Positions 1-64,000 of a stretch of 64,000 bases of DNA are shown here, piece after piece. Made by a program: the position numbers and the translations under genes. The notes beneath the pieces are model-generated. The model ran no database searches. It was given only the letters and a program-made list of their open reading frames with translations, and was not told the DNA's origin. The first letter of the stretch is position 1. Each line of letters opens with the position of its first letter. The DNA is from an uncultured Shimia sp. (GTDB lineage Bacteria > Pseudomonadota > Alphaproteobacteria > Rhodobacterales > Rhodobacteraceae), in contig CALCOY010000027.1 of assembly GCA_937897325.1 (NCBI GenBank), positions 1 to 64,000 of the forward strand, read 5' to 3'.

Positions 1-1838
1 GCCTCGCAGAAACAAAAGGCGCATTCGAAAGAATCGCCGAACTCCTCAACGGGGATACAACGGGATCCGGCGGCGGATATGACGATCCGCGCGACGATGC
101 GGACACGCCAACGGATGGCGGGACAGAGCCGCCAAAAGACGACGGCGACAGCACCGACAACGGATCTGACGGTGGCGTCGATACACCCGTTGACAGCGAA
201 CCACCCAAAGGCGACGGAAATCAGGGCGAACCAACGCCGGACCCGAAGGTAGGGACGATCAAGGATGCCGCGTACAGCATGGTCGGGGCGATTGAGGTGT
301 CCTCGCGCAACGATGTCATTGAGATTGCGCCATCGTCCGAGTTTAACCTCGAGACGGGCACGCTTGCCCTCACCTTCGAGGCTGATGATACCAATGGCCG
401 CCAGGGTCTTTTGACCAAGGACGCCAGCTACTATGCTGGTGGCGGCAACCACCTTGCGGTCTATCTCGAAGGCAATACACTCAAGGCGCGCTTCCAGGAT
501 GGCAAGAACCAGAAGGTCATTTCGTATGATGGCGTCAAAGCAAACAAGGCTTATGACGTCCAGATCACCTTCGACGGAAAGAGCGTTGAGTTCTTCGTGA
601 ACGGAAAATCCGTTGGCGACGCGTCGTTTGGAATGAGTTGGGCCAGCAATAACGAATATCTGCAAATCGGCGGTCTCGGCTGGGGCAGCAAGACAGGCTC
701 GAGCGGTTTCGGAGACAACTTTGACGGCACGATTTCCGATGTAGTGATCATCGAAGGTGTCAGAACACCAGCTCAGATCGAGGATTTGCTCGAAGGTAAA
801 GACGCTGGCGACAACGGGTCCGACGGTGACGGTACCCCGACCGACGGCGGCGACACTGGCAATGGCGATGGCGGTGGCACCGGAGATAGCGGCGACAATA
901 ACGGTGGTGACGGCGGCAGCAATGGAGATAACGGCGGTAGTAACGATGGCGGCGGGGATACCGGTGGCGGTGACACCGGAGATGGTGACGGTAGCGGGGA
1001 CCAGGGTGACCCTACAACCGGGCCGGGGATCGACGAAGCAGTTTATGCGTTACTCGGACCCGTTGAGATCTCGTCTAAGTCTGACGTGATCGAGGTCGCA
1101 CCATCTGCGGGTCTGAAGCTGGACACCGGAACCGTTGCGCTGACATTTGAAGCGGATGACACAAGTGGTCGGCAAGGTATCCTGACCAAGGACGCCAGCT
1201 ACTACGCTGGTGGCGGCAATCATCTAGCTGTTTATCTCGAAGGAAGTACGCTGAAAGCGCGTTTCCAAGACGGTCAAAGCCAAAAGATCATCTCATATAG
1301 TGGCATCAAGGCGAACGAGGCTTACGACATCCAGCTGACCTTTGACGGTCAAAACGTCGAGCTGTTTGTGAACGGTGCGTCGGCCGGCCAGGCGGCGTTC
1401 GGCATGACCTGGGCCAACAACAACGAGTATATGCAGATCGGTGGTCTGGGTTGGGGTAGCAAAACAGGAGCTAGCGGGTTCAAGCATACGTTTGACGGAA
1501 CGATCTCTGATGTCGTCATTGTCGAAGGGGTCAAAACACCTGCTGAGATCTCAAGCATGGTCGAAGGCGCGGACAATTCGAACGCAATTGCTGCCAATCT
1601 AAGCTATTATCTCAGCAATTACTTGGCTGGCGAAGACGATACCGCCAGTAGCAGTGCTAAATTCGCATTCGAGGCGCAGCCGGAAACAAGTGCTGCGCAG
1701 GCCGACTATTCAACTCAAGATGAGGACCAGTTTGGCAAAGCGGTCGCGGTTGGAACTGAACTCGATCCTGTTGTCGATCTACCAGAACCACCTATTGGTG
1801 ATGCGCTGAACATGAACGACAACGATCTGCTTTTCTAA
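1..1838 (+). CDS. LamG-repeat protein, 5' end outside the window
   Basis: The reading frame is open from base 3 to the TAA at 1836-1838, so the gene begins upstream. An ATG at 279 lies inside the first visible module and is unlikely to be the start. About 611 codons are visible: the tail of one module (AFERIAELLNG), an Asp/Gly/Pro-rich linker, a LamG/concanavalin-A-like module (about 279-800), a long Asp/Gly/Asn-rich linker (about 801-1040), a second near-identical module (about 1050-1571) and a unique 88-residue tail ending in NDNDLLF. The modules share stretches such as KDASYYAGGGNHLAVYLEG and GGLGWGSKTG. LamG folds usually bind carbohydrate or calcium in secreted or surface proteins, so an extracellular adhesin or binding role is inferred. 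I see no enzyme motif and no recognised sorting signal. Confidence 0.85.
   Translation, partial: LAETKGAFERIAELLNGDTTGSGGGYDDPRDDADTPTDGGTEPPKDDGDSTDNGSDGGVDTPVDSEPPKGDGNQGEPTPDPKVGTIKDAAYSMVGAIEVSSRNDVIEIAPSSEFNLETGTLALTFEADDTNGRQGLLTKDASYYAGGGNHLAVYLEGNTLKARFQDGKNQKVISYDGVKANKAYDVQITFDGKSVEFFVNGKSVGDASFGMSWASNNEYLQIGGLGWGSKTGSSGFGDNFDGTISDVVIIEGVRTPAQIEDLLEGKDAGDNGSDGDGTPTDGGDTGNGDGGGTGDSGDNNGGDGGSNGDNGGSNDGGGDTGGGDTGDGDGSGDQGDPTTGPGIDEAVYALLGPVEISSKSDVIEVAPSAGLKLDTGTVALTFEADDTSGRQGILTKDASYYAGGGNHLAVYLEGSTLKARFQDGQSQKIISYSGIKANEAYDIQLTFDGQNVELFVNGASAGQAAFGMTWANNNEYMQIGGLGWGSKTGASGFKHTFDGTISDVVIVEGVKTPAEISSMVEGADNSNAIAANLSYYLSNYLAGEDDTASSSAKFAFEAQPETSAAQADYSTQDEDQFGKAVAVGTELDPVVDLPEPPIGDALNMNDNDLLF
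279..1571 (+). repeat. two tandem LamG modules, 771-bp period
   Basis: The segment 279-800 reappears at 1050-1571 with an offset of exactly 771 bp, or 257 codons. The proteins match at most positions, while third codon positions have drifted. The residue fragment before base 60 (AFERIAELLNG) matches the C-terminal end of these modules (QIEDLLEG, EISSMVEG), so at least one more copy lies upstream. The linkers are low-complexity Asp/Gly/Thr/Asn and differ in length. Confidence 0.85.
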
Positions 1839-1872
1839 GAAGAGCTTTCGAGTCATGTTCATCACGATACTG

Positions 1873-1898
1873 AAACCGGACCCTCAATGGTCCGGTTT
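1873..1898 (+). terminator. rho-independent terminator of the LamG gene
   Basis: A perfect 10-bp stem (AAACCGGACC / GGTCCGGTTT) closes a 6-nt loop (CTCAAT) 35 bases after the stop codon. The distal arm ends in a T-run that continues one base beyond the stem. Confidence 0.85.
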
Positions 1899-2231
1899 TG
1901 TGCGTTAAATTTGTGCTAGATATTGCCTCCATCGAAATGGGTGCTTCCGTCCGGTTTGAAGGACTTCCGATATCTCTTGTCTCCGCAAGGTGTTGCAGGT
2001 CTCTATCAACTATATGCCTTTAGGACAGCCGGGAAGGGCACATGAACGGCGCTATTCCTACGTCACCAAGTTTGCTTTCGGATATCGCGATCTGATGGAT
2101 CCAACGCTTAAATCTTTGGTGCAAAGCGACAATTTCAAACGCTCCAAAAAGGTGGGCGGTGATCGGGTTCGTGCCCACTTGAAAGACCAGAAAAATGTAG
2201 GATCACGTCTGCGGAACGCTGATCTCCGAAG
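1899..2231. other. intergenic region with no supported gene
   Basis: This stretch separates the terminator from the convergent amine-oxidase gene. An 82-codon GTG-started frame at 1990-2238 has no ribosome-binding site I can see and no recognisable family, so I do not call it. No repeat or RNA structure stood out. Confidence 0.5.
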
Positions 2232-3635
2232 TCACTGATACTTGCAGATTCTCTGGTCGACAATCGCCTTTGCGGCGGAACGGCCGCTGAGGATTGCCCC
2301 TTCGACATAGCCCCAGAAAGTGGTGTCAAGCTCTGCCCCGGCAAAGCTGACCCGACCGGGCCAGTCAGCCAATCTGTCCATCGCCTGAGCGTTCCGGTTA
2401 ATGCGGATCGTTGCATTGTAGCCGCCACCAGACCAGCGATGATCAACCCACACAGCATCTGATATCGCTTTTGGGTTTTGCACGGCTGGGCCGAATGCGC
2501 GGCTCAGCTGATCTAGAAGTCTTTGCTGGCGCTCTGGTTCGGATAGCTTTGCCCAAAGTCGCGCCTCTGGCCCCCCCAGAAATGCGATCAATCGAGGGTC
2601 AGAGCTGTCATCGGCGCTGGCATCAGTTACAACAAGCCCCGTAGGATCAGCAAAAATCGCCGTACCGCTGAGCCCTTTCAGCCGCCAGAACGCCGTTTCA
2701 TAATCAAGCGCCGTCTTGATCATGTCTCCAGCCTCGAAGGCTCCAAGCAGTTCGAATAGATCGTCTTGTCCTTCGATCTCGAAGAGGATCTGGCGGGCAG
2801 CAGGCGGAGGAACGGCAATGAGAACGTGATCCGCTTTCCATGACTTCTGCGCGGAATGGACGTTCATGCCGTCTTCGGCCTCCACCACCTTTAGGACAGG
2901 GTTGCTCAGCAGAGGAGGACGCTCCAGAGTGCTGACCAAAGCGTCGATGATACCGCCCATCCCTTCTGGAAAGTGGAACTCCATGTCATCTCGCCTTGAT
3001 GCGTAACGTGAGATGATTTCCCGTGTCGCATGGGCGTTAAGCATTTCGGGGGCCGCGCCAAATGCTTCGGTCAGCATCGAATAGGCCAGCGCCTCTTCCT
3101 CGGGGCAGAGAAGCATCTGGCGGATGGCGGAGCCAAGACTGCCTGCTGTTGCCGGATGCGTCGCAATCAAATGTTTAAGACCGCGTCCCGCTTCACCAAC
3201 GCTTTCCCAGGGGGTCGTCCACCATTGGAATCGCAGCAAAAGGCTTCGAAGTATTTCCTTTGGACTGTCCCAGCGAAGAATCTGTTCTTCCAGTAAGTCG
3301 TAGATCTTATCGGGCGGCAAAAATTCATCCGCCGGATAAACATGATCGTCAAACAAGTACAGACTGCGCCCTGTTTTTGGAAGCGGTGCGCAGTGCATGT
3401 TCTGTTGACGCACCAGTTCCAAGACAGCCTGCATGTCGCCGTTTACCATTTGAGCGCCCCGGTCAAAAACACCACGGCCCGGTACAGCGCAGGTTTGAAC
3501 GCGACCGCCCAAATGGGACTGCGCCTCAATGACCTGGCAGCTTAGCCCGGCTTCTTCGATGGTGGCAGCGGCGGCCAGTCCTGCGGCACCGCCACCGACC
3601 ACAAGCACGTTGACATGTTGTTCAGATTTCATCAT
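2232..3635 (-). CDS. FAD-dependent amine oxidase (flavin monoamine oxidase family)
   Basis: This 467-residue protein opens with a Rossmann FAD-binding motif (VVGGGAAGLAAAATIEEAG, about residues 9-28), followed by the GGRV segment typical of amine oxidases. It closes with the C-terminal FAD signature around SFAGAELDTTFWGYVEGAILSG. Family members oxidise amines to aldehydes or imines with O2 as acceptor; the substrate cannot be read from sequence. No signal peptide is visible, so it should be cytoplasmic. The ATG at 3635 (or the adjacent one at 3632) is preceded by AAGGG. The longer frame to 3797 runs into the divergent regulator and is rejected. It faces a TetR gene across two palindromes, so repression by that regulator and induction by an amine are likely. 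Confidence 0.85.
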   Translation of the reverse strand: MMKSEQHVNVLVVGGGAAGLAAAATIEEAGLSCQVIEAQSHLGGRVQTCAVPGRGVFDRGAQMVNGDMQAVLELVRQQNMHCAPLPKTGRSLYLFDDHVYPADEFLPPDKIYDLLEEQILRWDSPKEILRSLLLRFQWWTTPWESVGEAGRGLKHLIATHPATAGSLGSAIRQMLLCPEEEALAYSMLTEAFGAAPEMLNAHATREIISRYASRRDDMEFHFPEGMGGIIDALVSTLERPPLLSNPVLKVVEAEDGMNVHSAQKSWKADHVLIAVPPPAARQILFEIEGQDDLFELLGAFEAGDMIKTALDYETAFWRLKGLSGTAIFADPTGLVVTDASADDSSDPRLIAFLGGPEARLWAKLSEPERQQRLLDQLSRAFGPAVQNPKAISDAVWVDHRWSGGGYNATIRINRNAQAMDRLADWPGRVSFAGAELDTTFWGYVEGAILSGRSAAKAIVDQRICKYQ

Positions 3636-3646
3636 CACACCCTTGC

Positions 3647-3677
3647 TGAGCGCTCGCTCAATTGAGCAGATGCTCAA
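3647..3677. promoter_or_regulatory. tandem TetR-type operators
   Basis: Two inverted repeats of the same form sit between the divergent amine oxidase and TetR genes: TGAGCG-CT-CGCTCA at 3647-3660 and TTGAGCA-GA-TGCTCAA at 3662-3677. Both have a TGAGC/GCTCA core with a 2-bp centre, and their centres are 16 bp apart. Placement just upstream of both starts fits negative control of both genes by the TetR protein. Confidence 0.75.
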
Positions 3678-3705
3678 CAAGTTGTCGATTGTCAAGGGGG
3701 CGAGA

Positions 3706-4326
3706 ATGGCCCGTCTCGCAGGTGAAGAGCGTCGCAAGCAGATTATCGAGGCCGCCCAAACGGCCATTCTAGACCGTGGCCTTGCGCAGGCCGCCACGCG
3801 CGATGTGACCCGGGCGCTCGGGGTGGGATCAGGCTTGCTGCATCATTACTTTCCATCGTGGTTGGATCTGCGTGCACAGGCGGTGCAATTGGCCGTCGAC
3901 CGTGAGATCAGCGAAGTTCAGGTGAGTACGTCCAGCTTGGGCGCATCCGAAAGCCTGACTTACCTGATTTCATGGATGGTAGAAGATGAAGACATGCGTC
4001 ATTGGCGACTTTGGCTGAATGCGATGGATGAGGCGCATCGCGACCCGCGCTTGGCTAAGGTCATGACATCGGCGGTTCAAAGGTGGCACGAGATGGTCAA
4101 AGAACTGATCGCTAGGGCGCAGAAAGAGGGAATTTGCCCCGGCGATGATCCCGCGATTGTGGCATGGCGCCTGACTGCCCTGATGGATGGGTTGGCAGGG
4201 ATGGCTCTGATTGAGGGCGGGAGCATGACGCTCGAGAAGGCGCGCAACCTTCTGACAAAGCAACTGACCTTGGAACTGGGGGCAGATTTCAATAACAATC
4301 AGGCGGGCATGAATAGTTCCCTGTAG
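3706..4326 (+). CDS. TetR/AcrR-family regulator (BetI-like)
   Basis: The 206-residue protein has an N-terminal TetR helix-turn-helix (about residues 10-55, with AATRDVTRALGVGSGLLHHYF), followed by an all-helical ligand domain. The N-terminal sequence (RRKQIIEAAQTAILDRG) and overall layout resemble BetI-type repressors, but the ligand is unknown. I chose ATG 3706 because AAGGGGG lies at 3694-3700; upstream starts at 3529 or 3670 would place coding sequence over the operators. The last 28 bases overlap the convergent matB gene. It likely represses itself and the amine oxidase. Confidence 0.85.
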   Translation: MARLAGEERRKQIIEAAQTAILDRGLAQAATRDVTRALGVGSGLLHHYFPSWLDLRAQAVQLAVDREISEVQVSTSSLGASESLTYLISWMVEDEDMRHWRLWLNAMDEAHRDPRLAKVMTSAVQRWHEMVKELIARAQKEGICPGDDPAIVAWRLTALMDGLAGMALIEGGSMTLEKARNLLTKQLTLELGADFNNNQAGMNSSL

Positions 4327-5816
4327 GTCTCACGCAACAGGTTTTTCTGCACCTTCCCCATCGTGTTGCGTGGCAATTCGTCAACGATGATAAGTCGGCG
4401 GGGGTGTTTGAACCGCGCCAGCGAAGCACCGGCCGCGTCATTTATCGCCTCAATATCGAGCGTTTCGCCTGGTTCAGCGACCAGAATGCCCACAACGGTC
4501 TCGCCAAAATCGGCATCCGGTACACCGATGATGGCGCTTTCCAGAACGCCTGGCTGCTCATCCAAAACCAATTCGATCTCCTTCGGGTAGACATTGTACC
4601 CACCCGAAATGATCAGATCCTTGTTGCGCCCGACGATCTGGACATAGCCGTCGTTATCCAATTTCCCAAGATCGCCTGTGATGAAGAACCCGTCAGACCG
4701 AAGCTCGGCCGCCGTCTTGTCTGGCATCTGCCAATAGCCTTTGAACACATTTTGGCCGCGCACCTCGATCTGACCGACATCGCCATTCGGCACGATTTGG
4801 CCGTTGCTGGGATCTGTTATCTTCAATTCCACACCCGGCAGCGGAAATCCGACAGTGCCGGGACGCCGCTCGCCGTCATATGGATTCGACGTGTTCATAT
4901 TCGTCTCGGTCATGCCGTAGCGTTCGAGGATCCGATGCCCCGTACGCCTCTCAAAACGCTGATGGGTTTCCGCCAGAAGCGGCGCACTTCCTGAAACAAA
5001 AAGCCGCATGTGTCTGGTCAGATCCGGGGTCAGGCGTGGATCGTCTAGAAGGCGCGTGTAAAAGGTCGGCACGCCCATCATCACTGTGGCCTGCGGCATG
5101 AGATCGACTATCGCGTCGACGTCGAATTTCGGAAGAAATATCATTGACCCGCCGGTCAAGAGCGAGATGTTTGTCGCAACGAAGAGACCATGCGTATGAA
5201 ATATGGGGAGCGCGTGCAGTAGCTTGTCGTTCTCGGAAAATCGCCAATGCTCTGCCAGAACAGCTGCGTTCGACAGCAAGTTGGCCTGCGTCAGCATTGC
5301 ACCTTTGGACCGTCCGGTCGTGCCAGATGTATAAAGGAAGGCCGCGAGGTCCTCTTGCGTGCGGGGCACGGTTTCAAATTCGTCAGGCTGGTTTTGCGCG
5401 TGCTCTGTGACGGAACCTGAACCATTTGCATTCAAGGTGGCCAGTTCTGCGCCAAACCTGTGCACTACGGGCAGCAGCGCAAATTGGGCGCGCTCGTCGC
5501 AGATGACCAGCCGCGCACCGCTGTTTTCGATGAAGTATGTCAGTTCATCAACCGTGTAAGCGGTGTTGAGCGGCAAAAAGACGACCCCCGCCTGGACGCA
5601 AGCTGCATAAATGGCCAGAGCTTCCGCAGATTTCTCTGCCTGCATCGCCAGCCGATCACCGGGACGTAAACCATTTTCCACCAGAACATGCGCCAGCTTG
5701 GCCGCCACTTTGACGAATGCGGCATGGGTTAGACAGGATCCGTCTGCAAAATGCAGGAACGGTTTCTCTTTCCCCGCATTGGCTCCTAAGAGGCTGTCAT
5801 AGAGAGCGTTTGTCAC
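4299..5816 (-). CDS. matB: malonyl-CoA synthetase (malonate-CoA ligase)
   Basis: This 505-residue acyl-adenylate-forming enzyme converts malonate, ATP and CoA to malonyl-CoA. The AMP-binding motif LYTSGTTGRSKGAML, the ERYGMTET segment, the GDLG motif and the C-terminal catalytic lysine region (LPRNTMGKVQK) are present. Assignment to malonate rather than another acid rests mainly on context: it is the last gene of matP-Q-M-A-B, directly after malonyl-CoA decarboxylase. The start is a GTG at 5816 that overlaps the matA stop (GTGA), so translation is probably coupled. Its 3' end overlaps the TetR gene by 28 bases in convergent orientation. Confidence 0.88.
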   Translation of the reverse strand: MTNALYDSLLGANAGKEKPFLHFADGSCLTHAAFVKVAAKLAHVLVENGLRPGDRLAMQAEKSAEALAIYAACVQAGVVFLPLNTAYTVDELTYFIENSGARLVICDERAQFALLPVVHRFGAELATLNANGSGSVTEHAQNQPDEFETVPRTQEDLAAFLYTSGTTGRSKGAMLTQANLLSNAAVLAEHWRFSENDKLLHALPIFHTHGLFVATNISLLTGGSMIFLPKFDVDAIVDLMPQATVMMGVPTFYTRLLDDPRLTPDLTRHMRLFVSGSAPLLAETHQRFERRTGHRILERYGMTETNMNTSNPYDGERRPGTVGFPLPGVELKITDPSNGQIVPNGDVGQIEVRGQNVFKGYWQMPDKTAAELRSDGFFITGDLGKLDNDGYVQIVGRNKDLIISGGYNVYPKEIELVLDEQPGVLESAIIGVPDADFGETVVGILVAEPGETLDIEAINDAAGASLARFKHPRRLIIVDELPRNTMGKVQKNLLRETYRELFMPA

Positions 5817-7075
5817 GCACCAAGCTCCCCTGAAAGCATCTTCTTTGCGCTTGTATGCAGGGCTCTTATCTCTGCTGACGCTGCAATTGTCCGGCGCGTT
5901 GCAAAGCGTTCGTGATTTGCTGAGACCTTTCCCGGATCATACAGGTAATTGACCATCACACCGCCCGACTGCGCCATGCCATTTTCGGACAGATCAGCAT
6001 CTGCATGCAACTGATGCAAAAGTGCGCCGTTGCCCAGATGAAACCGAGCCACCGAATCAACGGGCAGACCATCCGAGCGCTTGGCTGACAAAAGATAGGC
6101 TGCAGCCAGCGCTCGCATACGGGGGCCATCCGAGGGGTCGGTGGTGATCTTTTCAGTCGCGAGCCAAGCCGTCAGCCCGGGTATCGGAGACAGCGTTACG
6201 GATGTTTTCAATCCGGCTACTTCGATAGCAAGATCTGCCATGACCTGCTTGATCAGCGAATTGCCGAAAGAGATCCCGGCCAGCCCCGCCTGGCAGTTCG
6301 AGATAGAATAAAAAACTGCGGTATCGGCCTCTGCCGCGCTGATGACGTCCCGGTCTTCGGCCAATAGATCCTGAACCGATCCGGGCACGCCGCTGGTCAG
6401 GGCAACTTCGACAAAGATCAAAGGTTCGTCAGGCATGGCAGGATGAAAAAACGCATAACAGCGGCGGTCAGCAGGTTGCACACGACGACGCAGATCGTCC
6501 CAGCTGCTGATTGTGTGCACGGCTTCGTAAGCGATGATCTTCTCGAGAATATGCGCCGGGCTTTCCCAGTTGATTGGACGCAAGACGAGAAATCCACGAT
6601 TGAACCAGCTGGCAAAGAGATGCCGAAAATCGAGATCCAGCGCCTGCAGTGACGCAGTCTCCTTACCCAGACGCAGGAGATCTTCGCGCATCCGGACAAG
6701 CAGATGCGTCGCACCCGGCACTTGGTTCAGCCTACGGATGAATTCTTGTCGCGGTGGTTCGGCCGTGGTCATGAACACCCGATAGCTTTCGCGGGTCTGC
6801 CCACGTTCATAGCTTTCAAGGGCTGCTCGCACCGCCTCGGGTGATATGGTCATGTCTTCGGCCAGGTGTATGAAAAAGCTCATCTTTTCGTCATCATCCC
6901 AACCTATGTAGCGGTCAAGAATTTGGTGGGCGACGGTCTGGCCAGAGATCTCGCTGCTGGTCCCCATCAACTCGACTGTCAGGGCCTGAAAAGGCCTTCC
7001 ATCTGCCTTCACAGCGCGGGTGGGCAGATACCGTCTTTCAAAGACAGTCGACAGAAGATCGGCAAGCAGGGTCAT
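5813..7075 (-). CDS. matA: malonyl-CoA decarboxylase
   Basis: The 420-residue product matches the malonyl-CoA decarboxylase family, which converts malonyl-CoA to acetyl-CoA and CO2. An N-terminal helical region is followed by an acetyltransferase-like catalytic domain with the segment FFHPAMPDEPLIFVEVALT and a later SPIPGL motif containing the conserved serine-proline pattern. With MatB it forms the two-step route from imported malonate to acetyl-CoA. I placed the start at ATG 7075, which overlaps the matM stop as ATGA; a longer frame to 7132 would intrude 60 bp into matM. Cytoplasmic location is inferred from the lack of a signal peptide. Confidence 0.9.
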   Translation of the reverse strand: MTLLADLLSTVFERRYLPTRAVKADGRPFQALTVELMGTSSEISGQTVAHQILDRYIGWDDDEKMSFFIHLAEDMTISPEAVRAALESYERGQTRESYRVFMTTAEPPRQEFIRRLNQVPGATHLLVRMREDLLRLGKETASLQALDLDFRHLFASWFNRGFLVLRPINWESPAHILEKIIAYEAVHTISSWDDLRRRVQPADRRCYAFFHPAMPDEPLIFVEVALTSGVPGSVQDLLAEDRDVISAAEADTAVFYSISNCQAGLAGISFGNSLIKQVMADLAIEVAGLKTSVTLSPIPGLTAWLATEKITTDPSDGPRMRALAAAYLLSAKRSDGLPVDSVARFHLGNGALLHQLHADADLSENGMAQSGGVMVNYLYDPGKVSANHERFATRRTIAASAEIRALHTSAKKMLSGELGA

Positions 7076-8388
7076 ACACTCACACCCATAACAAGATCCG
7101 GCAGCCATGTCGCGATGCCTGGGAAAAGACACAGCAGAATGATCGCAATCACCATGCAGGCGACAAAAGGTAGGGACCCCTTCAGGATCGTCTTCAACGA
7201 GATATCGGGTGCAATGCCGTTGATCACATAGAGATTGAGGCCCACCGGGGGTGAGATCAGTCCGATCTCCATATTTATGGTGAGCACGACGGCGAACCAG
7301 ATTGGATCAAATCCAGCAGTGGTGATGATGGGCAGCAGGATTGGAGCGGCCATTAGGATGACAGCAACGGGCGGCAGGAAAAAGCCCGCTATAAGCAGGA
7401 ACACGTTGACTGCGCCCATAAGTACCCAGCGGTTCACATCCAGTGTGCCGATCCATTCCGCAATCGCCTGCGTTATGAAAAGCGACGAAAGCATGTAGGA
7501 AAAGACACCCGCTGCCGCGATGATGAACAGGATCATCACGCTTTCCTTCGTGCTGTCGCGCAGCACGTGCCAAAGGTCCTGCGGGTTCCAGAGCTTGTAG
7601 ATGATCACTGCGATCAAGAGGCACAGAAGCGCACCTACGGCCGCTGTTTCTGACGGGGTCGCGATGCCACCATACATCGCATAAAGCACGCCGATGATAA
7701 TAAGGATGAAGGGCAGGACGCGCGGCAGGACCTCGATTTTCTGCTGCCAGGTGTAGCTGCCAGCACTCAACACGCCCGCATCGCCGGACCGCCAGGTGGA
7801 ATAAAGCGACCAGGCCATGAAGAGGCCGACCAGAAGCAGTCCCGGGATCACACCGGCCAGAAACAGCCGCCCGATTGAGGTTTCAGTGGCGATCCCATAG
7901 ACGATCATGGTGACCGATGGCGGGATGAGGATGCCCAAGGTGCCGCCAGCGGCGATTGACCCCGCCGCGACCCCATCCGGATAGCCGCGTTTGCGCATCT
8001 CGGGAATGCCCATCTTGCCAATGGCTGCACAGGTCGCTGGGCTCGATCCCGACATCGCTGCGAAAAGCGCGCACGCTCCAAGATTCGAGACGACGAGGCC
8101 GCCAGGTACGCGGGTTAGCCAGCGCTCTAGCGCTTCGTAAAGGTCCGCACCCGCCCGCGTTGAGGCGATCGAGGCTCCCATGATGATGAACATTGGGATC
8201 GAGAGCAGGGCGAAGTTATCAAGCTTGCCAAACAGGATCTCAGGCATCAGTTCCAGCGACCGCATCCCGTCGAAGACAATAAGGAAACCTGCGGAGACGA
8301 TCAGCAAACCGAGGGCAACCGAGACACCAGAGAACAGAACAAAGATCGTCGCAAAGGCGACAAGGGCGCCAAGGAGCAGAGGATCCAT
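7072..8388 (-). CDS. matM: TRAP transporter large permease, probable malonate
   Basis: This 438-residue integral membrane protein is of the DctM family, the ion-coupled channel subunit of TRAP transporters. It has about 12 hydrophobic segments and family signatures such as SIPMFIIMGA near the N-terminus, SGSSPATCAAIG, GTLGILIPPSV and a C-terminal NMEIGLISPPVGLNLYV. The start ATG at 8388 overlaps the matQ stop (TGATG) and is preceded by GGAGGA. The longer frame to 8562 lies over matQ and is rejected. Malonate specificity is inferred from the downstream matAB genes. Confidence 0.9.
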   Translation of the reverse strand: MDPLLLGALVAFATIFVLFSGVSVALGLLIVSAGFLIVFDGMRSLELMPEILFGKLDNFALLSIPMFIIMGASIASTRAGADLYEALERWLTRVPGGLVVSNLGACALFAAMSGSSPATCAAIGKMGIPEMRKRGYPDGVAAGSIAAGGTLGILIPPSVTMIVYGIATETSIGRLFLAGVIPGLLLVGLFMAWSLYSTWRSGDAGVLSAGSYTWQQKIEVLPRVLPFILIIIGVLYAMYGGIATPSETAAVGALLCLLIAVIIYKLWNPQDLWHVLRDSTKESVMILFIIAAAGVFSYMLSSLFITQAIAEWIGTLDVNRWVLMGAVNVFLLIAGFFLPPVAVILMAAPILLPIITTAGFDPIWFAVVLTINMEIGLISPPVGLNLYVINGIAPDISLKTILKGSLPFVACMVIAIILLCLFPGIATWLPDLVMGVSV

Positions 8389-8936
8389 CAGCCGTCCTCC
8401 AACCCGAAGGGCTTGTCGACGGCAGTCAGAACCGCGACCAGATCCGCGATGAGCTGCAGCATCAAAAGGCCAAAGCCGACGGGAAGACAAAGGTATGGGA
8501 TCCACAGCCGCACGCCCCAGACGGTATCCGACCTCCAGCCCCGTTCCCATGCGAAATGCCAATACTCATAGCCATAAAGCAGCATGATCCCGACGATCGC
8601 GATCGATAGGGACAGCGTGATTACTGCCAGCACCAACCGCGCCCGTGGCGGCAGGGATAATGGCACCAGATCCACGTTCACATGGCCGCGTAGACGCTGG
8701 ACGTAAGGAAGGCCGATCAGAGTCGCCGCGATGACCAGGTACACCACCGCTTCCGTTTGCCAGATTGTTGATCCGTTCAGGACAAAGCGAATGAAGATCA
8801 TCTGACAAGTGATCGCCACGGCCGCAACGATCATTCCAGCTGATACCCAGCCCGCGACGGTCGAGATTGCCGCGACAAGTCGCAAGAAGGGATTGTTGCC
8901 AACACGTGCAACCGTGGCAGCGCTTTGGCCGGACAT
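8388..8936 (-). CDS. matQ: TRAP transporter small permease, probable malonate
   Basis: The 182-residue protein has four strongly hydrophobic segments, as expected for the DctQ subunit that bridges the substrate-binding protein and the large permease. The motif NGSTIWQTEAVVYLVIAATLIGLPY and the following RGHVNVDL are typical of the family. It ends in a one-base overlap with matM, and a hairpin separates it from matP upstream. Confidence 0.88.
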   Translation of the reverse strand: MSGQSAATVARVGNNPFLRLVAAISTVAGWVSAGMIVAAVAITCQMIFIRFVLNGSTIWQTEAVVYLVIAATLIGLPYVQRLRGHVNVDLVPLSLPPRARLVLAVITLSLSIAIVGIMLLYGYEYWHFAWERGWRSDTVWGVRLWIPYLCLPVGFGLLMLQLIADLVAVLTAVDKPFGLEDG

Positions 8937-8963
8937 GGCGTTCTCCCGAAACCGTCAAAAGCG

Positions 8964-8992
8964 GGGCGCGGCGATCAATAGCTACCGCGCCC
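8964..8992 (-). other. stem-loop between matP and matQ
   Basis: A perfect 8-bp GC-rich stem (GGGCGCGG 8964-8971 with CCGCGCCC 8985-8992) with a 13-nt loop begins 8 bases past the matP stop. It has no T-run on the minus strand, so it is more likely an mRNA-protecting or partially terminating intercistronic hairpin than a full terminator. That would give more binding protein than permease. Confidence 0.6.
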
Positions 8993-9000
8993 GATAGGCG

Positions 9001-9984
9001 CTAGTCGACCGACAAGGCAAGATCCAGCAACTTCTGGCCACCCGGTGTCTGCTCGACGAAGGCCTTGTAAGACGTGTCTTGCGCCAATGCACGCCAGGCA
9101 TCGAATTCCTCAAGCGTCATGTCCGCGATCTGCACGCCGTTTTCCGAAAACACCTTCGCCGAGTTTGCATCCTGCTTCTTGGCCTCTTCCAGATAGAACG
9201 CCTCGGCCTTTTCCGCTGCGGTAACAAGAGCTTGCCGCTGCTCTTCCGATAGGCCTTCAAATGTCGATTTGTTCATCAATAGAGGTTGATACATGAACCA
9301 CAGTGCAAAATCGCTGGCCGGTGTGTAGCACGCGACTTGTTCGTAGATGCGGTAGCTCACGAAAGAGGATGAAGACGTATTGGCAGCATTCAGAACGCCC
9401 GTTTGCATAGCATTGTATATCTCGGACGACGCCATAGAGGCGATTGAGGCTCCGGCACCTGCAAGCATCTGTTCGAAAGCCTTGCCCGCCGCACGGGTCT
9501 GCAGACCTTGAACATCTTCGGGCGATGTGATGCACTTGTCCTTTCCGACGAACCCGCCGGCCAAATAGCCGTGCACCAGCACCATTACATCGTCTTCGGC
9601 CATGATTTCTTCGATTTTGCCCATGAATTCGCTTTCGTTCAGGCGGGCTGCGTGGTCGTGGTTTTTCACCAATCCGGGCATTAGCGTGAGGTTGAAGGCA
9701 GGTTGCTGACCGCCGGCATAGCTGAGCGGGAAGACCGTCATGTCCAATTGTCCGCGGCTAAGCGGTTTGTATTGCTCGCGTGGCTTGAACAGCGATTTCG
9801 ACGGAAAGATCTTGATATCCAAGTCGACATCCGCTGCGGCCACATCATCCGCGATCATTTGCGCCACCTGATGCCTTACATCCGCCGTCGACCACTGATG
9901 CGACAGCCGTAGCTCCGTCGCGTTTGCGGACCAAGCCCCGCCGATCAAGGCGGCAACTGCGCAGAGTGTGCGTGCCACTTTCAT
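9001..9984 (-). CDS. matP: TRAP transporter substrate-binding protein, probable malonate
   Basis: The 327-residue protein belongs to the DctP family of periplasmic binding proteins. A signal peptide (MKVARTLCAVAALIGGAWSANA, cut before TELRLSHQW) is followed by the family fold, including the QTGVLNAANTSSSSF region near the usual ligand arginine/loop segment. ATG 9984 is preceded by GGAGGA at 5-nt spacing; the frame extension to 9999 is rejected. It is the first gene of the malonate operon, and a palindromic operator lies 82 bp upstream of its start. Confidence 0.9.
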   Translation of the reverse strand: MKVARTLCAVAALIGGAWSANATELRLSHQWSTADVRHQVAQMIADDVAAADVDLDIKIFPSKSLFKPREQYKPLSRGQLDMTVFPLSYAGGQQPAFNLTLMPGLVKNHDHAARLNESEFMGKIEEIMAEDDVMVLVHGYLAGGFVGKDKCITSPEDVQGLQTRAAGKAFEQMLAGAGASIASMASSEIYNAMQTGVLNAANTSSSSFVSYRIYEQVACYTPASDFALWFMYQPLLMNKSTFEGLSEEQRQALVTAAEKAEAFYLEEAKKQDANSAKVFSENGVQIADMTLEEFDAWRALAQDTSYKAFVEQTPGGQKLLDLALSVD

Positions 9985-10065
9985 TGCTTTCCTCCCCAAA
10001 TGTCATGCCGAGTCGGCACCAGAATTTGTGCGAGACTAGGGTAATTGTTTCTTGCGTCAACATTT

Positions 10066-10075
10066 TTGTATACAA
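10066..10075. promoter_or_regulatory. MatR-type operator of the malonate operon
   Basis: The perfect palindrome TTGTATACAA lies between divergent matP and the GntR gene. From memory, the described rhizobial MatR site contains a very similar TTGTA/TACA core. On the minus strand a candidate -35 (TTGACG, 10060-10055) follows it, with a weak -10 (TAGTCT, 10038-10033), so a protein bound here would sit just upstream of the matP promoter. Confidence 0.7.
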
Positions 10076-10122
10076 TAACGATAGTATTGCACGCGTTGAT
10101 CGGTAGGATTACTTGGGACATC

Positions 10123-10779
10123 ATGAACAGGAAACGCTCTGATATCATCGCTGATGCGCTCGAAGGTTTGATACTCGATGGCACTTTTGCCGATGGGGCG
10201 CGGTTGGATGAAGTACAATTGGCCCAGCGTTTCTCGGTATCCAGAACACCGGTGCGCGAAGCACTTCAGCGTCTGACACAATCTGGCTTGGTTGCTCAGA
10301 TCCCCCGGCGTGGCGTCTTTGTTCGCCAGCCGGGCCCGGTTGAACTTATAGAGATGTTCGAAGTAATGGCAGAGCTTGAGGCTGTCTGCGCAAGGCTCGC
10401 CGCCCGTCGGATATCGGATGAGGCATTGGCCGATCTGCACGCCACGAATGCACGCTGCACCGAGGTTGTCAACAGCGGGGACGCTGATGGCTACTACCGC
10501 GAAAACGAGCGCTTTCACGCCATTCTCTACAAGCAATCCGGCAACGGGTTTCTGGAAAAGGAGTGCCTCCAGCTACATCGCCGTCTCCAGCCGTTTCGAA
10601 GGCTGCAGTTGCGCCTGCGCGGTCGGCTGAAGCAGTCAATGGCAGAACATGAGATAATCGTCGCCACCCTCGAAAGCGGAGATGGTGAACATGCCGCAGA
10701 GGTCTTGCGTCAACATGTGGCTGTGCAGGGTGAGAAATTTCACCACTTGATGGCCAGCCTGAAACCCGCCGCCGAATAG
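10123..10779 (+). CDS. matR: GntR-family regulator of malonate use (FadR/FCD type)
   Basis: The 218-residue protein has an N-terminal winged helix-turn-helix (LDEVQLAQRFSVSRTPVREAL, about residues 30-50) and an all-helical FCD ligand domain with conserved acidic and histidine positions (ENERFHAIL, AEHEIIVATLESGD). It is divergent from matPQMAB and separated by the TTGTATACAA palindrome, so malonate-responsive control is the natural inference. ATG 10123 is chosen because the longer frame to 10045 would run through the operator. The symbol follows rhizobial malonate operons and is tentative. Confidence 0.82.
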   Translation: MNRKRSDIIADALEGLILDGTFADGARLDEVQLAQRFSVSRTPVREALQRLTQSGLVAQIPRRGVFVRQPGPVELIEMFEVMAELEAVCARLAARRISDEALADLHATNARCTEVVNSGDADGYYRENERFHAILYKQSGNGFLEKECLQLHRRLQPFRRLQLRLRGRLKQSMAEHEIIVATLESGDGEHAAEVLRQHVAVQGEKFHHLMASLKPAAE

Positions 10780-10823
10780 TTGCCCCGTACATCAAGGAAG
10801 ACCCAGGTCAGGGCAATTTTTTC

Positions 10824-10873
10824 TGGACAGATATGTCTATTCCTGCGCAGACTCTTCTGGACAGGGCTGTCCA
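10824..10873 (+). promoter_or_regulatory. two operator-like inverted repeats upstream of the DMGDH-like operon
   Basis: TGGACAGATATGTCTA (10824-10839, imperfect) and TGGACAG-GG-CTGTCCA (10858-10873, perfect 7-bp arms) share the same half-site, with centres 34 bp apart. Both follow the same TTCTGGACAG context. They lie 55-105 bp upstream of the flavoprotein start and are probably bound by the TetR protein encoded third in the operon. Confidence 0.65.
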
Positions 10874-10927
10874 TGATCCGCTGGATCGGCATTTCAGGCC
10901 AGGACAAAAGCGGTCAGGGGAAGGGCG

Positions 10928-13333
10928 ATGAAAACACACTATCGTGCCGTCGTGATCGGTGGGGGCGTCGTTGGAACGTCTGTTCTTTATCATCTCGCAA
11001 AGTTCGGCTGGGACGATGTCTGCCTGCTGGAACGCAAGGTTTTGACGGCCGGGTCAAGCTGGCACGCCGCCGGTGGCATCCATGCGCTGAATGCGGACCC
11101 GAACATCGCAAGCTTACAAGCCTACACGATCGATCTTTTGTCCGAGATCGAAGAGGAATCGGGTCAATCGATTGGTCTTCACATGACGGGCGGCATCACT
11201 TTGGCCGGTACGCCTGACCGTTGGGAATGGCTCCAATCGGCATACCGCACCTTTCAGTCCATAGGCATAAACGATTGTCGCCTGATTACGCCGGAAGAGG
11301 CGAAAGAGCTTTGTCCGATCATGTCGACGGACGGCATTCTTGGCGGTATGCGGGCCGATCGTGAAGGTTATGTTGACACAACAGGCACCGTGCATGCCTA
11401 TGCCGGAGCCGCCAAGAAACGCGGCGCATCCATCTTTGAAAACACGAAGGTGGAGGCTCTTGAACAAACCTCAGACGGCTGGCGCGTGATTACCGACAAA
11501 GGCACAATCACCTGCGAACACGTCGTCAACGCAGCTGGCCTTTGGGCAAAGCAAGTGGGTCGCATGGCCGGGATCGAATTGCCCGTCTCGCCGCTCAACC
11601 ACCATTACCTGATTTCGGATACGATCCCCGAGCTTGAAGCGCTGGATTTTGAGGTTCCGATGACCGTCGACCTTGAAGGCTTCACCTATATGCGGCAGGA
11701 TCAGAAGGGCCTGCTTCTGGGCATCTACGAAATCGATCACGATCATTGGATGATGGATGGCGCCCCCTGGGAATACGGGTTCGAGCTCCAGCAGGAAGAC
11801 CTCGACCGGATCGAAAAGGAGCTGATCCTCGGCTTTGAACGCTATCCGGCATTGCAAAACGTCGGCGTAAAAACCTGGGTCAACGGGGCTTTCACATTCT
11901 CGCCTGACGGAAACCCACTTGTCGGACCGGTGCGCGGCAAGCCTGGTTATTGGTGCGCCTGCGCGGTGATGGCGGGTTTCCTGCAAGGCGGCGGTGTGGG
12001 TAAATCGTTGGCCGAATGGATGATCCACGGCGAGCCAGAGGCCGATGTCTACGGAATGGACGTGGCCCGCTACGGCACCTTCGCGGAGAACAAGCAGTTC
12101 ATCAAGGAAACCACCGGCCAATTCTATAGCCGTCGGTTCGTGATGACGTATCCTAACGAACAACTTCCCGCCGGCCGTCCCCTAAAAATGCCCCCTGCCT
12201 ATTCCGACATGAGCGCTGCGGGTTGCCGTTGGGGCGCAAGCTGGGGTCTTGAGGTTCCGCTTTACTTCGCACCTGATGAGACGTTTGAGGAAACGCCAAC
12301 GCTCAAACGCTCGAATGCGTTCGATATCGTAGCCGCCGAATGTAAGGCAGTGCGCGAGGAGGTTGGGCTTCTGGATATCTCCGGCTTCTCTAGGTTCGAG
12401 GTGACGGGCGCAGGGGCCGAGGCCTGGCTTGACCGTATCATGGCCTCGAAGCTCCCTAGATCCGGCCGCGCCCGACTGGCGCCGATGCTGTCGGACGAAG
12501 GCAAGCTCAAAGGCGATCTCACGATCTTCAATTGGGGTGACTGCACGTGGTGGATCATGGGTAGCTATTATCTGCGCGAATGGCACATGCGCTGGTTCCA
12601 TGACCACATGGATGACGGCGTGCAGGTCCGCGACATTGGCGACGCGACAGTCGGCTTTTCGCTGTCTGGTCCAAAAAGCCGCGAAGTCCTGGAAAGGTTG
12701 ACCGATGGGCCGATTGGCAATCTGCCTTTTATGGGTTGCGGCCAGTTCGACATCGGCCTGATCCGTGCCAAGGTGGGGCGCCTGTCCGTGACCGGAGAGT
12801 TGGGGTACGAAATTCACTGCTCTGCTGCCGAGCATATCGCCCTGCGAAAGCTGCTGCTGGAGGCGGGCGCTGATCTTGGCATCCGGGAGATCGGCTTTAA
12901 CGCGCTTCTATCCCTACGCCTTGAAAAGAGCTTTGGCATCTGGTCGGCAGAATTCACACAGGGCTACACTGCTGCACAGACCGGTATGGATCGTTGGATC
13001 GATTGGGAGAAGGACTTTGTTGGCAAAAACACCGCCTTGACAGAGCGTGATGGCAATGGCCCAGCCCAAAAGATCGTGACGCTTGAAATCGCGGCCGAAG
13101 ATGCGGATGCCAGCGGCTTTGAACCCGTCTGGTCGGGCAATGATATGGTCGGGTTCGTCACCTCTGGCGGCTATGGTCACACGATTGGCAAATCGCTGGC
13201 ACTGGCCATGGTCGACCAGGGCAAAACGGCGGTTGATACGGAACTCACCGTGCATATTGTCGGGGCCGAACGAAAGGCCAAAGTGATTGCTGCCTCGCCT
13301 TACGATCCGGGCGGAGCGGCCATGCGGGTCTAA
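10928..13333 (+). CDS. dimethylglycine/sarcosine dehydrogenase-like flavoprotein with GcvT domain
   Basis: This 801-residue protein combines an N-terminal FAD-dependent DAO domain (VVIGGGVVGTSVLYHLAKFG, residues 8-27), a linking FAO-type region and a C-terminal aminomethyltransferase (GcvT) pair from about residue 460. The segment AGSSWHAAGG matches the covalent-FAD site of dimethylglycine dehydrogenases, making His46 the candidate 8-alpha-histidyl link. Such enzymes demethylate N-methyl amines and hand the C1 unit to tetrahydrofolate in the GcvT domain. The start is supported by GGGGAAGGGCG before the ATG. It leads an operon with an MttB-family protein and a TetR regulator. The exact substrate is not readable from sequence. 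Confidence 0.85.
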   Translation: MKTHYRAVVIGGGVVGTSVLYHLAKFGWDDVCLLERKVLTAGSSWHAAGGIHALNADPNIASLQAYTIDLLSEIEEESGQSIGLHMTGGITLAGTPDRWEWLQSAYRTFQSIGINDCRLITPEEAKELCPIMSTDGILGGMRADREGYVDTTGTVHAYAGAAKKRGASIFENTKVEALEQTSDGWRVITDKGTITCEHVVNAAGLWAKQVGRMAGIELPVSPLNHHYLISDTIPELEALDFEVPMTVDLEGFTYMRQDQKGLLLGIYEIDHDHWMMDGAPWEYGFELQQEDLDRIEKELILGFERYPALQNVGVKTWVNGAFTFSPDGNPLVGPVRGKPGYWCACAVMAGFLQGGGVGKSLAEWMIHGEPEADVYGMDVARYGTFAENKQFIKETTGQFYSRRFVMTYPNEQLPAGRPLKMPPAYSDMSAAGCRWGASWGLEVPLYFAPDETFEETPTLKRSNAFDIVAAECKAVREEVGLLDISGFSRFEVTGAGAEAWLDRIMASKLPRSGRARLAPMLSDEGKLKGDLTIFNWGDCTWWIMGSYYLREWHMRWFHDHMDDGVQVRDIGDATVGFSLSGPKSREVLERLTDGPIGNLPFMGCGQFDIGLIRAKVGRLSVTGELGYEIHCSAAEHIALRKLLLEAGADLGIREIGFNALLSLRLEKSFGIWSAEFTQGYTAAQTGMDRWIDWEKDFVGKNTALTERDGNGPAQKIVTLEIAAEDADASGFEPVWSGNDMVGFVTSGGYGHTIGKSLALAMVDQGKTAVDTELTVHIVGAERKAKVIAASPYDPGGAAMRV

Positions 13334-13338
13334 GCCAA

Positions 13339-14886
13339 ATGGTTACCCGAGAAAGAGCGCGTAGCAGACGCAGGCGACGGGGTAGGGCGGATGCATCTAC
13401 CCAACCCGCTGCACGCAAGGTGAACTACCGACAGCTCAGAAATCCGTTCCCACCAATGGATCTTTTTTCGGCGGACGAGATTGCGAATATGCACAGGACG
13501 GCCCTGCGCATGCTCAAAGAACTTGGCATAAAGGTCCTATTGCCTGAAGCTGTCGCCCTCTTCAAAGCGGGCGGCGCGCGTGTCGAAGGCGAGATGGTTT
13601 ATCTCGGCGAAGACATGATCACAGCGGCGCTTGCCTTGGCTCCGAAATCCATCGAAGGCCGCGCTGGGGCGCGGGATCGGGACATCTTACTGGAACTAGG
13701 GAGCTTGGTGTTTCAGCCCGGTGCAGGGGCGCCGCATGCCACCGATCTCGAACGCGGGCGCAGACCAGGCACTGCGCAGGATTTTACGGACCTGATTCAG
13801 CTTACCCACCACTTCGACATTTTTCAGATGATGCCGCCGTTGGTCGAACCACAGGACATCGAGACGCACATCCGTCACTACTTCACGCTGGCGCGGCAAC
13901 TCACGCACACGGACAAGTTTCCATTTATCTTCTCGCGCGGGACACCGCAGGTAATGGACAGCTTTGAGATGCTGCGAGACTTTCGTGGTGTTTCGGATGA
14001 CGATTTCGCCGCTGATCCTTACTGCTATACGATCATCAACACCAACAGCCCACGAACGCTGGATCGAGCCATGTTGCAGGGCCTGATCGACTTCGCACAC
14101 CATGGTCAGTTGTCGATCGTCACGCCCTTCACCCTGATGGGAGCAATGGCGCCGATCACAGTTGCGGGTGCTGTCACTTTGAGCCACGCTGAAGCGCTGG
14201 CCGCTATCACTCTCAGCCAGTTGGCCCGACCCGGTGCACCGATCTGCTACGGTACCTTCACCTCCAACGTCGACATGAAATCGGGCGCGCCGGCGTTCGG
14301 AACGCCAGCCCATTTCCGGGCCTCACTCGCTGCCGGGCAATTGGCGCGCATGATCGGTCTGCCATGGCGGTCCGCGGCGGGATCCGCCGCCAATCTCAAC
14401 GATGTGCAGGCTGCCAATGAAAACCAGATGGGGCTCTGGGGCAGTCTCATGGCCGGGGCGACAGTGATCATCCATGCCGCTGGATGGCTGGAAGGCGGGC
14501 TGACCGTATCATATGAGAAGCTGATAACGGATGTCGAAGTTCTCAATATGGTCGCAGAGCTTTGCGCGGCCGCCCAGGCAGGCCCGGACGAGATCGGCTT
14601 TGACAATGCTCTGACACATGTGGGCCCTAGCGGGCATTTCTTCGAAGCCCCACAGACCATGGCCCGCTACAGTACGGAGTTCTACGAGCCTGTAGTCCAC
14701 AGCTACGACAATTTCGGCACATGGAGCGAACGGGGCGCGCAAGATGCCAGCAGCAGGGCGACGCGGATCTGGAAGAACATTCTGGCCCAGGACAACCGAC
14801 CTGATGTGGACCAGGCAAGAGTGGTTGCGCTTTGGGATTTCATTGCCAAACGCACCGCCGAAGGCGGCGCACTGCCGGAAAGCTGA
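13339..14886 (+). CDS. MttB-family (trimethylamine methyltransferase-like) protein
   Basis: The 515-residue product belongs to the trimethylamine methyltransferase superfamily, whose archaeal members demethylate trimethylamine with a corrinoid protein. This copy has no in-frame amber codon, so it is of the non-pyrrolysine type like glycine-betaine-type MtgB. The first 20 residues are Arg-rich (RARSRRRRRGRA), then the TIM-barrel region follows with SAAGSAANLNDVQAANENQ and GATVIIHAAGWLEGGL. It starts 5 bases after the flavoprotein gene and ends 3 bases before TetR. No corrinoid protein or reactivase is encoded nearby. A role in demethylating a quaternary or tertiary amine feeding the upstream flavoprotein is inferred. 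Confidence 0.83.
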   Translation: MVTRERARSRRRRRGRADASTQPAARKVNYRQLRNPFPPMDLFSADEIANMHRTALRMLKELGIKVLLPEAVALFKAGGARVEGEMVYLGEDMITAALALAPKSIEGRAGARDRDILLELGSLVFQPGAGAPHATDLERGRRPGTAQDFTDLIQLTHHFDIFQMMPPLVEPQDIETHIRHYFTLARQLTHTDKFPFIFSRGTPQVMDSFEMLRDFRGVSDDDFAADPYCYTIINTNSPRTLDRAMLQGLIDFAHHGQLSIVTPFTLMGAMAPITVAGAVTLSHAEALAAITLSQLARPGAPICYGTFTSNVDMKSGAPAFGTPAHFRASLAAGQLARMIGLPWRSAAGSAANLNDVQAANENQMGLWGSLMAGATVIIHAAGWLEGGLTVSYEKLITDVEVLNMVAELCAAAQAGPDEIGFDNALTHVGPSGHFFEAPQTMARYSTEFYEPVVHSYDNFGTWSERGAQDASSRATRIWKNILAQDNRPDVDQARVVALWDFIAKRTAEGGALPES

Positions 14887-14889
14887 GCG

Positions 14890-15561
14890 ATGACAAACCG
14901 CGCCACCCCTGTTCTTCACCGTGACGATCCGGACAAGAATCCTTTGACAGGGCATGTTAAAGTCACCCGGCAGGATTGGCTGACTATGGCACGCGAAGTG
15001 CTCGTCACTGAAGGCGTGGCTGAGGTCAAGATCCTGATCCTAGCCAACCGCATGGGGGTCTCGCGTTCGAGCTTCTACTGGTACTTTGAAAACCGCTCTG
15101 ATCTTCTGAATGCACTTCTGGCAGAGTGGGAGGATCGCAACACGGCACAGATCATAGCCCATTGCCAGATGCAGGCCGCCAATATCACGGAAACCATTTG
15201 CAATTTCTTCCGTTGTTTCGTTGATCCAACGAAGTTTGATCGTGGGCTCGACTTTGGCGTCCGTGAATGGTCTCGGCGCGACCCGACGGTCCGTTTGCGC
15301 GTTGATACTGCTGACAAGACGCGCCTCAAGGCCATAATCGCCATGTTTGTGGCCCATGGTTACGATAAGGTCGATGCCGACGCACGCGCGCGGATCGTCT
15401 ATTTTATGCAGCTGGGTTATCATGCGCTAGAGGTGCGCGAGACGATGGAGGTTCGCATGTCCCGCCTAGCGCCCTATTTGGAAGCTTTCTCGGGGCGTCC
15501 TCCGGACCAGTCGGCGATCACCGACTTTCTGAGATTTGTCGAAGCACTTGGGATCGACTGA
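14890..15561 (+). CDS. TetR-family regulator of the methylamine operon
   Basis: The 223-residue protein has a TetR helix-turn-helix at about residues 25-70 (ILANRMGVSRSSFYWYFENRSDLL) and a C-terminal helical domain of unknown ligand. It is the last gene of the operon, 3 bases after the MttB-family gene. Autoregulation through the TGGACA inverted repeats upstream of the operon is inferred. A strong terminator follows directly. Confidence 0.85.
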   Translation: MTNRATPVLHRDDPDKNPLTGHVKVTRQDWLTMAREVLVTEGVAEVKILILANRMGVSRSSFYWYFENRSDLLNALLAEWEDRNTAQIIAHCQMQAANITETICNFFRCFVDPTKFDRGLDFGVREWSRRDPTVRLRVDTADKTRLKAIIAMFVAHGYDKVDADARARIVYFMQLGYHALEVRETMEVRMSRLAPYLEAFSGRPPDQSAITDFLRFVEALGID

Positions 15562-15564
15562 TGA

Positions 15565-15588
15565 AAAGGGCCCCGATTGGGGCCCTTT
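15565..15588. terminator. bidirectional terminator between convergent genes
   Basis: A perfect 10-bp stem (AAAGGGCCCC / GGGGCCCTTT) with loop GATT occupies almost the whole 31-bp gap between the TetR gene and fadB. A-run and T-run flanks make it usable in both directions. Confidence 0.9.
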
Positions 15589-15592
15589 CAAA

Positions 15593-17794
15593 TTAGGCGG
15601 CTTGCGCTTCTTCGGCTCCGAAGCGGCCATAAAAGGTCTGGCCCTTCTCGGCCATCTCGCGGAGCAGGGCCGGGCAAGTGAAGCGTTCGCCGAATTTCGC
15701 GGTTAGTTCATCACAGCGCTGAGCAGCATATTCCGCCCCGATAATGTCGAGCCAAGAGAACGGGCCGCCGGACCAAGGCGCGAAGCCCCAGCCAAGGATT
15801 GCACCGACATCGCCTTCGCGGATGTCTTCCAGAACGCCTTCTTCCAGCGCACGGACCGCTTCGAGAACCTGCGCGAACATTAGGCGTTCCTGCACCTCTA
15901 TGAGGTCGGGCTGCTCTTCGGCCAGAGGATACTTGTCGTGGATGCCCTTCCAGTAACCAATGCGCTTGCCTTTATCGTCGTAGTCGAAGTATCCCGCCCC
16001 GGATTTGCGGCCCAGTCGTCCCTGTTCTTCCATCCAGACGATCAGATCATCCGCTTCAGAGGCTGGATAGGCGTTGCCCATGGCAGCCTTCGTCGCTTTC
16101 ATGATCCGCACGGCAAGGTCAACAGAGGTTTCATCCCCCAACTGCACCGGCCCCACGGGGAAACCAAGTTGTTGTGCCGCGTGGTCGATCAGGGCAGGGG
16201 CCACGCCTTCGGTGATCATGCGCGTTGCTTCATTGCCGTAAGGGATGATGCAGCGGTTGGCGTAAAAGAAGCGGGCATCGTTGACCACGATGGGCGTCTT
16301 GCGGATCTGGCGCACGTAGTCGAGCGACTTGGCCACGGCTCGCCCACCACTTTCCTTGCCCTTGATGATCTCCACCAGCAGCATCTTTTCGACGGGTGAG
16401 AAAAAGTGAATTCCGATGAATTGCTCTGGACGGCTTGATGCTTTGGCCAGATCCGTGATCGGAAGGGTCGAGGTGTTGGACGCGAAGATGCAATCTTCGG
16501 AAATGATTGCCTCGACCTTCTTGGTCATTTCCGCCTTCACGCCCGGATCTTCGAACACCGCCTCAATGATCAGGTCACAGCCCTTAAGTTGATCAAGATC
16601 CGGTGTAGCCGTGACCAAGCCGAGCATCGCCTCTTTCTTCTCGGCCGTGACCCTGCCGCGCTTCATGCCCTTGTCAAGGTACGTTTCCGTATAGGCCTTG
16701 CCCTTATCAGCCGCTTCCTGATCGCGGTCGATTAGCACAACCTCGATCCCTGCCTGCGCCGAGACAAGCGCGATGCCCGCGCCCATCATGCCGGCACCCA
16801 GAACACCCAGTTTCTTGACGCGCTGATCTGGCACGTCTTTGGGCCGGACGGCACCTTTCTCAAGAGCCTCCTTGTTGAGGAACAGCGACCGGATCATCGC
16901 GCCGGAAGAGGGGTTCATCAGCACATTCGTGAACCAGCGCGCTTCGATCTTGAGTGCGGTGTCAAATGGGACAAGCGCGCCTTCATAAACCGCGCTCAGC
17001 ATCGCCTTGGCGGCTGGGAAAGCGCCCTGCGTCTTGCCGTTCACCATCGCGTTGGCTCCGACGAAGTTCATGAAGCCCGCGGGGTGGTAGGGCGCGCCGC
17101 CGGGCATCTTGTAGCCTTTGGCGTCCCAAGGTTTGACGAGGTCGGCGTCAGTTGCATTCAGCACCCATTCGCGCGCTGCCGCGACCGGATCGTCGACGAC
17201 CTCGTCGATCACGCCAGCGGACTTTGCCTTGTCGGGTGCGTTCATCTTCCCCTCAAGCAGCAAAGAAGACGCGCCCATCAGGCCCAGTTTACGGATCAGG
17301 CGGGTCGTACCACCTGCTCCGGGGAAAATACCCACCAGGATTTCGGGCAGGCCGATCTTGGCCTTAGGGTTGTTGGCGACGAAGATTTGGTGCGTGGCCA
17401 AAGGAAGCTCAAGCCCTATCCCAGCCGCTGTGCCAGGTAAGGCCGACGCAATTGGCTTGCCGCCTTTCTGTGTCTTGGGATCCATGCCCGCCAGTTCGAT
17501 CTTGCGAAGCAGATGATGCATCCGCATCGTTCCTTCAAACAGCCCTTGCGCTGGATTGTCGCCCGCGCTTTCCTTCAGTTTTGCCAGCAGATTCAGGTCC
17601 ATTCCGCCCGCGAATGTGTCTTTGCCCGATGTCACGACGATACCTTTTACGGCCTCATCTGACAGCGCGTCGTCGACCAGCTTGTCCAGCGTCTCCAGCC
17701 CTTCGACGGACATCACGTTCATCGTCTTGTCCTGAACGTCCCAGGTGATTGTCGCGATGCCGTCGGCATCCTTCTGCATGGTGAAATCGGTCAT
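15593..17794 (-). CDS. fadB: fatty-acid oxidation complex alpha subunit (enoyl-CoA hydratase / 3-hydroxyacyl-CoA dehydrogenase)
   Basis: This 733-residue bifunctional enzyme is close in length to E. coli FadB/FadJ. The N-terminal crotonase domain has the oxyanion-hole regions KDTFAGGMDLN and PEILVGIFPGAGGTTRL. The central Rossmann motif LGVLGAGMMGAGIALVSAQAG binds NAD, and the dehydrogenase domain carries SNTSTLPITDLA and the catalytic-His segment GIHFFSPVEKMLLVEII. It hydrates enoyl-CoA and oxidises 3-hydroxyacyl-CoA. ATG 17794 overlaps the upstream stop as ATGA and has GGGAGA upstream. It is the last gene of the beta-oxidation operon, before the bidirectional terminator. Confidence 0.93.
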   Translation of the reverse strand: MTDFTMQKDADGIATITWDVQDKTMNVMSVEGLETLDKLVDDALSDEAVKGIVVTSGKDTFAGGMDLNLLAKLKESAGDNPAQGLFEGTMRMHHLLRKIELAGMDPKTQKGGKPIASALPGTAAGIGLELPLATHQIFVANNPKAKIGLPEILVGIFPGAGGTTRLIRKLGLMGASSLLLEGKMNAPDKAKSAGVIDEVVDDPVAAAREWVLNATDADLVKPWDAKGYKMPGGAPYHPAGFMNFVGANAMVNGKTQGAFPAAKAMLSAVYEGALVPFDTALKIEARWFTNVLMNPSSGAMIRSLFLNKEALEKGAVRPKDVPDQRVKKLGVLGAGMMGAGIALVSAQAGIEVVLIDRDQEAADKGKAYTETYLDKGMKRGRVTAEKKEAMLGLVTATPDLDQLKGCDLIIEAVFEDPGVKAEMTKKVEAIISEDCIFASNTSTLPITDLAKASSRPEQFIGIHFFSPVEKMLLVEIIKGKESGGRAVAKSLDYVRQIRKTPIVVNDARFFYANRCIIPYGNEATRMITEGVAPALIDHAAQQLGFPVGPVQLGDETSVDLAVRIMKATKAAMGNAYPASEADDLIVWMEEQGRLGRKSGAGYFDYDDKGKRIGYWKGIHDKYPLAEEQPDLIEVQERLMFAQVLEAVRALEEGVLEDIREGDVGAILGWGFAPWSGGPFSWLDIIGAEYAAQRCDELTAKFGERFTCPALLREMAEKGQTFYGRFGAEEAQAA

Positions 17795-18699
17795 TTGGTG
17801 TCTCCCTTGATCGGAGTGGCGATTGTTTCGTTCGGGCGGCCCGAGAGGACTGACCAGTTCAAGTGGCTGTGTTGGCGGGTGTTCGATGTGACGCGCCAAA
17901 GGCCGTTGTCGTTGCGCATGGTGATGGCGGAATCCCAAGGGTCCAAGGCCGTCACATGGCCGCGCAAGAAATGCGTGCGGTAGACACCCATCATCTGGTC
18001 GCGCCCGATCATTTCGGTCGATCGTGCCTCTCTCACGATCTGCGTGATCGCAGAGGTTTCGATGTCGCGCTGGTACTTGATGAAATCACGGCGCAGATCT
18101 CCGACGGTGTTGTATATCTCGATCCCCTCGCTGCTGATCAGCGAAAAGGGCAGGGCGACACAACGCTCCCATTGATCGAAGTCATCGTCGTCGAAGGCTT
18201 TCGTGATCCTGTCCAGAATGGTCTGGAACAACTCATCCCGACGCGCCCGACCGGGTGCCCCTAACGTATCCTTGATAGGCGAAAGGGGCATGAGGATTGG
18301 CCAGCTGTCATTTTCGACAGCATTCTGCGCCTCAGTGATCTTCCAGTACCCGTCCATGAGTTTCAACGTCATCATGGATGGATAAGGTGTTACCATCGGT
18401 TCCCCATCTCGAATGAGATAGCTCATGTGGTGGCCAAGGATCGTGGTGTCGTCAAGATAGCTGCATTCCTGAGCAGTGCGCCGAAACTCGTCGACACCAA
18501 GTGTTGTGATCGCATGAGAAAAGGTCATGAACAGCTCTTTCACCTCGACCGCGGTGTCGAATGTCTTCGCAGCCTTTGTCGTGACCATACGGTAGGGAAC
18601 AGCGACATGATTTTTGACGAGATCATAATCAAATTCCTTCAACGCAAGGTCCGTTCGGTCGAGAACCTCCTGGTAGATATCCTTGGCCGCCCGCTTCAC
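17791..18699 (-). CDS. tandem NTF2/SnoaL-like-fold protein of the beta-oxidation operon
   Basis: The 302-residue protein appears to be two copies of one domain: residues about 5-130 (AKDIYQEVLDRTDLALKEFDYD ... MMTLKLMDGYWKITEAQ) and about 150-285 (ELFQTILDRITKAFDDDDFDQWE ... AITMRNDNGLWRVTSN). Each has a helical start, a mid-domain polar stretch (VPYRMVT / LPFSLIS) and a C-terminal strand pair, as in NTF2-like folds. No catalytic function is known to me. The probable start is a GTG at 18699, just 6 bases past the thiolase stop, and its stop overlaps fadB. The tight operon position suggests a role in acyl-CoA handling, but that is inference. Confidence 0.72.
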   Translation of the reverse strand: MKRAAKDIYQEVLDRTDLALKEFDYDLVKNHVAVPYRMVTTKAAKTFDTAVEVKELFMTFSHAITTLGVDEFRRTAQECSYLDDTTILGHHMSYLIRDGEPMVTPYPSMMTLKLMDGYWKITEAQNAVENDSWPILMPLSPIKDTLGAPGRARRDELFQTILDRITKAFDDDDFDQWERCVALPFSLISSEGIEIYNTVGDLRRDFIKYQRDIETSAITQIVREARSTEMIGRDQMMGVYRTHFLRGHVTALDPWDSAITMRNDNGLWRVTSNTRQHSHLNWSVLSGRPNETIATPIKGDTK

Positions 18700-18705
18700 C
18701 GGGAG

Positions 18706-19917
18706 CTAGACGCGCTCGATGATTGTGGCGGCTCCCATTCCTGATGCGATGCACAAAGTCGCGAGACCTGTTTCCTTGTCGGTCCGTTCCAATTCATCCA
18801 ACAATGTGCCGATGATTATTGCACCTGTAGCGCCGAGCGGATGCCCCATCGCGATCGAGCCTCCGTTTACATTGACCTTTTCACTGTCGACATCAAAAGC
18901 CTGCATGAAGCGGAGAACGACCGAGGCAAAGGCTTCATTCACCTCGAAAAGATCAATGTCGCCGATCTCCATCCCGTTTTCCTTCAGGATCTTCTCGGTA
19001 ACCGGCACGGGGCCTGTCAGCATGATGGTCGGATCGGTGCCGATCTTAGCTGTGGCCTTGATCCGGGCGCGGGGTTTCAGGCCGTATTTCTCACCGAATT
19101 CCTTGTTGCCGATCAGCACGGCGGCGGATCCATCCACGATGCCCGACGAATTGCCCGCATGATGGATGTGATTGATGCGTTCAAGCTCCGGGTACTTCAT
19201 GATGGCGATCTTGTCGAAGCCGGGCATGACCTCGCCCATTGCCTGAAAGGAAGGATTGAGGGAACCCAGCGACTGCATGTCGGTCTGAGGCCGCATATAC
19301 TCATCGTGATCAAGGATCGTCAGCCCGTTCTGATCGGTCACCTTGATCACCGATTTTTCGAACCGTCTGTCGTCCCAGGCGGCCTTCGCGCGGCGTTGCG
19401 ACTCTACAGCCAGCGCATCCGCATCGTCCCGCGAAAATCCATACTTGGTCGCGATCACATCCGCGCTGATGCCCTGTGGGACAAAGTAGCTGTCCATCGC
19501 GATCGAAGGGTCGGCTGCAATGGCGGCTCCGTCACTGCCCATCGCAACGCGGCCCATCATTTCGACTCCGCCTGCGATGTAGGCCTCACCCGCACCGCCC
19601 TTGACCTGGTTTGCCGCTAGGTTCACCGCTTCCATGCCCGATGCGCAAAAGCGATTGATGGCCAGGCCAGGTATCGACTCATCCAAGTCCGAGGCCAGCA
19701 CAGCAGACCGTGCCAGGCAACCGCCCTGTTCCATTACTTGGGTTACGTTTCCCCAGATCACGTCTTCAACCGCGTGACCGTCCAGGTTGTTGCGATCCTT
19801 AATGGCGTTCAGCGTGTGCGCAGACAGGCGCAGCGCTGTGACCTCGTGCAAAGAGCCGTCCTTCCGGCCCTTTCCGCGCGGCGTGCGCAACGCGTCGTAG
19901 ATGTAGGCTTCGGTCAT
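18706..19917 (-). CDS. fadA: acetyl-CoA C-acyltransferase (thiolase)
   Basis: This 403-residue thiolase cleaves 3-ketoacyl-CoA with CoA in the last step of beta-oxidation. The nucleophile Cys91 lies in NRFCASGMEAV, His359 in GHPLGATGA and the second Cys389 in TLCIASGMG; the NEAFA motif is also present. It is 403 residues long, a usual length for the family. The downstream NTF2-like and fadB genes are tightly linked. Upstream lies a 415-bp gap with a small Cys-rich reading frame, so this gene may have its own promoter. Confidence 0.93.
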   Translation of the reverse strand: MTEAYIYDALRTPRGKGRKDGSLHEVTALRLSAHTLNAIKDRNNLDGHAVEDVIWGNVTQVMEQGGCLARSAVLASDLDESIPGLAINRFCASGMEAVNLAANQVKGGAGEAYIAGGVEMMGRVAMGSDGAAIAADPSIAMDSYFVPQGISADVIATKYGFSRDDADALAVESQRRAKAAWDDRRFEKSVIKVTDQNGLTILDHDEYMRPQTDMQSLGSLNPSFQAMGEVMPGFDKIAIMKYPELERINHIHHAGNSSGIVDGSAAVLIGNKEFGEKYGLKPRARIKATAKIGTDPTIMLTGPVPVTEKILKENGMEIGDIDLFEVNEAFASVVLRFMQAFDVDSEKVNVNGGSIAMGHPLGATGAIIIGTLLDELERTDKETGLATLCIASGMGAATIIERV

Positions 19918-20023
19918 CTGAGTGATCCTTCTTTAAGGTGTTCTCGTCGTCTGTTCAGAGACTGCACCGATCAGGTGCGCAGTCCGGAGGCGCTTCGCCA
20001 TCGCCGCTTCTGCCGCGACCGCT

Positions 20024-20170
20024 TCACGGGCTTTCACAGGACCCGCAACCTTTGCAGCAATCGGCATAGCCATTCGATCGGCTCTTTCGTTTCTTCTTCG
20101 GATCCTGTGGGCCAGCTTTGCTTTGGAGAATGAGCGCACTGGCTTTGCCAAGGCGCGGATCGCTCAACAT
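20024..20170 (-). CDS. possible 48-residue Cys-rich small protein
   Basis: An ATG-started frame of 48 codons lies alone in the 415-bp gap (19918-20332) between the thiolase and GST genes. The product begins MLSDPRLGKASALILQSK, has a basic middle (KKKRKSR) and ends with a cysteine cluster DCCKGCGSCESP. It is the only start in this frame, with an in-frame TGA three codons upstream; a GAAG lies 7 bases before the ATG. Two longer frames on the same strand overlap it and look less protein-like. A metal-binding small protein is possible, but I do not recognise the family, and the gap shows no other gene. Confidence 0.4.
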   Translation of the reverse strand: MLSDPRLGKASALILQSKAGPQDPKKKRKSRSNGYADCCKGCGSCESP

Positions 20171-20332
20171 GGCCTTTCTTCAGCTGCGCCCACCATCCGC
20201 GATCAGTTCCGTGACTGCAAAGCCGGCGCAGCCTGGCCCTCCATGCGCCAACCGGTAAGCGCAGGAATGGCCCTTTCTCGGCGAAAGCTGCTGATAAAGG
20301 CCGATCAGCCAAAGCGATATGCAGTTCAGCAT

Positions 20333-20968
20333 TCACGCGGCGCGATCGCTCGGATGACCTGGCATCAAATCATAAGGCGCTTTCCAACCGGGCATTTCCG
20401 ACAGGCGGGTCATCCACGAGTCAATGTTGGGCCATTCTGCGCGATCAAAGCCAAAGGGCTCTGGATAGAAGAGATATCCGCAGCAGCTTAGATCCGCATT
20501 GGTAATGCCATCCCCGACAATCCAGTCGCGTTCCGCAAGATGTGTGTTCAGAACCGCGTAGGCCGCCTTCAGACGCCCCTGGTTGAAGGCTATTACCTCC
20601 TGCGGCCGTTTGTCTTCCGGCAAGAAGTTCATAAGGAAACGCGTTAGACCGCACATCGACGAAAATTTGTGATTGTCCCACAGCACCCAGCGAAGCACTT
20701 CGTACTTTTCGTCACCGTTGCCGCCAAATTTTCCGGTCTTGTCGCTGATATACTGCTGGATCGCCCCTGACTGGCTGATCTTTCTGTCCCCATCGATCAA
20801 AAGCGGAGCCTCCGCCATCGTATTGAGCGCGCGGTACGCGTCGGTGCGCACCGCACCTCCAAAAAAGTCCACGAAGACAGGGTCCCAATTGAGCCCTGAA
20901 AGCTCCAATGCCAGAGCGGCCTTGTAGGAATTTCCGCTTTCGCCGAAGCAGTGCAATTTCAGGGTCAT
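20333..20968 (-). CDS. glutathione S-transferase family protein
   Basis: The 211-residue protein has an N-terminal thioredoxin-like GST domain (LHCFGESGNSYKAALALELSG, then EAPLLIDGDRKISQSGAIQQYI, the usual cis-Pro and Gln/Ser-Gly glutathione site) and a C-terminal helical domain with the N-capping-type segment ITNADLSCCGYLF. It would conjugate or otherwise use glutathione in the cytoplasm; the electrophile is unknown. It lies between the thiolase and acyl-CoA dehydrogenase genes on the same strand, but with gaps of about 300-400 bp on each side, so it may be transcribed separately. Confidence 0.85.
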   Translation of the reverse strand: MTLKLHCFGESGNSYKAALALELSGLNWDPVFVDFFGGAVRTDAYRALNTMAEAPLLIDGDRKISQSGAIQQYISDKTGKFGGNGDEKYEVLRWVLWDNHKFSSMCGLTRFLMNFLPEDKRPQEVIAFNQGRLKAAYAVLNTHLAERDWIVGDGITNADLSCCGYLFYPEPFGFDRAEWPNIDSWMTRLSEMPGWKAPYDLMPGHPSDRAA

Positions 20969-21015
20969 GATCTTTTCTCTCCTAGCAAAGTTCTGGCGCC
21001 GATGGTGGGTGTTGC

Positions 21016-21218
21016 GTATTTGGCACGAGAAGAAGCCAGCAATGCGTCTCTCTCGTAACCGGCTGTTAAATCAGATGTCGTTCCATCTGTGGCGCGGTAC
21101 AGGCTGCCGAGCCGATGACCGTACGAGGAGAAGCCCCGCCGTTTTATCTGCGTTCCGCCGAGCGGTCGGGTCGGGCGGCGGGGTGATCTGGCCCTTGTCT
21201 TCTTTTCGTCCCAAATAC
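21016..21218. repeat. inverted pair of a 20-bp intergenic repeat
   Basis: GTATTTGGCACGAGAAGAAG at 21016-21035 and its near match GTATTTGGGACGAAAAGAAG read on the minus strand at 21218-21199 agree at 18 of 20 positions. They flank the middle of the 298-bp gap between the GST and acyl-CoA dehydrogenase genes, which contains no gene I can support. A looser relative may sit at 27723-27745, after the MATE gene. Confidence 0.5.
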
Positions 21219-21266
21219 GGCCGTAGGAGGCCGTCCTACGTGGATGAAAAGCGGCAGCGCATGGCA

Positions 21267-22427
21267 TCAAAGTGCCCTCGCGATAAGCTCTTTCATAATC
21301 TCGTTCGTACCGCCATAGATTCGCTGTACCCGCGCATCAGCCCACATCTCGCCGACGGCATATTCCTGCATGAAGCCATAGCCGCCATGGAGTTGCAGAC
21401 ATTCATCCAAGACCTGCCCTTGCACGTCCGTCGTCCAGTATTTGACCATAGCCGCCTTATCCACTGTTAGATGGCCGCGCATGTGTTCGCAGATGCATTC
21501 GTCGAAGAACGCCCGGCTAACGGCCACTTTGGTCTTGCATTCCGCCAGCTTGAACCGTGTATTTTGAAACTGGGTGAGCGGCCCGCCAAATGCCTCTCTC
21601 TCTTGGCAATAGGTGATCGTGCGGGACACTGCGCCTTCCATGGCGCCAATGGCGCCACAAGCGATGGCGAGACGTTCTTGCGGCAACTGCTCCATCATCT
21701 GGTAAAAGCCGCGCCCTTCTTCGCCGCCCAGAATATTTTCCGGCGGGACTTCCACGTTGTCGAAGAATAGTTCGGACGTGTCGGCTGCATGCATTCCGAT
21801 CTTTTCAAGATTGCGCCCCCGCGCGAAGCCCTCTGCCTCATCTGTTTCGACAAGTATCATCGACACGCCTTTTGCGCCGAGGCTCGGATCCGTTTTAGCT
21901 GCAACGATGATCAGGTTGGCATGCTGGCCGTTTGAGATGAACGTCTTCTGACCCGACAGCCGGTATGCGTTGCCGTCCTTCACGGCCTTCGTCTTGATCG
22001 CCTGGACGTCTGACCCGGTCGACGGCTCGGTCATGGCAAGGGCCCCGACAAGCTCTCCAGACACCATCCGAGGCAACCAGCGCTTCTTTTGCTCTTCACT
22101 GCCATAGGCCAGGATGTAGTGTGCCACGATCGGTCCGTGGATCGCTGTGCCCCAGCTTGCAAGATTTGCACGCGAGGCTTCAATCAGGATTGCGGCCTCG
22201 TGACCAAAGTCGCCTCCAACTCCACCATACACTTCCGGGATTGACGGGCAAAGCAACCCCAACTCACCCGCCTGCTGCCAAATCCCGGGATCCATCTGGC
22301 CCTGCTTGCGCCAGCGTCTGAAATGGGGCGCCCACTCATTTTCGATGAATTGAGCCGTCATCTCCGAAATCATCCGGTGCTCGTCTGTCATCCAGTCGCT
22401 GGATGATGCTGCGCCCATGTCTTTCAT
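21267..22427 (-). CDS. acyl-CoA dehydrogenase, long-chain type
   Basis: This 386-residue flavoenzyme makes the first oxidation of acyl-CoA to trans-2-enoyl-CoA. The FAD/substrate segments [18 protein letters not shown] and [11 protein letters not shown] are present, as is the C-terminal [11 protein letters not shown]. The usual catalytic Glu of the YEGT motif is replaced ([15 protein letters not shown]). This matches long-chain/isovaleryl-type enzymes, where the base lies in an earlier helix, here probably the Glu of [12 protein letters not shown] 22427 has GGGGAGGA upstream; the frame extension to 22493 crosses a hairpin and is rejected. It follows the DmdC-like dehydrogenase by 72 bp. Confidence 0.9.
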
Positions 22428-22472
22428 GACGTCCTCCCCTTTGGTACGCACGGGTGATCCAACCGCATGTAA

Positions 22473-22491
22473 GGCGGGCGTGTCGCCCGCC
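22473..22491 (-). terminator. GGCGGGCG-type palindrome, terminator or REP-like element
   Basis: A perfect inverted repeat GGCGGGCG-TGT-CGCCCGCC lies 9-27 bases past the stop of the upstream acyl-CoA dehydrogenase. The identical arms recur at 31380-31398 and, decayed, at 33660-33677, always just 3' of a gene. It may attenuate transcription between the two dehydrogenase genes. Confidence 0.6.
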
Positions 22492-22499
22492 ATACGTCT

Positions 22500-24281
22500 C
22501 TAGAAGTTTGCTGCTTCAAGTGCCATCACGGTGTCTGCGCCCGTTTCGATGCGTTTCAGATGCAGCGAGGTTGCTGGCAATTGGCGCGCCATATAGTAGC
22601 GCCCGGTCGCCAGTTTTGAGTTGTAGAACTCCTTGTCCGACGCTCCGCCGTCCAACGCCTCACGCGCAGCTTTGCCCATCTTTGCCCACATCAGACCCAA
22701 GCAGACATGCCCAAACATGTGCATGAAGTCGTAGGATCCTGACAATGCGTTGTTCGGGTTCGCCATCCCGTTCTGCATGAAATACATCCCAGCCGACTGC
22801 AGATCTTTCGAGGCTGTTTTCAGCGGCTCGATGAAGTCGCGATCGTAGGCTTCGTCCAGGCCTCCATTCGCTTTGCAGAACGACTTGACCATCTCGAAGA
22901 AGGCCATGACATGCTTGCCACCATCCTGTGCCAGTTTCCGTCCGACAAGGTCAAGCGCCTGAACGCCGTTCGCCCCTTCGTAGATCATCGCGATCCGGGC
23001 GTCGCGGGTATACTGCGACATGCCCCATTCTTCTATGTAGCCATGCCCGCCATAGACCTGCTGGGCCTTGATCGTCATGTCGTAGCCTTGATCGGTCAGG
23101 AAGCCTTTAATTACAGGTGTAAGGAGCGAGATCAGACCATCAGCATCTGCATCTTTCGACCGATGCGCCGCATCGATCATTTGGGCACCCCAGAGAACGA
23201 AAGCTCGGGCGCCTTCAGCAAAGCTTTTTTGATCCATCAGCGACCGCCGGATGTCCGGATGCACGATCAGAGGATCGGCCGGACCTTCGGGGTTTTTCGT
23301 GCCTGTCACGTCGCGGCCCTGCAGACGATCCTTGGCATATTCCAAAGCATTCTGATAGGCGACATCGGCCTGTGCCAAGCCTTGCATGCCAACGCCCAAT
23401 CGCGCTTCGTTCATCATGGTGAACATCGCGCGCATACCTTTATGCGCGTCGCCCAGCAAATAGCCGGTTGCCTCGTCGTAGTTCATGACACAGGTCGAAT
23501 TGCCGTGGATGCCCATCTTCTCTTCGATCTTGCCACAGGCCACGCCATTGCGTGCACCGATATTGCCATCGTCATCGACAAGGAACTTTGGAACGATGAA
23601 CAGAGACACGCCTTTGATGCCTTCCGGGCCGCCGGGGATCTTTGCAAGGACCAAGTGGATGATGTTGTCCGCCATGTCGTGCTCACCGGCCGAGATGAAG
23701 ATCTTCTGACCTGAAATCTTGTAGCTGCCGTCATCCTGCGGCTCGGCCTTGGTGCGCATGAGGCCCAGATCCGTTCCGCAATGAGGCTCAGTCAAGTTCA
23801 TCGTGCCGGTCCATTCGCAGGACACCATCTTGGGCAACCACTTGTCTTTTTGCGCGTCGGATCCGTGTGCGAGAATCGCGGAGGCCGCACCATGGGTGAG
23901 ACCCTGATACATGGTGAAAGCCTGGTTGGCCGCGCTGAACATCTCTCCCACCGCGGTGCCGATCACATAGGGCATGCCCTGGCCACCGTATTCTTCGGGC
24001 ATATCCAACCCAGGCCAGCCACCTTCCTTGACTTGCTCGAACGCCGCCTTGAAGCCTGTTGGTGTGTAGACCACGCCGTTTTCCAACCGACAACCTTCGG
24101 TGTCACCTACGACGTTCAGCGGCGCGAGGACCTCCGAACTGATCTTGCCAGCCTCTTCAAGAATGGCCGAGGTGAACTCCGCCTCAAGCTCATCATAGCC
24201 CGGGATGCTGGACGACGTCACATTGAGAACGTCATGAAGAACGAACTGCAGGTCTTTGGTCGGTGCTGTATAGCTTGGCAT
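22500..24281 (-). CDS. acyl-CoA dehydrogenase with C-terminal extension (DmdC-like)
   Basis: The 593-residue protein has the acyl-CoA dehydrogenase core plus the extra N- and C-terminal segments seen in the group that includes 3-methylmercaptopropionyl-CoA dehydrogenase (DmdC). Core motifs are [34 protein letters not shown] and [10 protein letters not shown]; the catalytic glutamate is in [17 protein letters not shown]. The C-terminal region (about 470-593) is the extra helical domain. Roseobacters carry several DmdC paralogues and some act on ordinary acyl-CoAs, so a role in the beta-oxidation cluster is as likely as DMSP breakdown. No DmdB or DmdD gene is nearby. It follows a MerR gene by 31 bp. 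Confidence 0.85.
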
Positions 24282-24312
24282 GAATTTGGCTCCCTAAATT
24301 CCTGTTGCCGCA

Positions 24313-24723
24313 TTACTCGGCTGCGTTTTTCGATTGCTTCATTGAGGCGATCATCTGCTCGCCCCACTTGATCTGTTCTTTGAGATCTTTGATGGCTTCG
24401 GCCAGCTCATCACGTTGCTTGATCATGTCAGCAAGCCGCTCCTGCGCGATCTCGTAGCTGCGCGTGTATTGCGTAAGCTGCTGATCGCCGACGTTGTAGA
24501 GGTTTAGCAATTGTCGGATTTCTTCTAGGCTGAACCCGAACCTTTTGCCTTTCAAGATCAACTTTAGACGTGCGCGATCGCTTTTGGTGAATAGCCTTTT
24601 TTGTCCTTCCCGGATAGGGAACAGCAATTCCTTGGCCTCGTAAAAGCGCAAGGTGCGCGGCGTGACATCGAACGTGTCACACATTTCCCGAATGGTCATC
24701 GTTTGGTCGGTCATCTCGCGCAC
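24313..24723 (-). CDS. MerR-family regulator of the beta-oxidation cluster, copy 1
   Basis: The 136-residue protein has the MerR winged helix (MCDTFDVTPRTLRFYEAKELL, about residues 14-34), then a dimerisation coiled coil rich in Glu/Lys (EIAQERLADMIKQRDELAEAIKDLKEQ). There is no cysteine-based metal site, which suits an acyl-CoA-type ligand. The start is either the GTG at 24723, with AAGG 5 bases before it, or the ATG at 24714. It is closely related to the second MerR gene at 24944-25330 and sits 31 bp before the DmdC-like gene, so it is probably co-transcribed with the dehydrogenases. Confidence 0.85.
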   Translation of the reverse strand: MREMTDQTMTIREMCDTFDVTPRTLRFYEAKELLFPIREGQKRLFTKSDRARLKLILKGKRFGFSLEEIRQLLNLYNVGDQQLTQYTRSYEIAQERLADMIKQRDELAEAIKDLKEQIKWGEQMIASMKQSKNAAE

Positions 24724-24783
24724 TCACACCTTGCTTGTCTGAAAAGCTACATCGTTAGGGTGTCGATTCGATACAATGTCAGC

Positions 24784-24811
24784 TTACGTTTACGTAACTT
24801 ATACGTCACGT
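24784..24811. promoter_or_regulatory. ACGT-rich operator array between the two MerR genes
   Basis: Four ACGT cores occur in 28 bp (24786, 24792, 24803, 24808), including TTACGT followed directly by the palindrome TTACGTAA (24790-24797). It lies 61-88 bp upstream of the first MerR gene. The pattern recalls TTACGT-type sites reported for MerR regulators of fatty-acid and branched-chain degradation (LiuR type), cited from memory. It is a good candidate for the promoter/operator of the beta-oxidation operon. Confidence 0.55.
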
Positions 24812-24943
24812 CATTTGGTCCACGGAACGTTAAAGGCTGTCTTCACCCTTTTGCCCGACAGATTATCCGGGATCGCATCTCAGAAAAGAGAAAGATGGTT
24901 TCGCGCCATGGTTGAGGTCAAAAATGGCGGATTTCAGCCCTGC

Positions 24944-25330
24944 TCAGCCGCTTTCGACCTTGACACCCAATTCGTCCGCGACACTGTCGCGCAGATCCTG
25001 CAGTTCCTGCATCGCTTCATCAAGCTGCGCGCGCTGTTCGGCCAGTTCTTTTAACTGCCCGTCTGCCATCTCGACCCAGGTGCGCATCTGCGCCTCGGTG
25101 CCTTCCTTTTCGTAGATCAACAGCCATTGCCGGATGTCTTCCAGCTGGAACCCGAATTTACGCCCGCGCAGGATCAGCTTCATCCGCGCCCGTTCACGTG
25201 GTCCATAAAAGCGAGACCGGCCTTCGCGGTCGGGTTTCAGCAATTCGATGTATTCGTAGTAGCGCAACGTGCGCGGGGTCACGTCGAATGCCGCGCACAT
25301 CTCTTTGAAGCTCAGACGATCTTCTGTCAT
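24944..25330 (-). CDS. MerR-family regulator of the beta-oxidation cluster, copy 2
   Basis: The 128-residue protein shares with the downstream MerR the segments MCAAFDVTPRTLRYYE, RARMKLILRGRKFGF and EDIRQWLLIYE, then a coiled-coil C-terminus (QLKELAEQRAQLDEAMQELQDL). The pair clearly arose by duplication. It is separated from copy 1 by 220 bp that carry the ACGT array, and its start is divergent from the thioesterase gene at 25449. It has no metal-binding cysteines in the effector region. An acyl-CoA-responsive role is inferred only from context. Confidence 0.85.
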   Translation of the reverse strand: MTEDRLSFKEMCAAFDVTPRTLRYYEYIELLKPDREGRSRFYGPRERARMKLILRGRKFGFQLEDIRQWLLIYEKEGTEAQMRTWVEMADGQLKELAEQRAQLDEAMQELQDLRDSVADELGVKVESG

Positions 25331-25448
25331 GGCCAGGTCATCCCCCCCGTGAACCTAGGCTATTCCCGCAAGCGAAGAAGCGCAACCGCTCTTGCCTCTT
25401 GTCAGTTGCTGCGCTCATATCCCCGCAAAGAGTGAGACCGAAAACGCA

Positions 25449-25874
25449 ATGACAAGCTCCAAGGTCCAAGTGGCCCGCCAGTTCATTGAGGCGATCCCCC
25501 ATTCCCGCGATCTGGGCATGCAGCTCACCGATCTCGAAGACGGGATTGCGACCATTCTGCTGCCGTATGACAAAAAGCTTATCGGCGATCCCGACACCGG
25601 CGTGATCCATGGCGGCGCCGTTTCTGCCGTTATGGATACATGCTGTGGCGCCGCGGTGATGAGCCATCCTTCAAATCCTGGCGGCACGGCAACCATTGAT
25701 TTGCGCATTGACTACATGCGCGCTGCTACACCGGGCCAGACGATCAAGACTGTGGCGACCTGCTATCATGTGACCCGCAACGTGGCTTTCGTGCGCGCCG
25801 TCGCGATGGACGCGGATGAGGAAAACCCTGTCGCCACCGCCACCGGCACCTTCACGGTGGAGGGCAGGCGATGA
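25449..25874 (+). CDS. PaaI-family hotdog thioesterase, first of a pair
   Basis: The 141-residue protein is a single hotdog domain. The signature GVIHGGAVSAVMDTCCGAAV contains the HGG loop and the acidic residue (Asp of VMDT) used by PaaI-type acyl-CoA thioesterases. It would hydrolyse an acyl-CoA thioester in the cytoplasm. I took ATG 25449, giving the usual family length; the frame runs further to 25392 without better support. Its stop overlaps the next thioesterase start by 4 bases, so the two are co-translated, perhaps as a heteromeric enzyme. Confidence 0.85.
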   Translation: MTSSKVQVARQFIEAIPHSRDLGMQLTDLEDGIATILLPYDKKLIGDPDTGVIHGGAVSAVMDTCCGAAVMSHPSNPGGTATIDLRIDYMRAATPGQTIKTVATCYHVTRNVAFVRAVAMDADEENPVATATGTFTVEGRR

Positions 25875-26374
25875 AGCGCCCCGAACCCGTCCAGGTCGTC
25901 AAGCAACGTCGTGATGCCGCCCTGACCGGCTTGGTTGAGGGCGTGCCCTATATTCAGTATCTCGGCATTACCTTCGACCGACGTGGGGATGAACTGACTG
26001 GCATCCTGCCCTTCGATGACAAGCTGATCGGAAATCCGCTGCTGCCCGCCCTGCACGGAGGTGTCACGGCAGCTTTCCTTGAGGTCACGGCAATCATTAC
26101 GCTCAGTTGGTCGTATCTCTGGGAAGACATCGAAAGCGGCGCGCTCGATTTCGCATTGCCCGATGCAACGCCTTTGCCGCGCCTGCCAAAGACGATTGAC
26201 TTCACTGTAGATTACCTTCGCTCGGGTCTGCCACGCGATGCCTATGCCCGCGCACGTGTGAACCGATGCGGTCGGCGCTATGCCAGCGTGCATGTGGAAG
26301 GTTGGCAAGACAATCGTGACAGGCTTTTTGCGCAGGCGACGGGGCACTTCCTGATGCCACCGCGTCGTGATTGA
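25871..26374 (+). CDS. PaaI-family hotdog thioesterase, second of a pair
   Basis: The 167-residue hotdog protein carries the motif PALHGGVTAAFLEVTAII, in which Glu replaces the acidic residue of its partner. It has an insertion (SWSYLWEDIESGALDFALPDATPLPRLP) before the second half. It begins in a 4-base ATGA overlap with the first thioesterase and ends in an 8-base overlap with the MATE gene. Proximity to the beta-oxidation cluster suggests an acyl-CoA substrate; the natural one is unknown. Confidence 0.83.
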   Translation: MKRPEPVQVVKQRRDAALTGLVEGVPYIQYLGITFDRRGDELTGILPFDDKLIGNPLLPALHGGVTAAFLEVTAIITLSWSYLWEDIESGALDFALPDATPLPRLPKTIDFTVDYLRSGLPRDAYARARVNRCGRRYASVHVEGWQDNRDRLFAQATGHFLMPPRRD

Positions 26375-27689
26375 AGACAGCGCTCAGACCATCACCCATC
26401 GCCGCGTCCTGAAGATCGCGCTGCCCATTGTCGTGTCGAATGCGACTGTGCCGATCCTTGGTGCTGTCGACGTGGGCGTCGTTGGCCAAATAGGCGAGGC
26501 CGCCCCAATCGGGGCGGTCGCAATGGGCGCAATCATTCTGTCGACGGTCTATTGGCTCTTCGGGTTCCTGCGCATGGGAACCGTTGGCCTTGTGGGTCAA
26601 GCTGATGGGGCCGGTGACAGCGCCGAGGTTTCTGCCTGGCTGACCCGGTCTCTCATCGTCGCCGGTGCGGGGGGAATACTGCTCGTCGTCCTGCAATCCT
26701 TAATCTTCTGGGGTGCTTTTGCGCTGTCGCCTGCGACAGAAGAGGTCGAAACACTCGCACGATCCTATCTTGCCATACGCATCTGGACGGCGCCCGCCGC
26801 TATCGCTGTATACGCTTTGACGGGCTGGCTTGTCGCGATGGAGCGGACGGCCGGCGTTTTCTGGGTGCAGATTGTCATGAACGGGCTGAACATCGCGCTC
26901 AACTTCGTCTTTGTGCTGGATTTTGGCTGGGGTGTCAGAGGAGTGGCCATCGCCACGGCCATCGCTGAGGTGACTGGCGCTGCCCTCGGCCTCTGGTTCT
27001 GTAGATCGGCCTTCCGACATCCGGCCTGGCGCGACTGGCCGCGTATCTTTGATAGCATAAAGCTTGTTCGGATGGCCCTTCTGAATAAGGATATTCTGAT
27101 CCGCTCGACGTTGTTGATGATCATCTTCTCGTCATTTGTCTTTCTCGGCGCGCGGTTCGGCGATGTGACGCTTGCCGCAAACGAGGTACTCGTCCAGTTC
27201 ATGTATATCACAGCCTATGCCATGGACGGCTTTGCCTTTGCGGCCGAAACACTGGTGGCGCGCGCGATCGGCCGACACAATCGGGCGGCCTTACGGCGCA
27301 GCGTGGTGGTGACATCGACATGGGGCGCTTTGATCTGTGTCGCAATGGCGATGATCTTTGCGTTGAATGGGCCCTGGATCATCGATGTGATGGCCAAGGA
27401 TCCTGATGTTCAAAGCACAGCGCGAGAATATCTACCCTGGATGATTGTCGCCCCGCTTTTTGGCTGCGCGGCCTGGATGTGCGACGGGATCTTCATCGGA
27501 GCAACCTGGGGACGGGACATGCGCAACATGATGATTCTGAGCTTTCTCGTCTATTGGGCCGCGATCTTTGCGTTGTTGCCGACGTTCGGCAATCACGGGC
27601 TTTGGGCGGCTGTGATCATTTCGTTCATTGCGCGCGGGGTCACGCTGGGCGCGCGCTATCCAGCCCTGGAGCGGGTGGCAGAAGGGTGA
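26367..27689 (+). CDS. MATE-family efflux transporter (DinF-like)
   Basis: The 440-residue membrane protein has about 12 hydrophobic segments in two similar halves, as in MATE drug/cation antiporters. N-terminal features such as LPIVVSNATVPILGAVDVGVVGQ match the DinF subgroup. The start is a GTG at 26367 that overlaps the thioesterase stop at 26372-26374, so it is the third gene of that operon. Its substrate is unknown. The gene ends 58 bp before the convergent pyrD gene; a short GCGGC-TTT-GCCGC hairpin (27706-27718) lies in that gap. Confidence 0.87.
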   Translation: MIEDSAQTITHRRVLKIALPIVVSNATVPILGAVDVGVVGQIGEAAPIGAVAMGAIILSTVYWLFGFLRMGTVGLVGQADGAGDSAEVSAWLTRSLIVAGAGGILLVVLQSLIFWGAFALSPATEEVETLARSYLAIRIWTAPAAIAVYALTGWLVAMERTAGVFWVQIVMNGLNIALNFVFVLDFGWGVRGVAIATAIAEVTGAALGLWFCRSAFRHPAWRDWPRIFDSIKLVRMALLNKDILIRSTLLMIIFSSFVFLGARFGDVTLAANEVLVQFMYITAYAMDGFAFAAETLVARAIGRHNRAALRRSVVVTSTWGALICVAMAMIFALNGPWIIDVMAKDPDVQSTAREYLPWMIVAPLFGCAAWMCDGIFIGATWGRDMRNMMILSFLVYWAAIFALLPTFGNHGLWAAVIISFIARGVTLGARYPALERVAEG

Positions 27690-27747
27690 ATGGGGCGTGG
27701 CCCGCGCGGCTTTGCCGCTCCCCCGGGATACTTTTACCCAGAGAAGA

Positions 27748-28791
27748 TCAGAGCCAACGTTCTTTGTCGGTCCCGACAGCCTCCGCCACGTTGGCATAGC
27801 CGTGGCATTCAAGCAGCGTGTCGAGATCCCGCAGGATGTTCTCGACAAGAGAGAGGCCACCAAAGACCAGCCCGGTATAGATTTGAACGGCTGACGCTCC
27901 AGCGCGGATCTTGGCAAAGGCATCATCGCCCGAAGCCACACCGCCCACACCGATCAAGGGGAGTTCCGTCAGGGTCGAGAGCCGCGCGAGAACCCGCGTG
28001 GATCGTTCGAAAAGCGGGCGGCCGGAAAGCCCGCCGGCTTCTGATGCATGGGCGCTTTGCAGCCCGTCGCGGGAGAGTGTGGTATTGGTCGCTATGATGC
28101 CGGCGATCCCGCTGTCATTGGCCACGGTTGCGATATCGGCGATTTCGGTGTCATGCAGATCCGGCGCGATCTTCAAGAAGACAGGAACATTGCAGGCAAC
28201 GGCAAGAACACCCGAAAGAAGCGAGGCAAGTGCCTCTGAACCTTGCAGATCGCGGAGCTTTTCGGTGTTGGGGCTGGAGACGTTGACCGTCGCAAAATCC
28301 AGATGATCGCGCGTTGCGGCGAGAACCATCGCGAAATCTGCGGCACGATCGGCGCTGTCTTTGTTGGCCCCTAGGTTTAGTCCGACAGGAATGCATCGTT
28401 GATGTGAGGAAAGGCGCTGACCGATGGCTTTTGCACCCTCGTTGTTGAAGCCGAAACGGTTGATGGCGGCCTGGTCCTCGGTCAAGCGGAACAGACGGGG
28501 ACGCGGATTGCCAGGTTGTGGGCGAGGGGTCGCCGCTCCAACCTCCAGAAACCCAAAGCCGGTTTGCGACAGAGGGGAAAGCTCGGTCGCATTCTTGTCG
28601 AACCCAGCAGCAAGGCCCAAAGGGTTGGGAAGCGTCATGCCGGCAACTTTTGTCGCAAGCCGGGTTGACTTGATCGGACCCGGTGTTGCCGCAAACGGTG
28701 TTCTAAGGGCGCGCAGGGCAAGCCCGTGCGCGGTTTCTGGGTCAAGGCGACGTAGCAGGGAAAGTGCCGCCCGCTCTGCCAGACGGGTCAT
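27748..28791 (-). CDS. pyrD: dihydroorotate dehydrogenase (quinone), class 2
   Basis: The 347-residue flavoenzyme oxidises dihydroorotate to orotate in pyrimidine synthesis, passing electrons to quinone at the membrane. Class 2 features are the N-terminal amphipathic helices ([20 protein letters not shown]), [12 protein letters not shown], the catalytic-serine segment [16 protein letters not shown] and the FMN phosphate loops [16 protein letters not shown] and [15 protein letters not shown]. The start overlaps the preceding DUF1330-like stop by 4 bases, so it is the last gene of a three-gene operon with DUF952 and DUF1330-like proteins. Confidence 0.95.
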
Positions 28792-29216
28792 CCGAACTGC
28801 GCGCCCCCATCGGTGGGGGTGCAGCGGATCAGACGCGAGGTTTCGACAGCGGCCTGACGGTGCACGACAGCCTTTTGATATTCGGGATCTGACACCATGG
28901 CGAGGAAGGCATGCGCTTTGGGGTATCTCGCGATAAAGACGGCATCCCAGCGTTCATTTTCCGGGCCGATCAGCGTCGTTTCAAACAGGCCCCGCCACAG
29001 GATCGTGCCGCCGACACGTTGCAAGATCGGTCCACTTTCGCGCCCGTAGTTGGAATAGGCCTGCGCGCCCGTCAGATCTTCCTTTGAGAGTGGATGATCC
29101 TCCGGATAGGCCGCCCCGGCTCGGAAGCGAACCATATTCAGCATCTCTATCGGTTGGTCGCGATCAAGGTCCTTGAAGGCATCGAACTGCGCGCGGGTCG
29201 GGTCCACATGCGTCAT
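28788..29216 (-). CDS. DUF1330-like small protein
   Basis: The 142-residue cytoplasmic protein resembles DUF1330 proteins, which have a dimeric alpha-beta-barrel (ferredoxin-like) fold. Support comes from an N-terminal strand ([10 protein letters not shown]), a middle [22 protein letters not shown] and a C-terminal helix with [12 protein letters not shown]. No biochemical function is established. It overlaps the DUF952 stop and the pyrD start by 4 bases each, an arrangement implying tight co-expression. Confidence 0.75.
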
Positions 29217-29551
29217 TCCAGATCCTCTGGGAACTGTTGAAAACCTTCATCCACAGGAATCGGCCAGTGCCAGATCAAATCTTCCATACGCAGATTACGA
29301 TATAGATGGGGAAAGTCCTGCCCATCGCGCGAGGCTTCCCATTTTAGGTCGTCTCCAAGGCTTTCTGCGCTGACCGCGAGAAGGTACAAGTCTTCTTCGC
29401 CAGCGAAGTGCCTGGCTGCGGTTTCTGCCACTTGTTTGGCTGTTGAAAAATGAACGAAGCCATCGGCCAGATCGACGGGCGCCCCGGCAGTTTCGCCCTT
29501 GGCCTGTAGGTCGGCCCATTCGCCCGACCGGAAAATCTTGTATATCAACAT
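29213..29551 (-). CDS. DUF952-family protein
   Basis: The 112-residue protein begins MLIYKIFRSGEW and contains DLADGFVHFSTAKQVAETAARHF and EASRDGQDFPHLYRNL, the conserved blocks of DUF952. The His/Ser residues of FVHFS and FPHLY recall ADP-ribosyltransferase-like folds, but function is unproven. The start at 29551 fits the family N-terminus; an in-frame ATG at 29569 and a longer frame to 29782 exist. It is the first gene of the DUF952-DUF1330-pyrD operon and is divergent from the 5'-nucleotidase gene across 261 bp. Confidence 0.8.
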   Translation of the reverse strand: MLIYKIFRSGEWADLQAKGETAGAPVDLADGFVHFSTAKQVAETAARHFAGEEDLYLLAVSAESLGDDLKWEASRDGQDFPHLYRNLRMEDLIWHWPIPVDEGFQQFPEDLE

Positions 29552-29812
29552 GGCTTTCGTGATGCCCATGACGGCCGGGCAGGTCAAGCAGGAACCGATT
29601 GGGAACCTCGCCGTCTCGACCCAAATGCCTTGTGCGCGAAGTGCGGCCGGGCGTTGGCGAAACGACTTGGTTTGGTCAGTCGCGAAAACGCCATTTCGGG
29701 GGGCGAAGCTCCGACGTACCGTTTGGTAAAGCCCGCAACAGGTCGGATGTCTTTGACAATTGCTGCAAGCCAGCGGCAACATGGTGCTACAACCGATAGG
29801 GGGATTATCCGA

Positions 29813-31372
29813 ATGACAAGATTTCTAGCGGCAGCTTCGGTGTTGGGTCTAACGGCAGGAGCGGCAATGGCCGAGGGTTCGCTGACCATTCTTTTTACCA
29901 ACGATTTTCACGACCGGTTCGAACCGATCAGCAAATACGACTCGACCTGTTCGGACGAGGACAATGCTGCTGGCGAATGCTTTGGTGGTATCGCGCGGCT
30001 TATCACAGCCATTGAGCAAGAGCGTACAGCGGCGGGCGACAGCGTTCTGCTGCTGGATGCGGGTGACCAGTTTCAGGGCTCTTTGTTTTTTAACCAGTAT
30101 GGCGGCGACTTGGCTGCTGAATTCATGTCGCAGCTTGATTATGATGCGATGGCGGTGGGCAACCATGAGTTTGACAAGGGGCCAGAAGGCCTGGCCGAGT
30201 TCTTAGAAGATGTGTCCTTCCCGGTGATTTCAGCGAACATCGACGTGAGCGAGAACAACCTGCTTTCGGGTCGAATCGGCAAGTCGGTCGTCTTGGAAGC
30301 AGGTGGCGCGCAATACGGCGTTGTTTCTGCGCTGGCTGAAGATACGGCGGAGACGTCATCGCCAGGTGATACGGTCGTATTTTCGTCTGCCGTCGACGCC
30401 GTGCAAGCCGAAGTGGACCGACTGACGGAGGAGGGTGTGAAGAACATCATCCTTCTCACCCATGTCGGGTTCAATGCCGATCAGCGGTTGGCAGCGGCCT
30501 TGACCGGGATCGACATGATCATCGGGGGTCACAGCCACACTTTGTTGTCAAATACCGATGACGATGCTGCGGGGCCTTATCCGACAATCGTGAACGATGT
30601 GCCTATCTTCACAGCTTACGCCTATGGAAAGTATCTGGGCAAGATCGAGGCGACGTTTGACGGTGATGGGAATCTCACGGAGGTGGGTGGGGAACCCATG
30701 TTGCTTGATGCGTCAGTGGCTGAAGATGAAACAGCGGTCGCCCGGATGGCGGAGCTGGCCCAACCTCTCGAAGAAATGCGCAACACGGTCGTGGCCGAAA
30801 CGGACGTTGAGATTGGCGGTGATCGGGCTGTGTGCCGCGCGCAGGAATGTTCGATGGGAAACCTCATAACCGATGCGATGCTGGAGCGTGTGAAGGATCA
30901 GGGTATTCAAGTGGCCATACAGAATGGAGGTGGTATTCGAGCCTCAATCGATGCGGGGCCGGTCACGATGGGTGAAGTGCTGACGGTTCTGCCCTTCCAG
31001 AATACGCTGTCGACATTTGAAGTGACGGGTGCGGTCTTGAAAGAGGCGCTGGAAAACGGTGTGAGCCAGATGGAAGATGGGGCTGGGCGTTTCCCGCAGG
31101 TGTCGGGCATGTCCTATACTGTGGATCCGTCGCAACCTGCGGGCAGCCGGATCTCGGACGTGATGATCGGTGATGCGCCGCTTGGCATGGATCAGGTTTA
31201 TGGGGTTGTATCAAACAATTATGTTCGGAACGGCGGCGACGGCTATGACATGTTCGAAACGGCTGAAAATGCCTACGATTTTGGTCCGGATCTAGCAGAT
31301 GTAACGGCTGAATACCTGGCATCCAATGCGCCATACAAGCCGTATACAGATGGGCGGATTACGGTGAAATAG
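29813..31372 (+). CDS. exported bifunctional UDP-sugar hydrolase / 5'-nucleotidase family protein
   Basis: The 519-residue protein starts with a signal peptide (MTRFLAAASVLGLTAGAAMA) and is therefore periplasmic. The metallophosphoesterase domain shows the metal-ligand motifs LFTNDFHDR, DAGDQFQG, GNHEFDKG, LLTHVGF and GGHSH. The C-terminal nucleotidase domain includes QNGGGIRASID and the aromatic substrate stack region near SNNYVRNGGDGYDMF. It would release nucleosides and phosphate from extracellular nucleotides. ATG 29813 has AGGGGG at about 10 bases; the frame extension to 29630 lies in the divergent region. Two Cys pairs (STCSDED/GECFGG and CRAQEC) may form disulfides. Confidence 0.9.
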   Translation: MTRFLAAASVLGLTAGAAMAEGSLTILFTNDFHDRFEPISKYDSTCSDEDNAAGECFGGIARLITAIEQERTAAGDSVLLLDAGDQFQGSLFFNQYGGDLAAEFMSQLDYDAMAVGNHEFDKGPEGLAEFLEDVSFPVISANIDVSENNLLSGRIGKSVVLEAGGAQYGVVSALAEDTAETSSPGDTVVFSSAVDAVQAEVDRLTEEGVKNIILLTHVGFNADQRLAAALTGIDMIIGGHSHTLLSNTDDDAAGPYPTIVNDVPIFTAYAYGKYLGKIEATFDGDGNLTEVGGEPMLLDASVAEDETAVARMAELAQPLEEMRNTVVAETDVEIGGDRAVCRAQECSMGNLITDAMLERVKDQGIQVAIQNGGGIRASIDAGPVTMGEVLTVLPFQNTLSTFEVTGAVLKEALENGVSQMEDGAGRFPQVSGMSYTVDPSQPAGSRISDVMIGDAPLGMDQVYGVVSNNYVRNGGDGYDMFETAENAYDFGPDLADVTAEYLASNAPYKPYTDGRITVK

Positions 31373-31379
31373 CTGCGAG

Positions 31380-31398
31380 GGCGGGCGACACGCCCGCC
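31380..31398. terminator. GGCGGGCG-type palindrome between convergent genes
   Basis: The perfect inverted repeat GGCGGGCG-ACA-CGCCCGCC fills the 26-bp gap between the 5'-nucleotidase and the fused E1 gene. It is the exact reverse complement of the copy at 22473-22491, so it is a repeated element that can act as a terminator in both directions. Confidence 0.7.
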
Positions 31399-33573
31399 TT
31401 ACGGATTGACCAGATTACGGGCGGCGGCGACGATATCTTCAACGGATGGCAGGGTCGCCGCATAAGCAGGGCCCGTGGCGATAAAGCTGTCCTCGGCTGT
31501 GAGCCGGGCAAAGCTTCGGTGGTCGCTTTCATGGAGGGCAGCCATCACAGCTTCGGCCACGCCACAAGAGCGCCGCGTTTCGTCGACGACCAGCACATGC
31601 TTACAGCCCGCGAGGGCCATGTGCATGGCCCTTACCGGCAAAGGTGAGAGCCAGCGGAGATCGATGATCCGCGTATCGATGCCGAGGTTTTCCAGTTGCG
31701 GCACTGTCTTATGGCTGAGGTAATGGCCATTGCCGAAGGTCACGATGGCAAGGTCTTCTCCCCCGCCTGAAACCCCGACCTCGCCATTTGGGATGCGATG
31801 TCCTGCCGCCGGGTATCTTGTCATCCAAACGCCGTCGCCCTCTTCGATATCTCGCACTGGATAGAGTGCAATCGGTTCCACGAAAACGCAGACGCGCTGT
31901 TCTTCTCTTGCCAGACGGTGACATTCCCGCAGCATGCCCACAGCGTCGGCCCCGTTGGACGGGCAGGCAACGATCAGCCCGGGGATGTCACGTAGGACGG
32001 CCAAAGCGTTGTCGTTATGAAAGTGCCCGCCAAAGCCCTTCTGATATCCAAGCCCTGCTATTCGAACCACCATCGGATTTGTCCACTGACCGTTTGAGAA
32101 AAAGGGCAGCGTGGCGGCCTCTCCGCGGATCTGATCCTCTGCATTGTGGAGATAGGCGAGGAACTGGATCTCTGGCAGCGGCACAAACCCATTGTGTGCC
32201 ATGCCAATCGCCAGACCTAGAATGGACTGTTCGTCAAGAAGGCTGTCGACAACCCTATGTGCGCCGAAACGGCTTTGAAGCTTTTGCGTGACACCGTAGA
32301 CGCCACCTTTTTGCCCGATATCTTCACCCATCATGATTGTTTCGGGATAGGCCAGCATCAGATCGGTGAGGGCCCAGTTGATCAGTTTCGACATGGGCTG
32401 GGGTTGGTCCATCAGGCTGTGATCCGCGCCAAAGACCCGCGCGCGGTCTGCCTCGCTTGGCCCGTTGCTTTTGGGCAATGATCGCTTGGGCGGGATAATG
32501 CTTCGCATCACGTCCGATGCCGCACTCAGACGCGGTGTGTTACGGATGTGGCGCGCCTCTTCTTGCACCTGCTTCATCGTGGTTTCATAGATTGAGGTGA
32601 TTTTGTCAGCATCCATCCCTGCCTGCGCCAATCGCGCCGCAGAGAAAAGCAACGGGTCGCGCGCCTCGTCCGCCTCAACCTCTTCTCTGGAAAGATAGCT
32701 GGTCGCCACATCCGCGCCCGCATGCCCATAAAGCCGGACAGTGTTCAGGTGCAGAAAGGCTGGGCGTCGCTTTGTTCGGACGTATTCCGTAGCTTGACGT
32801 GCCACAGCAAATGCGGTTTGCAGATCCAAACCATTCGCTTCGAAATACCGTATCCCCGGGCGGTGCCTCATGGAGGCCCCAATCCACCCTTGCGGGGTCT
32901 TGACCGAGATACCGATGCCATTGTCTTCGCAGCAGAACAGAAGCGGCAGCTTGGCACCTTGAACGACCGTCCATCCGGCAGTATTGATCGCGCCCTGCGC
33001 TGTCGAGTGGTTCAGCGAAGCGTCCCCGAAACTTGCAAATATAATGCTGTCGGGGGGCATCTGCGCATGTTCGGGCTGATGACGTTTGGCCAACCCAATC
33101 GAATAGGCAGCACCAACAGCCTTTGGCAGATGACTGGCGATTGTTGAGGTCTGAGGTGGGATCATCAGCTCTTTGGAGCCCAGAACCTTGTGTCGCCCCC
33201 CGCTCGTCGGATCTTCGGAGGAACAGGCAAAAGACAGCAGCATATCGCGGCACATTTCTTTACCGACCTGTGCCGCGCGGGCGATCTGAAAAGCGGCATC
33301 ACGGTAGTGCAGAAAGGCCATGTCACTGGGCCGCAAGGCATGCGCTACTGCTGCCATCCCCTCATGTCCGGACGAGCCGATTGTGTAGAAGCCTTCGCCC
33401 CGCCTCTGCATGGCTCGGCTTTCGATGTCGAGCGCCCGGCTGAGACACTGCGCGCGAAAAAGATCGATCAGATCATCCCGCGACAGGTCCCCGATCTCGT
33501 CGTCGATGGTCGGCAGGTCGGATGAAGCCACGCGCCGCAAAAGGTTCTCGTGAACGATCTGAACGCGATCCAT
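31399..33573 (-). CDS. fused alpha-beta E1 component of a 2-oxoacid dehydrogenase
   Basis: In this 724-residue protein the E1 alpha subunit (about residues 30-370) and beta subunit (about 395-724), usually separate, are joined. The alpha part has the thiamine-diphosphate motif starting FGDASLNHSTAQGAIN and ending CCEDNGIGIS. The beta part has MMGEDIGQKGGVYGVTQKL, the PEIQFLAYLHNAEDQIRGEA segment and the transketolase C-terminal domain (VVDETRRSCGVAEAVMAAL). Substrate could be a branched-chain or other 2-oxoacid; no E2 or E3 gene is nearby. ATG 33573 has GGGAAG upstream. The frame to 33630 needs a TTG start and is rejected. Confidence 0.87.
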   Translation of the reverse strand: MDRVQIVHENLLRRVASSDLPTIDDEIGDLSRDDLIDLFRAQCLSRALDIESRAMQRRGEGFYTIGSSGHEGMAAVAHALRPSDMAFLHYRDAAFQIARAAQVGKEMCRDMLLSFACSSEDPTSGGRHKVLGSKELMIPPQTSTIASHLPKAVGAAYSIGLAKRHQPEHAQMPPDSIIFASFGDASLNHSTAQGAINTAGWTVVQGAKLPLLFCCEDNGIGISVKTPQGWIGASMRHRPGIRYFEANGLDLQTAFAVARQATEYVRTKRRPAFLHLNTVRLYGHAGADVATSYLSREEVEADEARDPLLFSAARLAQAGMDADKITSIYETTMKQVQEEARHIRNTPRLSAASDVMRSIIPPKRSLPKSNGPSEADRARVFGADHSLMDQPQPMSKLINWALTDLMLAYPETIMMGEDIGQKGGVYGVTQKLQSRFGAHRVVDSLLDEQSILGLAIGMAHNGFVPLPEIQFLAYLHNAEDQIRGEAATLPFFSNGQWTNPMVVRIAGLGYQKGFGGHFHNDNALAVLRDIPGLIVACPSNGADAVGMLRECHRLAREEQRVCVFVEPIALYPVRDIEEGDGVWMTRYPAAGHRIPNGEVGVSGGGEDLAIVTFGNGHYLSHKTVPQLENLGIDTRIIDLRWLSPLPVRAMHMALAGCKHVLVVDETRRSCGVAEAVMAALHESDHRSFARLTAEDSFIATGPAYAATLPSVEDIVAAARNLVNP

Positions 33574-33659
33574 TTTTCTTCCCGATACCGACCCTTGCCA
33601 CCGCTCATATGACTTATCCGCCGACTTCAATCAAACCTGGCAGGCCTTGGCTCAGTAAC

Positions 33660-33677
33660 GCGGGCGTATCGCCCACC
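33660..33677 (-). repeat. decayed GGCGGGCG-type palindrome 3' of gcdH
   Basis: GGGCG-TAT-CGCCC (33662-33674) with a mismatched next pair lies 7 bases past the gcdH stop. It is the third and least perfect member of the family seen at 22473 and 31380. It may act as a terminator between gcdH and the fused E1 gene. Confidence 0.5.
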
Positions 33678-33683
33678 TCTACC

Positions 33684-34907
33684 TCAGAAAAACGCCTGTA
33701 AACCCGTCTGTGCGCGCCCTAGGATCAGCGCATGGACGTCATGCGTGCCCTCGTAGGTGTTCACAGTTTCCAGGTTCATCAGATGTCGCATGACCTGAAA
33801 CTCGCCCGATATTCCGTTGCCGCCATGCATGTCTCTCGCGTTGCGCGCAATCTCTAACGCCTTACCGCAATTATTGCGCTTGACGATCGAGATCATTTCG
33901 GGCGCTGCTTCCGCCGCATCCATCAACCGCCCAACCTGCAGCGATGCCTGAAGGCCAAGTGCGATCTCCGTTTGCATGTCCGCCAATTTCTTCTGGAACA
34001 ATTGGGTGCCTGCTATAGGCTTGCCGAACTGTCTACGATCCAACCCATACTGTCGCGCCGCATGCCAGCAGAATTCTGCCGCACCCATGGCCCCCCAGCT
34101 GATCCCGTAGCGTGCTCGGTTCAGGCAGCCAAAAGGCCCTTTCAGCCCTTGCACATCAGGCAGTAAGGCCTCCTCGCCAACCTCTACATTGTCCATCACG
34201 ATCTCTCCCGTGATCGAGGCGCGCAGGGACAATTTTTTCTCTATCTTCGGCGCGCTCAGACCCGACATGCCCTTCTCAAGGACAAAGCCCCGGATTTTGC
34301 CGCCATGTTCTTCGGACTTCGCCCAAACCACAAAAACATCCGCAATCGGGGCGTTCGAAATCCACATTTTTGCGCCGTTCAGAACATAACCGTCGTTGGT
34401 TTTCTTGGCCAAAGTCTTCATGCCCGCCGGGTCAGAGCCTGCGTCGGGCTCCGTCAGGCCAAAGCAGCCAATCCACTCACCGCTTGCCAACTTCGGCAGG
34501 TACTTCTGGCGCTGCGCCTCTGACCCATAAGCATAAATTGGGTACATCACCAAGGAAGACTGCACCGACATCATGGACCGATAACCACTGTCGATCCGTT
34601 CGACCTCGCGCGCGACCAGACCATATGCCACATAGGATCCGCCAAGCCCGCCATACTGCTCGGGAAGTGTCACGCCCAAAAGGCCCATCTCACCCATTTC
34701 CCGGAAGATCTCCGGGTCCGCGGTTTCCTCGGCAAAGGCCTCCACGACGCGTGGGGCAAGTTTTTCGCTTGAATAGGCTTTGGCGCTGTCGCGGATCATC
34801 CGCTCGTCCTCGGCCAGTTGGTCATTCAAGCGAAACGGATCGACCCAATCAAAGCTGCCAAGATCCGGCTTGTCTTTCGCTTTCAGGATTTTCGTTTCTA
34901 CATTCAT
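33684..34907 (-). CDS. gcdH: glutaryl-CoA dehydrogenase
   Basis: The 407-residue acyl-CoA dehydrogenase converts glutaryl-CoA to crotonyl-CoA and CO2 in lysine, tryptophan and glutarate breakdown. Characteristic segments are [19 protein letters not shown] near the N-terminus, [35 protein letters not shown] and the C-terminal [16 protein letters not shown], which carries the catalytic Glu and is typical of this subfamily. It is divergent from a LysR regulator across 99 bp, a common arrangement for gcdH. Confidence 0.93.
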
Positions 34908-34992
34908 GCTATCGCCTTCCGTCCGAAGTTGCGCTTTGCGTCATTATTGCAGGTTTTCGCGCAAAGTTCTAACGATGCTTTGTTGCCACAAT

Positions 34993-35009
34993 CATGAGTT
35001 TTGATCATG
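34993..35009. promoter_or_regulatory. inverted repeat in the gcdH/LysR divergent promoter
   Basis: CATGA-GTTTTGA-TCATG is a 17-bp interrupted palindrome overlapping the proposed LysR start codon at 35007. Its size and placement fit a LysR-family binding site used for autoregulation. No convincing -35/-10 pair was assigned. Confidence 0.45.
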
Positions 35010-35891
35010 CATCATCCACCGCGGCGTCTTTTGCCCTCCATTTCAGCGCTCCTGGCGTTCGAGGCCGTCGCACGGCGCGGCTCGGCCACTGATGCAGCAC
35101 ACGAGCTTTCGGTGACGCAAAGTGCTATCAGCCGTCAGCTCAAGGTTCTTGAAAATCAAATCGGCGTGGCACTACTGCGCCGGGAGGGGCGGCGTTTGGT
35201 TCTGACGCGGACGGGGCGGGATTACGTGGAAGAAGTACGCGCCGTGCTGTCTCGCCTCGGGACCGCAACGCAGATGGCCGCGGCCCCAAGCGGAGGAGGT
35301 GTTTTGGATCTGGCCATTCTGCCGGCATTTGGAACCCATTGGCTGGCGCCGCGTTTGCCAGACTTTGCCGAGCGTCACCCCGGCGTGACCGTGCATTTGA
35401 CGACCCGCTTGGCCCCTTTTGATTTTCGAGCCTATAGCTTCGATGCCGCAATCCACTTTGGAAGAAAGGATTGGGCCGGGGTCGAATACCTGCATTTGAT
35501 GCCGGAAACCGTGCTGCCAGTCGCGGCGCCGTCGCGCCTGTCGATCTCGGAGGACCAGATTGTCGGTCAACCGCTTCTGCATCTTGAAACCCGCCCCCGT
35601 GCCTGGGCGCGCTGGATGGCTGCACGTGGTCTGCCTGAACCCCGTCAGCAGGGCATGCTCTTTGATCAGTTCGGCGCTATGGCGCAGGCGGCCATTGCGG
35701 GATTGGGCATCGCTCTACTGCCCGATTTCGTGGCGAAGCCGCATCTCAACAACGGACAGTTGGTGCTCGCCTCGAGCGCCATAGAACAAAGCGTCGGTGC
35801 ATACTACCTCGTCTGGCCAAGTGAGCGGGCGGACTATTCCCCGCTTTCGGCCTTTCGTTCCTGGATCTGCAAATCCGTCGATCTTGTGTAA
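35007..35891 (+). CDS. LysR-family regulator next to gcdH
   Basis: The 294-residue protein has an N-terminal winged helix-turn-helix (ALLAFEAVARRGSATDAAHELSVTQSAISRQL) and a periplasmic-binding-like effector domain (from about residue 90) with FDQFGAMAQAAIAGLGIALLPDF. The layout resembles the GcvA-type LysR subgroup. I used ATG 35007; the frame begins with a TTG at 35001, two codons earlier. As the divergent neighbour of gcdH it probably controls glutaryl-CoA dehydrogenase, although this is contextual. Confidence 0.87.
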   Translation: MHHPPRRLLPSISALLAFEAVARRGSATDAAHELSVTQSAISRQLKVLENQIGVALLRREGRRLVLTRTGRDYVEEVRAVLSRLGTATQMAAAPSGGGVLDLAILPAFGTHWLAPRLPDFAERHPGVTVHLTTRLAPFDFRAYSFDAAIHFGRKDWAGVEYLHLMPETVLPVAAPSRLSISEDQIVGQPLLHLETRPRAWARWMAARGLPEPRQQGMLFDQFGAMAQAAIAGLGIALLPDFVAKPHLNNGQLVLASSAIEQSVGAYYLVWPSERADYSPLSAFRSWICKSVDLV

Positions 35892-35941
35892 GGCGCGGCG
35901 CACAACTAGGCTGCAAACGTAGTCAGTTGGAGAGTTGCCTG

Positions 35942-36829
35942 ATGCAGAATTACGATGAACGCGGCCCTCTGTCGATTTCGGGCTATCTATTTCTAGTACT
36001 GCTTCTAGCAGCTATAGGCTATCTCGCCTGGCCGTTGGTCGCCGATCCATCGAACACGACAAATGTCGTCTTTCTGGTGCCCGCATTGGTCGTCTCGGTC
36101 ATCCTGCTGTTAGGCTTCTACATCGTTCAGCCCAACACTGCCAAAGTGCTTACATTTCTGGGCCGCTATGTCGGAACAGACAACAATGAGGGGCTGCGCT
36201 GGACGATACCCTTCTTGATCGCGCGCCAAACAGTGTCAAAGCGGCTGAGGAACTTTGAAAGCACAAAAAGCAAGGTGAATGACGCCACCGGCAACCCCAT
36301 TGAGATCGCGGGTATCGTCGTTTGGCGGATCACATCGCCAGCGGCTTCGGTCTTCGGCGTCGAAAACGTCTCGGAATTTGTAACGACACAAGGAGAAGCC
36401 GCCATCCGCGCGCTGGCCAGCGCCTATCCCTACGGATCTTCGCGGCACACCGAAAGCGGAGCTTTGACGCTGCTTGGACATCCCAACGAGATCGCCGATC
36501 ATCTTCAGCGTGACCTTCAGGACCGCGTGGCCGATGTTGGCGTTACCATTGGTGAGGCGCGGATCAGCCATCTGGCCTATGCACCCGAGATTGCCGCCGC
36601 CATGCTCCAGCGTCAGCAGGCCGACGCGCTGGTCGACGCGCGGGAGGTCATCGTTGATGGTGCGATTGGCATGGTCGACATGGCCTTGAGACAGCTTGAT
36701 GAAAAGCACATCGTCGATCTGGATCCTGCGGCCAAAGCTGCGCTTGTCTCCAACCTTTTGGTCGTGCTTTCAGGTGATCATTCGGCTCATCCCGTGATCC
36801 AGGCGGGCGCACCCACCGACAAGTTCTGA
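35942..36829 (+). CDS. SPFH/band-7 membrane protein
   Basis: The 295-residue protein has two N-terminal membrane segments (about residues 15-33 and 43-63), then an SPFH/band-7 domain (NTAKVLTFLGRYVGT ... AGIVVWRI) and an Ala/Gln-rich helical tail (APEIAAAMLQRQQADALVDAREVIVDGAI). Such proteins form membrane scaffolds, as in stomatins and HflKC-like complexes. ATG 35942 follows GGAGAG; the frame to 35927 needs a TTG. No NfeD-type partner gene is adjacent. Only 2 bases separate its stop from the flavodoxin-family pseudogene. Confidence 0.85.
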   Translation: MQNYDERGPLSISGYLFLVLLLAAIGYLAWPLVADPSNTTNVVFLVPALVVSVILLLGFYIVQPNTAKVLTFLGRYVGTDNNEGLRWTIPFLIARQTVSKRLRNFESTKSKVNDATGNPIEIAGIVVWRITSPAASVFGVENVSEFVTTQGEAAIRALASAYPYGSSRHTESGALTLLGHPNEIADHLQRDLQDRVADVGVTIGEARISHLAYAPEIAAAMLQRQQADALVDAREVIVDGAIGMVDMALRQLDEKHIVDLDPAAKAALVSNLLVVLSGDHSAHPVIQAGAPTDKF

Positions 36830-36831
36830 TC

Positions 36832-37439
36832 GTGTCCTCCGCATTTGTGGCCCTGGCTTATCGCCCAGGCAACGATCACAAGCAGCGCTTAACAGACACC
36901 ATCGCTGCGGGAATTGTAAGTGACGACGGCACGCCTTAATTAATGGACATTGCGGACACGAACGACTGCGATTGGGACAGGCCGGATGCTACCGATACCG
37001 TTCTGTTCGGCTCTCCAACCCATATGGGATCCGTCGAGACCGAAACTGCGTCTTCCTGGAAGAAGCTGCAATTCGTTGGATGGCTCTTGGCTGGGCGGAT
37101 AAGATCGCGTGGGGCTTCACCTTGGCCACGAACCAATCGGGCGACAGGCTGGCGGCGCTGCAGCGCTTGTCCATTTATGCTTTTGAGATGGGCATGATCT
37201 GGGTGGGACCAACGGATATCGGCGCGCCGGTTTTTCCCGAAAAGGTCGGCATCAATGAAGATGGCGGCCGGATAGGTCTGATGTCGAACAGCTTGTCAAA
37301 CCCCCGAGGAGTTTTGCGGTCTGGCGATCTTGTTGCGACTGCACGTTTTGGGGCGCCGGTCGTACAGATCTTGCGCCGGTCTGAGGACCGATATCTCAGC
37401 TTGCCAGTCGCGCGCCTTCTGCCAAGGCCTCCAGCTTAG
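36832..37439 (+). pseudogene. flavodoxin/NADPH-dependent FMN reductase family, broken
   Basis: Three pieces line up as one WrbA-like flavodoxin-fold protein. From the GTG at 36832 the frame gives FVALAYRPGNDHKQRLTDTIAAGI, matching the N-terminal FMN phosphate loop, and hits an in-frame TAA at 36937-36939. The same frame then continues WDRPDATDTVLFGSPTHMGSV, the second FMN loop. Around 37035-37050 homology moves to another frame, giving CVFLEEAAIRWMALGWADKI, then GFTLATNQSGDRLAALQ and MGMIWVGPTDIG to the stop at 37439. So there is one premature stop and one frameshift. The 3' end overlaps the convergent MetE-like gene by 44 bases, itself a sign of decay. Confidence 0.75.
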
Positions 37440-38517
37440 CGTAGGCGATGTCTGGATCGACAGTTCCAAATCCGGCAAACGTGCCAAAGCCGCAATCAGA
37501 TCCGGCAATGACGCGGTCCGATCCGACAATCTCGGCAAAGCGGGTGATCCGTTGGGCCACAAGCTCCGGGTGCTCCACAAAGTTGGTCGTCGTGTCGACG
37601 ACGCCCGGCACAAGGACCTTGTCATCAGGGATTTCGGATTTGCGGTCGCGGAACACTGTCCATTCATGCGCATGACGGGGATTTGAGGTTTCAAAAAGAA
37701 CATATCGCGCCTTGGTCCGCATAAGCGTGCCGAACACTTTGTCCATGCCGATGTCGCAGACATGCGGGCCCTCATAATTGCCCCAGCATATATGCACCCG
37801 AACCTTGTCGGTCGGGATATCCGAAAGCGCGTGGTTCAGTGCCTCGATATGACTTTCGGCGATCTTCAGAAATTCCGCGTCACTCAGATCCGCAAAGAGC
37901 ATATGACGAGACAGGGCAAGATCCGGGCAGTCCAGCTGCAATTCGATACCGGCGCCGACGATCGTCTCATACTCTGCCTTCATCGCATCCGCCAAGGCCG
38001 CCAGATAGGCCTCTCGCGTGGGATAAAAGTCGTTTTGCAGGAACAAGGAGATCACACCTGGCGAGGCTGCGTTCATGAAACCGCGCGTCGCACCATGCGT
38101 CTCCATCGCGGCCTTTAGGTTGGCGATGTCCTTTTCCAGTTCGCCCTGGCCCTTGCTACGCACTTCGCCCGTACACATGGGTCGCGCGTATTTGGGCGTG
38201 CCACCGTCATCCGCCAACCGTTTGAGAAAGCTGGGAAACCGCAGAAGATCTGCCGGTGGTTTGCGCGGGCTGTCGCCCGAGAACCCGCTATAACGATCCT
38301 TGACATAGGTCGCATAGCTGATCTTTGAAGTTTCGCCATCGCTGACGATGCCGACACCCACCGCGACCTGCCGTTTGACGGTGTCAGAGACCGCCTCGGT
38401 CATCGCCTGGTCAAAATCATCTTGGTCAAAGGGCTTTTGCTGTTCGCGCGCGAAGATGAAGTCGACAACCTTCTGGCTGCGCGGAAGCGATCCCACATGC
38501 GTGGTCACGATGCTCAT
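37396..38517 (-). CDS. cobalamin-independent methionine synthase C-terminal-type methyltransferase
   Basis: The 373-residue protein corresponds to the catalytic C-terminal barrel of MetE (about 750 residues in full-length enzymes). The zinc-thiolate site is visible: His and Cys of VHICWGNYEG, Glu of LFETSN and Cys of AGSDCGFGTFAGFG. The N-terminus (VTTHVGSLPRS) matches the DUF/MetE-C group that lacks the folate-binding N-terminal half. Such proteins transfer methyl groups to thiols from donors that are often unknown. It is the last gene of the LacI-regulated operon, 11 bases after the exported protein gene, so it may act on a methylated product of that pathway. Confidence 0.85.
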   Translation of the reverse strand: MSIVTTHVGSLPRSQKVVDFIFAREQQKPFDQDDFDQAMTEAVSDTVKRQVAVGVGIVSDGETSKISYATYVKDRYSGFSGDSPRKPPADLLRFPSFLKRLADDGGTPKYARPMCTGEVRSKGQGELEKDIANLKAAMETHGATRGFMNAASPGVISLFLQNDFYPTREAYLAALADAMKAEYETIVGAGIELQLDCPDLALSRHMLFADLSDAEFLKIAESHIEALNHALSDIPTDKVRVHICWGNYEGPHVCDIGMDKVFGTLMRTKARYVLFETSNPRHAHEWTVFRDRKSEIPDDKVLVPGVVDTTTNFVEHPELVAQRITRFAEIVGSDRVIAGSDCGFGTFAGFGTVDPDIAYAKLEALAEGARLAS

Positions 38518-38528
38518 GTCGTTGGTCC

Positions 38529-39509
38529 TTACTGAAATTGTACAAGTTCGCTACCGTTCCAGCCCCAAATCGTCTGGCAGCCGAGGCTGTTCGCCCCGCA
38601 TGAGGCAAAGCGACCGGCGATGGAAAGACCAGTGCGCCCGTTCGACAGCGCAACGAGCGATGTGGCCTGCGACAGGAAATCCATGGGCTCAGCACTCTGG
38701 GACAGAAACACCATTGCAGAGCAATTGGAGGCCCCGCAAAGCGGTCGTGAAAGTGCGCCTGAGCAGGTGATGGCGTCCCATTTGATGACTGTGTCGGGCG
38801 CGCTGTCGCCGTCGATTAGACCGGTCAGGAAAGCCGGCTCTGTCTCGGTGTAGCCGCCCTCGCAGATCTCTGTTGCTCGGGCCCTCGCCCGCGCCATTGT
38901 TCCAATTGGATTTGTTTTCGCAGGCGCAGCGGTAGTTGACGAAAAGCGTGAAACGATGGCTTGGGCCTGTGCCGGAATGCGAGTGCCGATCAGGGCCCAG
39001 CGTTGATGGCAACCCGCGACGACAACTGAAAGCGCCTCGGTCAGACCTGCGGCGGGAAGCTGTCCGATGGGGGTGCCGTCCGCACGGATCTCGAACGGTC
39101 CGCCGTCAATCATGGCAGCAAAAAGCGGATCGCCCATGTCCAGGAGTTGCAGCCAGCCGAAGCCATTGAGCTCATCGATCTGCAGATTTGGCAGCATATA
39201 GCCCGTTGTGCCCTTGACCAACATCACATCGTTACGCTGGGTGGGGTAGTTTTCTTGGGTTGCAAGTCCCGGCAAATCGAGTTTCAGCATGAGCTGGTAG
39301 TCAGGGGTCATCAGTGGTTCATCGGTTTGGGGCAGGGGCACGCCCCCAGCCGATCTGCCACCGCAGTAGATCGTCGCAGTTTGGCCGATAGACGCGCTGA
39401 TCGTAAACCAAGATGCGTTATCGAAGACGCGAGGCTGCCAACCTTGCGCCGAGGCGACCCCGGTCGTGATCAACCAGCACAGCGAGACAGCTTTAAGCAG
39501 TCCGCGCAT
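38529..39509 (-). CDS. exported protein of unknown function
   Basis: The 326-residue protein begins with a signal peptide (MRGLLKAVSLCWLITTGVASA) and is predicted to be periplasmic or secreted. I do not recognise a family. It contains eight cysteines after the signal peptide, one pair early (IYCGG and later GCHQRW) and the rest towards the C-terminus (CEGGYTETEP, CSGALSRPLCGASNCSAMV, SCGANSLGCQTIWGW), which suggests disulfide bonds. No enzyme motif is apparent. The ATG abuts the stop of the SnoaL-like gene, so it belongs to the LacI-regulated operon. Confidence 0.75.
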   Translation of the reverse strand: MRGLLKAVSLCWLITTGVASAQGWQPRVFDNASWFTISASIGQTATIYCGGRSAGGVPLPQTDEPLMTPDYQLMLKLDLPGLATQENYPTQRNDVMLVKGTTGYMLPNLQIDELNGFGWLQLLDMGDPLFAAMIDGGPFEIRADGTPIGQLPAAGLTEALSVVVAGCHQRWALIGTRIPAQAQAIVSRFSSTTAAPAKTNPIGTMARARARATEICEGGYTETEPAFLTGLIDGDSAPDTVIKWDAITCSGALSRPLCGASNCSAMVFLSQSAEPMDFLSQATSLVALSNGRTGLSIAGRFASCGANSLGCQTIWGWNGSELVQFQ

Positions 39510-40478
39510 CTAGCCCGTTTCCAGCAAGATCTGCTTCCAGATCGCCGTTTCATCGAAAAGCGTGTATTCTCGGCGCAGACCCCGGGGCCCGAACTCAGCG
39601 TGGCTGATCCCCAGAACGTAGATATGCGCGCCGGTTGGTTGGCCAAAGACGCCCCAACCGTCATGCCTGCCCTCAAGCGACCAACGGATTGCAGCCCGGG
39701 GTGGCATCATTGGATCCTCCCGCCCGATCTGGTGATCGATTGTGAAGATGGCGTCAGGAAAAGACGCGCGCAGGCCCATCCAGAAGCGATCCACAGACTC
39801 GGTGCCATGCGCTGTTTCCCCGCCTGGATATTCGCACTGCACCGCGCGGTCGTATTCTGCGGGTATCGCCGCCATGTCGGCGTTCATGATCCGTCTTAGG
39901 ATCCCGCCATATTTTGTGCCCCATTCATTGTTGTTCCCACGTCCCTTGTACGGTCCTCTGAGATCTGTTTCGGCGGTCAGTGGTTGGACGCAGGCATCTG
40001 GCCCACCTTCCCGCAACATCAATTCGGCAGCATAGGCCTTCGGGTCATATCCCAACTGCCGCACGATAGCTGTCTGATCTCGGATCAGCCATTCGTCGTT
40101 GATCTGACCGTTTATGGCATGACAATCCGCAATGATACGGTATTGCAGGGCCTTTCCGGTCGCACGCCCATAGACCCCATCCCCCAGATGCGTGGCCGTG
40201 CTGAGGATCCTGTGCGAGGATAGCATGCCATCTTCCGGTGTGCCCGACCATATCACGTCCTCGCCCAGCAGGGTCCGGTCTGGGAACTCTGCCAACGTGG
40301 CCATGGTGGATGCAATAACCTTTTCATTGCCCACCACGACCGAGGCAGGTGAACGCACGACGATGTCGGGCGCATAATATTTGTGCAGAGTGGAGATGCC
40401 GCGATCTTCCCAAACCTCTTTCGTGATGCCGATGATGTAGTGGGGGAAATCTGTCCAGCGTTCGTCAAAGCCCTTCAT
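39510..40478 (-). CDS. tandem SnoaL/NTF2-like protein, operon copy 3
   Basis: The 322-residue cytoplasmic protein appears to have two SnoaL-like domains, about residues 10-150 (HKYYAPDIVVRSPASVVVG ... INDEWLIRDQTAIVRQLG) and about 185-320 (ILRRIMNADMAAIPAEYDRAVQCEYPGG ... EYTLFDETAIWKQILLETG). SnoaL-fold proteins include polyketide cyclases, dehydratases and isomerases; no specific activity is predicted. Its ATG overlaps the end of the LacI gene by 14 bases. It is one of four such proteins in this cluster, and its sequence is less like the other three than they are to each other. Confidence 0.8.
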   Translation of the reverse strand: MKGFDERWTDFPHYIIGITKEVWEDRGISTLHKYYAPDIVVRSPASVVVGNEKVIASTMATLAEFPDRTLLGEDVIWSGTPEDGMLSSHRILSTATHLGDGVYGRATGKALQYRIIADCHAINGQINDEWLIRDQTAIVRQLGYDPKAYAAELMLREGGPDACVQPLTAETDLRGPYKGRGNNNEWGTKYGGILRRIMNADMAAIPAEYDRAVQCEYPGGETAHGTESVDRFWMGLRASFPDAIFTIDHQIGREDPMMPPRAAIRWSLEGRHDGWGVFGQPTGAHIYVLGISHAEFGPRGLRREYTLFDETAIWKQILLETG

Positions 40479-41496
40479 GGATCCATCCTTCCGGAATGCG
40501 GGCAGATCCGCGCAGGATCATGCGCCCGGGCAGTTGGATCTGACGTGGTGGTGCGTCAGACCTGTCGATCCGCTCCATCACCACGCGGACGGTTTCGCTG
40601 GTCATTTGCTGGGCGGGTTGCCGAATTGTAGTGAGATTATAGCTTGGCCAGGCCGCCAGCGCTGTGTCGTCATAGCCCACGACGGACACATCGTCTGGTA
40701 TGGCGAGGCCAAGCTCAAACCGTAGCACATCCATCACGGCGAAGGCCATGTGATCGTTGGCTACAAACACCGCATCAGGTGGAGTGCTGCTCTTGAACAT
40801 ATCTCTTGTGGCCGCGCGCGTGGTTTCAAGATCGAAGTTGCCCACGGCACGATCCGAAATCCGGCGGCCCGCTTGGGCAAGACCTTCCGTGAAACCGGCC
40901 TCGCGGTCCCGCTGTGTCGACGCGCCTTCCCAACCAGCGATGTAGCCGATGCGTTCATGCCCGCCTTTAATAAGCAGATCTGCGACCATCCGACCGCCCG
41001 CGCGATTGTTGGTGGAAACCGAGGACAGCCGATCATCATCTTGTGTTCTGTTGAAGAGCACAATGGGAATGCCTGCCGCAGCACAGCGCAAGGTCAGCGT
41101 GTTCGACATCCCGATCGAGGCGCCGATGATGGCATCGACCTGGTAGTCCAAAAGCTCTTCGATGACCTGTTCGGTTTCAGCTCCGGTATTGGAGGCCATG
41201 AAGACCAGCGCGTGATACCCCTCAGCCTGCAGAGCCCGAGACAGGTTTTCCAGCGCTTCAGGATAGAATTGGTTCTCAAGGTAGGCCACCACGACCCCGA
41301 CGATCCGGCTGCGCCCCGTGATCAGTGACCGCGCCAGAACATTCGGCCGATAACCAAGCTCGCGCGCTGCTACGCGGACCTTTTCGGCCGTTCGTTTTGA
41401 CACCGAGGCGCCCGGAGTAAACGCGCGACTCACCGCAGACCGGCTGACGCCGGCGCGCTTGGCCACCTGGCTGGATGTCACCTTGCCATCGCTCAC
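40465..41496 (-). CDS. LacI-family regulator of the SnoaL/ABC operon
   Basis: The 343-residue protein has the LacI helix-turn-helix (VTSSQVAKRAGVSRSAVSRAF), the hinge helix (RPNVLARSLITGRS) and a periplasmic-binding-type effector domain with VFVANDHMAFAVMDVLR and VSVVGYDDTALAAWPSYNLTTIRQP. Such regulators sense a sugar or related small molecule. It overlaps the SDR stop by 4 bases and sits in the middle of the operon it presumably controls. The perfect palindrome at 48591-48606 is the candidate operator. Confidence 0.92.
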   Translation of the reverse strand: MSDGKVTSSQVAKRAGVSRSAVSRAFTPGASVSKRTAEKVRVAARELGYRPNVLARSLITGRSRIVGVVVAYLENQFYPEALENLSRALQAEGYHALVFMASNTGAETEQVIEELLDYQVDAIIGASIGMSNTLTLRCAAAGIPIVLFNRTQDDDRLSSVSTNNRAGGRMVADLLIKGGHERIGYIAGWEGASTQRDREAGFTEGLAQAGRRISDRAVGNFDLETTRAATRDMFKSSTPPDAVFVANDHMAFAVMDVLRFELGLAIPDDVSVVGYDDTALAAWPSYNLTTIRQPAQQMTSETVRVVMERIDRSDAPPRQIQLPGRMILRGSARIPEGWIHEGL

Positions 41497-42251
41497 TCTG
41501 CCGTCCAGCCCCCGTCCACTTTAAGCGATGTGCCCGTAATCATCGCGGAGGCGTCCGATGCAAGGAAAACTGCAGCGCCCATGATGTCTTCGATCTCACC
41601 GACCCGGTCGAGCTTGATCTTCTCCATGATCCAGGCGTGCTTGTCAGGATCATCGAACGTGGATGCCGTAAGAGCCGTGCGGATGAAAGTCGGGCAGATC
41701 GTGTTGATGCGGATGCGGTCTTTGCCCCATTCAATGGCCATTGCCTTTATCATGCCCTCTACCCCATGTTTCGAGGCGCAGTATACCGCCCGTTCGATCC
41801 CGCCGACATGACCCATTTGCGATGAGATATGTATGATCGACCCGCCTTTGCCTGAGGCCATCATGCCGCGCGCGGCCTCTGTCGACAGAAAGTAGGCACT
41901 GCGCAGATTGATGTTCATGACGGCGTCGAAGTCTTCGGCCTTTGTCTCCAGCGCTTTGGAATGGCGGGCAAGTCCGGCCGAGTTCAGAACGATGTCAAAG
42001 GGATCTTGCATCACGTCGCGAATGTCGTCGAGATTGGTCTGATCGAGTGTCGCCGCCTCCCCGGAAAAGCCCTGTTCGGCCATCGTGGCAACTGCTTCGT
42101 CAAGCGCCTCCCGCCGCCGCGCAGCGCAGACAACATGCGCGCCCGCTTCCGAAAGGGCTGCGGCGCAGCCAAGACCGATGCCAGAGGACGCTCCTGTGAC
42201 CAAGGCGCGTTTGCCCGAAAGGTCGAAGCCAGGGGATCGGGGTAGCTTCAT
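41493..42251 (-). CDS. short-chain dehydrogenase/reductase (SDR)
   Basis: The 252-residue classical SDR has the cofactor motif VTGASSGIGLGCA (residues 19-31), NSAGLA, the catalytic Ser in IIHISSQMG and YCASKHGVEG with Tyr and Lys four apart. Basic residues after the second strand (AARRREAL) suggest NADP or NAD with mixed preference. It would oxidise or reduce a hydroxyl/carbonyl group in the substrate handled by this operon. Family resemblance is to gluconate/3-oxoacyl-type SDRs; the substrate is unknown. It abuts the tandem SnoaL gene upstream and overlaps LacI downstream. Confidence 0.9.
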   Translation of the reverse strand: MKLPRSPGFDLSGKRALVTGASSGIGLGCAAALSEAGAHVVCAARRREALDEAVATMAEQGFSGEAATLDQTNLDDIRDVMQDPFDIVLNSAGLARHSKALETKAEDFDAVMNINLRSAYFLSTEAARGMMASGKGGSIIHISSQMGHVGGIERAVYCASKHGVEGMIKAMAIEWGKDRIRINTICPTFIRTALTASTFDDPDKHAWIMEKIKLDRVGEIEDIMGAAVFLASDASAMITGTSLKVDGGWTAE

Positions 42252-43298
42252 CTAATGTGCTCTTCCTGTGCTGGGGTCAAAGCCGTGACGCGCCTTGTTG
42301 AATTCGCGCATACGGGCCAGCACGTCCACCCCGATCTGATTATAGACATCCAGCAGATCGACCAGCACCCAGTTTTCGCGTATCAAACCTTTCTCGATCC
42401 GCCAGAAATCGAGACTTCGCATTTCCACGCGCTGGTTGGTTGGTGCGATACCCAACCATCCGTCATCGGATATTGTCTGGATCATATTGGGCCACCCCGT
42501 CACAGCGGCATAGTTGCGATCACCAAAGAAGTGATAGGTGATTTCATCAACATATCTTCCCCGATCCGGCATCCCTTTCAAGAAGGGGATCTGGTGCCAG
42601 TTGCGAAAGCCCTTGATACCGCGCCCCGTCCCAATCCCCGCAGGGCCATACCAACTCATCTTGGGATGCCAGAACCGCTCCATCTCCATGACTTCAGGAC
42701 CGCCTTGGGAAGGATGCCGCTTCATATATTCCAGCATTTCGATGATGTGATCGGCAGAGGCTTTGCTGGCATTGGGATCATAAGGACCGGGCACGATCCC
42801 GTCGCCCGTTGCGGGCGCGGGAACACACCATTCGCGCCCCAAAGACGGTGCGAGGGGCCAGGCACCTGCCTGCATCATGAGTTCCGGCAAATCCCAGATC
42901 GCCTGTGTTTCGACGACCTTTTCGTCTTCGAAGCGGTAGAATTCGTGGAACCGCATGTGGACTATGTGGCCTGTCGGCGGCATGTCGTGCCAGGGACACA
43001 GGAATGTGCCGGTGTAGTACCCGCCGCAGCCCACCCAATGCTCGCCCCGCTCGGCTGTGCCGGCCATCACGATCCAGTCGCGCCTTTCAAGATCGGGGAT
43101 GGCTTGAGCGAATGGCTCATACACGGCATCGACATAGGCGTCGGCCCCGGTGCTTTCGCCGAAAGGAAACGACAAACGAAAGATGGTCTCGGGGATTGTC
43201 AGATCGGCAAACGACCTTTTCAGCTTGAAGAGATCGAAATCGTACATGGCCGCCCGTATGGGGGCCAAGAGCGCCTTGTGTTTTGTGTTGGTATCCAT
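42252..43298 (-). CDS. tandem SnoaL/NTF2-like protein, operon copy 2
   Basis: This 348-residue protein has two SnoaL-like domains. The N-terminal one (about 10-145) contains WVGCGGYYTGTFLCPWHDMPPTG and VVETQAIWDLPELMMQAG. The C-terminal one (about 185-330) has MSWYGPAGIGTGRGIKGF, DRNYAAVTGWPNM and IRENWVLVDLLDVYNQIG. The divergent copy at 48626-49612 has matching elements (LWYGPGGIGS, GDYAAVSGWPSM, IAENWVLLDYMDLMTQMD), so these two are paralogues. The fold suggests a hydrolase, cyclase or isomerase role. No signal peptide is present. It lies between the single SnoaL gene and the SDR gene. Confidence 0.82.
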   Translation of the reverse strand: MDTNTKHKALLAPIRAAMYDFDLFKLKRSFADLTIPETIFRLSFPFGESTGADAYVDAVYEPFAQAIPDLERRDWIVMAGTAERGEHWVGCGGYYTGTFLCPWHDMPPTGHIVHMRFHEFYRFEDEKVVETQAIWDLPELMMQAGAWPLAPSLGREWCVPAPATGDGIVPGPYDPNASKASADHIIEMLEYMKRHPSQGGPEVMEMERFWHPKMSWYGPAGIGTGRGIKGFRNWHQIPFLKGMPDRGRYVDEITYHFFGDRNYAAVTGWPNMIQTISDDGWLGIAPTNQRVEMRSLDFWRIEKGLIRENWVLVDLLDVYNQIGVDVLARMREFNKARHGFDPSTGRAH

Positions 43299-43349
43299 TG
43301 TCTTATAGGAAATTTGGTGGTGATCGACCGTTGCGGCTGCACATCTCGT

Positions 43350-43880
43350 TCAACCCGTCGGTCTGGGAGGAACGGCTGCGCCGCAGTCAAAGCTTTCCCA
43401 ACCTTTGCCACCAAAAACATCGACGCCAAGCTGGGAAAGCACATGCGGGAAATCGACCATGACCCAATTGTCGGTGATCTTTCCATCTTCGACTTTCCAG
43501 AAGTCCATGTAGCGGATCTCGACTCGTTTCCCGGTGGGGGCCAGGCCCATGAAAGTGCCCGAATGTGTGGCCTCTTGCCGTCCAAAAGCGGCGGCCCACT
43601 CTCCCATATAAAGGCGCGCCTCGTCCACGCAGACCTTGTCGGAAAAGGCCGCCTGGAAGGGCCGTTGCCAATTGTCCTGAAATTCGCGAAGTCCGTTCTT
43701 CGTCCCGCAGCCGAAATTGCCTGTCCAGCGGAAGCTTTCGGCAAAAAAGGCTCCAATATCGTCGATGCGGTGGTCGTTCAGGCCGTCTACCATGCCTTCG
43801 ACAACCGCTTTTGTCGCATCGGTTTTGGTCATGTCTGTGTCACGGCTAAGCACCGCCTGTTCGGGACGCGATCCCTTCAT
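43350..43880 (-). CDS. single SnoaL-like protein, operon copy 1
   Basis: The 176-residue protein has one SnoaL-like domain. Its C-terminal half (GLAPTGKRVEIRYMDFWKVEDGKI and NWVMVDFPHVLSQLGVDVF) closely matches the C-terminal domain of the tandem copies at 42252 and 48626. The start ATG at 43880 overlaps the permease stop as ATGA; an internal ATG 16 codons later is an alternative. It immediately follows the transporter genes, which suggests early action on the imported compound. Activity is unknown. Confidence 0.82.
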   Translation of the reverse strand: MKGSRPEQAVLSRDTDMTKTDATKAVVEGMVDGLNDHRIDDIGAFFAESFRWTGNFGCGTKNGLREFQDNWQRPFQAAFSDKVCVDEARLYMGEWAAAFGRQEATHSGTFMGLAPTGKRVEIRYMDFWKVEDGKITDNWVMVDFPHVLSQLGVDVFGGKGWESFDCGAAVPPRPTG

Positions 43881-45031
43881 CCTTTGACGGCTCCTGCAGT
43901 GAGGCCGCTGACGATCTGGCGCTGGAATACCATGACCAGCAAGAACAGCGGTGCTGTGATCGAAACAGCAGCTGCCACGGCTTCGACCTGATCGGTTGTC
44001 GTTGTTTCACGGTTGAAGTACCCCGCGATGGCCGGAACCATCGTCTGGTTCTGCGCATCAAGAAGCAGGGACGTTACAAGGAAATCATTATAGCCCAAAA
44101 GGAACGAGAACAGCCCGGTGGTGATCACGCCGGGCCACATAACCGGCATGATTACGCGGCGAAAGGCTTGAAAGTGCGAGCAGCCGTCGACCCGGGCCGC
44201 CTCGTCCAGTTCGGTTGGTATGTTCTGGAAGAAACTGCGCAGCATCCAGATCGTGAAAGGCTGATTGATCGCCACGAGCACGGCAATCACGGCCCACGGC
44301 TGGCCATAAAGCGTCGGAGATATCTCTCCGAAGATCGGACGCAGGATCTCCGCAGAATTGATGAACCAGGGCAGATAGCCGGCCACAAGCACTGAATGGG
44401 GTAGGGCGCGGAAGATCAGCGCTAGGATCAGAAGCCAGAAGGCCAAGTTGGATCCCGAACGTGCAAGGCCGTAGCCTGCCAGAGTGCCGACCGTTAACGA
44501 AACGGTGACGACGCCCGCTGTCACAATCATCGAGTTGATGAAGTTGCGGTAAAATGCATTCTCGGCCCAAACTGCAATGTAGTGTTCGGTGGTGAGGCCG
44601 ATCAGCGGGACGCCCAGTGGCCCAGCGATACCGTTGATCGCCCCCAGCAGGACAGGCAGGATACCGACAAAGGCCAAAACAAAAGCAAGCGCATAGACTG
44701 CTGCGCCAACCAGCCAGCCCAGGACGATCCATGCGGGTGGCGTCCACTTTGCGATCAGTTTCGGCAATGCGGAGAAAGCCCACCGCAGCGCAAAGATAAG
44801 TGCCGTTCCGCCCAGAACGATGTCTAGTGCCGAAAGCCCTTGGCCACTGGCCCGTGTCACCGGCCCAAAAATCACGTCCGCGGGGTTTGCGGCGAAGGCG
44901 TCGCGAGGCGACTTGAAGCTCATCACGGTGATCCAGAAGATCGGGAAGGCTGCAAGGAAGCACCAAAAGGCGAGGAAACCGCCCGATGCCACGCGCAGGG
45001 CCAAGGGCTGTGCCAACGCTTTGGATGACAT
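43877..45031 (-). CDS. ABC transporter permease, sugar type (MalG-like), with extra insert
   Basis: The 384-residue membrane protein has the MalG layout: a first membrane helix, then the core from about residue 150 with the EAA loop (LDEAARVDGCSHFQAFRRVIMPVMWPG). MalG-type proteins usually have about 280-300 residues. The excess is an insert of about 90 residues (about 60-145) with two more hydrophobic stretches (IVLGGTALIFALRWAFSAL and IVLGWLVGAAVYALAF). It overlaps the SnoaL gene by 4 bases and follows the other permease by 25 bp. With that permease it forms the import channel for the cluster's substrate. Confidence 0.88.
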   Translation of the reverse strand: MSSKALAQPLALRVASGGFLAFWCFLAAFPIFWITVMSFKSPRDAFAANPADVIFGPVTRASGQGLSALDIVLGGTALIFALRWAFSALPKLIAKWTPPAWIVLGWLVGAAVYALAFVLAFVGILPVLLGAINGIAGPLGVPLIGLTTEHYIAVWAENAFYRNFINSMIVTAGVVTVSLTVGTLAGYGLARSGSNLAFWLLILALIFRALPHSVLVAGYLPWFINSAEILRPIFGEISPTLYGQPWAVIAVLVAINQPFTIWMLRSFFQNIPTELDEAARVDGCSHFQAFRRVIMPVMWPGVITTGLFSFLLGYNDFLVTSLLLDAQNQTMVPAIAGYFNRETTTTDQVEAVAAAVSITAPLFLLVMVFQRQIVSGLTAGAVKG

Positions 45032-45056
45032 TATGCGACCTCCTTACGACAGGGCA

Positions 45057-46082
45057 TCAGGTTGTTCCCTTGTGGTCGCGCCATGTGCGGCGCAGTGGCA
45101 AGATCAGCAGAACAACAATCCCGATCATCGTCAGCATGGCAGAGGCAGAGGCGCGGCTGATTGCGCGGTTCCCTGCATCGTCGGGCGTGAGGAAATCGTA
45201 GGTCAGCCATTGAAGTGAAATGACATGCGCCTGGCTGCGGAAACCGACGATGACCTCGAAAGCGCGATACGTGTCCATCAGGTGGATAAGCGCTATGAAG
45301 ATGATCAGCGGCATCAGATGCGGAATGATAACGTGCCGTAGCCGCTCCCAGCGGTTTGCCCCATCAATCACGGCGGATTCCAGCGTGTCCATGTTCACGG
45401 TCTGAAGTCCCGCGTAGAATATGACGAAAGCGAACGGAGCGACGTGCCAGACCTGATAGACATACATCAGAAGCTCGATCGTCCATGCCTGGGCGAACAT
45501 CGCGATGTCGTTACCTGTCCAACGTTCGATCAATGACGTGATGATGCCATCGCCAACAAACAGCCAGTAAATCGCCAGAGAGCCTATGACCGGCGTGATG
45601 ATGAAGGGCAAAAGCGATATGAAGATCACCGGCCCGCGTAAAGACCGCACGGCATTGTTGACGGCGAGCGCGATGGCAAGGCCTACTCCGATGACCATTG
45701 GCAAAGTCAACAGCGTAAAAACCAGTGTGAAACGTAGGGCTTTCCAGAAATCAATCTGCAGAATGTTCCCCCACTGGCCGGTACTGATCGCATCCCAGAC
45801 CCGCGGCATTTGAAGCAGGTTGCGGTAGCTTTGAAGGCCAACCCAAGTGGTCGTCGTCTGCGTCTTCCCGGTTTCCTCGTCAATCAGGGGAACGGTCTTT
45901 GTTTCCGTTATACAAGTCTGGGTCAGAAAGCCCGGAGTGCAGGTTTCCACCTCGATCTGTTGCATCACGGGCTGCGTGACCTGAAAGCTCTGCATAAGAA
46001 CGGAGACAAGGGGCGCCGCTATAAAAAGCAGCATCATGAAGACGGAGGGGCCGACAAAAGCGACCAATGTGCGAAACTTCAT
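45057..46082 (-). CDS. ABC transporter permease, sugar type (MalF/UgpA-like)
   Basis: The 341-residue membrane protein has six or more hydrophobic segments and the EAA loop ESAVIDGANRWERLRHVIIPHLMP. Between the first two helices lies an enlarged periplasmic loop with two cysteines (ETCTPGFLTQTCITETK), which may form a disulfide. It pairs with the MalG-like permease downstream. The preceding solute-binding protein gene ends 131 bp upstream, with a stem-loop in between. Confidence 0.88.
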   Translation of the reverse strand: MKFRTLVAFVGPSVFMMLLFIAAPLVSVLMQSFQVTQPVMQQIEVETCTPGFLTQTCITETKTVPLIDEETGKTQTTTTWVGLQSYRNLLQMPRVWDAISTGQWGNILQIDFWKALRFTLVFTLLTLPMVIGVGLAIALAVNNAVRSLRGPVIFISLLPFIITPVIGSLAIYWLFVGDGIITSLIERWTGNDIAMFAQAWTIELLMYVYQVWHVAPFAFVIFYAGLQTVNMDTLESAVIDGANRWERLRHVIIPHLMPLIIFIALIHLMDTYRAFEVIVGFRSQAHVISLQWLTYDFLTPDDAGNRAISRASASAMLTMIGIVVLLILPLRRTWRDHKGTT

Positions 46083-46185
46083 TGCGTCCCCCTACTGCTG
46101 ATTGGATCGGGGGGCTGATGGTCTGACCAAATGCCGTTGGCGATGTGACCTTTCATGACAGCCCCAATGCGATGTTTGGTTTGGC

Positions 46186-46207
46186 CGGGCCCATCGAGAT
46201 GAGCCCG
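46186..46207 (-). other. stem-loop between the solute-binding protein and permease genes
   Basis: Arms CGGGCCCATC (46186-46195) and GATGAGCCCG (46198-46207) pair at 9 of 10 positions around a very short loop, starting 7 bases past the solute-binding protein stop. There is no T-run on the minus strand. An intercistronic stabiliser or partial terminator that lowers permease expression is the likely role. Confidence 0.55.
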
Positions 46208-46213
46208 ATTGCT

Positions 46214-47434
46214 TTATGGCAGGATGCCTGCTTCTTTGGCTGCCGTTGTGTAGGCGTCGGTCACCGCGGCCAGTGTTGCCTCCGCACTGCGTTCACCTGT
46301 AAAGAAAGCTGGTAGTTCGTTGCCCACAGCCGTGTGCAGCAAACCCATTTGAGTGGTCGATGGGTAGGCCGGGGGCGCAGGCGTCGCAGTGGCTGTCGCA
46401 ACGACACCCGCGGCAAGATCTGTCGGTTTGTATCCTGCGATCAACCAGATGGCCTCATCGTTGTTTTCGGTCACCATGTCGCTGTCGAGTCCTTCCATCA
46501 CTACACGAAAGGCCGCGTCTGCGGCATCATCCCCGATGTTGCTGGCGATCACGATACCATCCCACCACATGGTCGTTGCAGGCGCACCGCCTTCCATCGC
46601 TGTCGGGGCCGCAGCCATTTTGACCTTACCGACCACCTGGCTTTCAGCCACGTCATCCATAGCGGCAGCACGGCTGGACCACAGGTTCGCCATCGCGATC
46701 TTGCCTTGCTGGAACTGCTGCTGAACATAGGTGGAGTCCGAGACAAGGTATTCGGGATCCATATATTCTGTCAGCGCTTTCATCATCTCAAGCGCTTTGA
46801 CACCCGCCTCGGAATTCACGGTTGTTGTGTTGTCTGCGTTAAAGAACTGGCCGCCATAGCCTGCAAACATGTTGTTGAAGTCCTGCGCTATGTTCCAGCC
46901 GGACTTCATGGTCGCCCCGACTGGGTAGTCCACGACGCCGGCATCTTTGATCGCCTTTGCGGCGGCGAGAACGTCATCGTAGGTTGTTGGCACATCAAGA
47001 CCCAGATCGCTCAGGATATCGTCGCGGTACATCAGATGTTGCGTATTCACCATCATCGCAACGGCCATGGTCTTGCCGTCGACCTTGATCAATTGGTTGG
47101 GTGCCAGGTTTTGCCCGTACTTTTCAACCAGGTCGTCCAATGGCCGTATTGTGCCCGCGTTTAAAAGCGGGGTGATCGTACCGTTTGAGACGCCGCCAAT
47201 TTGATAAAGCGACGGGTTTGCATCGAAGGCCGCTGGCTGCTTCTTCCGGAATTCCTGATCAAGTTCAGCCGAGAAGTTGCCGCACTCCGACATGGCGTCC
47301 GTCACGGCCTTCCATGCTTCAAATCCGGCGCTGAGCGATTTGACCGGTACGTCATTCTCAAAAGCGCAATCCGCAAAGACCGCTGATCCTATCAGCGAAA
47401 TTGCACCGCCGAGGGCCAATTGTTTCAAAGCCAT
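46214..47434 (-). CDS. ABC transporter solute-binding protein, sugar type
   Basis: The 406-residue protein has a signal peptide (MALKQLALGGAISLIGSAVFA, cut near DCAFE) and belongs to the MalE-like family 1 binding proteins, with MMVNTQHLMYRDDILSDLGLD and QFQQGKIAMANLWSSRAAAM. It captures the cluster's substrate in the periplasm. ATG 47434 has AGGGAG upstream; the frame extension to 47440 uses a TTG. It follows the ATPase gene with a 3-base offset and precedes the permeases. A Pro/Ala/Thr-rich stretch (ATATATPAPPAYPSTTQ) near the C-terminus is an odd feature. Confidence 0.9.
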   Translation of the reverse strand: MALKQLALGGAISLIGSAVFADCAFENDVPVKSLSAGFEAWKAVTDAMSECGNFSAELDQEFRKKQPAAFDANPSLYQIGGVSNGTITPLLNAGTIRPLDDLVEKYGQNLAPNQLIKVDGKTMAVAMMVNTQHLMYRDDILSDLGLDVPTTYDDVLAAAKAIKDAGVVDYPVGATMKSGWNIAQDFNNMFAGYGGQFFNADNTTTVNSEAGVKALEMMKALTEYMDPEYLVSDSTYVQQQFQQGKIAMANLWSSRAAAMDDVAESQVVGKVKMAAAPTAMEGGAPATTMWWDGIVIASNIGDDAADAAFRVVMEGLDSDMVTENNDEAIWLIAGYKPTDLAAGVVATATATPAPPAYPSTTQMGLLHTAVGNELPAFFTGERSAEATLAAVTDAYTTAAKEAGILP

Positions 47435-47436
47435 TT

Positions 47437-48525
47437 TCAAACTCCCTGTTTTTCATACTGGGGATTTGCCCCTTGTTTACTTTGCAACCTTGCGCCCGTT
47501 TCGGCATCGAAAAGGTGGCAAATATCGGTCGGGACGGAAAAGGCGACCTGTTCGCCGATCTCGGCCCGGTAATCCTTGGGGGCCTTGACCGATACAAGCT
47601 GTCCGCCCGCCCGCACGGTTAGCATTGTCGCGTCGCCCAGAAGCTCGATCGTGTATATGGGCGCGCTGATCGCGCCGCTGCCTTGGGCAAGGCCCGCATC
47701 TTCGGCCCGGAAACCCAGTGTGACTGGCCCCTCAGTGCCTTCCAATCCGCCGATTTCGACGTTGTCGCCACGGAAAGTACCTGCCTCAAGCCTGCCCTCC
47801 ATAAGGTTCATGGCGGGGCTACCGATAAAGCTGGCCACAAAGGTGTTGGCTGGATTGTCATAGATGTCGGTGGGTGTGCCGACCTGCTGCACCTTGCCCT
47901 GTTTCATGACAACAACGCGATCCGCCAACGTCATGGCCTCGATCTGATCATGCGTTACGTAGACAGTTGTGACCTTCAACTCGTGCGACAGGTTCTTGAT
48001 CTGTGCGCGCGTCGACACGCGCAGCTTCGCGTCGAGGTTCGACAGCGGTTCGTCCATCAGGAACACATTCGGCTCTCGCACGATGGCGCGTGCAAGGGCC
48101 ACACGCTGTCGCTGACCGCCTGACAATTCCGCTGGTTTACGATGCAGAAAATCGTCCAACTCGACCATTGCCGAAGCGCGGCGTACCTTTTCATCGTGGC
48201 TTGATGGCTCAACCTTACGGACTTTCAAAGGGAAGCGGATGTTCTCGTATACATTCAGATGCGGATAGAGACCGTAAGACTGGAAAACCATCGCGACATC
48301 CCGATCTTTTGGATCGAGATCATTGACGACCCTCCCGTCGATGACAATTTCGCCCTCGGTCACATCCTCAAGCCCGGCGATCATCCGCATCGTCGTTGTT
48401 TTACCGCAGCCGGATGGGCCCAGAAGAACAAGGAATTCCTCATCCGCGATAGTCAGATCGAAGTTATCGACCCCAACAAAGCCGCCCCAGCGTTTGCTGA
48501 GATTGCGCAATTGGATTTCGGCCAT
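47437..48525 (-). CDS. ABC transporter ATP-binding protein, sugar type (UgpC/MalK)
   Basis: The 362-residue ATPase has Walker A GPSGCGKTT (residues 36-44), the Q-loop in MVFQSYGLYPH, signature LSGGQRQRVALARA, Walker B VFLMDEPLSNLD and a C-terminal TOBE regulatory domain (about 240-355). It energises the sugar-type importer. It is the first gene of the long operon, 66 bp from the palindromic operator. ATG 48525 follows a G-run; a GTG at 48531 is an alternative. An ATPase as first gene, before the binding protein, is not the most common order. Confidence 0.92.
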   Translation of the reverse strand: MAEIQLRNLSKRWGGFVGVDNFDLTIADEEFLVLLGPSGCGKTTTMRMIAGLEDVTEGEIVIDGRVVNDLDPKDRDVAMVFQSYGLYPHLNVYENIRFPLKVRKVEPSSHDEKVRRASAMVELDDFLHRKPAELSGGQRQRVALARAIVREPNVFLMDEPLSNLDAKLRVSTRAQIKNLSHELKVTTVYVTHDQIEAMTLADRVVVMKQGKVQQVGTPTDIYDNPANTFVASFIGSPAMNLMEGRLEAGTFRGDNVEIGGLEGTEGPVTLGFRAEDAGLAQGSGAISAPIYTIELLGDATMLTVRAGGQLVSVKAPKDYRAEIGEQVAFSVPTDICHLFDAETGARLQSKQGANPQYEKQGV

Positions 48526-48590
48526 CTGCACCCCCCGGCTGCCATGAATAACAGGCTAGACACTGGCTTGCAGCCTTGGCAACACTTTTA

Positions 48591-48606
48591 TTGCACACGT
48601 GTGCAA
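48591..48606. promoter_or_regulatory. LacI-type operator in the divergent promoter
   Basis: TTGCACACGTGTGCAA is a perfect 16-bp palindrome with a central CG, the classic form of LacI-family operators. It lies between the divergent ABC/SnoaL operon (first ATG 48525) and the SnoaL-like gene at 48626, 20 bp upstream of the latter start. Binding there by the LacI protein at 40465-41496 would control both units. Confidence 0.82.
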
Positions 48607-48625
48607 AATTATTCTGGAGAACGAT

Positions 48626-49612
48626 GTGGCGTCTAAGTTTTTACCTTATTATCAATCGCTCAACAACCTTGCGACCGCGCCGAACGGCGACGCGCTGACC
48701 AGCATCGCTGCCGCCGCCCTGTCATCCGATTGCGTATTTGATGTTTCTCATCCTGTCGGCCGATTGGAAGGCCGGGCTGCTGTCCTGTCCGGCTTCTTTC
48801 AGCCCTTGCAAAAAGCCCTGCATCATATGCGCCGGAGGGATGAGATTTTTGTTGGTGGCCCCAATCGAAGAGACGTTGGCGGCACATGGATCGCGGCCGT
48901 GGCGCATTACTTGGGCAACTTTAATGATACGCTTTTCGGCATCCGGCCGTCTGAAAAACTGGCGTTCTTAAGATCCGGCGAGTTTTATCGGGTCGAGGGC
49001 GACCGCATCATCGAAGCGCGGATCATTCTGGATCTCCCGGATCTCATGCGTCAGGCGGGACGCGATCCCCTTGGCGACATGCTGGGCACGGAAATGCTGT
49101 TTCCGGGACCTGCCACACATGATGGCGTGTTGCCGATGGGGGAAAACGGTAACACCAGCCTTGATCTGGTCGAGGCAATGCTCGCCGATCTACATCTTTT
49201 CGACCCTTCGACGAATGCCTCCAAAGGACAGACCGGTGTGGACGGATACTGGTCGGATGACATGCTGTGGTACGGCCCAGGCGGGATCGGATCGAACTAT
49301 CGCTGGGAGGGTTTTGTTAAGGATCACCGCGCGCCATTCCTCGCCGCCTTCCCGGATCGCAAAGGTGGCAATCATTATTGCCGGATAGGGCAAGGCGATT
49401 ATGCTGCAGTGTCGGGCTGGCCTTCAATGACCATGACCCATCAGGGTGACTATCTAGGAGTGAAGGCGGATGGGCGTCCGCTGACCCTGCGCGTCATGGA
49501 CTTCTATCGGTGCGCAGGCGGGAAGATCGCCGAAAACTGGGTGCTGCTGGACTACATGGATCTAATGACGCAGATGGATGTTGACCTGATCGCGCTCTCG
49601 AACGCCATGTGA
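48626..49612 (+). CDS. tandem SnoaL/NTF2-like protein, divergent copy
   Basis: The 328-residue protein is a paralogue of the one at 42252-43298. The N-terminal domain (about 1-150) holds FDVSHPVGRLEGRAAVLSGF and ARIILDLPDLMRQAGRDPLG; the C-terminal one (about 185-325) holds LWYGPGGIGS and NWVLLDYMDLMTQMDVD. The start is inferred as the GTG at 48626 with GGAG 6 bases upstream; the open frame extends to a GTG at 48599 inside the operator, which is unlikely. It is the only gene transcribed to the right under the palindrome, and it ends 4 bp from the convergent LysR gene. Confidence 0.82.
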   Translation: MASKFLPYYQSLNNLATAPNGDALTSIAAAALSSDCVFDVSHPVGRLEGRAAVLSGFFQPLQKALHHMRRRDEIFVGGPNRRDVGGTWIAAVAHYLGNFNDTLFGIRPSEKLAFLRSGEFYRVEGDRIIEARIILDLPDLMRQAGRDPLGDMLGTEMLFPGPATHDGVLPMGENGNTSLDLVEAMLADLHLFDPSTNASKGQTGVDGYWSDDMLWYGPGGIGSNYRWEGFVKDHRAPFLAAFPDRKGGNHYCRIGQGDYAAVSGWPSMTMTHQGDYLGVKADGRPLTLRVMDFYRCAGGKIAENWVLLDYMDLMTQMDVDLIALSNAM

Positions 49613-49616
49613 TCCG

Positions 49617-50525
49617 TCAGGCCTTGCTGGAGTAGGGCGTCTTGAGTGTGTGCAACCGAAGATGCCGGACAAAGGCCCGCGCAATGGCCGGTATCGGGCG
49701 GTGTTCCGGCATCACGAAGTAACTGCGATATTCGATGGGTGAGGCAAAGGGGCGGAACACCAGATCGTCTGATCGATACTGAAGCACGGGGAAGGGATTG
49801 ACGATTGTCATGCCCAATCCCTCTTTCGCAAGATCAACTGCGGCGAACGACGTGGACACCTCTGCCACAATGTGGGGCACGCTTCGCGCTTTTGTCAGCA
49901 CCTTGTCTAGCTGCGCCCGCCTTGCGTGGCGATGGGTGAGGGCAATAAAGGAGTGTTCGTGGAGATCTTCCGGTGTGATCGTGTTATTCGCGCTCAGCGG
50001 ATTATCCGGTGTCATTGCACAGACGGCCTTCGACACCTGGTAGGGGCTCAGCTTCACGCCTTCGCGGGAAAGCTCGACGCCGATCAGGCCGAGATCGAAG
50101 CGTGCTTCTTGAAGGCCTCGGACGACGTCTTCGGAGGATGAAACCTCGAGGCTTACGAAAAAGCGTGGGTTGGCTTTCAGGAAGGTCGCAATGTGATGAA
50201 CGAGAAAGCGATGCGCGTAGGTGGGTGGTGCGATCAGGCGCAGCGTCTCCTGTGCGGGTTCGGGGGGTCCATCGATGCGGTCCAGCGCTTCGAAGAGCGG
50301 ATCCAGGCGTCGGTTCAGAAGCGTTGCCTCGAATGTTGGGCGCAGGCGTCCGCCATCGCGTTCAAACAGCGTCTGGCCGATGCGCGCCTCCAAACTACCG
50401 ATAGACCGACTGACCGCAGATTGCGAGAGCCCCAGGCGGACCGCCGCTTTGGCGGTGGTCCCGCTTTCCATTAACGCTCGAAGTGCGCGGTATTCCGGCA
50501 AACTGTGCCAGGCCTTTGCGACCAT
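49617..50525 (-). CDS. LysR-family regulator of the dipeptidase/peptide transport locus
   Basis: The 302-residue protein has an N-terminal LysR helix-turn-helix (LRALMESGTTAKAAVRLGLSQ, then SAVSRSIGSLEARIG) and the effector domain (from about residue 88, RLIAPPTYAHRFLVHH). ATG 50525 is preceded by AGGGA; the frame to 50540 requires a TTG. It is divergent from the M19 dipeptidase across a region with an 18-bp inverted repeat and a consensus -10 box. Control of the dipeptidase and transporter genes is inferred. The peptide or amino-acid effector is unknown. Confidence 0.88.
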   Translation of the reverse strand: MVAKAWHSLPEYRALRALMESGTTAKAAVRLGLSQSAVSRSIGSLEARIGQTLFERDGGRLRPTFEATLLNRRLDPLFEALDRIDGPPEPAQETLRLIAPPTYAHRFLVHHIATFLKANPRFFVSLEVSSSEDVVRGLQEARFDLGLIGVELSREGVKLSPYQVSKAVCAMTPDNPLSANNTITPEDLHEHSFIALTHRHARRAQLDKVLTKARSVPHIVAEVSTSFAAVDLAKEGLGMTIVNPFPVLQYRSDDLVFRPFASPIEYRSYFVMPEHRPIPAIARAFVRHLRLHTLKTPYSSKA

Positions 50526-50541
50526 ATCATCCCTGCGCAAA

Positions 50542-50565
50542 CATCATTCTTCTATGATGTATAAT
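50542..50565 (+). promoter_or_regulatory. LysR-type site and -10 box of the dipeptidase operon
   Basis: CATCAT-TCTTCT-ATGATG (50542-50559) is an 18-bp inverted repeat directly followed by a consensus TATAAT (50560-50565). A transcript would begin near 50572, which supports the downstream TTG at 50636 as start codon of the dipeptidase. The repeat overlaps the -35 zone, fitting control by the divergent LysR protein. Confidence 0.65.
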
Positions 50566-50635
50566 CGTTGAATTGTATCTCGCCCATGAGAATTTATTGC
50601 GTAGCCTGCCATTTAACACGTGGGGGTGGCACATT

Positions 50636-51697
50636 TTGAAAGATATATCTGAACCGCCGATCTTCGATGGGCACAACGATGTCCTCTCAACACTGTACCG
50701 CGCGGGCGGTTTGTCAGGATCTGAAACTTTCATTTCGGGTAGGGATGGCGCCATCGACGTCGCTCAAGCCAAAGCGGGCGGTTTTGCAGGTGGGTTTTTT
50801 GCGGTTTATGTATCATCACCCGTTGATTCCGACTTTGCCTACAAAGAGATGGAGAAACCCAGCTACGATCTGCCCTTGCCAGAGCCGATTGACTGGGAAG
50901 ATGCGTTTCCCGTTGCTATGGCGCAGGCCGCGATCCTGTTTGATCTGGAAAAGCGGGGCGGTCTGAAAGTCTGCCGAAGTGTTGCTGAAATCCGCCAGGC
51001 GATGGCCGCTGAAAAGATGGCGGCGATCTTTCACATCGAGGGCGCCGAGGCGATTGATGCGGATCTCAATACGCTCGAAGTGCTTTATCAGGCGGGCCTG
51101 CGGTCGCTTGGCCCGGTCTGGAGTCGTCCGACGATCTTTGGCCATGGCGTCCCCTTCCGCTATCCAGGCATACCCGACACTGGGGATGGATTGACCGATC
51201 ATGGGCTGCGCTTGGTGCAGCGCTGCGATGAACTTGGGATCATGATCGATTTGTCGCATATAAACGAGGCTGGTTTCTGGGATGTGGCGCGCCATTCGAC
51301 GAAGCCGCTGGTCGCCACCCATTCGAATGTGCATGCCATCTGCGCGCATACCCGCAACCTGACCGACAAGCAGCTTGCCGCAATTCGCGAAAGCGAGGGG
51401 ATGGTCGGCCTAAACTTTGCTGTGGCTTTTCTGCGCGATGATGGACGTATGATTGCAGATGTGCCGCTGAAACAACTTATGCGGCATCTCGATCACCTGA
51501 TCGAGCATCTGGGTGAGGACAAAGTAGGCTTTGGCTCGGATTATGACGGGGCGATCGTACCAAAGGATTTGACGTCATCTGCTGGCCTGCCCAAACTTCG
51601 GCAAGCCATGCTTCAGCACGGATATGATGACGCGCTGATTGCCAAGCTCTGTTTCAAGAACTGGTTGCGTGTTCTGGAGAAAACCTGGGGTTCCTGA
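50636..51697 (+). CDS. membrane dipeptidase family (peptidase M19)
   Basis: The 353-residue protein matches renal-type dipeptidases. The zinc ligands are visible as DGHNDVL (His and Asp near the N-terminus), HIEGAEAI (bridging Glu), DLSHINE and ATHSNVHAIC (His) and GFGSDYDGA (Asp). These enzymes cleave dipeptides, including those with D-residues. No signal peptide is seen, so it probably acts in the cytoplasm on imported dipeptides. The start is taken as a TTG at 50636, with GGGGGTGG upstream; no in-frame ATG precedes the conserved DGHND motif, and a TTG at 50573 is too close to the predicted transcript start. It leads the peptide transport operon. Confidence 0.85.
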   Translation: MKDISEPPIFDGHNDVLSTLYRAGGLSGSETFISGRDGAIDVAQAKAGGFAGGFFAVYVSSPVDSDFAYKEMEKPSYDLPLPEPIDWEDAFPVAMAQAAILFDLEKRGGLKVCRSVAEIRQAMAAEKMAAIFHIEGAEAIDADLNTLEVLYQAGLRSLGPVWSRPTIFGHGVPFRYPGIPDTGDGLTDHGLRLVQRCDELGIMIDLSHINEAGFWDVARHSTKPLVATHSNVHAICAHTRNLTDKQLAAIRESEGMVGLNFAVAFLRDDGRMIADVPLKQLMRHLDHLIEHLGEDKVGFGSDYDGAIVPKDLTSSAGLPKLRQAMLQHGYDDALIAKLCFKNWLRVLEKTWGS

Positions 51698-51746
51698 ACG
51701 CCGCCAGCAGCATTGGACAAAAACAAAACAGGAGAGGTTGTTGAAC

Positions 51747-53342
51747 ATGAATGTCTTTACACGATTATTGAGCGGGGCCGCCTTGGGCCTCGCTGTCAGC
51801 CTGACGCCCCTGACGGCGACGGCTGAAACACCGCCAAACATGTTGGTGATTGCGCACCGGATCGATGACATAACCACGGTTGATCCGGCTGAAAGCTTTG
51901 AGTTTGCGGGATCCGACATCAGCCGAAATGTCTATTCGCGGCTCGTCTACTTGGACCCAATGGATCTTGAAGCGGGCTATAAGCCGGACCTTGCGACAAG
52001 CTGGGAGGTTAGCGAGGACGGCAAGACGATCACCTTCACCATGCGCGAAGGCGTGACCTTCCATTCCGGCAATCCGGTGCGGGCTGAAGATGCGGCGTTT
52101 TCCTTGCGCCGGGCGGTGATGCTCGACAAGACGCCCGCGTTTATTCTGGCGCAATTCGGCTTCACGCCCGAAAACGCTGAGGAAACCATCCGTGTTGAGG
52201 ATGGCAAGCTGGTCATTACGACCGACAAGAAGTATGCGACATCCTTTGTCCTGAACTGTCTGACAGCCACGATCGGTGGCATTGTCGATATGGAAACGGT
52301 CATGGCCAACGAGGTCGATGGGGATATGGGCAACACGTGGCTCAAGACCAATTCGGCGGGGTCCGGTCCCTACAAGCTGGACAGCTGGAAACCCAACGAA
52401 AGTGTGACGCTGTCCTCCAATCCCGACTACTATGACGGCGCGCCCACGATGGAGCGGGTGATCGTCCGGCATGTGTTGGAAAGTGCCTCCCAACGCCTGT
52501 TGCTGGAACGCGGGGATGTCGATATCGCACGGAACCTCAATCCAGAGGATGTTGCAGGCGCATCAGCGACCGACGGGATCAAGATTGAAGACGAGCTGAA
52601 GGGGCGCCTGATGTATCTGGCGCTGAATCAGAAGCATCCTGAACTGTCGAAGCCCGAAGTGCGGCAGGCCTTCAAGTATCTCATCGACTACGAGGGTATG
52701 AAGAACAGCTTCCTGAGCGGGCAATACACGATCCACCAGAACTTCCTGCCCGCCACCTATCTGGGCGCGTCAGATGAAAACCCGTTCATCTACAACATCG
52801 AGAAGGCCAAGGAATTGCTGGCCGAGGCCGGCGTTGAAAACCTTGAGGTCGAGATCGGCGTTCGCGAGGCTCAGGAAAGGATAGAGATCGGGCAGTCTTT
52901 CCAGAATGCTGCGGCCCAGGCCGGGATCAAGGTCAACATCACCGTCGGCACTGCCAAGCAGATCCTCGCCCGTTATCGTGCGCGGGAATTGGATGTCTAT
53001 CTGGGCGCATGGGGGCCGGATTATCCGGATCCGCAGACCAATGCGGGGACGTTTGCCTACAACCCCGACAACTCGGATGAGGCGAACGCGACGGGGCTTC
53101 TGGCCTGGCGCAACAGCTGGGACACTGGCGGACTAACCGAAAAGGTGGAAGCGGCCGTAACAGAAGGCGACCGGGACAAGCGGGTGCAGATGTATCTGGA
53201 TATACAGGCCGAATTCCGCGAAACCTCGCCCTTTGTCGTGATGTTCCAGCAGATCGAGCAATCGGCGGTGCGCGACAACATCGCGAATTGGTCGACTGGT
53301 CAGGCCGTAACGTCCGCCGCCTATTGGCAGGTTACCAAGTAA
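51747..53342 (+). CDS. peptide ABC transporter substrate-binding protein 1
   Basis: The 531-residue protein has a signal peptide (MNVFTRLLSGAALGLAVSLT, cut near TATA-ETPP) and the family 5 extracellular binding fold of DppA/OppA, with GVTFHSGNPVRAEDAAFSLRR, AFKYLIDYEGM and WGPDYPDPQTNAGTFAYNP. It is soluble, with no lipobox. ATG 51747 follows GGAGAGG. It is closely related to the second binding protein at 56960-58552, including the shared DMETVMANEVDGDMG. A strong hairpin begins 21 bases past its stop. Confidence 0.92.
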   Translation: MNVFTRLLSGAALGLAVSLTPLTATAETPPNMLVIAHRIDDITTVDPAESFEFAGSDISRNVYSRLVYLDPMDLEAGYKPDLATSWEVSEDGKTITFTMREGVTFHSGNPVRAEDAAFSLRRAVMLDKTPAFILAQFGFTPENAEETIRVEDGKLVITTDKKYATSFVLNCLTATIGGIVDMETVMANEVDGDMGNTWLKTNSAGSGPYKLDSWKPNESVTLSSNPDYYDGAPTMERVIVRHVLESASQRLLLERGDVDIARNLNPEDVAGASATDGIKIEDELKGRLMYLALNQKHPELSKPEVRQAFKYLIDYEGMKNSFLSGQYTIHQNFLPATYLGASDENPFIYNIEKAKELLAEAGVENLEVEIGVREAQERIEIGQSFQNAAAQAGIKVNITVGTAKQILARYRARELDVYLGAWGPDYPDPQTNAGTFAYNPDNSDEANATGLLAWRNSWDTGGLTEKVEAAVTEGDRDKRVQMYLDIQAEFRETSPFVVMFQQIEQSAVRDNIANWSTGQAVTSAAYWQVTK

Positions 53343-54398
53343 GTGGCTGTCACAGACCACAAAAAGGGGCACTTTCGAGTGCCCCTTCCAAATTGGCTGA
53401 GGACCACTCTTCTCACGCTGGGGTCGATTGCCGTGACCTTGCTGGGGTTGCTATTCGTCACCTTTGTTATCGGGCGGGTTATGCCGATCGACCCGGTACT
53501 CGCCATCGTCGGCGAGAGGGCATCGCAATCGACCTATGACGCCGTATTTCAGGAACTCGGACTCGACAAGCCTTTGATCGTGCAATTCGGCTACTACATC
53601 TGGGATGTTATTCGCCTGGATTTCGGAACGTCGCTTTTGAACGCCCGACCCGTTTCCGAGGATCTTGCCCGTGTCTTCCCGGCAACGTTGGAGCTTGCCA
53701 CGCTTGGTATCTTTATCGGGATCGTGCTGGGCGTGCCACTTGGTGTTGTCGCTGCGGTACGCAAGGGATCGTGGATCGATCAAGTCGCACGGGTCGTCGC
53801 GCTTGTGGGCTATTCCATGCCGATCTTCTGGCTTGGGCTTATGGGACTTTTGATCTTTTACGGCATTCTGGGCTGGGTGGGTGGACCGGGGCGGGTTGGC
53901 ATCTTTTACGTCGACGTTGTGCCATCGGTGACGGGCATGATCCTCATCGACGCTGCACTTGATGGCAATTGGGACGTCTTCAAAAACGCGTTCAGCCACA
54001 TCATCCTGCCCGCATCGCTTTTGGGCTACTACTCGCTGGCTTACATCAGCCGGATGACACGCTCTTTCATGTTGGAACAATTGAGCGCGGAATACATAAC
54101 CACCGCTCGGGTCAAGGGCATGTCCGAATGGGACGTCGTCTGGAAACACGCCTTCAAGAATATCCGCGTGCAGCTGATCACGGTCATCGCCTTGAGCTAT
54201 GCGAACCTTCTCGAAGGGTCCGTGTTGACCGAGATCATCTTCAGTTGGCCTGGCATCGGCAGCTACATCACGACCGCCCTGCTGAGCGCCGATATGAACG
54301 CGGTCCTTGGCGGCACTGTCGTTGTTGGTCTGATCTTCATCATGCTGAACATTTTTTCGGATCTTCTCTACAAAGTCTTCGATCCGAGGGCGAGGTGA
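53343..54398 (+). CDS. peptide ABC transporter permease (DppB-type)
   Basis: The 351-residue membrane protein has the DppB topology of about six helices and the loop EYITTARVKGMSEWDVVWKHAFKN, the permease coupling motif. The apparent start is a GTG at 53343, right after the binding-protein stop. Codons 8-15 lie within a hairpin with a UUCG loop (53364-53387), so ribosome entry may be modulated. No better start is present before the first membrane helix. The stop overlaps the next permease start as TGATG. Confidence 0.85.
   Translation: MAVTDHKKGHFRVPLPNWLRTTLLTLGSIAVTLLGLLFVTFVIGRVMPIDPVLAIVGERASQSTYDAVFQELGLDKPLIVQFGYYIWDVIRLDFGTSLLNARPVSEDLARVFPATLELATLGIFIGIVLGVPLGVVAAVRKGSWIDQVARVVALVGYSMPIFWLGLMGLLIFYGILGWVGGPGRVGIFYVDVVPSVTGMILIDAALDGNWDVFKNAFSHIILPASLLGYYSLAYISRMTRSFMLEQLSAEYITTARVKGMSEWDVVWKHAFKNIRVQLITVIALSYANLLEGSVLTEIIFSWPGIGSYITTALLSADMNAVLGGTVVVGLIFIMLNIFSDLLYKVFDPRAR
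53364..53387 (+). other. UUCG-tetraloop hairpin after the binding-protein gene
   Basis: AAGGGGCACT-TTCG-AGTGCCCCTT forms a perfect 10-bp stem closed by a TTCG loop, one of the most stable RNA hairpins. No T-run follows, so it is not a standard terminator. Sited 21 bases after the binding-protein stop and inside the first codons of the permease gene, it probably protects the upstream mRNA end and lowers permease output. Confidence 0.75.
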
Positions 54399-55321
54399 TG
54401 GCAGATGCGAGTGGGCAGACAGGGGGCCTCCGTGCATGGCTGCTGACCGACACACCGACATCCCGTCGACACGCACGGATTTCCGCTCTCTATCAGGGCT
54501 GGTTGTCCTTTCGCTCGAACACAATGGCGATGGTCGGACTTGGTATTCTGGTGTTGCTGGTGCTGATAGCCTTTGCCGCGCCGCTTCTGGCACCGCATGA
54601 TCCCTTCGCGCAGGATCTGGGCAATCGTCTGGCGCCTTTGGGTGCCCCTGGACATGTCCTTGGCACGGACAGCCTTGGGCGGGATATCCTATCGCGTCTG
54701 ATCTATGGCGCGCGCATTACGTTGTACATCGTCGCCTTGGTGGCCCTGATCGCTCCAATCGCGGGCCTGCTGGTCGGCACAGTCTCGGGCTATGTTGGCG
54801 GTTGGGTCGATATGGTCCTGATGCGGATCACTGATATCTTTCTGGCCTTCCCCCGGCTGGTGCTGGCCCTCGCCTTTGTCGCGGCCCTGGGTGCCGGTAT
54901 TGAAAACGCGGTACTTGCGATATCGCTTACGGCGTGGCCGCCCTATGCCAGGATCGCCCGGGCAGAGACGCTGACGATCCGAAAATCCGACTATATTAGT
55001 GCGATCCGTCTGCAGGGGGCAGGGCCCTTGCGTATCATCACTACGCATATCTGGCCGCTCTGCGTGTCGTCGCTGATCGTGCGCGTGACGTTAGATATGG
55101 CGGGCATCATTCTGGCCGCCGCTGGCCTTGGTTTTCTAGGGTTGGGGGCGCAACCGCCAAGTCCAGAATGGGGGGCGATGATCTCGGAGGGGCGTCGGTT
55201 CATACTCGATCACTGGTGGGTGGCCACGATGCCTGGGCTTGCGATCTTCACGGTGTCGCTGGCCTTCAACCTTCTGGGCGATGGTTTGCGAGATGTGCTC
55301 GACCCGAAGGCCAGTGAATGA
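54398..55321 (+). CDS. peptide ABC transporter permease (DppC-type)
   Basis: The 307-residue membrane protein has the OppC-like N-terminal region (LYQGWLSFRSNTMAMVGLGIL), the conserved GTDSLGRDILSRLIYGARIT and the coupling loop SAIRLQGAGPLRIITTHIWP, ending with AFNLLGDGLRDVLDPK. It pairs with the DppB-type subunit. ATG 54398 is in a one-base overlap with the previous stop; the open frame reaching back to 53969 lies wholly inside that gene and is a shadow. Confidence 0.92.
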   Translation: MADASGQTGGLRAWLLTDTPTSRRHARISALYQGWLSFRSNTMAMVGLGILVLLVLIAFAAPLLAPHDPFAQDLGNRLAPLGAPGHVLGTDSLGRDILSRLIYGARITLYIVALVALIAPIAGLLVGTVSGYVGGWVDMVLMRITDIFLAFPRLVLALAFVAALGAGIENAVLAISLTAWPPYARIARAETLTIRKSDYISAIRLQGAGPLRIITTHIWPLCVSSLIVRVTLDMAGIILAAAGLGFLGLGAQPPSPEWGAMISEGRRFILDHWWVATMPGLAIFTVSLAFNLLGDGLRDVLDPKASE

Positions 55322-56187
55322 TGGCCGATCTTCTGGACATCGAAAACCTCTGGGTCAGATTCCCAACGCGCCAGGGTATTTTTGATGCGGTCCGGGGGAT
55401 CTCATTCTCGCTGGGTCGCGAACGGCTGGGCATCGTGGGGGAGAGCGGATCGGGCAAGTCGATGACCGGGCGCGCTATCCTGCGCCTGATCCGACCTCCC
55501 GGCATTGCGGAAGCAGATCATATTCGTCTGGACGGCACCAACCTGCTGGATCTGTCCGAAAAAGCGATGCGCGATGTGCGGGGCGAAAGGATCAGCATGG
55601 TGATGCAGGATCCGAAGTTTTCACTGAACCCGGTGATGACAATCGGTGACCAGATTGTGGAGGCTTACCGGCTTCATTCTAAAGCCTCCAAGGCGAAGGC
55701 CAAAGCAAAGTCGCTTGAGATGCTGGGGGCGGTTTCGATCCGCGACCCGGAACGTGTGATGCGGGCATATCCGCATGAGATGTCGGGTGGCATGGGCCAG
55801 CGGATCATGATTGCCATGATGTTGATCCCGAACCCTCAGATCCTGATCGCGGATGAGCCAACCTCGGCGCTTGATGTTTCTGTGCAGCGGCAAGTGCTCG
55901 ACATTATGGACAAGTTGGTGACCGTGCGCGGCATGGGCCTGATCTTCATCAGCCATGATCTGAATCTGGTCGCCGATTTCTGTGACCGCGTTTTGATCAT
56001 GTATGCGGGCCGGATCGTGGAAGTCTGCGATGCGGACCGGTTGCATGAGGCGCGGCACCCTTATACGCAAGGGCTCCTGAATTCGCTTCCCCGTCTGTCC
56101 GAACCGCGCGATCGGCTGGAGGTCTTGCGGCGGGATCCGGCATGGTCCGAGGCCCCAAGCGTGAGCGGACGGCTGAGCGCATGTTAG
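55318..56187 (+). CDS. peptide ABC transporter ATP-binding protein (DppD-type)
   Basis: The 289-residue ATPase has Walker A VGESGSGKS, the signature in MSGGMGQRIMIAMML, Walker B ILIADEPTSALDVS and the H-loop ISHDL. It is shorter than typical DppD proteins of about 330 residues, because the C-terminal oligopeptide-transporter extension, which in many members carries an iron-sulfur cysteine cluster, is cut short after PSVSGRLSAC. Two adjacent ATG codons at 55318 overlap the previous stop. Its stop overlaps the DppF-type start by 7 bases. Confidence 0.9.
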   Translation: MMADLLDIENLWVRFPTRQGIFDAVRGISFSLGRERLGIVGESGSGKSMTGRAILRLIRPPGIAEADHIRLDGTNLLDLSEKAMRDVRGERISMVMQDPKFSLNPVMTIGDQIVEAYRLHSKASKAKAKAKSLEMLGAVSIRDPERVMRAYPHEMSGGMGQRIMIAMMLIPNPQILIADEPTSALDVSVQRQVLDIMDKLVTVRGMGLIFISHDLNLVADFCDRVLIMYAGRIVEVCDADRLHEARHPYTQGLLNSLPRLSEPRDRLEVLRRDPAWSEAPSVSGRLSAC

Positions 56188-56915
56188 AGATTGAAGATTT
56201 GAATGTCTGGTTCGGATCGGGCAGGGATCGGGTCGATGCGGTAAAGGGGGCGACATTTTCTGTCGCACAGGGTCAAAGTTTTGGCTTGGTTGGCGAAAGC
56301 GGTTCCGGTAAATCCACCATTCTTCGCGCGATCACCGGACTGGCTCCGGACTGGTCGGGCCGGATCTCGGTCGCTGGCGCCGCACTGAACAAGAGGCGCG
56401 CGCGGCGGTTCTTCAAGACCGTGCAGATGGTGTTTCAGGATCCCTACGCCTCGCTGCATCCGCGGCACTCGGTCGATCAGGTTTTGGGAGAGACGCTGTA
56501 TCTCCATGGCTTCCGCGACATCGACGCCTGTGTCTCAAAGCTGCTTGATGACGTTGGTCTTGGTCAGAAGTTCCGGTTCCGCTATCCGCACCAGCTTTCG
56601 GGCGGACAGCGCCAAAGGGTTGCTATCGCAAGGGCGCTTGCCCCCGAACCCGATCTGCTGCTTCTGGATGAGCCGACCTCGGCCTTGGATGTCTCGGTGC
56701 AGGCGGAGATCCTGAACTTACTGTCTGATCTGCGTGCAGCCCGTTTGCTGACTTACGTGATGGTGTCTCACGACCTGTCGGTCGTTGGTCATATGTGCGA
56801 CCGTCTTGCCGTTATGAATGGCGGCCAGATTGTCGAGATCATGGAGGTTGCGGCCCTGCGCGCAATGAAGGCCAGCCATCCCTATTCCCAACATCTGCTG
56901 GCGGCGTCAGTCTAA
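56181..56915 (+). CDS. peptide ABC transporter ATP-binding protein (DppF-type)
   Basis: The 244-residue ATPase has Walker A GESGSGKST, the Q-loop MVFQDPYASLHPRHSV, signature LSGGQRQRVAIARAL, Walker B LLLLDEPTSALDVS and H-loop VSHDL. It is the second ATPase of the importer and, like its partner, has a short C-terminus, ending HPYSQHLLAASV. ATG 56181 overlaps the end of the DppD-type gene. The second binding-protein gene starts 44 bp later. Confidence 0.9.
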   Translation: MLEIEDLNVWFGSGRDRVDAVKGATFSVAQGQSFGLVGESGSGKSTILRAITGLAPDWSGRISVAGAALNKRRARRFFKTVQMVFQDPYASLHPRHSVDQVLGETLYLHGFRDIDACVSKLLDDVGLGQKFRFRYPHQLSGGQRQRVAIARALAPEPDLLLLDEPTSALDVSVQAEILNLLSDLRAARLLTYVMVSHDLSVVGHMCDRLAVMNGGQIVEIMEVAALRAMKASHPYSQHLLAASV

Positions 56916-56959
56916 TGGGATAACTTAAAGTTACATGCAGAAACAAATCGGGGGTTATC

Positions 56960-58552
56960 ATGTTTACATTGCGATCGACACTGGCATCCGCCTGCATTGC
57001 CGCTACGCTTGCGATGTCACCGTCACTGGCCGAGACACCATCGGATGTTTTGGTGGTGGCCCAAAACATTGACGACATCGTCACGATTGATCCGGCCTCT
57101 GCCTACGAATTCACGTCCGGAGAATACGTCGCAAACACTTATGACACGCTCGTGCGTTACGATGCGATGGATACAACCGTACTGGCACCGGCCCTGGCAA
57201 CGGAGTGGAGCGTGGATGCGGCCAACAAGACGGTCGCCTTCACGCTGCGGGACGGGGTCAAATTTCATTCCGGCAATCCCTTGCGGGGTGCGGATGTGGT
57301 CGGGTCCTGGACCCGCGTGGTTGCCCTGGACAAGGCGCCGTCGTTCATCCTGACCCAACTTGGCTGGACCGCAGACAATATCGACGAGATGGTCACGACG
57401 GAAGGCAACGCAGTGACCGTTCGTTATGAAGGCGATTTCGCGCCGTCTTTCGTCCTGAACGTACTTGCGGCCCGTCCGGCCTCGATCGTCGACATGGAAA
57501 CGGTCATGGCCAATGAGGTCGACGGCGATATGGGGCACGCATGGATGAACAAGAACTCCGCTGGCACCGGTCCTTTCAAGCTAGTCACCTATCGGCCTGC
57601 TGAGATCCTGACTCTCGAAGCGCATGCGGACTACTATCAGGGTGCGCCCTCAATGAGCCGCGTGGTGGTTCAGCACAATCCGGAAGGGGCCTCGCAGCGT
57701 CTGCAACTCGTGGCGGGAGACGTCGATATTGCAAAGAACCTTGATCCCAATCAGGTCGCTGGTTTGACGGATGAAGAAGGTGTGCGGATCGAAACCTATC
57801 CGCAAGCTGCCGTCCATTGGATATCCTTCAATCAGAAGGTTGACGCGCTGACAGATCCGGCAGTGTGGGCGGCGGCGCGCTATCTCGTCGATTACGAGGG
57901 CATGGCCGGGTCTTTGCTAGACGGGCAGATGAAGGTCCACCAGGCGTTCTGGCCGGACGGATTTCCCGGGGCTTTGACGGACACGCCCTTTAGCTACGAC
58001 CCCGAAAAGGCAAAACAGATTCTCGCGGATGCGGGAGTGCAACTGCCAATCAACGTCACGCTGGATGTCATTTCGGCCACGCCCTTTGTCGATATGGCGC
58101 AGTCGCTGCAATCGTCTTTCGCGCAGGCTGGTATCAACCTTGAAATCGTTGCGGGCACCGGCGCGCAGGTCATCACAAAATACCGGGCGCGGACCCATGA
58201 GGCGATGCTGCTTTATTGGGGACCTGACTTCATGGACCCGCATTCCAACGCCAAGGCCTTTGCTTTTAACGCCGACAATTCCGACGACAAGTACGCGTCG
58301 ACCACCACGTGGCGCAACGCTTGGATGCCGCCCGAGGAGATGAATGCCAAAGCGATGGCAGCGCTTGGCGAACAGGATCCCGACAAACGGCTTGGCATGT
58401 ATTTGGATCTGCAGCGCGAAACACAGGCTGAAGCACCCTTCGTCATCATGTTCCAAGCCATCAAACAGGTTGCGATGCGCGACAACATCAAAGGGTTCGT
58501 CAACGGCGCAACTTCGGACTACGTTTTCTATCGGTTGGTTGAGAAGAACTGA
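56960..58552 (+). CDS. peptide ABC transporter substrate-binding protein 2
   Basis: This 530-residue DppA/OppA-family protein has a signal peptide (MFTLRSTLASACIAATLAMS, cut near SLA-ETPS). It is a paralogue of binding protein 1: both share DMETVMANEVDGDMG, GVKFHSGNPLR versus GVTFHSGNPVR and YLVDYEGMAGS versus YLIDYEGMKNS. The ligand pockets therefore probably differ while both deliver to the same permeases. It ends 2 bases before the GAF gene. No hairpin follows it, unlike binding protein 1. Confidence 0.92.
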   Translation: MFTLRSTLASACIAATLAMSPSLAETPSDVLVVAQNIDDIVTIDPASAYEFTSGEYVANTYDTLVRYDAMDTTVLAPALATEWSVDAANKTVAFTLRDGVKFHSGNPLRGADVVGSWTRVVALDKAPSFILTQLGWTADNIDEMVTTEGNAVTVRYEGDFAPSFVLNVLAARPASIVDMETVMANEVDGDMGHAWMNKNSAGTGPFKLVTYRPAEILTLEAHADYYQGAPSMSRVVVQHNPEGASQRLQLVAGDVDIAKNLDPNQVAGLTDEEGVRIETYPQAAVHWISFNQKVDALTDPAVWAAARYLVDYEGMAGSLLDGQMKVHQAFWPDGFPGALTDTPFSYDPEKAKQILADAGVQLPINVTLDVISATPFVDMAQSLQSSFAQAGINLEIVAGTGAQVITKYRARTHEAMLLYWGPDFMDPHSNAKAFAFNADNSDDKYASTTTWRNAWMPPEEMNAKAMAALGEQDPDKRLGMYLDLQRETQAEAPFVIMFQAIKQVAMRDNIKGFVNGATSDYVFYRLVEKN

Positions 58553-58554
58553 CG

Positions 58555-58998
58555 ATGCCAGGCGGCAGCCAGGAGCTTTATGCTAATCTGCACAGAGAGA
58601 TCAGCGGTAAGCTGTTCACCGTGACTGTTCTGGACCGCAACGCTGGTTTTGCGCGTCGTGTTTATAGCTCTTGCCCCGAGACCTACCCGGTCTCCGGCAC
58701 CAAACCGATGGCTCAGGGGGCTTGGACCGATCAGGTGATCGTGCGTGGTGAGACATTCGTTGCCAACAGTGTGGCCGAATTCGCGCCGTACTTCGCTGAT
58801 TACGCGGTGATTGAGACTCTTGGCTGCGCCTCAGCACTCAATGTTCCGGTCGGGCAGGATCAGGTCATTGGCACGGTGAACGTTCTTGATGTGGCAGGGT
58901 TTTTCACGCCGGAACGGGTGCGCCACTGCGAGCATGTGATTGCCGAACGTCTCACGGATGTTATCGCAGTGATGACGGCGGAGCAGGCCAGCCTGTAG
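58555..58998 (+). CDS. GAF-domain protein
   Basis: The 147-residue protein is a single GAF-like domain: LYANLHREISGKLFTVTVLDRN, the QVIVRGETFVANSVAEFAPYFADY middle and GCASALNVPVGQDQVIGTVNVLD, the typical core strand. No catalytic or DNA-binding domain is attached. GAF domains bind small ligands or have redox roles. It follows binding protein 2 by 2 bases, so it may sense or modify a product of the imported peptide. The 274 bp after it hold no gene I can support. Confidence 0.8.
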   Translation: MPGGSQELYANLHREISGKLFTVTVLDRNAGFARRVYSSCPETYPVSGTKPMAQGAWTDQVIVRGETFVANSVAEFAPYFADYAVIETLGCASALNVPVGQDQVIGTVNVLDVAGFFTPERVRHCEHVIAERLTDVIAVMTAEQASL

Positions 58999-59272
58999 GT
59001 ATGAGTATTCCGATGGGTCGGGGGGCGGTTGCATGAACGTCCGACATTAGCGAACAGTGTTGCGCGAACCTGGTTTGACAACTCCGAATCGAAATCCCGA
59101 CGTCGACATGCGAGGGGTATACTCTCGGTATCGCTGCCCGAATATGCGAAAATACTAACTAAAACAGGGGTTTCTCCCTGCAAAAACGTGCCGCAATGCC
59201 GTTCCGGGCGTTTCCTAAGGCTTGGATTAGGCCTATAGTCGGTCAAATATCGAAGAGCTCGGGGGAGTGACT

Positions 59273-59557
59273 ATGATCCGTTCGGAATTGATCCAGAAGA
59301 TCGCGGATGAAAACCCACATTTGTATCAGCGCGATGTCGAACGGATTGTAAACACCATATTCGATGAAGTGACCGACGCGATGGCGCGTGGCGACCGCGT
59401 CGAGCTCCGTGGCTTTGGTGCGTTCTCGGTCAAACGCCGCGATGCACGCGTTGGGCGCAATCCCAGGACTGGCGAAACGGTACAGGTCGAGGAGAAGCAC
59501 GTTCCATTTTTCAAGACTGGCAAATTGCTGCGTGACCGGCTGAACGGGAAGGCCTGA
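59273..59557 (+). CDS. ihfB: integration host factor subunit beta
   Basis: The 94-residue HU/IHF-family protein bends DNA as a heterodimer with IhfA. The N-terminal segment [19 protein letters not shown], the core [26 protein letters not shown] and the C-terminal [15 protein letters not shown] are diagnostic of the beta subunit. ATG 59273 is preceded by GGGGGAG at 5 bases; a GTG two codons upstream is out-competed by that spacing. Its stop overlaps the lapA-type start by one base (TGATG). Confidence 0.95.
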
Positions 59558-59907
59558 TGCGCTACATCCGATATGCCTGCATTGCCGTTGTAGCAATCGC
59601 GTTGATCGCCGTTGCCTTGGCAAATCGTACGATTGTCGAACTCAAGGTTTTGCCGACAGAGCTTGCAGGTCTTTTTGCACTGAATCCGTCGATAGAGCTG
59701 CCGTTGTTCCTCGTGATTTTCGGCGGGGTCGCAGCCGGTCTTTTGATCGGTTTCATATGGGAATGGATCCGCGAGGCCTCCATTCGATCCGAAGCCAAAA
59801 AGTCGGACCGTGAAAAACGGCGGCTTGAGCGCGAAGTTAAACGGCTCAAGACTGAAAAGCACGACACCAAGGACGAAGTTCTGGCGCTTTTGGATGACGC
59901 CGGTTAG
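59557..59907 (+). CDS. LapA-domain (DUF1049) inner-membrane protein
   Basis: The 116-residue protein has two membrane segments (about residues 4-24 and 48-70, with [23 protein letters not shown]) followed by a basic coiled-coil tail ([21 protein letters not shown]). In E. coli, LapA works with LapB in lipopolysaccharide assembly control; in Rhodobacterales a lapA-like gene commonly sits between ihfB and trpF. It overlaps ihfB by one base and ends 10 bases before trpF. Confidence 0.88.
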
Positions 59908-59917
59908 ACAACGCGTT

Positions 59918-60580
59918 ATGTCGGACCAGATCGCCGTCAAAATCTGTGGTCTTACCCAAGCAGACCACATCCGAGCGGCCGCTGAAGCTGGCGCGCGTTA
60001 TGTCGGTTTTGTATTTTTCCCCAAGAGCCCGCGCAACATTGATCCAGAAGCCGCTCGCCTTCTTGCAGGGGCGGTGCGCGCAGGCGTTGATAAAGTCGCG
60101 TTGGTCGTCGATATGGACGATGACGAATTGGACAAGCTCCTTGATCGGGTGCCGATCGACATACTTCAGCTCCATGGTCGCGAAACGGTCGAACGGGTCG
60201 CAGAGATCAAAAAACGATATGGTTTGCCTGTGATGAAAGCTGTCGGAGTGGCCGATGCTCACGATCTTGCGGCCATCGACGCATATTCTGGCGTCGCCGA
60301 TCAGATCCTTGTCGATGCCAAACCGCCCAAGACTGCCGTTTTGCCGGGCGGTAACGGGCTGTCTTTCGACTGGAGACTGATTGCTGGTCGGCGGTGGCCG
60401 ACTCCCTGGATGCTCGCTGGCGGTTTAAGTGTAAAAAATGTCGCAGAGGCCGTTCGGCTGACCGGCGCACGGCAAGTAGACGTTTCGTCTGGAGTTGAAG
60501 CCACGCCGGGCCGCAAAGACAAGCGGCTGATCGAAGCCTTCATTGCTGCGGCTCAGCAGGCGCGACAGGTCACAGCTTAG
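59918..60580 (+). CDS. trpF: phosphoribosylanthranilate isomerase
   Basis: The 220-residue TIM-barrel enzyme performs the Amadori rearrangement in tryptophan synthesis. The general base cysteine is in [11 protein letters not shown], the acid aspartate in [10 protein letters not shown], and the phosphate loops are [21 protein letters not shown] and [17 protein letters not shown] 59918 gives the usual length; the frame extension to 59810 overlaps the LapA gene. It precedes trpB by 118 bp. Confidence 0.95.
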
Positions 60581-60698
60581 ACAACGAGGGTCGCTGCTTC
60601 TTGTGGATGGTCAAAACAGCGCGGCGAAGCCGGCGCGGCTTTACCTCATGCATCAGGAACGATAGGGCTTTGTGATCGCAGCGATGTGGGAGAATGCA

Positions 60699-61931
60699 AT
60701 GCCCAATGAACTCTTCAACAGCTTTATGACCGGTCCTGATGAGGACGGACGTTTTGGCAAATTTGGCGGGCGCTTCGTGTCCGAAACGCTGATGCCGCTG
60801 ATCCTTGAGCTGGAGGCGCAATACGAAAACGCCAAAACGGACGAGAGTTTCTGGGCCGAAATGAACGATCTCTGGACCCACTACGTCGGTCGGCCCAGCC
60901 CGCTCTATCACGCGGAACGACTGACCGAGCATTTGGGCGGTGCCAAGATCTATATGAAGCGGGATGAACTGAACCATACAGGCGCTCACAAGATCAACAA
61001 TGTCCTGGGGCAAATCATCCTGGCGCGCCGGATGGGCAAGACCAGGATTATCGCGGAAACCGGGGCAGGGCAGCATGGTGTGGCCACGGCCACTGTCTGC
61101 GCGAAATTCGGATTGAAGTGTGTTGTTTATATGGGCGCCCATGATGTGGAACGTCAGGCGCCCAATGTGTTTCGGATGAAGCTTCTCGGGGCCGAGGTGG
61201 TGCCAGTGACCAGCGGTCGCGGTACGCTGAAAGACGCGATGAACGATGCGTTGCGTGATTGGGTCACCAATGTCCGCGACACCTTTTATTGTATCGGAAC
61301 CGTTGCGGGCCCGCATCCCTATCCTGCTATGGTTCGCGATTTCCAAAGCATCATCGGCAAGGAAACCAAACAGCAGATGATGCAGGCGGAGGGGCGTTAT
61401 CCTGACACGATCATCGCAGCCATTGGTGGAGGCTCAAACGCAATGGGTCTCTTCTACCCATTCCTTGATGATGAGGGTGTCGACATCATCGGTGTCGAGG
61501 CTGGTGGCAAGGGTGTGAATGAAAAGATGGAGCATTGTGCCTCGCTCACCGGCGGTCGGCCTGGCGTTTTGCATGGCAATCGTACCTATCTTCTGCAGGA
61601 CAATGACGGGCAAATCCTTGAGGGCTTTTCGATTTCGGCAGGGCTCGACTATCCAGGCATCGGACCGGAACACGCCTGGCTGCATGAGATTGGACGAGCG
61701 AAGTACGTGGCAATCACCGATGCCGAAGCGCTGGAAGCCTTCCAGCTTTGCTGCGAAAAAGAGGGCATCATCCCCGCGCTTGAGCCCAGCCATGCGCTCG
61801 CCTATGTCGCGAAGATTGCTCCTGAACTGCCAGCGGATCATATCATTTGCATGAATATGTGTGGCCGAGGTGACAAGGATGTATTCACGGTTGCCAAGGC
61901 ACTGGGCTTCGGCATGTCCGAAGCGGGCTGA
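60699..61931 (+). CDS. trpB: tryptophan synthase beta chain
   Basis: The 410-residue PLP enzyme joins indole and serine to make tryptophan. The PLP lysine is Lys98 in HTGAHKINN, the phosphate-binding loop is GGGSNAMG and the C-terminus has [20 protein letters not shown] 60699 has GGGAG 6 bases upstream; earlier in-frame GTG and ATG codons at 60672 and 60684 lie in the leader. No trpA follows, and a terminator sits 3 bases after the stop, so the alpha subunit must be encoded elsewhere. Confidence 0.96.
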
Positions 61932-61934
61932 TCG

Positions 61935-61958
61935 GGATCCTCTTGAGGATCTCGTTTT
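61935..61958 (+). terminator. rho-independent terminator of trpF-trpB
   Basis: GATCCTC-TT-GAGGATC (61936-61951), extended by one G-T pair, is followed by TCGTTTT. It begins 3 bases past the trpB stop, a compact standard terminator. Confidence 0.8.
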
Positions 61959-62144
61959 CAAACCACCAAACGTCGGCAATCGGCGTGTTTTGCCTCATAA
62001 ACTCAGGTTTATTTGCTTAATCCGCATGGTTTAGTCAAACTCGATTAAACGGCAGCTACATGGCGGTGCCGACCTGCATTGACCTAGCTTGATTGCAGGA
62101 GGCGCAGTTGTTTCTGCGCTGATCTGACCATGTTGGAGGCACAT

Positions 62145-62282
62145 ATGGCCCTGATCTTTAACTTCTCTGCCGCCGTCGTCGTTTTGGCAACCGTGGCCGT
62201 TGCGCTCGAGACGCGCCCCGCAGATCGCGACAGCCGGATCGTTCTGGCCTCGGAGGCTTTCGCCGATGGGCTTGCGCATTGA
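62145..62282 (+). CDS. 45-residue hydrophobic small protein
   Basis: ATG 62145 opens a 45-codon frame with a good ribosome-binding site (GGAGG, 7 bases before). The product begins MALIFNFSAAVVVLATVAVA, one membrane segment or uncleaved signal, then a charged tail (LETRPADRDSRIVLASEAFADGLAH). I do not recognise the family. A GCGCAG-TTGTTT-CTGCGC hairpin (62102-62119) lies 25 bases upstream of the start. It is the first unit of the small module ending in the LuxR-type regulator. Confidence 0.6.
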   Translation: MALIFNFSAAVVVLATVAVALETRPADRDSRIVLASEAFADGLAH

Positions 62283-62292
62283 GGGGGTTGCT

Positions 62293-62343
62293 ATGAACTC
62301 GCCACAGACCGTGTCGTCAGGATTGGTCTTCCGGAGAGCCTGA
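62293..62343 (+). CDS. possible 16-codon leader peptide
   Basis: ATG 62293 follows GAGGGGG and encodes MNSPQTVSSGLVFRRA, ending in a TGA that overlaps the next ATG (TGATG at 62341-62345). The ribosome-binding site of the next gene (GGAGAG) lies inside this frame. That layout suggests translational coupling or a leader peptide. Evidence is positional only. Confidence 0.45.
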   Translation: MNSPQTVSSGLVFRRA

Positions 62344-62813
62344 TGAAGAAAAACTCCCAAATCAGTTCGGTAAAGAGCACGTCATTCACACGGCGCGCGG
62401 TTTTGGCTCCCTTGATGCTGGGAGGCCTTCTGGCAGTGGTGCAGGTCATCCCTGCCTTTGCCAACCGCATCGAAGACGGCATCACCCGCCAGTTGCGAAA
62501 TCAGGGCTACACCCAGATCAACACCCGAAACACCCTGCTAGGCCGTATCCGCATCACAGCGCGCCGCGGAAACACCTTTCGCGAGATCATCGTGAACCCT
62601 TCAACCGGTGTGATCCTGCGCGACTATGTCCGGGGCGCAGAGGGTGGTCTTGGCGGCCTCATCAGCCCGGATCGCAGTGGCGGTGCCGGTGGTCGGACGG
62701 GCGGCGGCGACGATGGAGATGACGGTGATGATGGTGACGATGGCGACGATGGAGGAGATGACGGGGGTGACGATGGCGGCGATGACGGAGGAGATGACGG
62801 TGGAGACGACTGA
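62343..62813 (+). CDS. exported PepSY-like protein with Asp/Gly repeat tail
   Basis: The 156-residue protein has a signal peptide with twin arginines (TRRAVLAPLMLGGLLAVV, cleavage near AFA-NRIEDG), so Tat or Sec export is possible. Residues about 42-95 resemble a PepSY-type domain, with ITRQLRNQGYTQIN, a strand LLGRIRITARRG and IVNPSTGVILRDYV. After a Gly-rich linker the C-terminus is pure Asp/Gly: four DDG units, then five DDGG units and a final DD. Such a tail probably binds divalent cations. It is followed by the membrane LuxR-type gene. Confidence 0.7.
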   Translation: MKKNSQISSVKSTSFTRRAVLAPLMLGGLLAVVQVIPAFANRIEDGITRQLRNQGYTQINTRNTLLGRIRITARRGNTFREIIVNPSTGVILRDYVRGAEGGLGGLISPDRSGGAGGRTGGGDDGDDGDDGDDGDDGGDDGGDDGGDDGGDDGGDD

Positions 62814-62834
62814 TTACCTCAAGGAGCCATAGTG

Positions 62835-63338
62835 ATGGCAAGCTCTTACCTCTTTGGCATTATCCTAGTCATTCAAGTGCTTTGTGCTGTTTTCTTCGTA
62901 TCTGACATATTAATCTCTGTCTTGGGATTGACGGTTGAACCGATCAATTGGCAGGTTCATGAATTGATAGAGATCGGGGCGGCAATCGGGCTGATCATAG
63001 GCGTCGTGCTCGGGGCTTTGACGTTGCGCGCATCGAACCGCAGATCGGACCGCATCGAAAGCCAATTGCGCGCAGCTTCGGGCGCTTTCATGGAGCTTTT
63101 GTATGACAAGTTCGAGGAATGGTCGCTGACACCGGCAGAGCGAGATGTGGCACTTTTTGCTATCAAAGGTTTGTCGACCCAGGACATCGCAGCGGTGCGC
63201 GAAACCTCAGAAGGTACTGTAAAAGCGCAGACAAATGCCATTTACCGCAAAGCCGGAGTGAGCGGTCGCCCACAATTGCTAAGCGTGTTCATTGACGATC
63301 TGATTGATGGCCCACTTCACAGTTCCGAACGTGCGTGA
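62835..63338 (+). CDS. membrane-anchored LuxR-type regulator
   Basis: The 167-residue protein has two membrane helices (about residues 5-31 and 43-66), a short basic linker (LRASNRRSDRIESQLR) and a C-terminal LuxR/GerE helix-turn-helix (LTPAERDVALFAIKGLSTQD, then EGTVKAQTNAIYRKAGVSG). There is no receiver or ligand domain. AAGGAG precedes both a GTG at 62832 and the ATG at 62835. A membrane-tethered transcription factor sensing an envelope state is inferred, with the adjacent exported protein as candidate partner. Its 3' end overlaps the convergent DUF2237 gene by 22 bases. Confidence 0.82.
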   Translation: MASSYLFGIILVIQVLCAVFFVSDILISVLGLTVEPINWQVHELIEIGAAIGLIIGVVLGALTLRASNRRSDRIESQLRAASGAFMELLYDKFEEWSLTPAERDVALFAIKGLSTQDIAAVRETSEGTVKAQTNAIYRKAGVSGRPQLLSVFIDDLIDGPLHSSERA

Positions 63339-63694
63339 CTTTCTAGGATTGTCAGCGGAATAACATCCAATGCCCGCTTGTGAGTGGCTGAAAGATCAAC
63401 ATCGGGTGCACAGCCTTCCTCATGCGCCTGCATGAAGCGCGAGGCGCATAGACACCAGCGATCACCAGGTTTCAGACCGGGAAACCGGAACTCTGGCCTC
63501 GGGGTGCTAAGATCATTTCCGACATAGCTCGAATAGGCCAGAAATTCTGCGGTCACGATTGCACAAACCGTGTGACTGCCCTGATCGGCGGCGCAAGTGT
63601 TGCAGTGGCCATCCCGAAAGAAACCCGTCACCGGATCATTCCCGCAGACTTGCAGGGGTTCACCCAAAACATTGATGCTTTCATCCGGCTTCAT
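63317..63694 (-). CDS. DUF2237 family protein
   Basis: The 125-residue protein matches DUF2237 along its length: INVLGEPLQVCGNDPVTGFF, the cysteine-rich DGHCNTCAADQGSHTVCAI, the highly conserved NDLSTPRPEFRFPGLKPGDRW and CLCASRFMQAHEEG. The conserved cysteines suggest metal binding or redox chemistry; no function is established. It is convergent with the LuxR-type gene and overlaps it by 22 bases. The 190 bp upstream (63695-63885) hold only a TTTTCGAAAA palindrome at 63802-63811. Confidence 0.88.
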   Translation of the reverse strand: MKPDESINVLGEPLQVCGNDPVTGFFRDGHCNTCAADQGSHTVCAIVTAEFLAYSSYVGNDLSTPRPEFRFPGLKPGDRWCLCASRFMQAHEEGCAPDVDLSATHKRALDVIPLTILESHARSEL

Positions 63695-63885
63695 TGGATA
63701 CCTGTTTGTTTACAAGCGCTTCATCACGGTTCCTGAATTGGCACACGAATTGGTCGGCTCTTCGTTCTTTCGTCAATTTTGTCGCGAAACATCATCCGAA
63801 ATTTTCGAAAACTGCTCACTGAGCCTAAGTATCCGCGGAAAAACTGCCTGTGAGCGCAGCTTTTGCAACTTCCGAGGGTTTTCCT

Positions 63886-64000
63886 TCACAATGCCCACTT
63901 GATCCACCTTCCGTGAAAATCGGCTTGTCCCAATTCCAGCGTGATGTCGCCCGGCCAGAGGCGCAATGTCAACAGCGCGCCTATAGCGCCTGTGGTGTCC
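63886..64000 (-). CDS. 3' end of an unidentified minus-strand gene
   Basis: From the right edge the minus strand is open for 37 codons and ends at a TGA at 63886-63888. The visible C-terminus contains LLTLRLWPGDITLELGQADF and ends GRWIKWAL. Codon use is compatible with coding and the direction agrees with DUF2237. I cannot name the family from this fragment. Confidence 0.4.
   Translation of the reverse strand, partial: DTTGAIGALLTLRLWPGDITLELGQADFHGRWIKWAL

Follow-up and report, generated by a model that had tools for sequence, protein, structure and literature searches.

A PepSY-like exported protein paired with a membrane-anchored LuxR-type regulator in Rhodobacteraceae: a candidate one-component envelope module beside trpB

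Do four short consecutive frames behind trpB form one signalling unit of the cell envelope, and if so, which of them take part in it and what could it sense? The question is raised by a stretch of 64,000 nucleotides (the window, here always meaning the whole stretch analysed) from a 5.36 Mb genome, which belongs to the Rhodobacteraceae according to its named relatives. A sequence-only reading had described the frames as a 45-residue membrane peptide, a 16-residue leader, an exported protein with a strongly acidic repeat tail and a membrane-bound transcription factor, together suggesting an envelope signalling system. All four frames are present. A Shine-Dalgarno-like (SD) stretch is visible ahead of each, that of the 16-aa frame being the least clear, and the TGA of the 16-aa frame shares bases with the ATG of the exported protein (TGATG), as had been claimed. 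The gene order is ihfB-lapA-trpF-trpB, which we take to be the names of these genes from recognition of their sequences, followed by the module and by a convergent DUF2237 gene (Pfam match, 180 bits), the end of which overlaps that of the regulator gene by 22 bases (63317-63338). In the following, the position of the exported-protein gene directly ahead of the regulator is called slot 2, and the position between trpB and slot 2 is called slot 1. The features are:

61933-61954: additional inverted repeat
61970-61986, + strand: terminator-like hairpin followed by a T-rich run, in the interval between trpB and the module
61996-62013 (core 61998-62011), no strand assigned: predicted operator A, palindrome CATAAAC-N4-GTTTATT, core conserved in relatives
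62028-62033, no strand assigned: half-site B, GGTTTA, conserved about 30 bp past the core start
62046-62050, no strand assigned: half-site C, TAAAC, conserved in relatives as TAAACC
62059-62063: CATGG, near the position of the CAATGG/CAATAT element of relatives
62145-62282, + strand: 45-aa frame in slot-1 position, signal-peptide-like start, acidic tail absent
62294-62343, + strand: 16-aa frame (the former leader), judged a chance frame
62343-62813, + strand: slot-2 PepSY-like exported protein, 156 aa, N-terminal export signal with RR, core at about 40-97, Asp/Gly tail
62835-63338, + strand: membrane LuxR regulator, 167 aa counted from 62835, two helices, short loop, long helix 39-95, HTH at about 97-150

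The hairpin at 61970-61986 says little taken alone, as one was found compared to a mean of 1.9 in shuffles.

To begin with the pairing, 141 loci coding for 123 distinct LuxR proteins were collected, two of which (L142, L174) were left out here since they hold too little upstream DNA. In all 139 loci that extend 450 nt or more upstream, the end of a slot-2 type gene lies no further than 500 nt ahead of the regulator. The pairing is equally complete after removal of identical regulators (121 of 121 non-redundant loci) and among the loci that had been found by the regulator only (78/78). Cores of 111 of the 141 loci served to train the slot-2 profile, which also matches every one of the 28 other loci that have enough DNA upstream. 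The gap between both genes has a median of 31 nt (21 nt in the window) and contains no terminator-like or sigma-70-like site; the sigma-70 promoter scan found none, with 0.9 expected. Among 295 Rhodobacteraceae genomes, sampled one per genus, slot-2 matches occur in 130, all of which also have a LuxR match (compared by eye), and some regulator match, many of them weak, is found in 207. The genome analysed holds the regulator once at full length and the slot-2 match once; the closest regulator matches come from three Tateyamaria genomes (L122, L123, L137) with 75-78% identity. The complete pairing, the short gap and the occurrence in many Rhodobacteraceae genera support the view that the slot-2 gene and the regulator are one genetic unit, as far as comparison of sequences can tell, and the synteny of this pair, on which the sequence-only reading had staked its proposal, is kept across relatives. 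As a side observation, L258/L277 (G294:C4) comprises two complete pairs of exported protein and regulator, arranged tail to tail.

It could be argued that a slowly evolving synteny around trpB simply holds unrelated genes together, given that trpB is no more than 2.6 kb away in 100 of the 121 loci (the trpB statistics refer to these 100) and that in 76 of the 121 a convergent DUF2237 gene lies within 200 nt of the regulator. The pair is, however, intact at six places without trpB and DUF2237 (L107, L109, L110, L112, L113, L121) as well as in a genus from outside the family (L278, L279), by which this explanation is largely refuted and left highly improbable.

The regulator is a LuxR/GerE member by its helix-turn-helix (HTH) domain, which Pfam GerE (PF00196) matches with 32.5 bits at a cut-off of 23.5. 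The Pfam scan yielded neither a receiver domain, so that it does not qualify as a NarL/FixJ response regulator, nor an autoinducer-binding domain, so that it does not qualify as a quorum-sensing LuxR receptor. In the structural model (mean pLDDT 91.7) hydrophobic helices at residues 2-30 and at the start of 39-95 are separated by a loop of eight residues, and residues 39-95 form a single continuous helix of 57 residues running into the HTH. The two hydrophobic helices of the earlier description are thereby confirmed. The loop is presumably periplasmic because the HTH must be cytoplasmic. In an alignment of 30 rows Q14, F21, E43 and G56 are invariant, and W39 nearly so. The NCBIfam model NF047608 (LIC13292 family transcriptional regulator) describes proteins of similar length (166) with an HTH and is matched by 30 of 30 LuxR rows; the protein of the window reaches 62.6 bits against a cut-off of 200 and over residues 82-157 only, and is therefore no member. 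No paper on the LIC13292 name was found in the open-licence literature. We also observed that the regulator frame of L236 (G132:C148, 351-713, minus strand) seems to lack the membrane hairpin, while its operator and slot-1 protein remain.

The Asp/Gly tail that had been noticed in the exported protein is confirmed in the 156-aa frame. Its AlphaFold model comprises a helix and four strands (pLDDT > 90) with ends of low confidence, and L66, R68, R80, E81, G89 and D94 are invariant in 31 aligned rows. We label the protein PepSY-like because the window protein itself is not matched by Pfam PepSY or PepSY_2 (PF03413, PF13670) at E up to 1 and its relatives match PepSY_2 weakly (12 of the 31 alignment members, best E 0.0026). 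Three relatives match TrAA12 (best E 2.9e-6), and NCBIfam has no match for the exported protein. Foldseek returned nothing at E 0.001 or below. With VIA-align, Z reached 7.7 with unrelated folds on top; among those at Z 5-6, which likewise comprise unrelated folds, are the C-terminal domain of YpeB (5boi) and UipA (7ath), the latter being a weak fold match (Z 5.1, rmsd 3.0, 56 residues). A sequence search of the PDB with the slot-2 profile gave weak matches, chiefly to tail columns. The motif RRx[FLIVAM] occurs within the first 30 residues of 59 of 121 slot-2 proteins, which is suggestive of Tat export in about half of them. The tails, analysed for 120 of the 121 loci, have a median Asp plus Glu (D+E) content of 43% and at least 25% in 101; since the remaining 19 of 120 fall below 25%, some being Gly/Asn-rich instead, a simple role as polyanion is argued against.

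Ahead of the operon we found an array of short sites, a new observation that the sequence-only reading had missed. Upstream of the first exported gene the dyad TAAAC-N4-GTTTA occurs in 81 of 121 loci, compared to 0.0 in two-base-block shuffles. Anchored on this dyad the consensus reads (C)ATAAAC-N4-GTTTAT(G), then GGTTTA at +29 to +34, TAAACC at +47 to +52 and CAAT(G/A)(G/T) at about +59 to +64; in the window the CATGG at 62059-62063 is a possible -10 element. The exact core is present in 82 of the 121 non-redundant loci, and within the 1.03 Mb of these same loci 81 core places lie within 2 kb upstream versus 4 elsewhere. The genome analysed contains it once, in front of its own operon, with four hits for the reversed control. 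We consider it likely that this LuxR binds the predicted A/B/C operator.

The combination of A and B was searched in the 295 genomes and gave 58 places in 55 genomes, compared to 15 for the reversed control. By our reading of the coordinates, 52 of the 58 lie at the module or at its contig-broken remains; for a few of these the contig breaks next to trpB or slot 2, and two are opposite-strand readings of a double site. The six off-module places (G142:C135, G047:C16, G176:C2, G224:C10, G061:C137, G123:C1) are no more than chance would give, because the reversed control alone gives 15. Five of them were taken as chance and have no downstream gene of evident interest. The sixth, G047:C16 (L251, the same place as L232), is described for its own sake: an A+B array at 2787 on the minus strand, away from the module, is followed by a gene whose exported product contains four EF-hand stretches (EF-hand_5, 72 bits) and a tail of Gly/Asn type; the gene has two possible starts, each with an SD, 133 or 148 nt downstream. 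In the module of G047 the slot-2 protein has a Gly-rich tail, and the 6 kb searched there hold no core even if one mismatch is allowed. Either the operator has moved its duty to the EF-hand gene, or the site is accidental.

These data also bear on the idea that the operator belongs to another regulator and that the LuxR has different or weaker targets. The exact core is missing from 39 of the 121 loci, including those of the most distant LuxRs (L110-L113, L121). Among the 11 loci with at least 4.4 kb of upstream DNA and no trpB, it is missing from seven (L071, L086, L110, L112, L113, L121, L162), and the G047 array precedes an EF-hand gene and not the module. On the other hand, the remaining four modules away from trpB do carry it (L089, where it lies about 2 kb upstream, L107, L109 and L197), G047 does encode the LuxR, and in the genome analysed the single exact core is not accompanied by an enrichment of relaxed sites with up to two mismatches (55 versus 79 for the reversed control). 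The sole one-mismatch site there, C82:36637, was considered as another target and rejected, as it lies inside a long frame that appears peptidase-like by eye (L204). Despite G047 and the seven loci, the assignment of the operator to this LuxR is kept, because the site is unique and well placed in its own genome; ownership by a different regulator appears quite improbable.

What precedes slot 2 differs between the window and its relatives. In 85 of 100 non-redundant trpB-linked loci the interval from trpB to slot 2 holds one more acidic frame, so that a second exported protein is found ahead of slot 2 in most relatives, which the earlier reading did not see. These slot-1 frames were picked by D+E > 15%, and some wrong ones are included (e.g. 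L062, in the 99 tail pairs considered below). Of the 85, 47 match the slot-2 profile at E < 0.01; slot 1 frequently codes for a PepSY-like paralogue and in some cases for an EF-hand protein. In several slot-1 proteins, e.g. in Tateyamaria, only a short stretch separates the signal peptide from the acidic tail. An EF-hand pattern in PROSITE style was present in 6 of 100 slot-1 frames versus 40 of 2000 shuffles. A Pfam EF-hand check of four slot-1 proteins accepted L066, left L134 below the cut-off and gave nothing for L065 and L076. No EF-hand was found in the window proteins by the Pfam scan, and the pattern occurs in 0 of 121 slot-2 proteins.

We further report that the low-complexity tails of both exported proteins match each other within a locus, whatever the folded part. 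Over the full set of 99 pairs the two compositions are more alike than in every one of 2000 permutations. The slot-1 member matches the slot-2 profile in 47 of these pairs, gave no match on scanning in 38 and was left unscanned in 14; the last two groups, 52 pairs together, show the same result, again against 2000 permutations. This likeness is suggestive only, as genome relatedness, base composition or repeat exchange could cause it and some frames are wrong.

In the window, the slot-1 position is taken by the 45-aa frame. Its codon score of 0.173 is coding-like (trpB 0.188) and is reached by 0 of 76 shadow-frame ORFs. An ATG frame of 45 aa is not unusual alone, arising in 52% of shuffles; together with an SD it arises in 256 of 5000 (5.1%). 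An alternative figure of 4.7% counts only the first ATG per frame, a measure that the observed frame fails (first ATG at 62130). By eye the frame consists of a signal peptide and about 24 further residues, and it starts 147 nt past the operator core. Of the 82 loci with exact core, the window included, 62 show a start that is preceded by an SD and opens a hydrophobic N-terminus, and in 49 of the 62 the distance is 130-169 nt. With tblastn there was no match below E 0.001 in the slot position (60 regions, and also 11 named loci). Homology of the peptide to the short slot-1 proteins was considered and rejected: a profile from 11 such N-termini gives just 3.9 bits, a score equalled or exceeded by 135 of 300 copies in which the mature part was shuffled and by 26 of 300 that were shuffled throughout. 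The same is true of 41 of 139 N-termini from slot 2 and of 55 of 105 from the other slot-1 proteins.

The 45-aa frame nevertheless lies where slot 1 is expected, follows an SD, has coding-like codons and begins like a signal peptide, which leads us to regard it as probably a shrunken or decayed slot-1 gene of this genome. The distance from trpB to slot 2 is 414 nt in the window, compared to a median of 805 nt; that it is even smaller in eight of the 100 loci makes a repeated loss of slot 1 probable. A membrane peptide of 45 residues, as proposed earlier, is doubtful in view of the resemblance to a signal peptide with a short remainder. The 16-aa frame has a codon score of -0.398, below the shadow-frame mean of -0.136. 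A short frame of some kind ends at the slot-2 start in 24 of 121 relatives, and 15 of them that were compared have no evident common sequence. The simplest reading is a chance ORF, and the leader is dropped as a part of the module. Neither small frame is conserved in sequence, which counts against both as the sequence-only reading had conceived them.

The regulator type is not confined to this arrangement. At E 1e-15 its profile detects 25 places in 20 of 385 genomes of the class, and at 12 of the 25 a PepSY-type gene lies at most about 1.2 kb upstream, by our own tally, which includes the window and three other Rhodobacteraceae-type pairs or the like; L255 has a PepSY-type neighbour besides. 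A PepSY_2 protein adjoins the distant regulators of L259, L260, L261, L263, L266, L267 and L271, and related LuxRs in other families adjoin PepSY_2 proteins that score above the Pfam cut-off. A cytochrome b561 is added to the PepSY-type gene in L259, L260, L261 and L271 (Pfam) and in L263 and L266 (by eye). At four other places there is a cytochrome b561 (L268) or a dihaem cytochrome c (L264 and L265 by Pfam, L269 by eye), and a DUF1924 protein was confirmed at L264. No PepSY or cytochrome neighbour was recognised at 9 of the 25 places (L281 by profiles only), and the exact operator core is found at none of 20 class-wide loci. The PepSY partnership seems to be older than its acid-tailed form, and the dihaem cytochrome c and DUF1924 neighbours suggest a redox-linked use.

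The closest parallels among known systems combine PepSY proteins with two-component sensors. In the portions of PMC12714742 drawn on here, the small exported PepSY protein DbfQ of Vibrio cholerae directly modulates the membrane sensor DbfS, and PepSY-sensor gene neighbourhoods are described as widespread. The locus reported here may resemble DbfQRS in that the gene of an exported PepSY-like protein stands beside a membrane regulator, with the qualification that the window protein fails the Pfam PepSY profiles. DbfS and DbfR are, however, a histidine kinase and a response regulator, in contrast to a single membrane LuxR with a short loop outside. The unit has neither a kinase nor a response regulator: its sole regulator is the receiver-less LuxR, located between slot 2 and DUF2237, and trpB is a further neighbour. 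The module is therefore not of the DbfQRS kind, but by analogy it may work like it. The word LuxR is absent from the main text of PMC12714742. The same portions report two PepSY genes, PA2658-PA2659, upstream of BqsS in Pseudomonas aeruginosa, of which only the nearer is predicted to bind the sensor. This is reminiscent of slot 1 and slot 2, although BqsS belongs to a two-component system and the module here is one-component.

In Microbacterium the PepSY protein UipA, whose negatively charged face binds uranyl, adjoins the regulatory system UipRS (PMC8963506). It shares with slot 2 the place beside a regulator and is among its weak fold matches (7ath); it differs by tandem PepSY domains, by being a single-pass membrane protein and by its two-component system. 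LanPepSY/LanP of Methylobacillus flagellatus is a periplasmic PepSY protein that binds metal (lanthanides) via acidic residues (PMC11845868, PMC12482762); it has two PepSY domains of about 60 residues each, and the portions of these two papers drawn on here mention no LuxR partner. In the open-licence literature, judged by title among the matches listed, there was nothing on this PepSY-LuxR pair or on a membrane-anchored LuxR of this type; searches of the same literature gave no paper joining PepSY with cytochrome b561 or with an EF-hand operon, and no match for a membrane-bound one-component LuxR of Roseobacter.

From these observations we lean, with some reservation, towards an autoregulated envelope module that is a one-component analogue of DbfQRS and BqsRS. 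With its two-helix anchor and a loop of only about eight residues, presumably periplasmic, the regulator would probably be unable to read a ligand alone. The acidic PepSY-like partner of slot 2 could report the state of the envelope or its own cation loading to the anchor, from where the signal would run along the continuous helix 39-95 into the HTH. The HTH would bind the A/B/C operator ahead of the operon, and this binding would set the amount of the exported acidic protein, or of two such proteins in most relatives. That the slot-2 protein gates the regulator is a fair assumption, and the two may be in direct contact.

Unlikely, in our opinion, is a regulator that senses the membrane directly via its hairpin, be it the lipid state or a membrane-embedded redox process, with the exported proteins as mere output, e.g. 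as periplasmic cation buffers. The invariant Q14, F21, E43 and G56 lie in or beside the helices, the neighbouring cytochromes b561 (L259, L260, L261, L268, L271) or dihaem cytochromes c (L264, L265) point to membrane redox, and the sole exact operator in the genome is the operon's own, all of which would fit such a sensor. PepSY-type proteins recur beside this LuxR in the class-wide places, L255 included, as a sensory partner would, and the nearly invariant W39 adjoins the loop; both speak against direct sensing.

For the gated regulator, a cation such as Ca2+ is a weak candidate signal. Of the cation sensing proposed by the sequence-only reading, the EF-hand proteins speak weakly and indirectly in its favour, found in slot 1 of a few relatives and behind the A+B array of G047, and the lack of an operator at the G047 module is held against it. 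The envelope signalling set proposed there is likewise retained in part: the pair of exported protein and regulator stands, the 16-aa leader and a conserved 45-aa membrane peptide do not.

Beyond the single locus we tentatively put forward, as a possibility for which the odds are somewhat short of even, an alphaproteobacterial class of one-component envelope sensors. In it a two-helix LuxR would be gated by an exported partner that can be exchanged (acid-tailed PepSY-like, EF-hand, or PepSY with cytochrome b561); in Rhodobacteraceae it would act through a dedicated operator that hardly serves anything but the operon itself, and the exported cation-binding protein would in this way measure and set its own amount. 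Two uncharacterised genes beside trpB are joined into one unit, and the predicted operator makes binding, the sign of regulation and the ligand directly testable. In no fewer than 130 of 295 Rhodobacteraceae genomes a logic like that of DbfQRS seems to run via one membrane-bound transcription factor.
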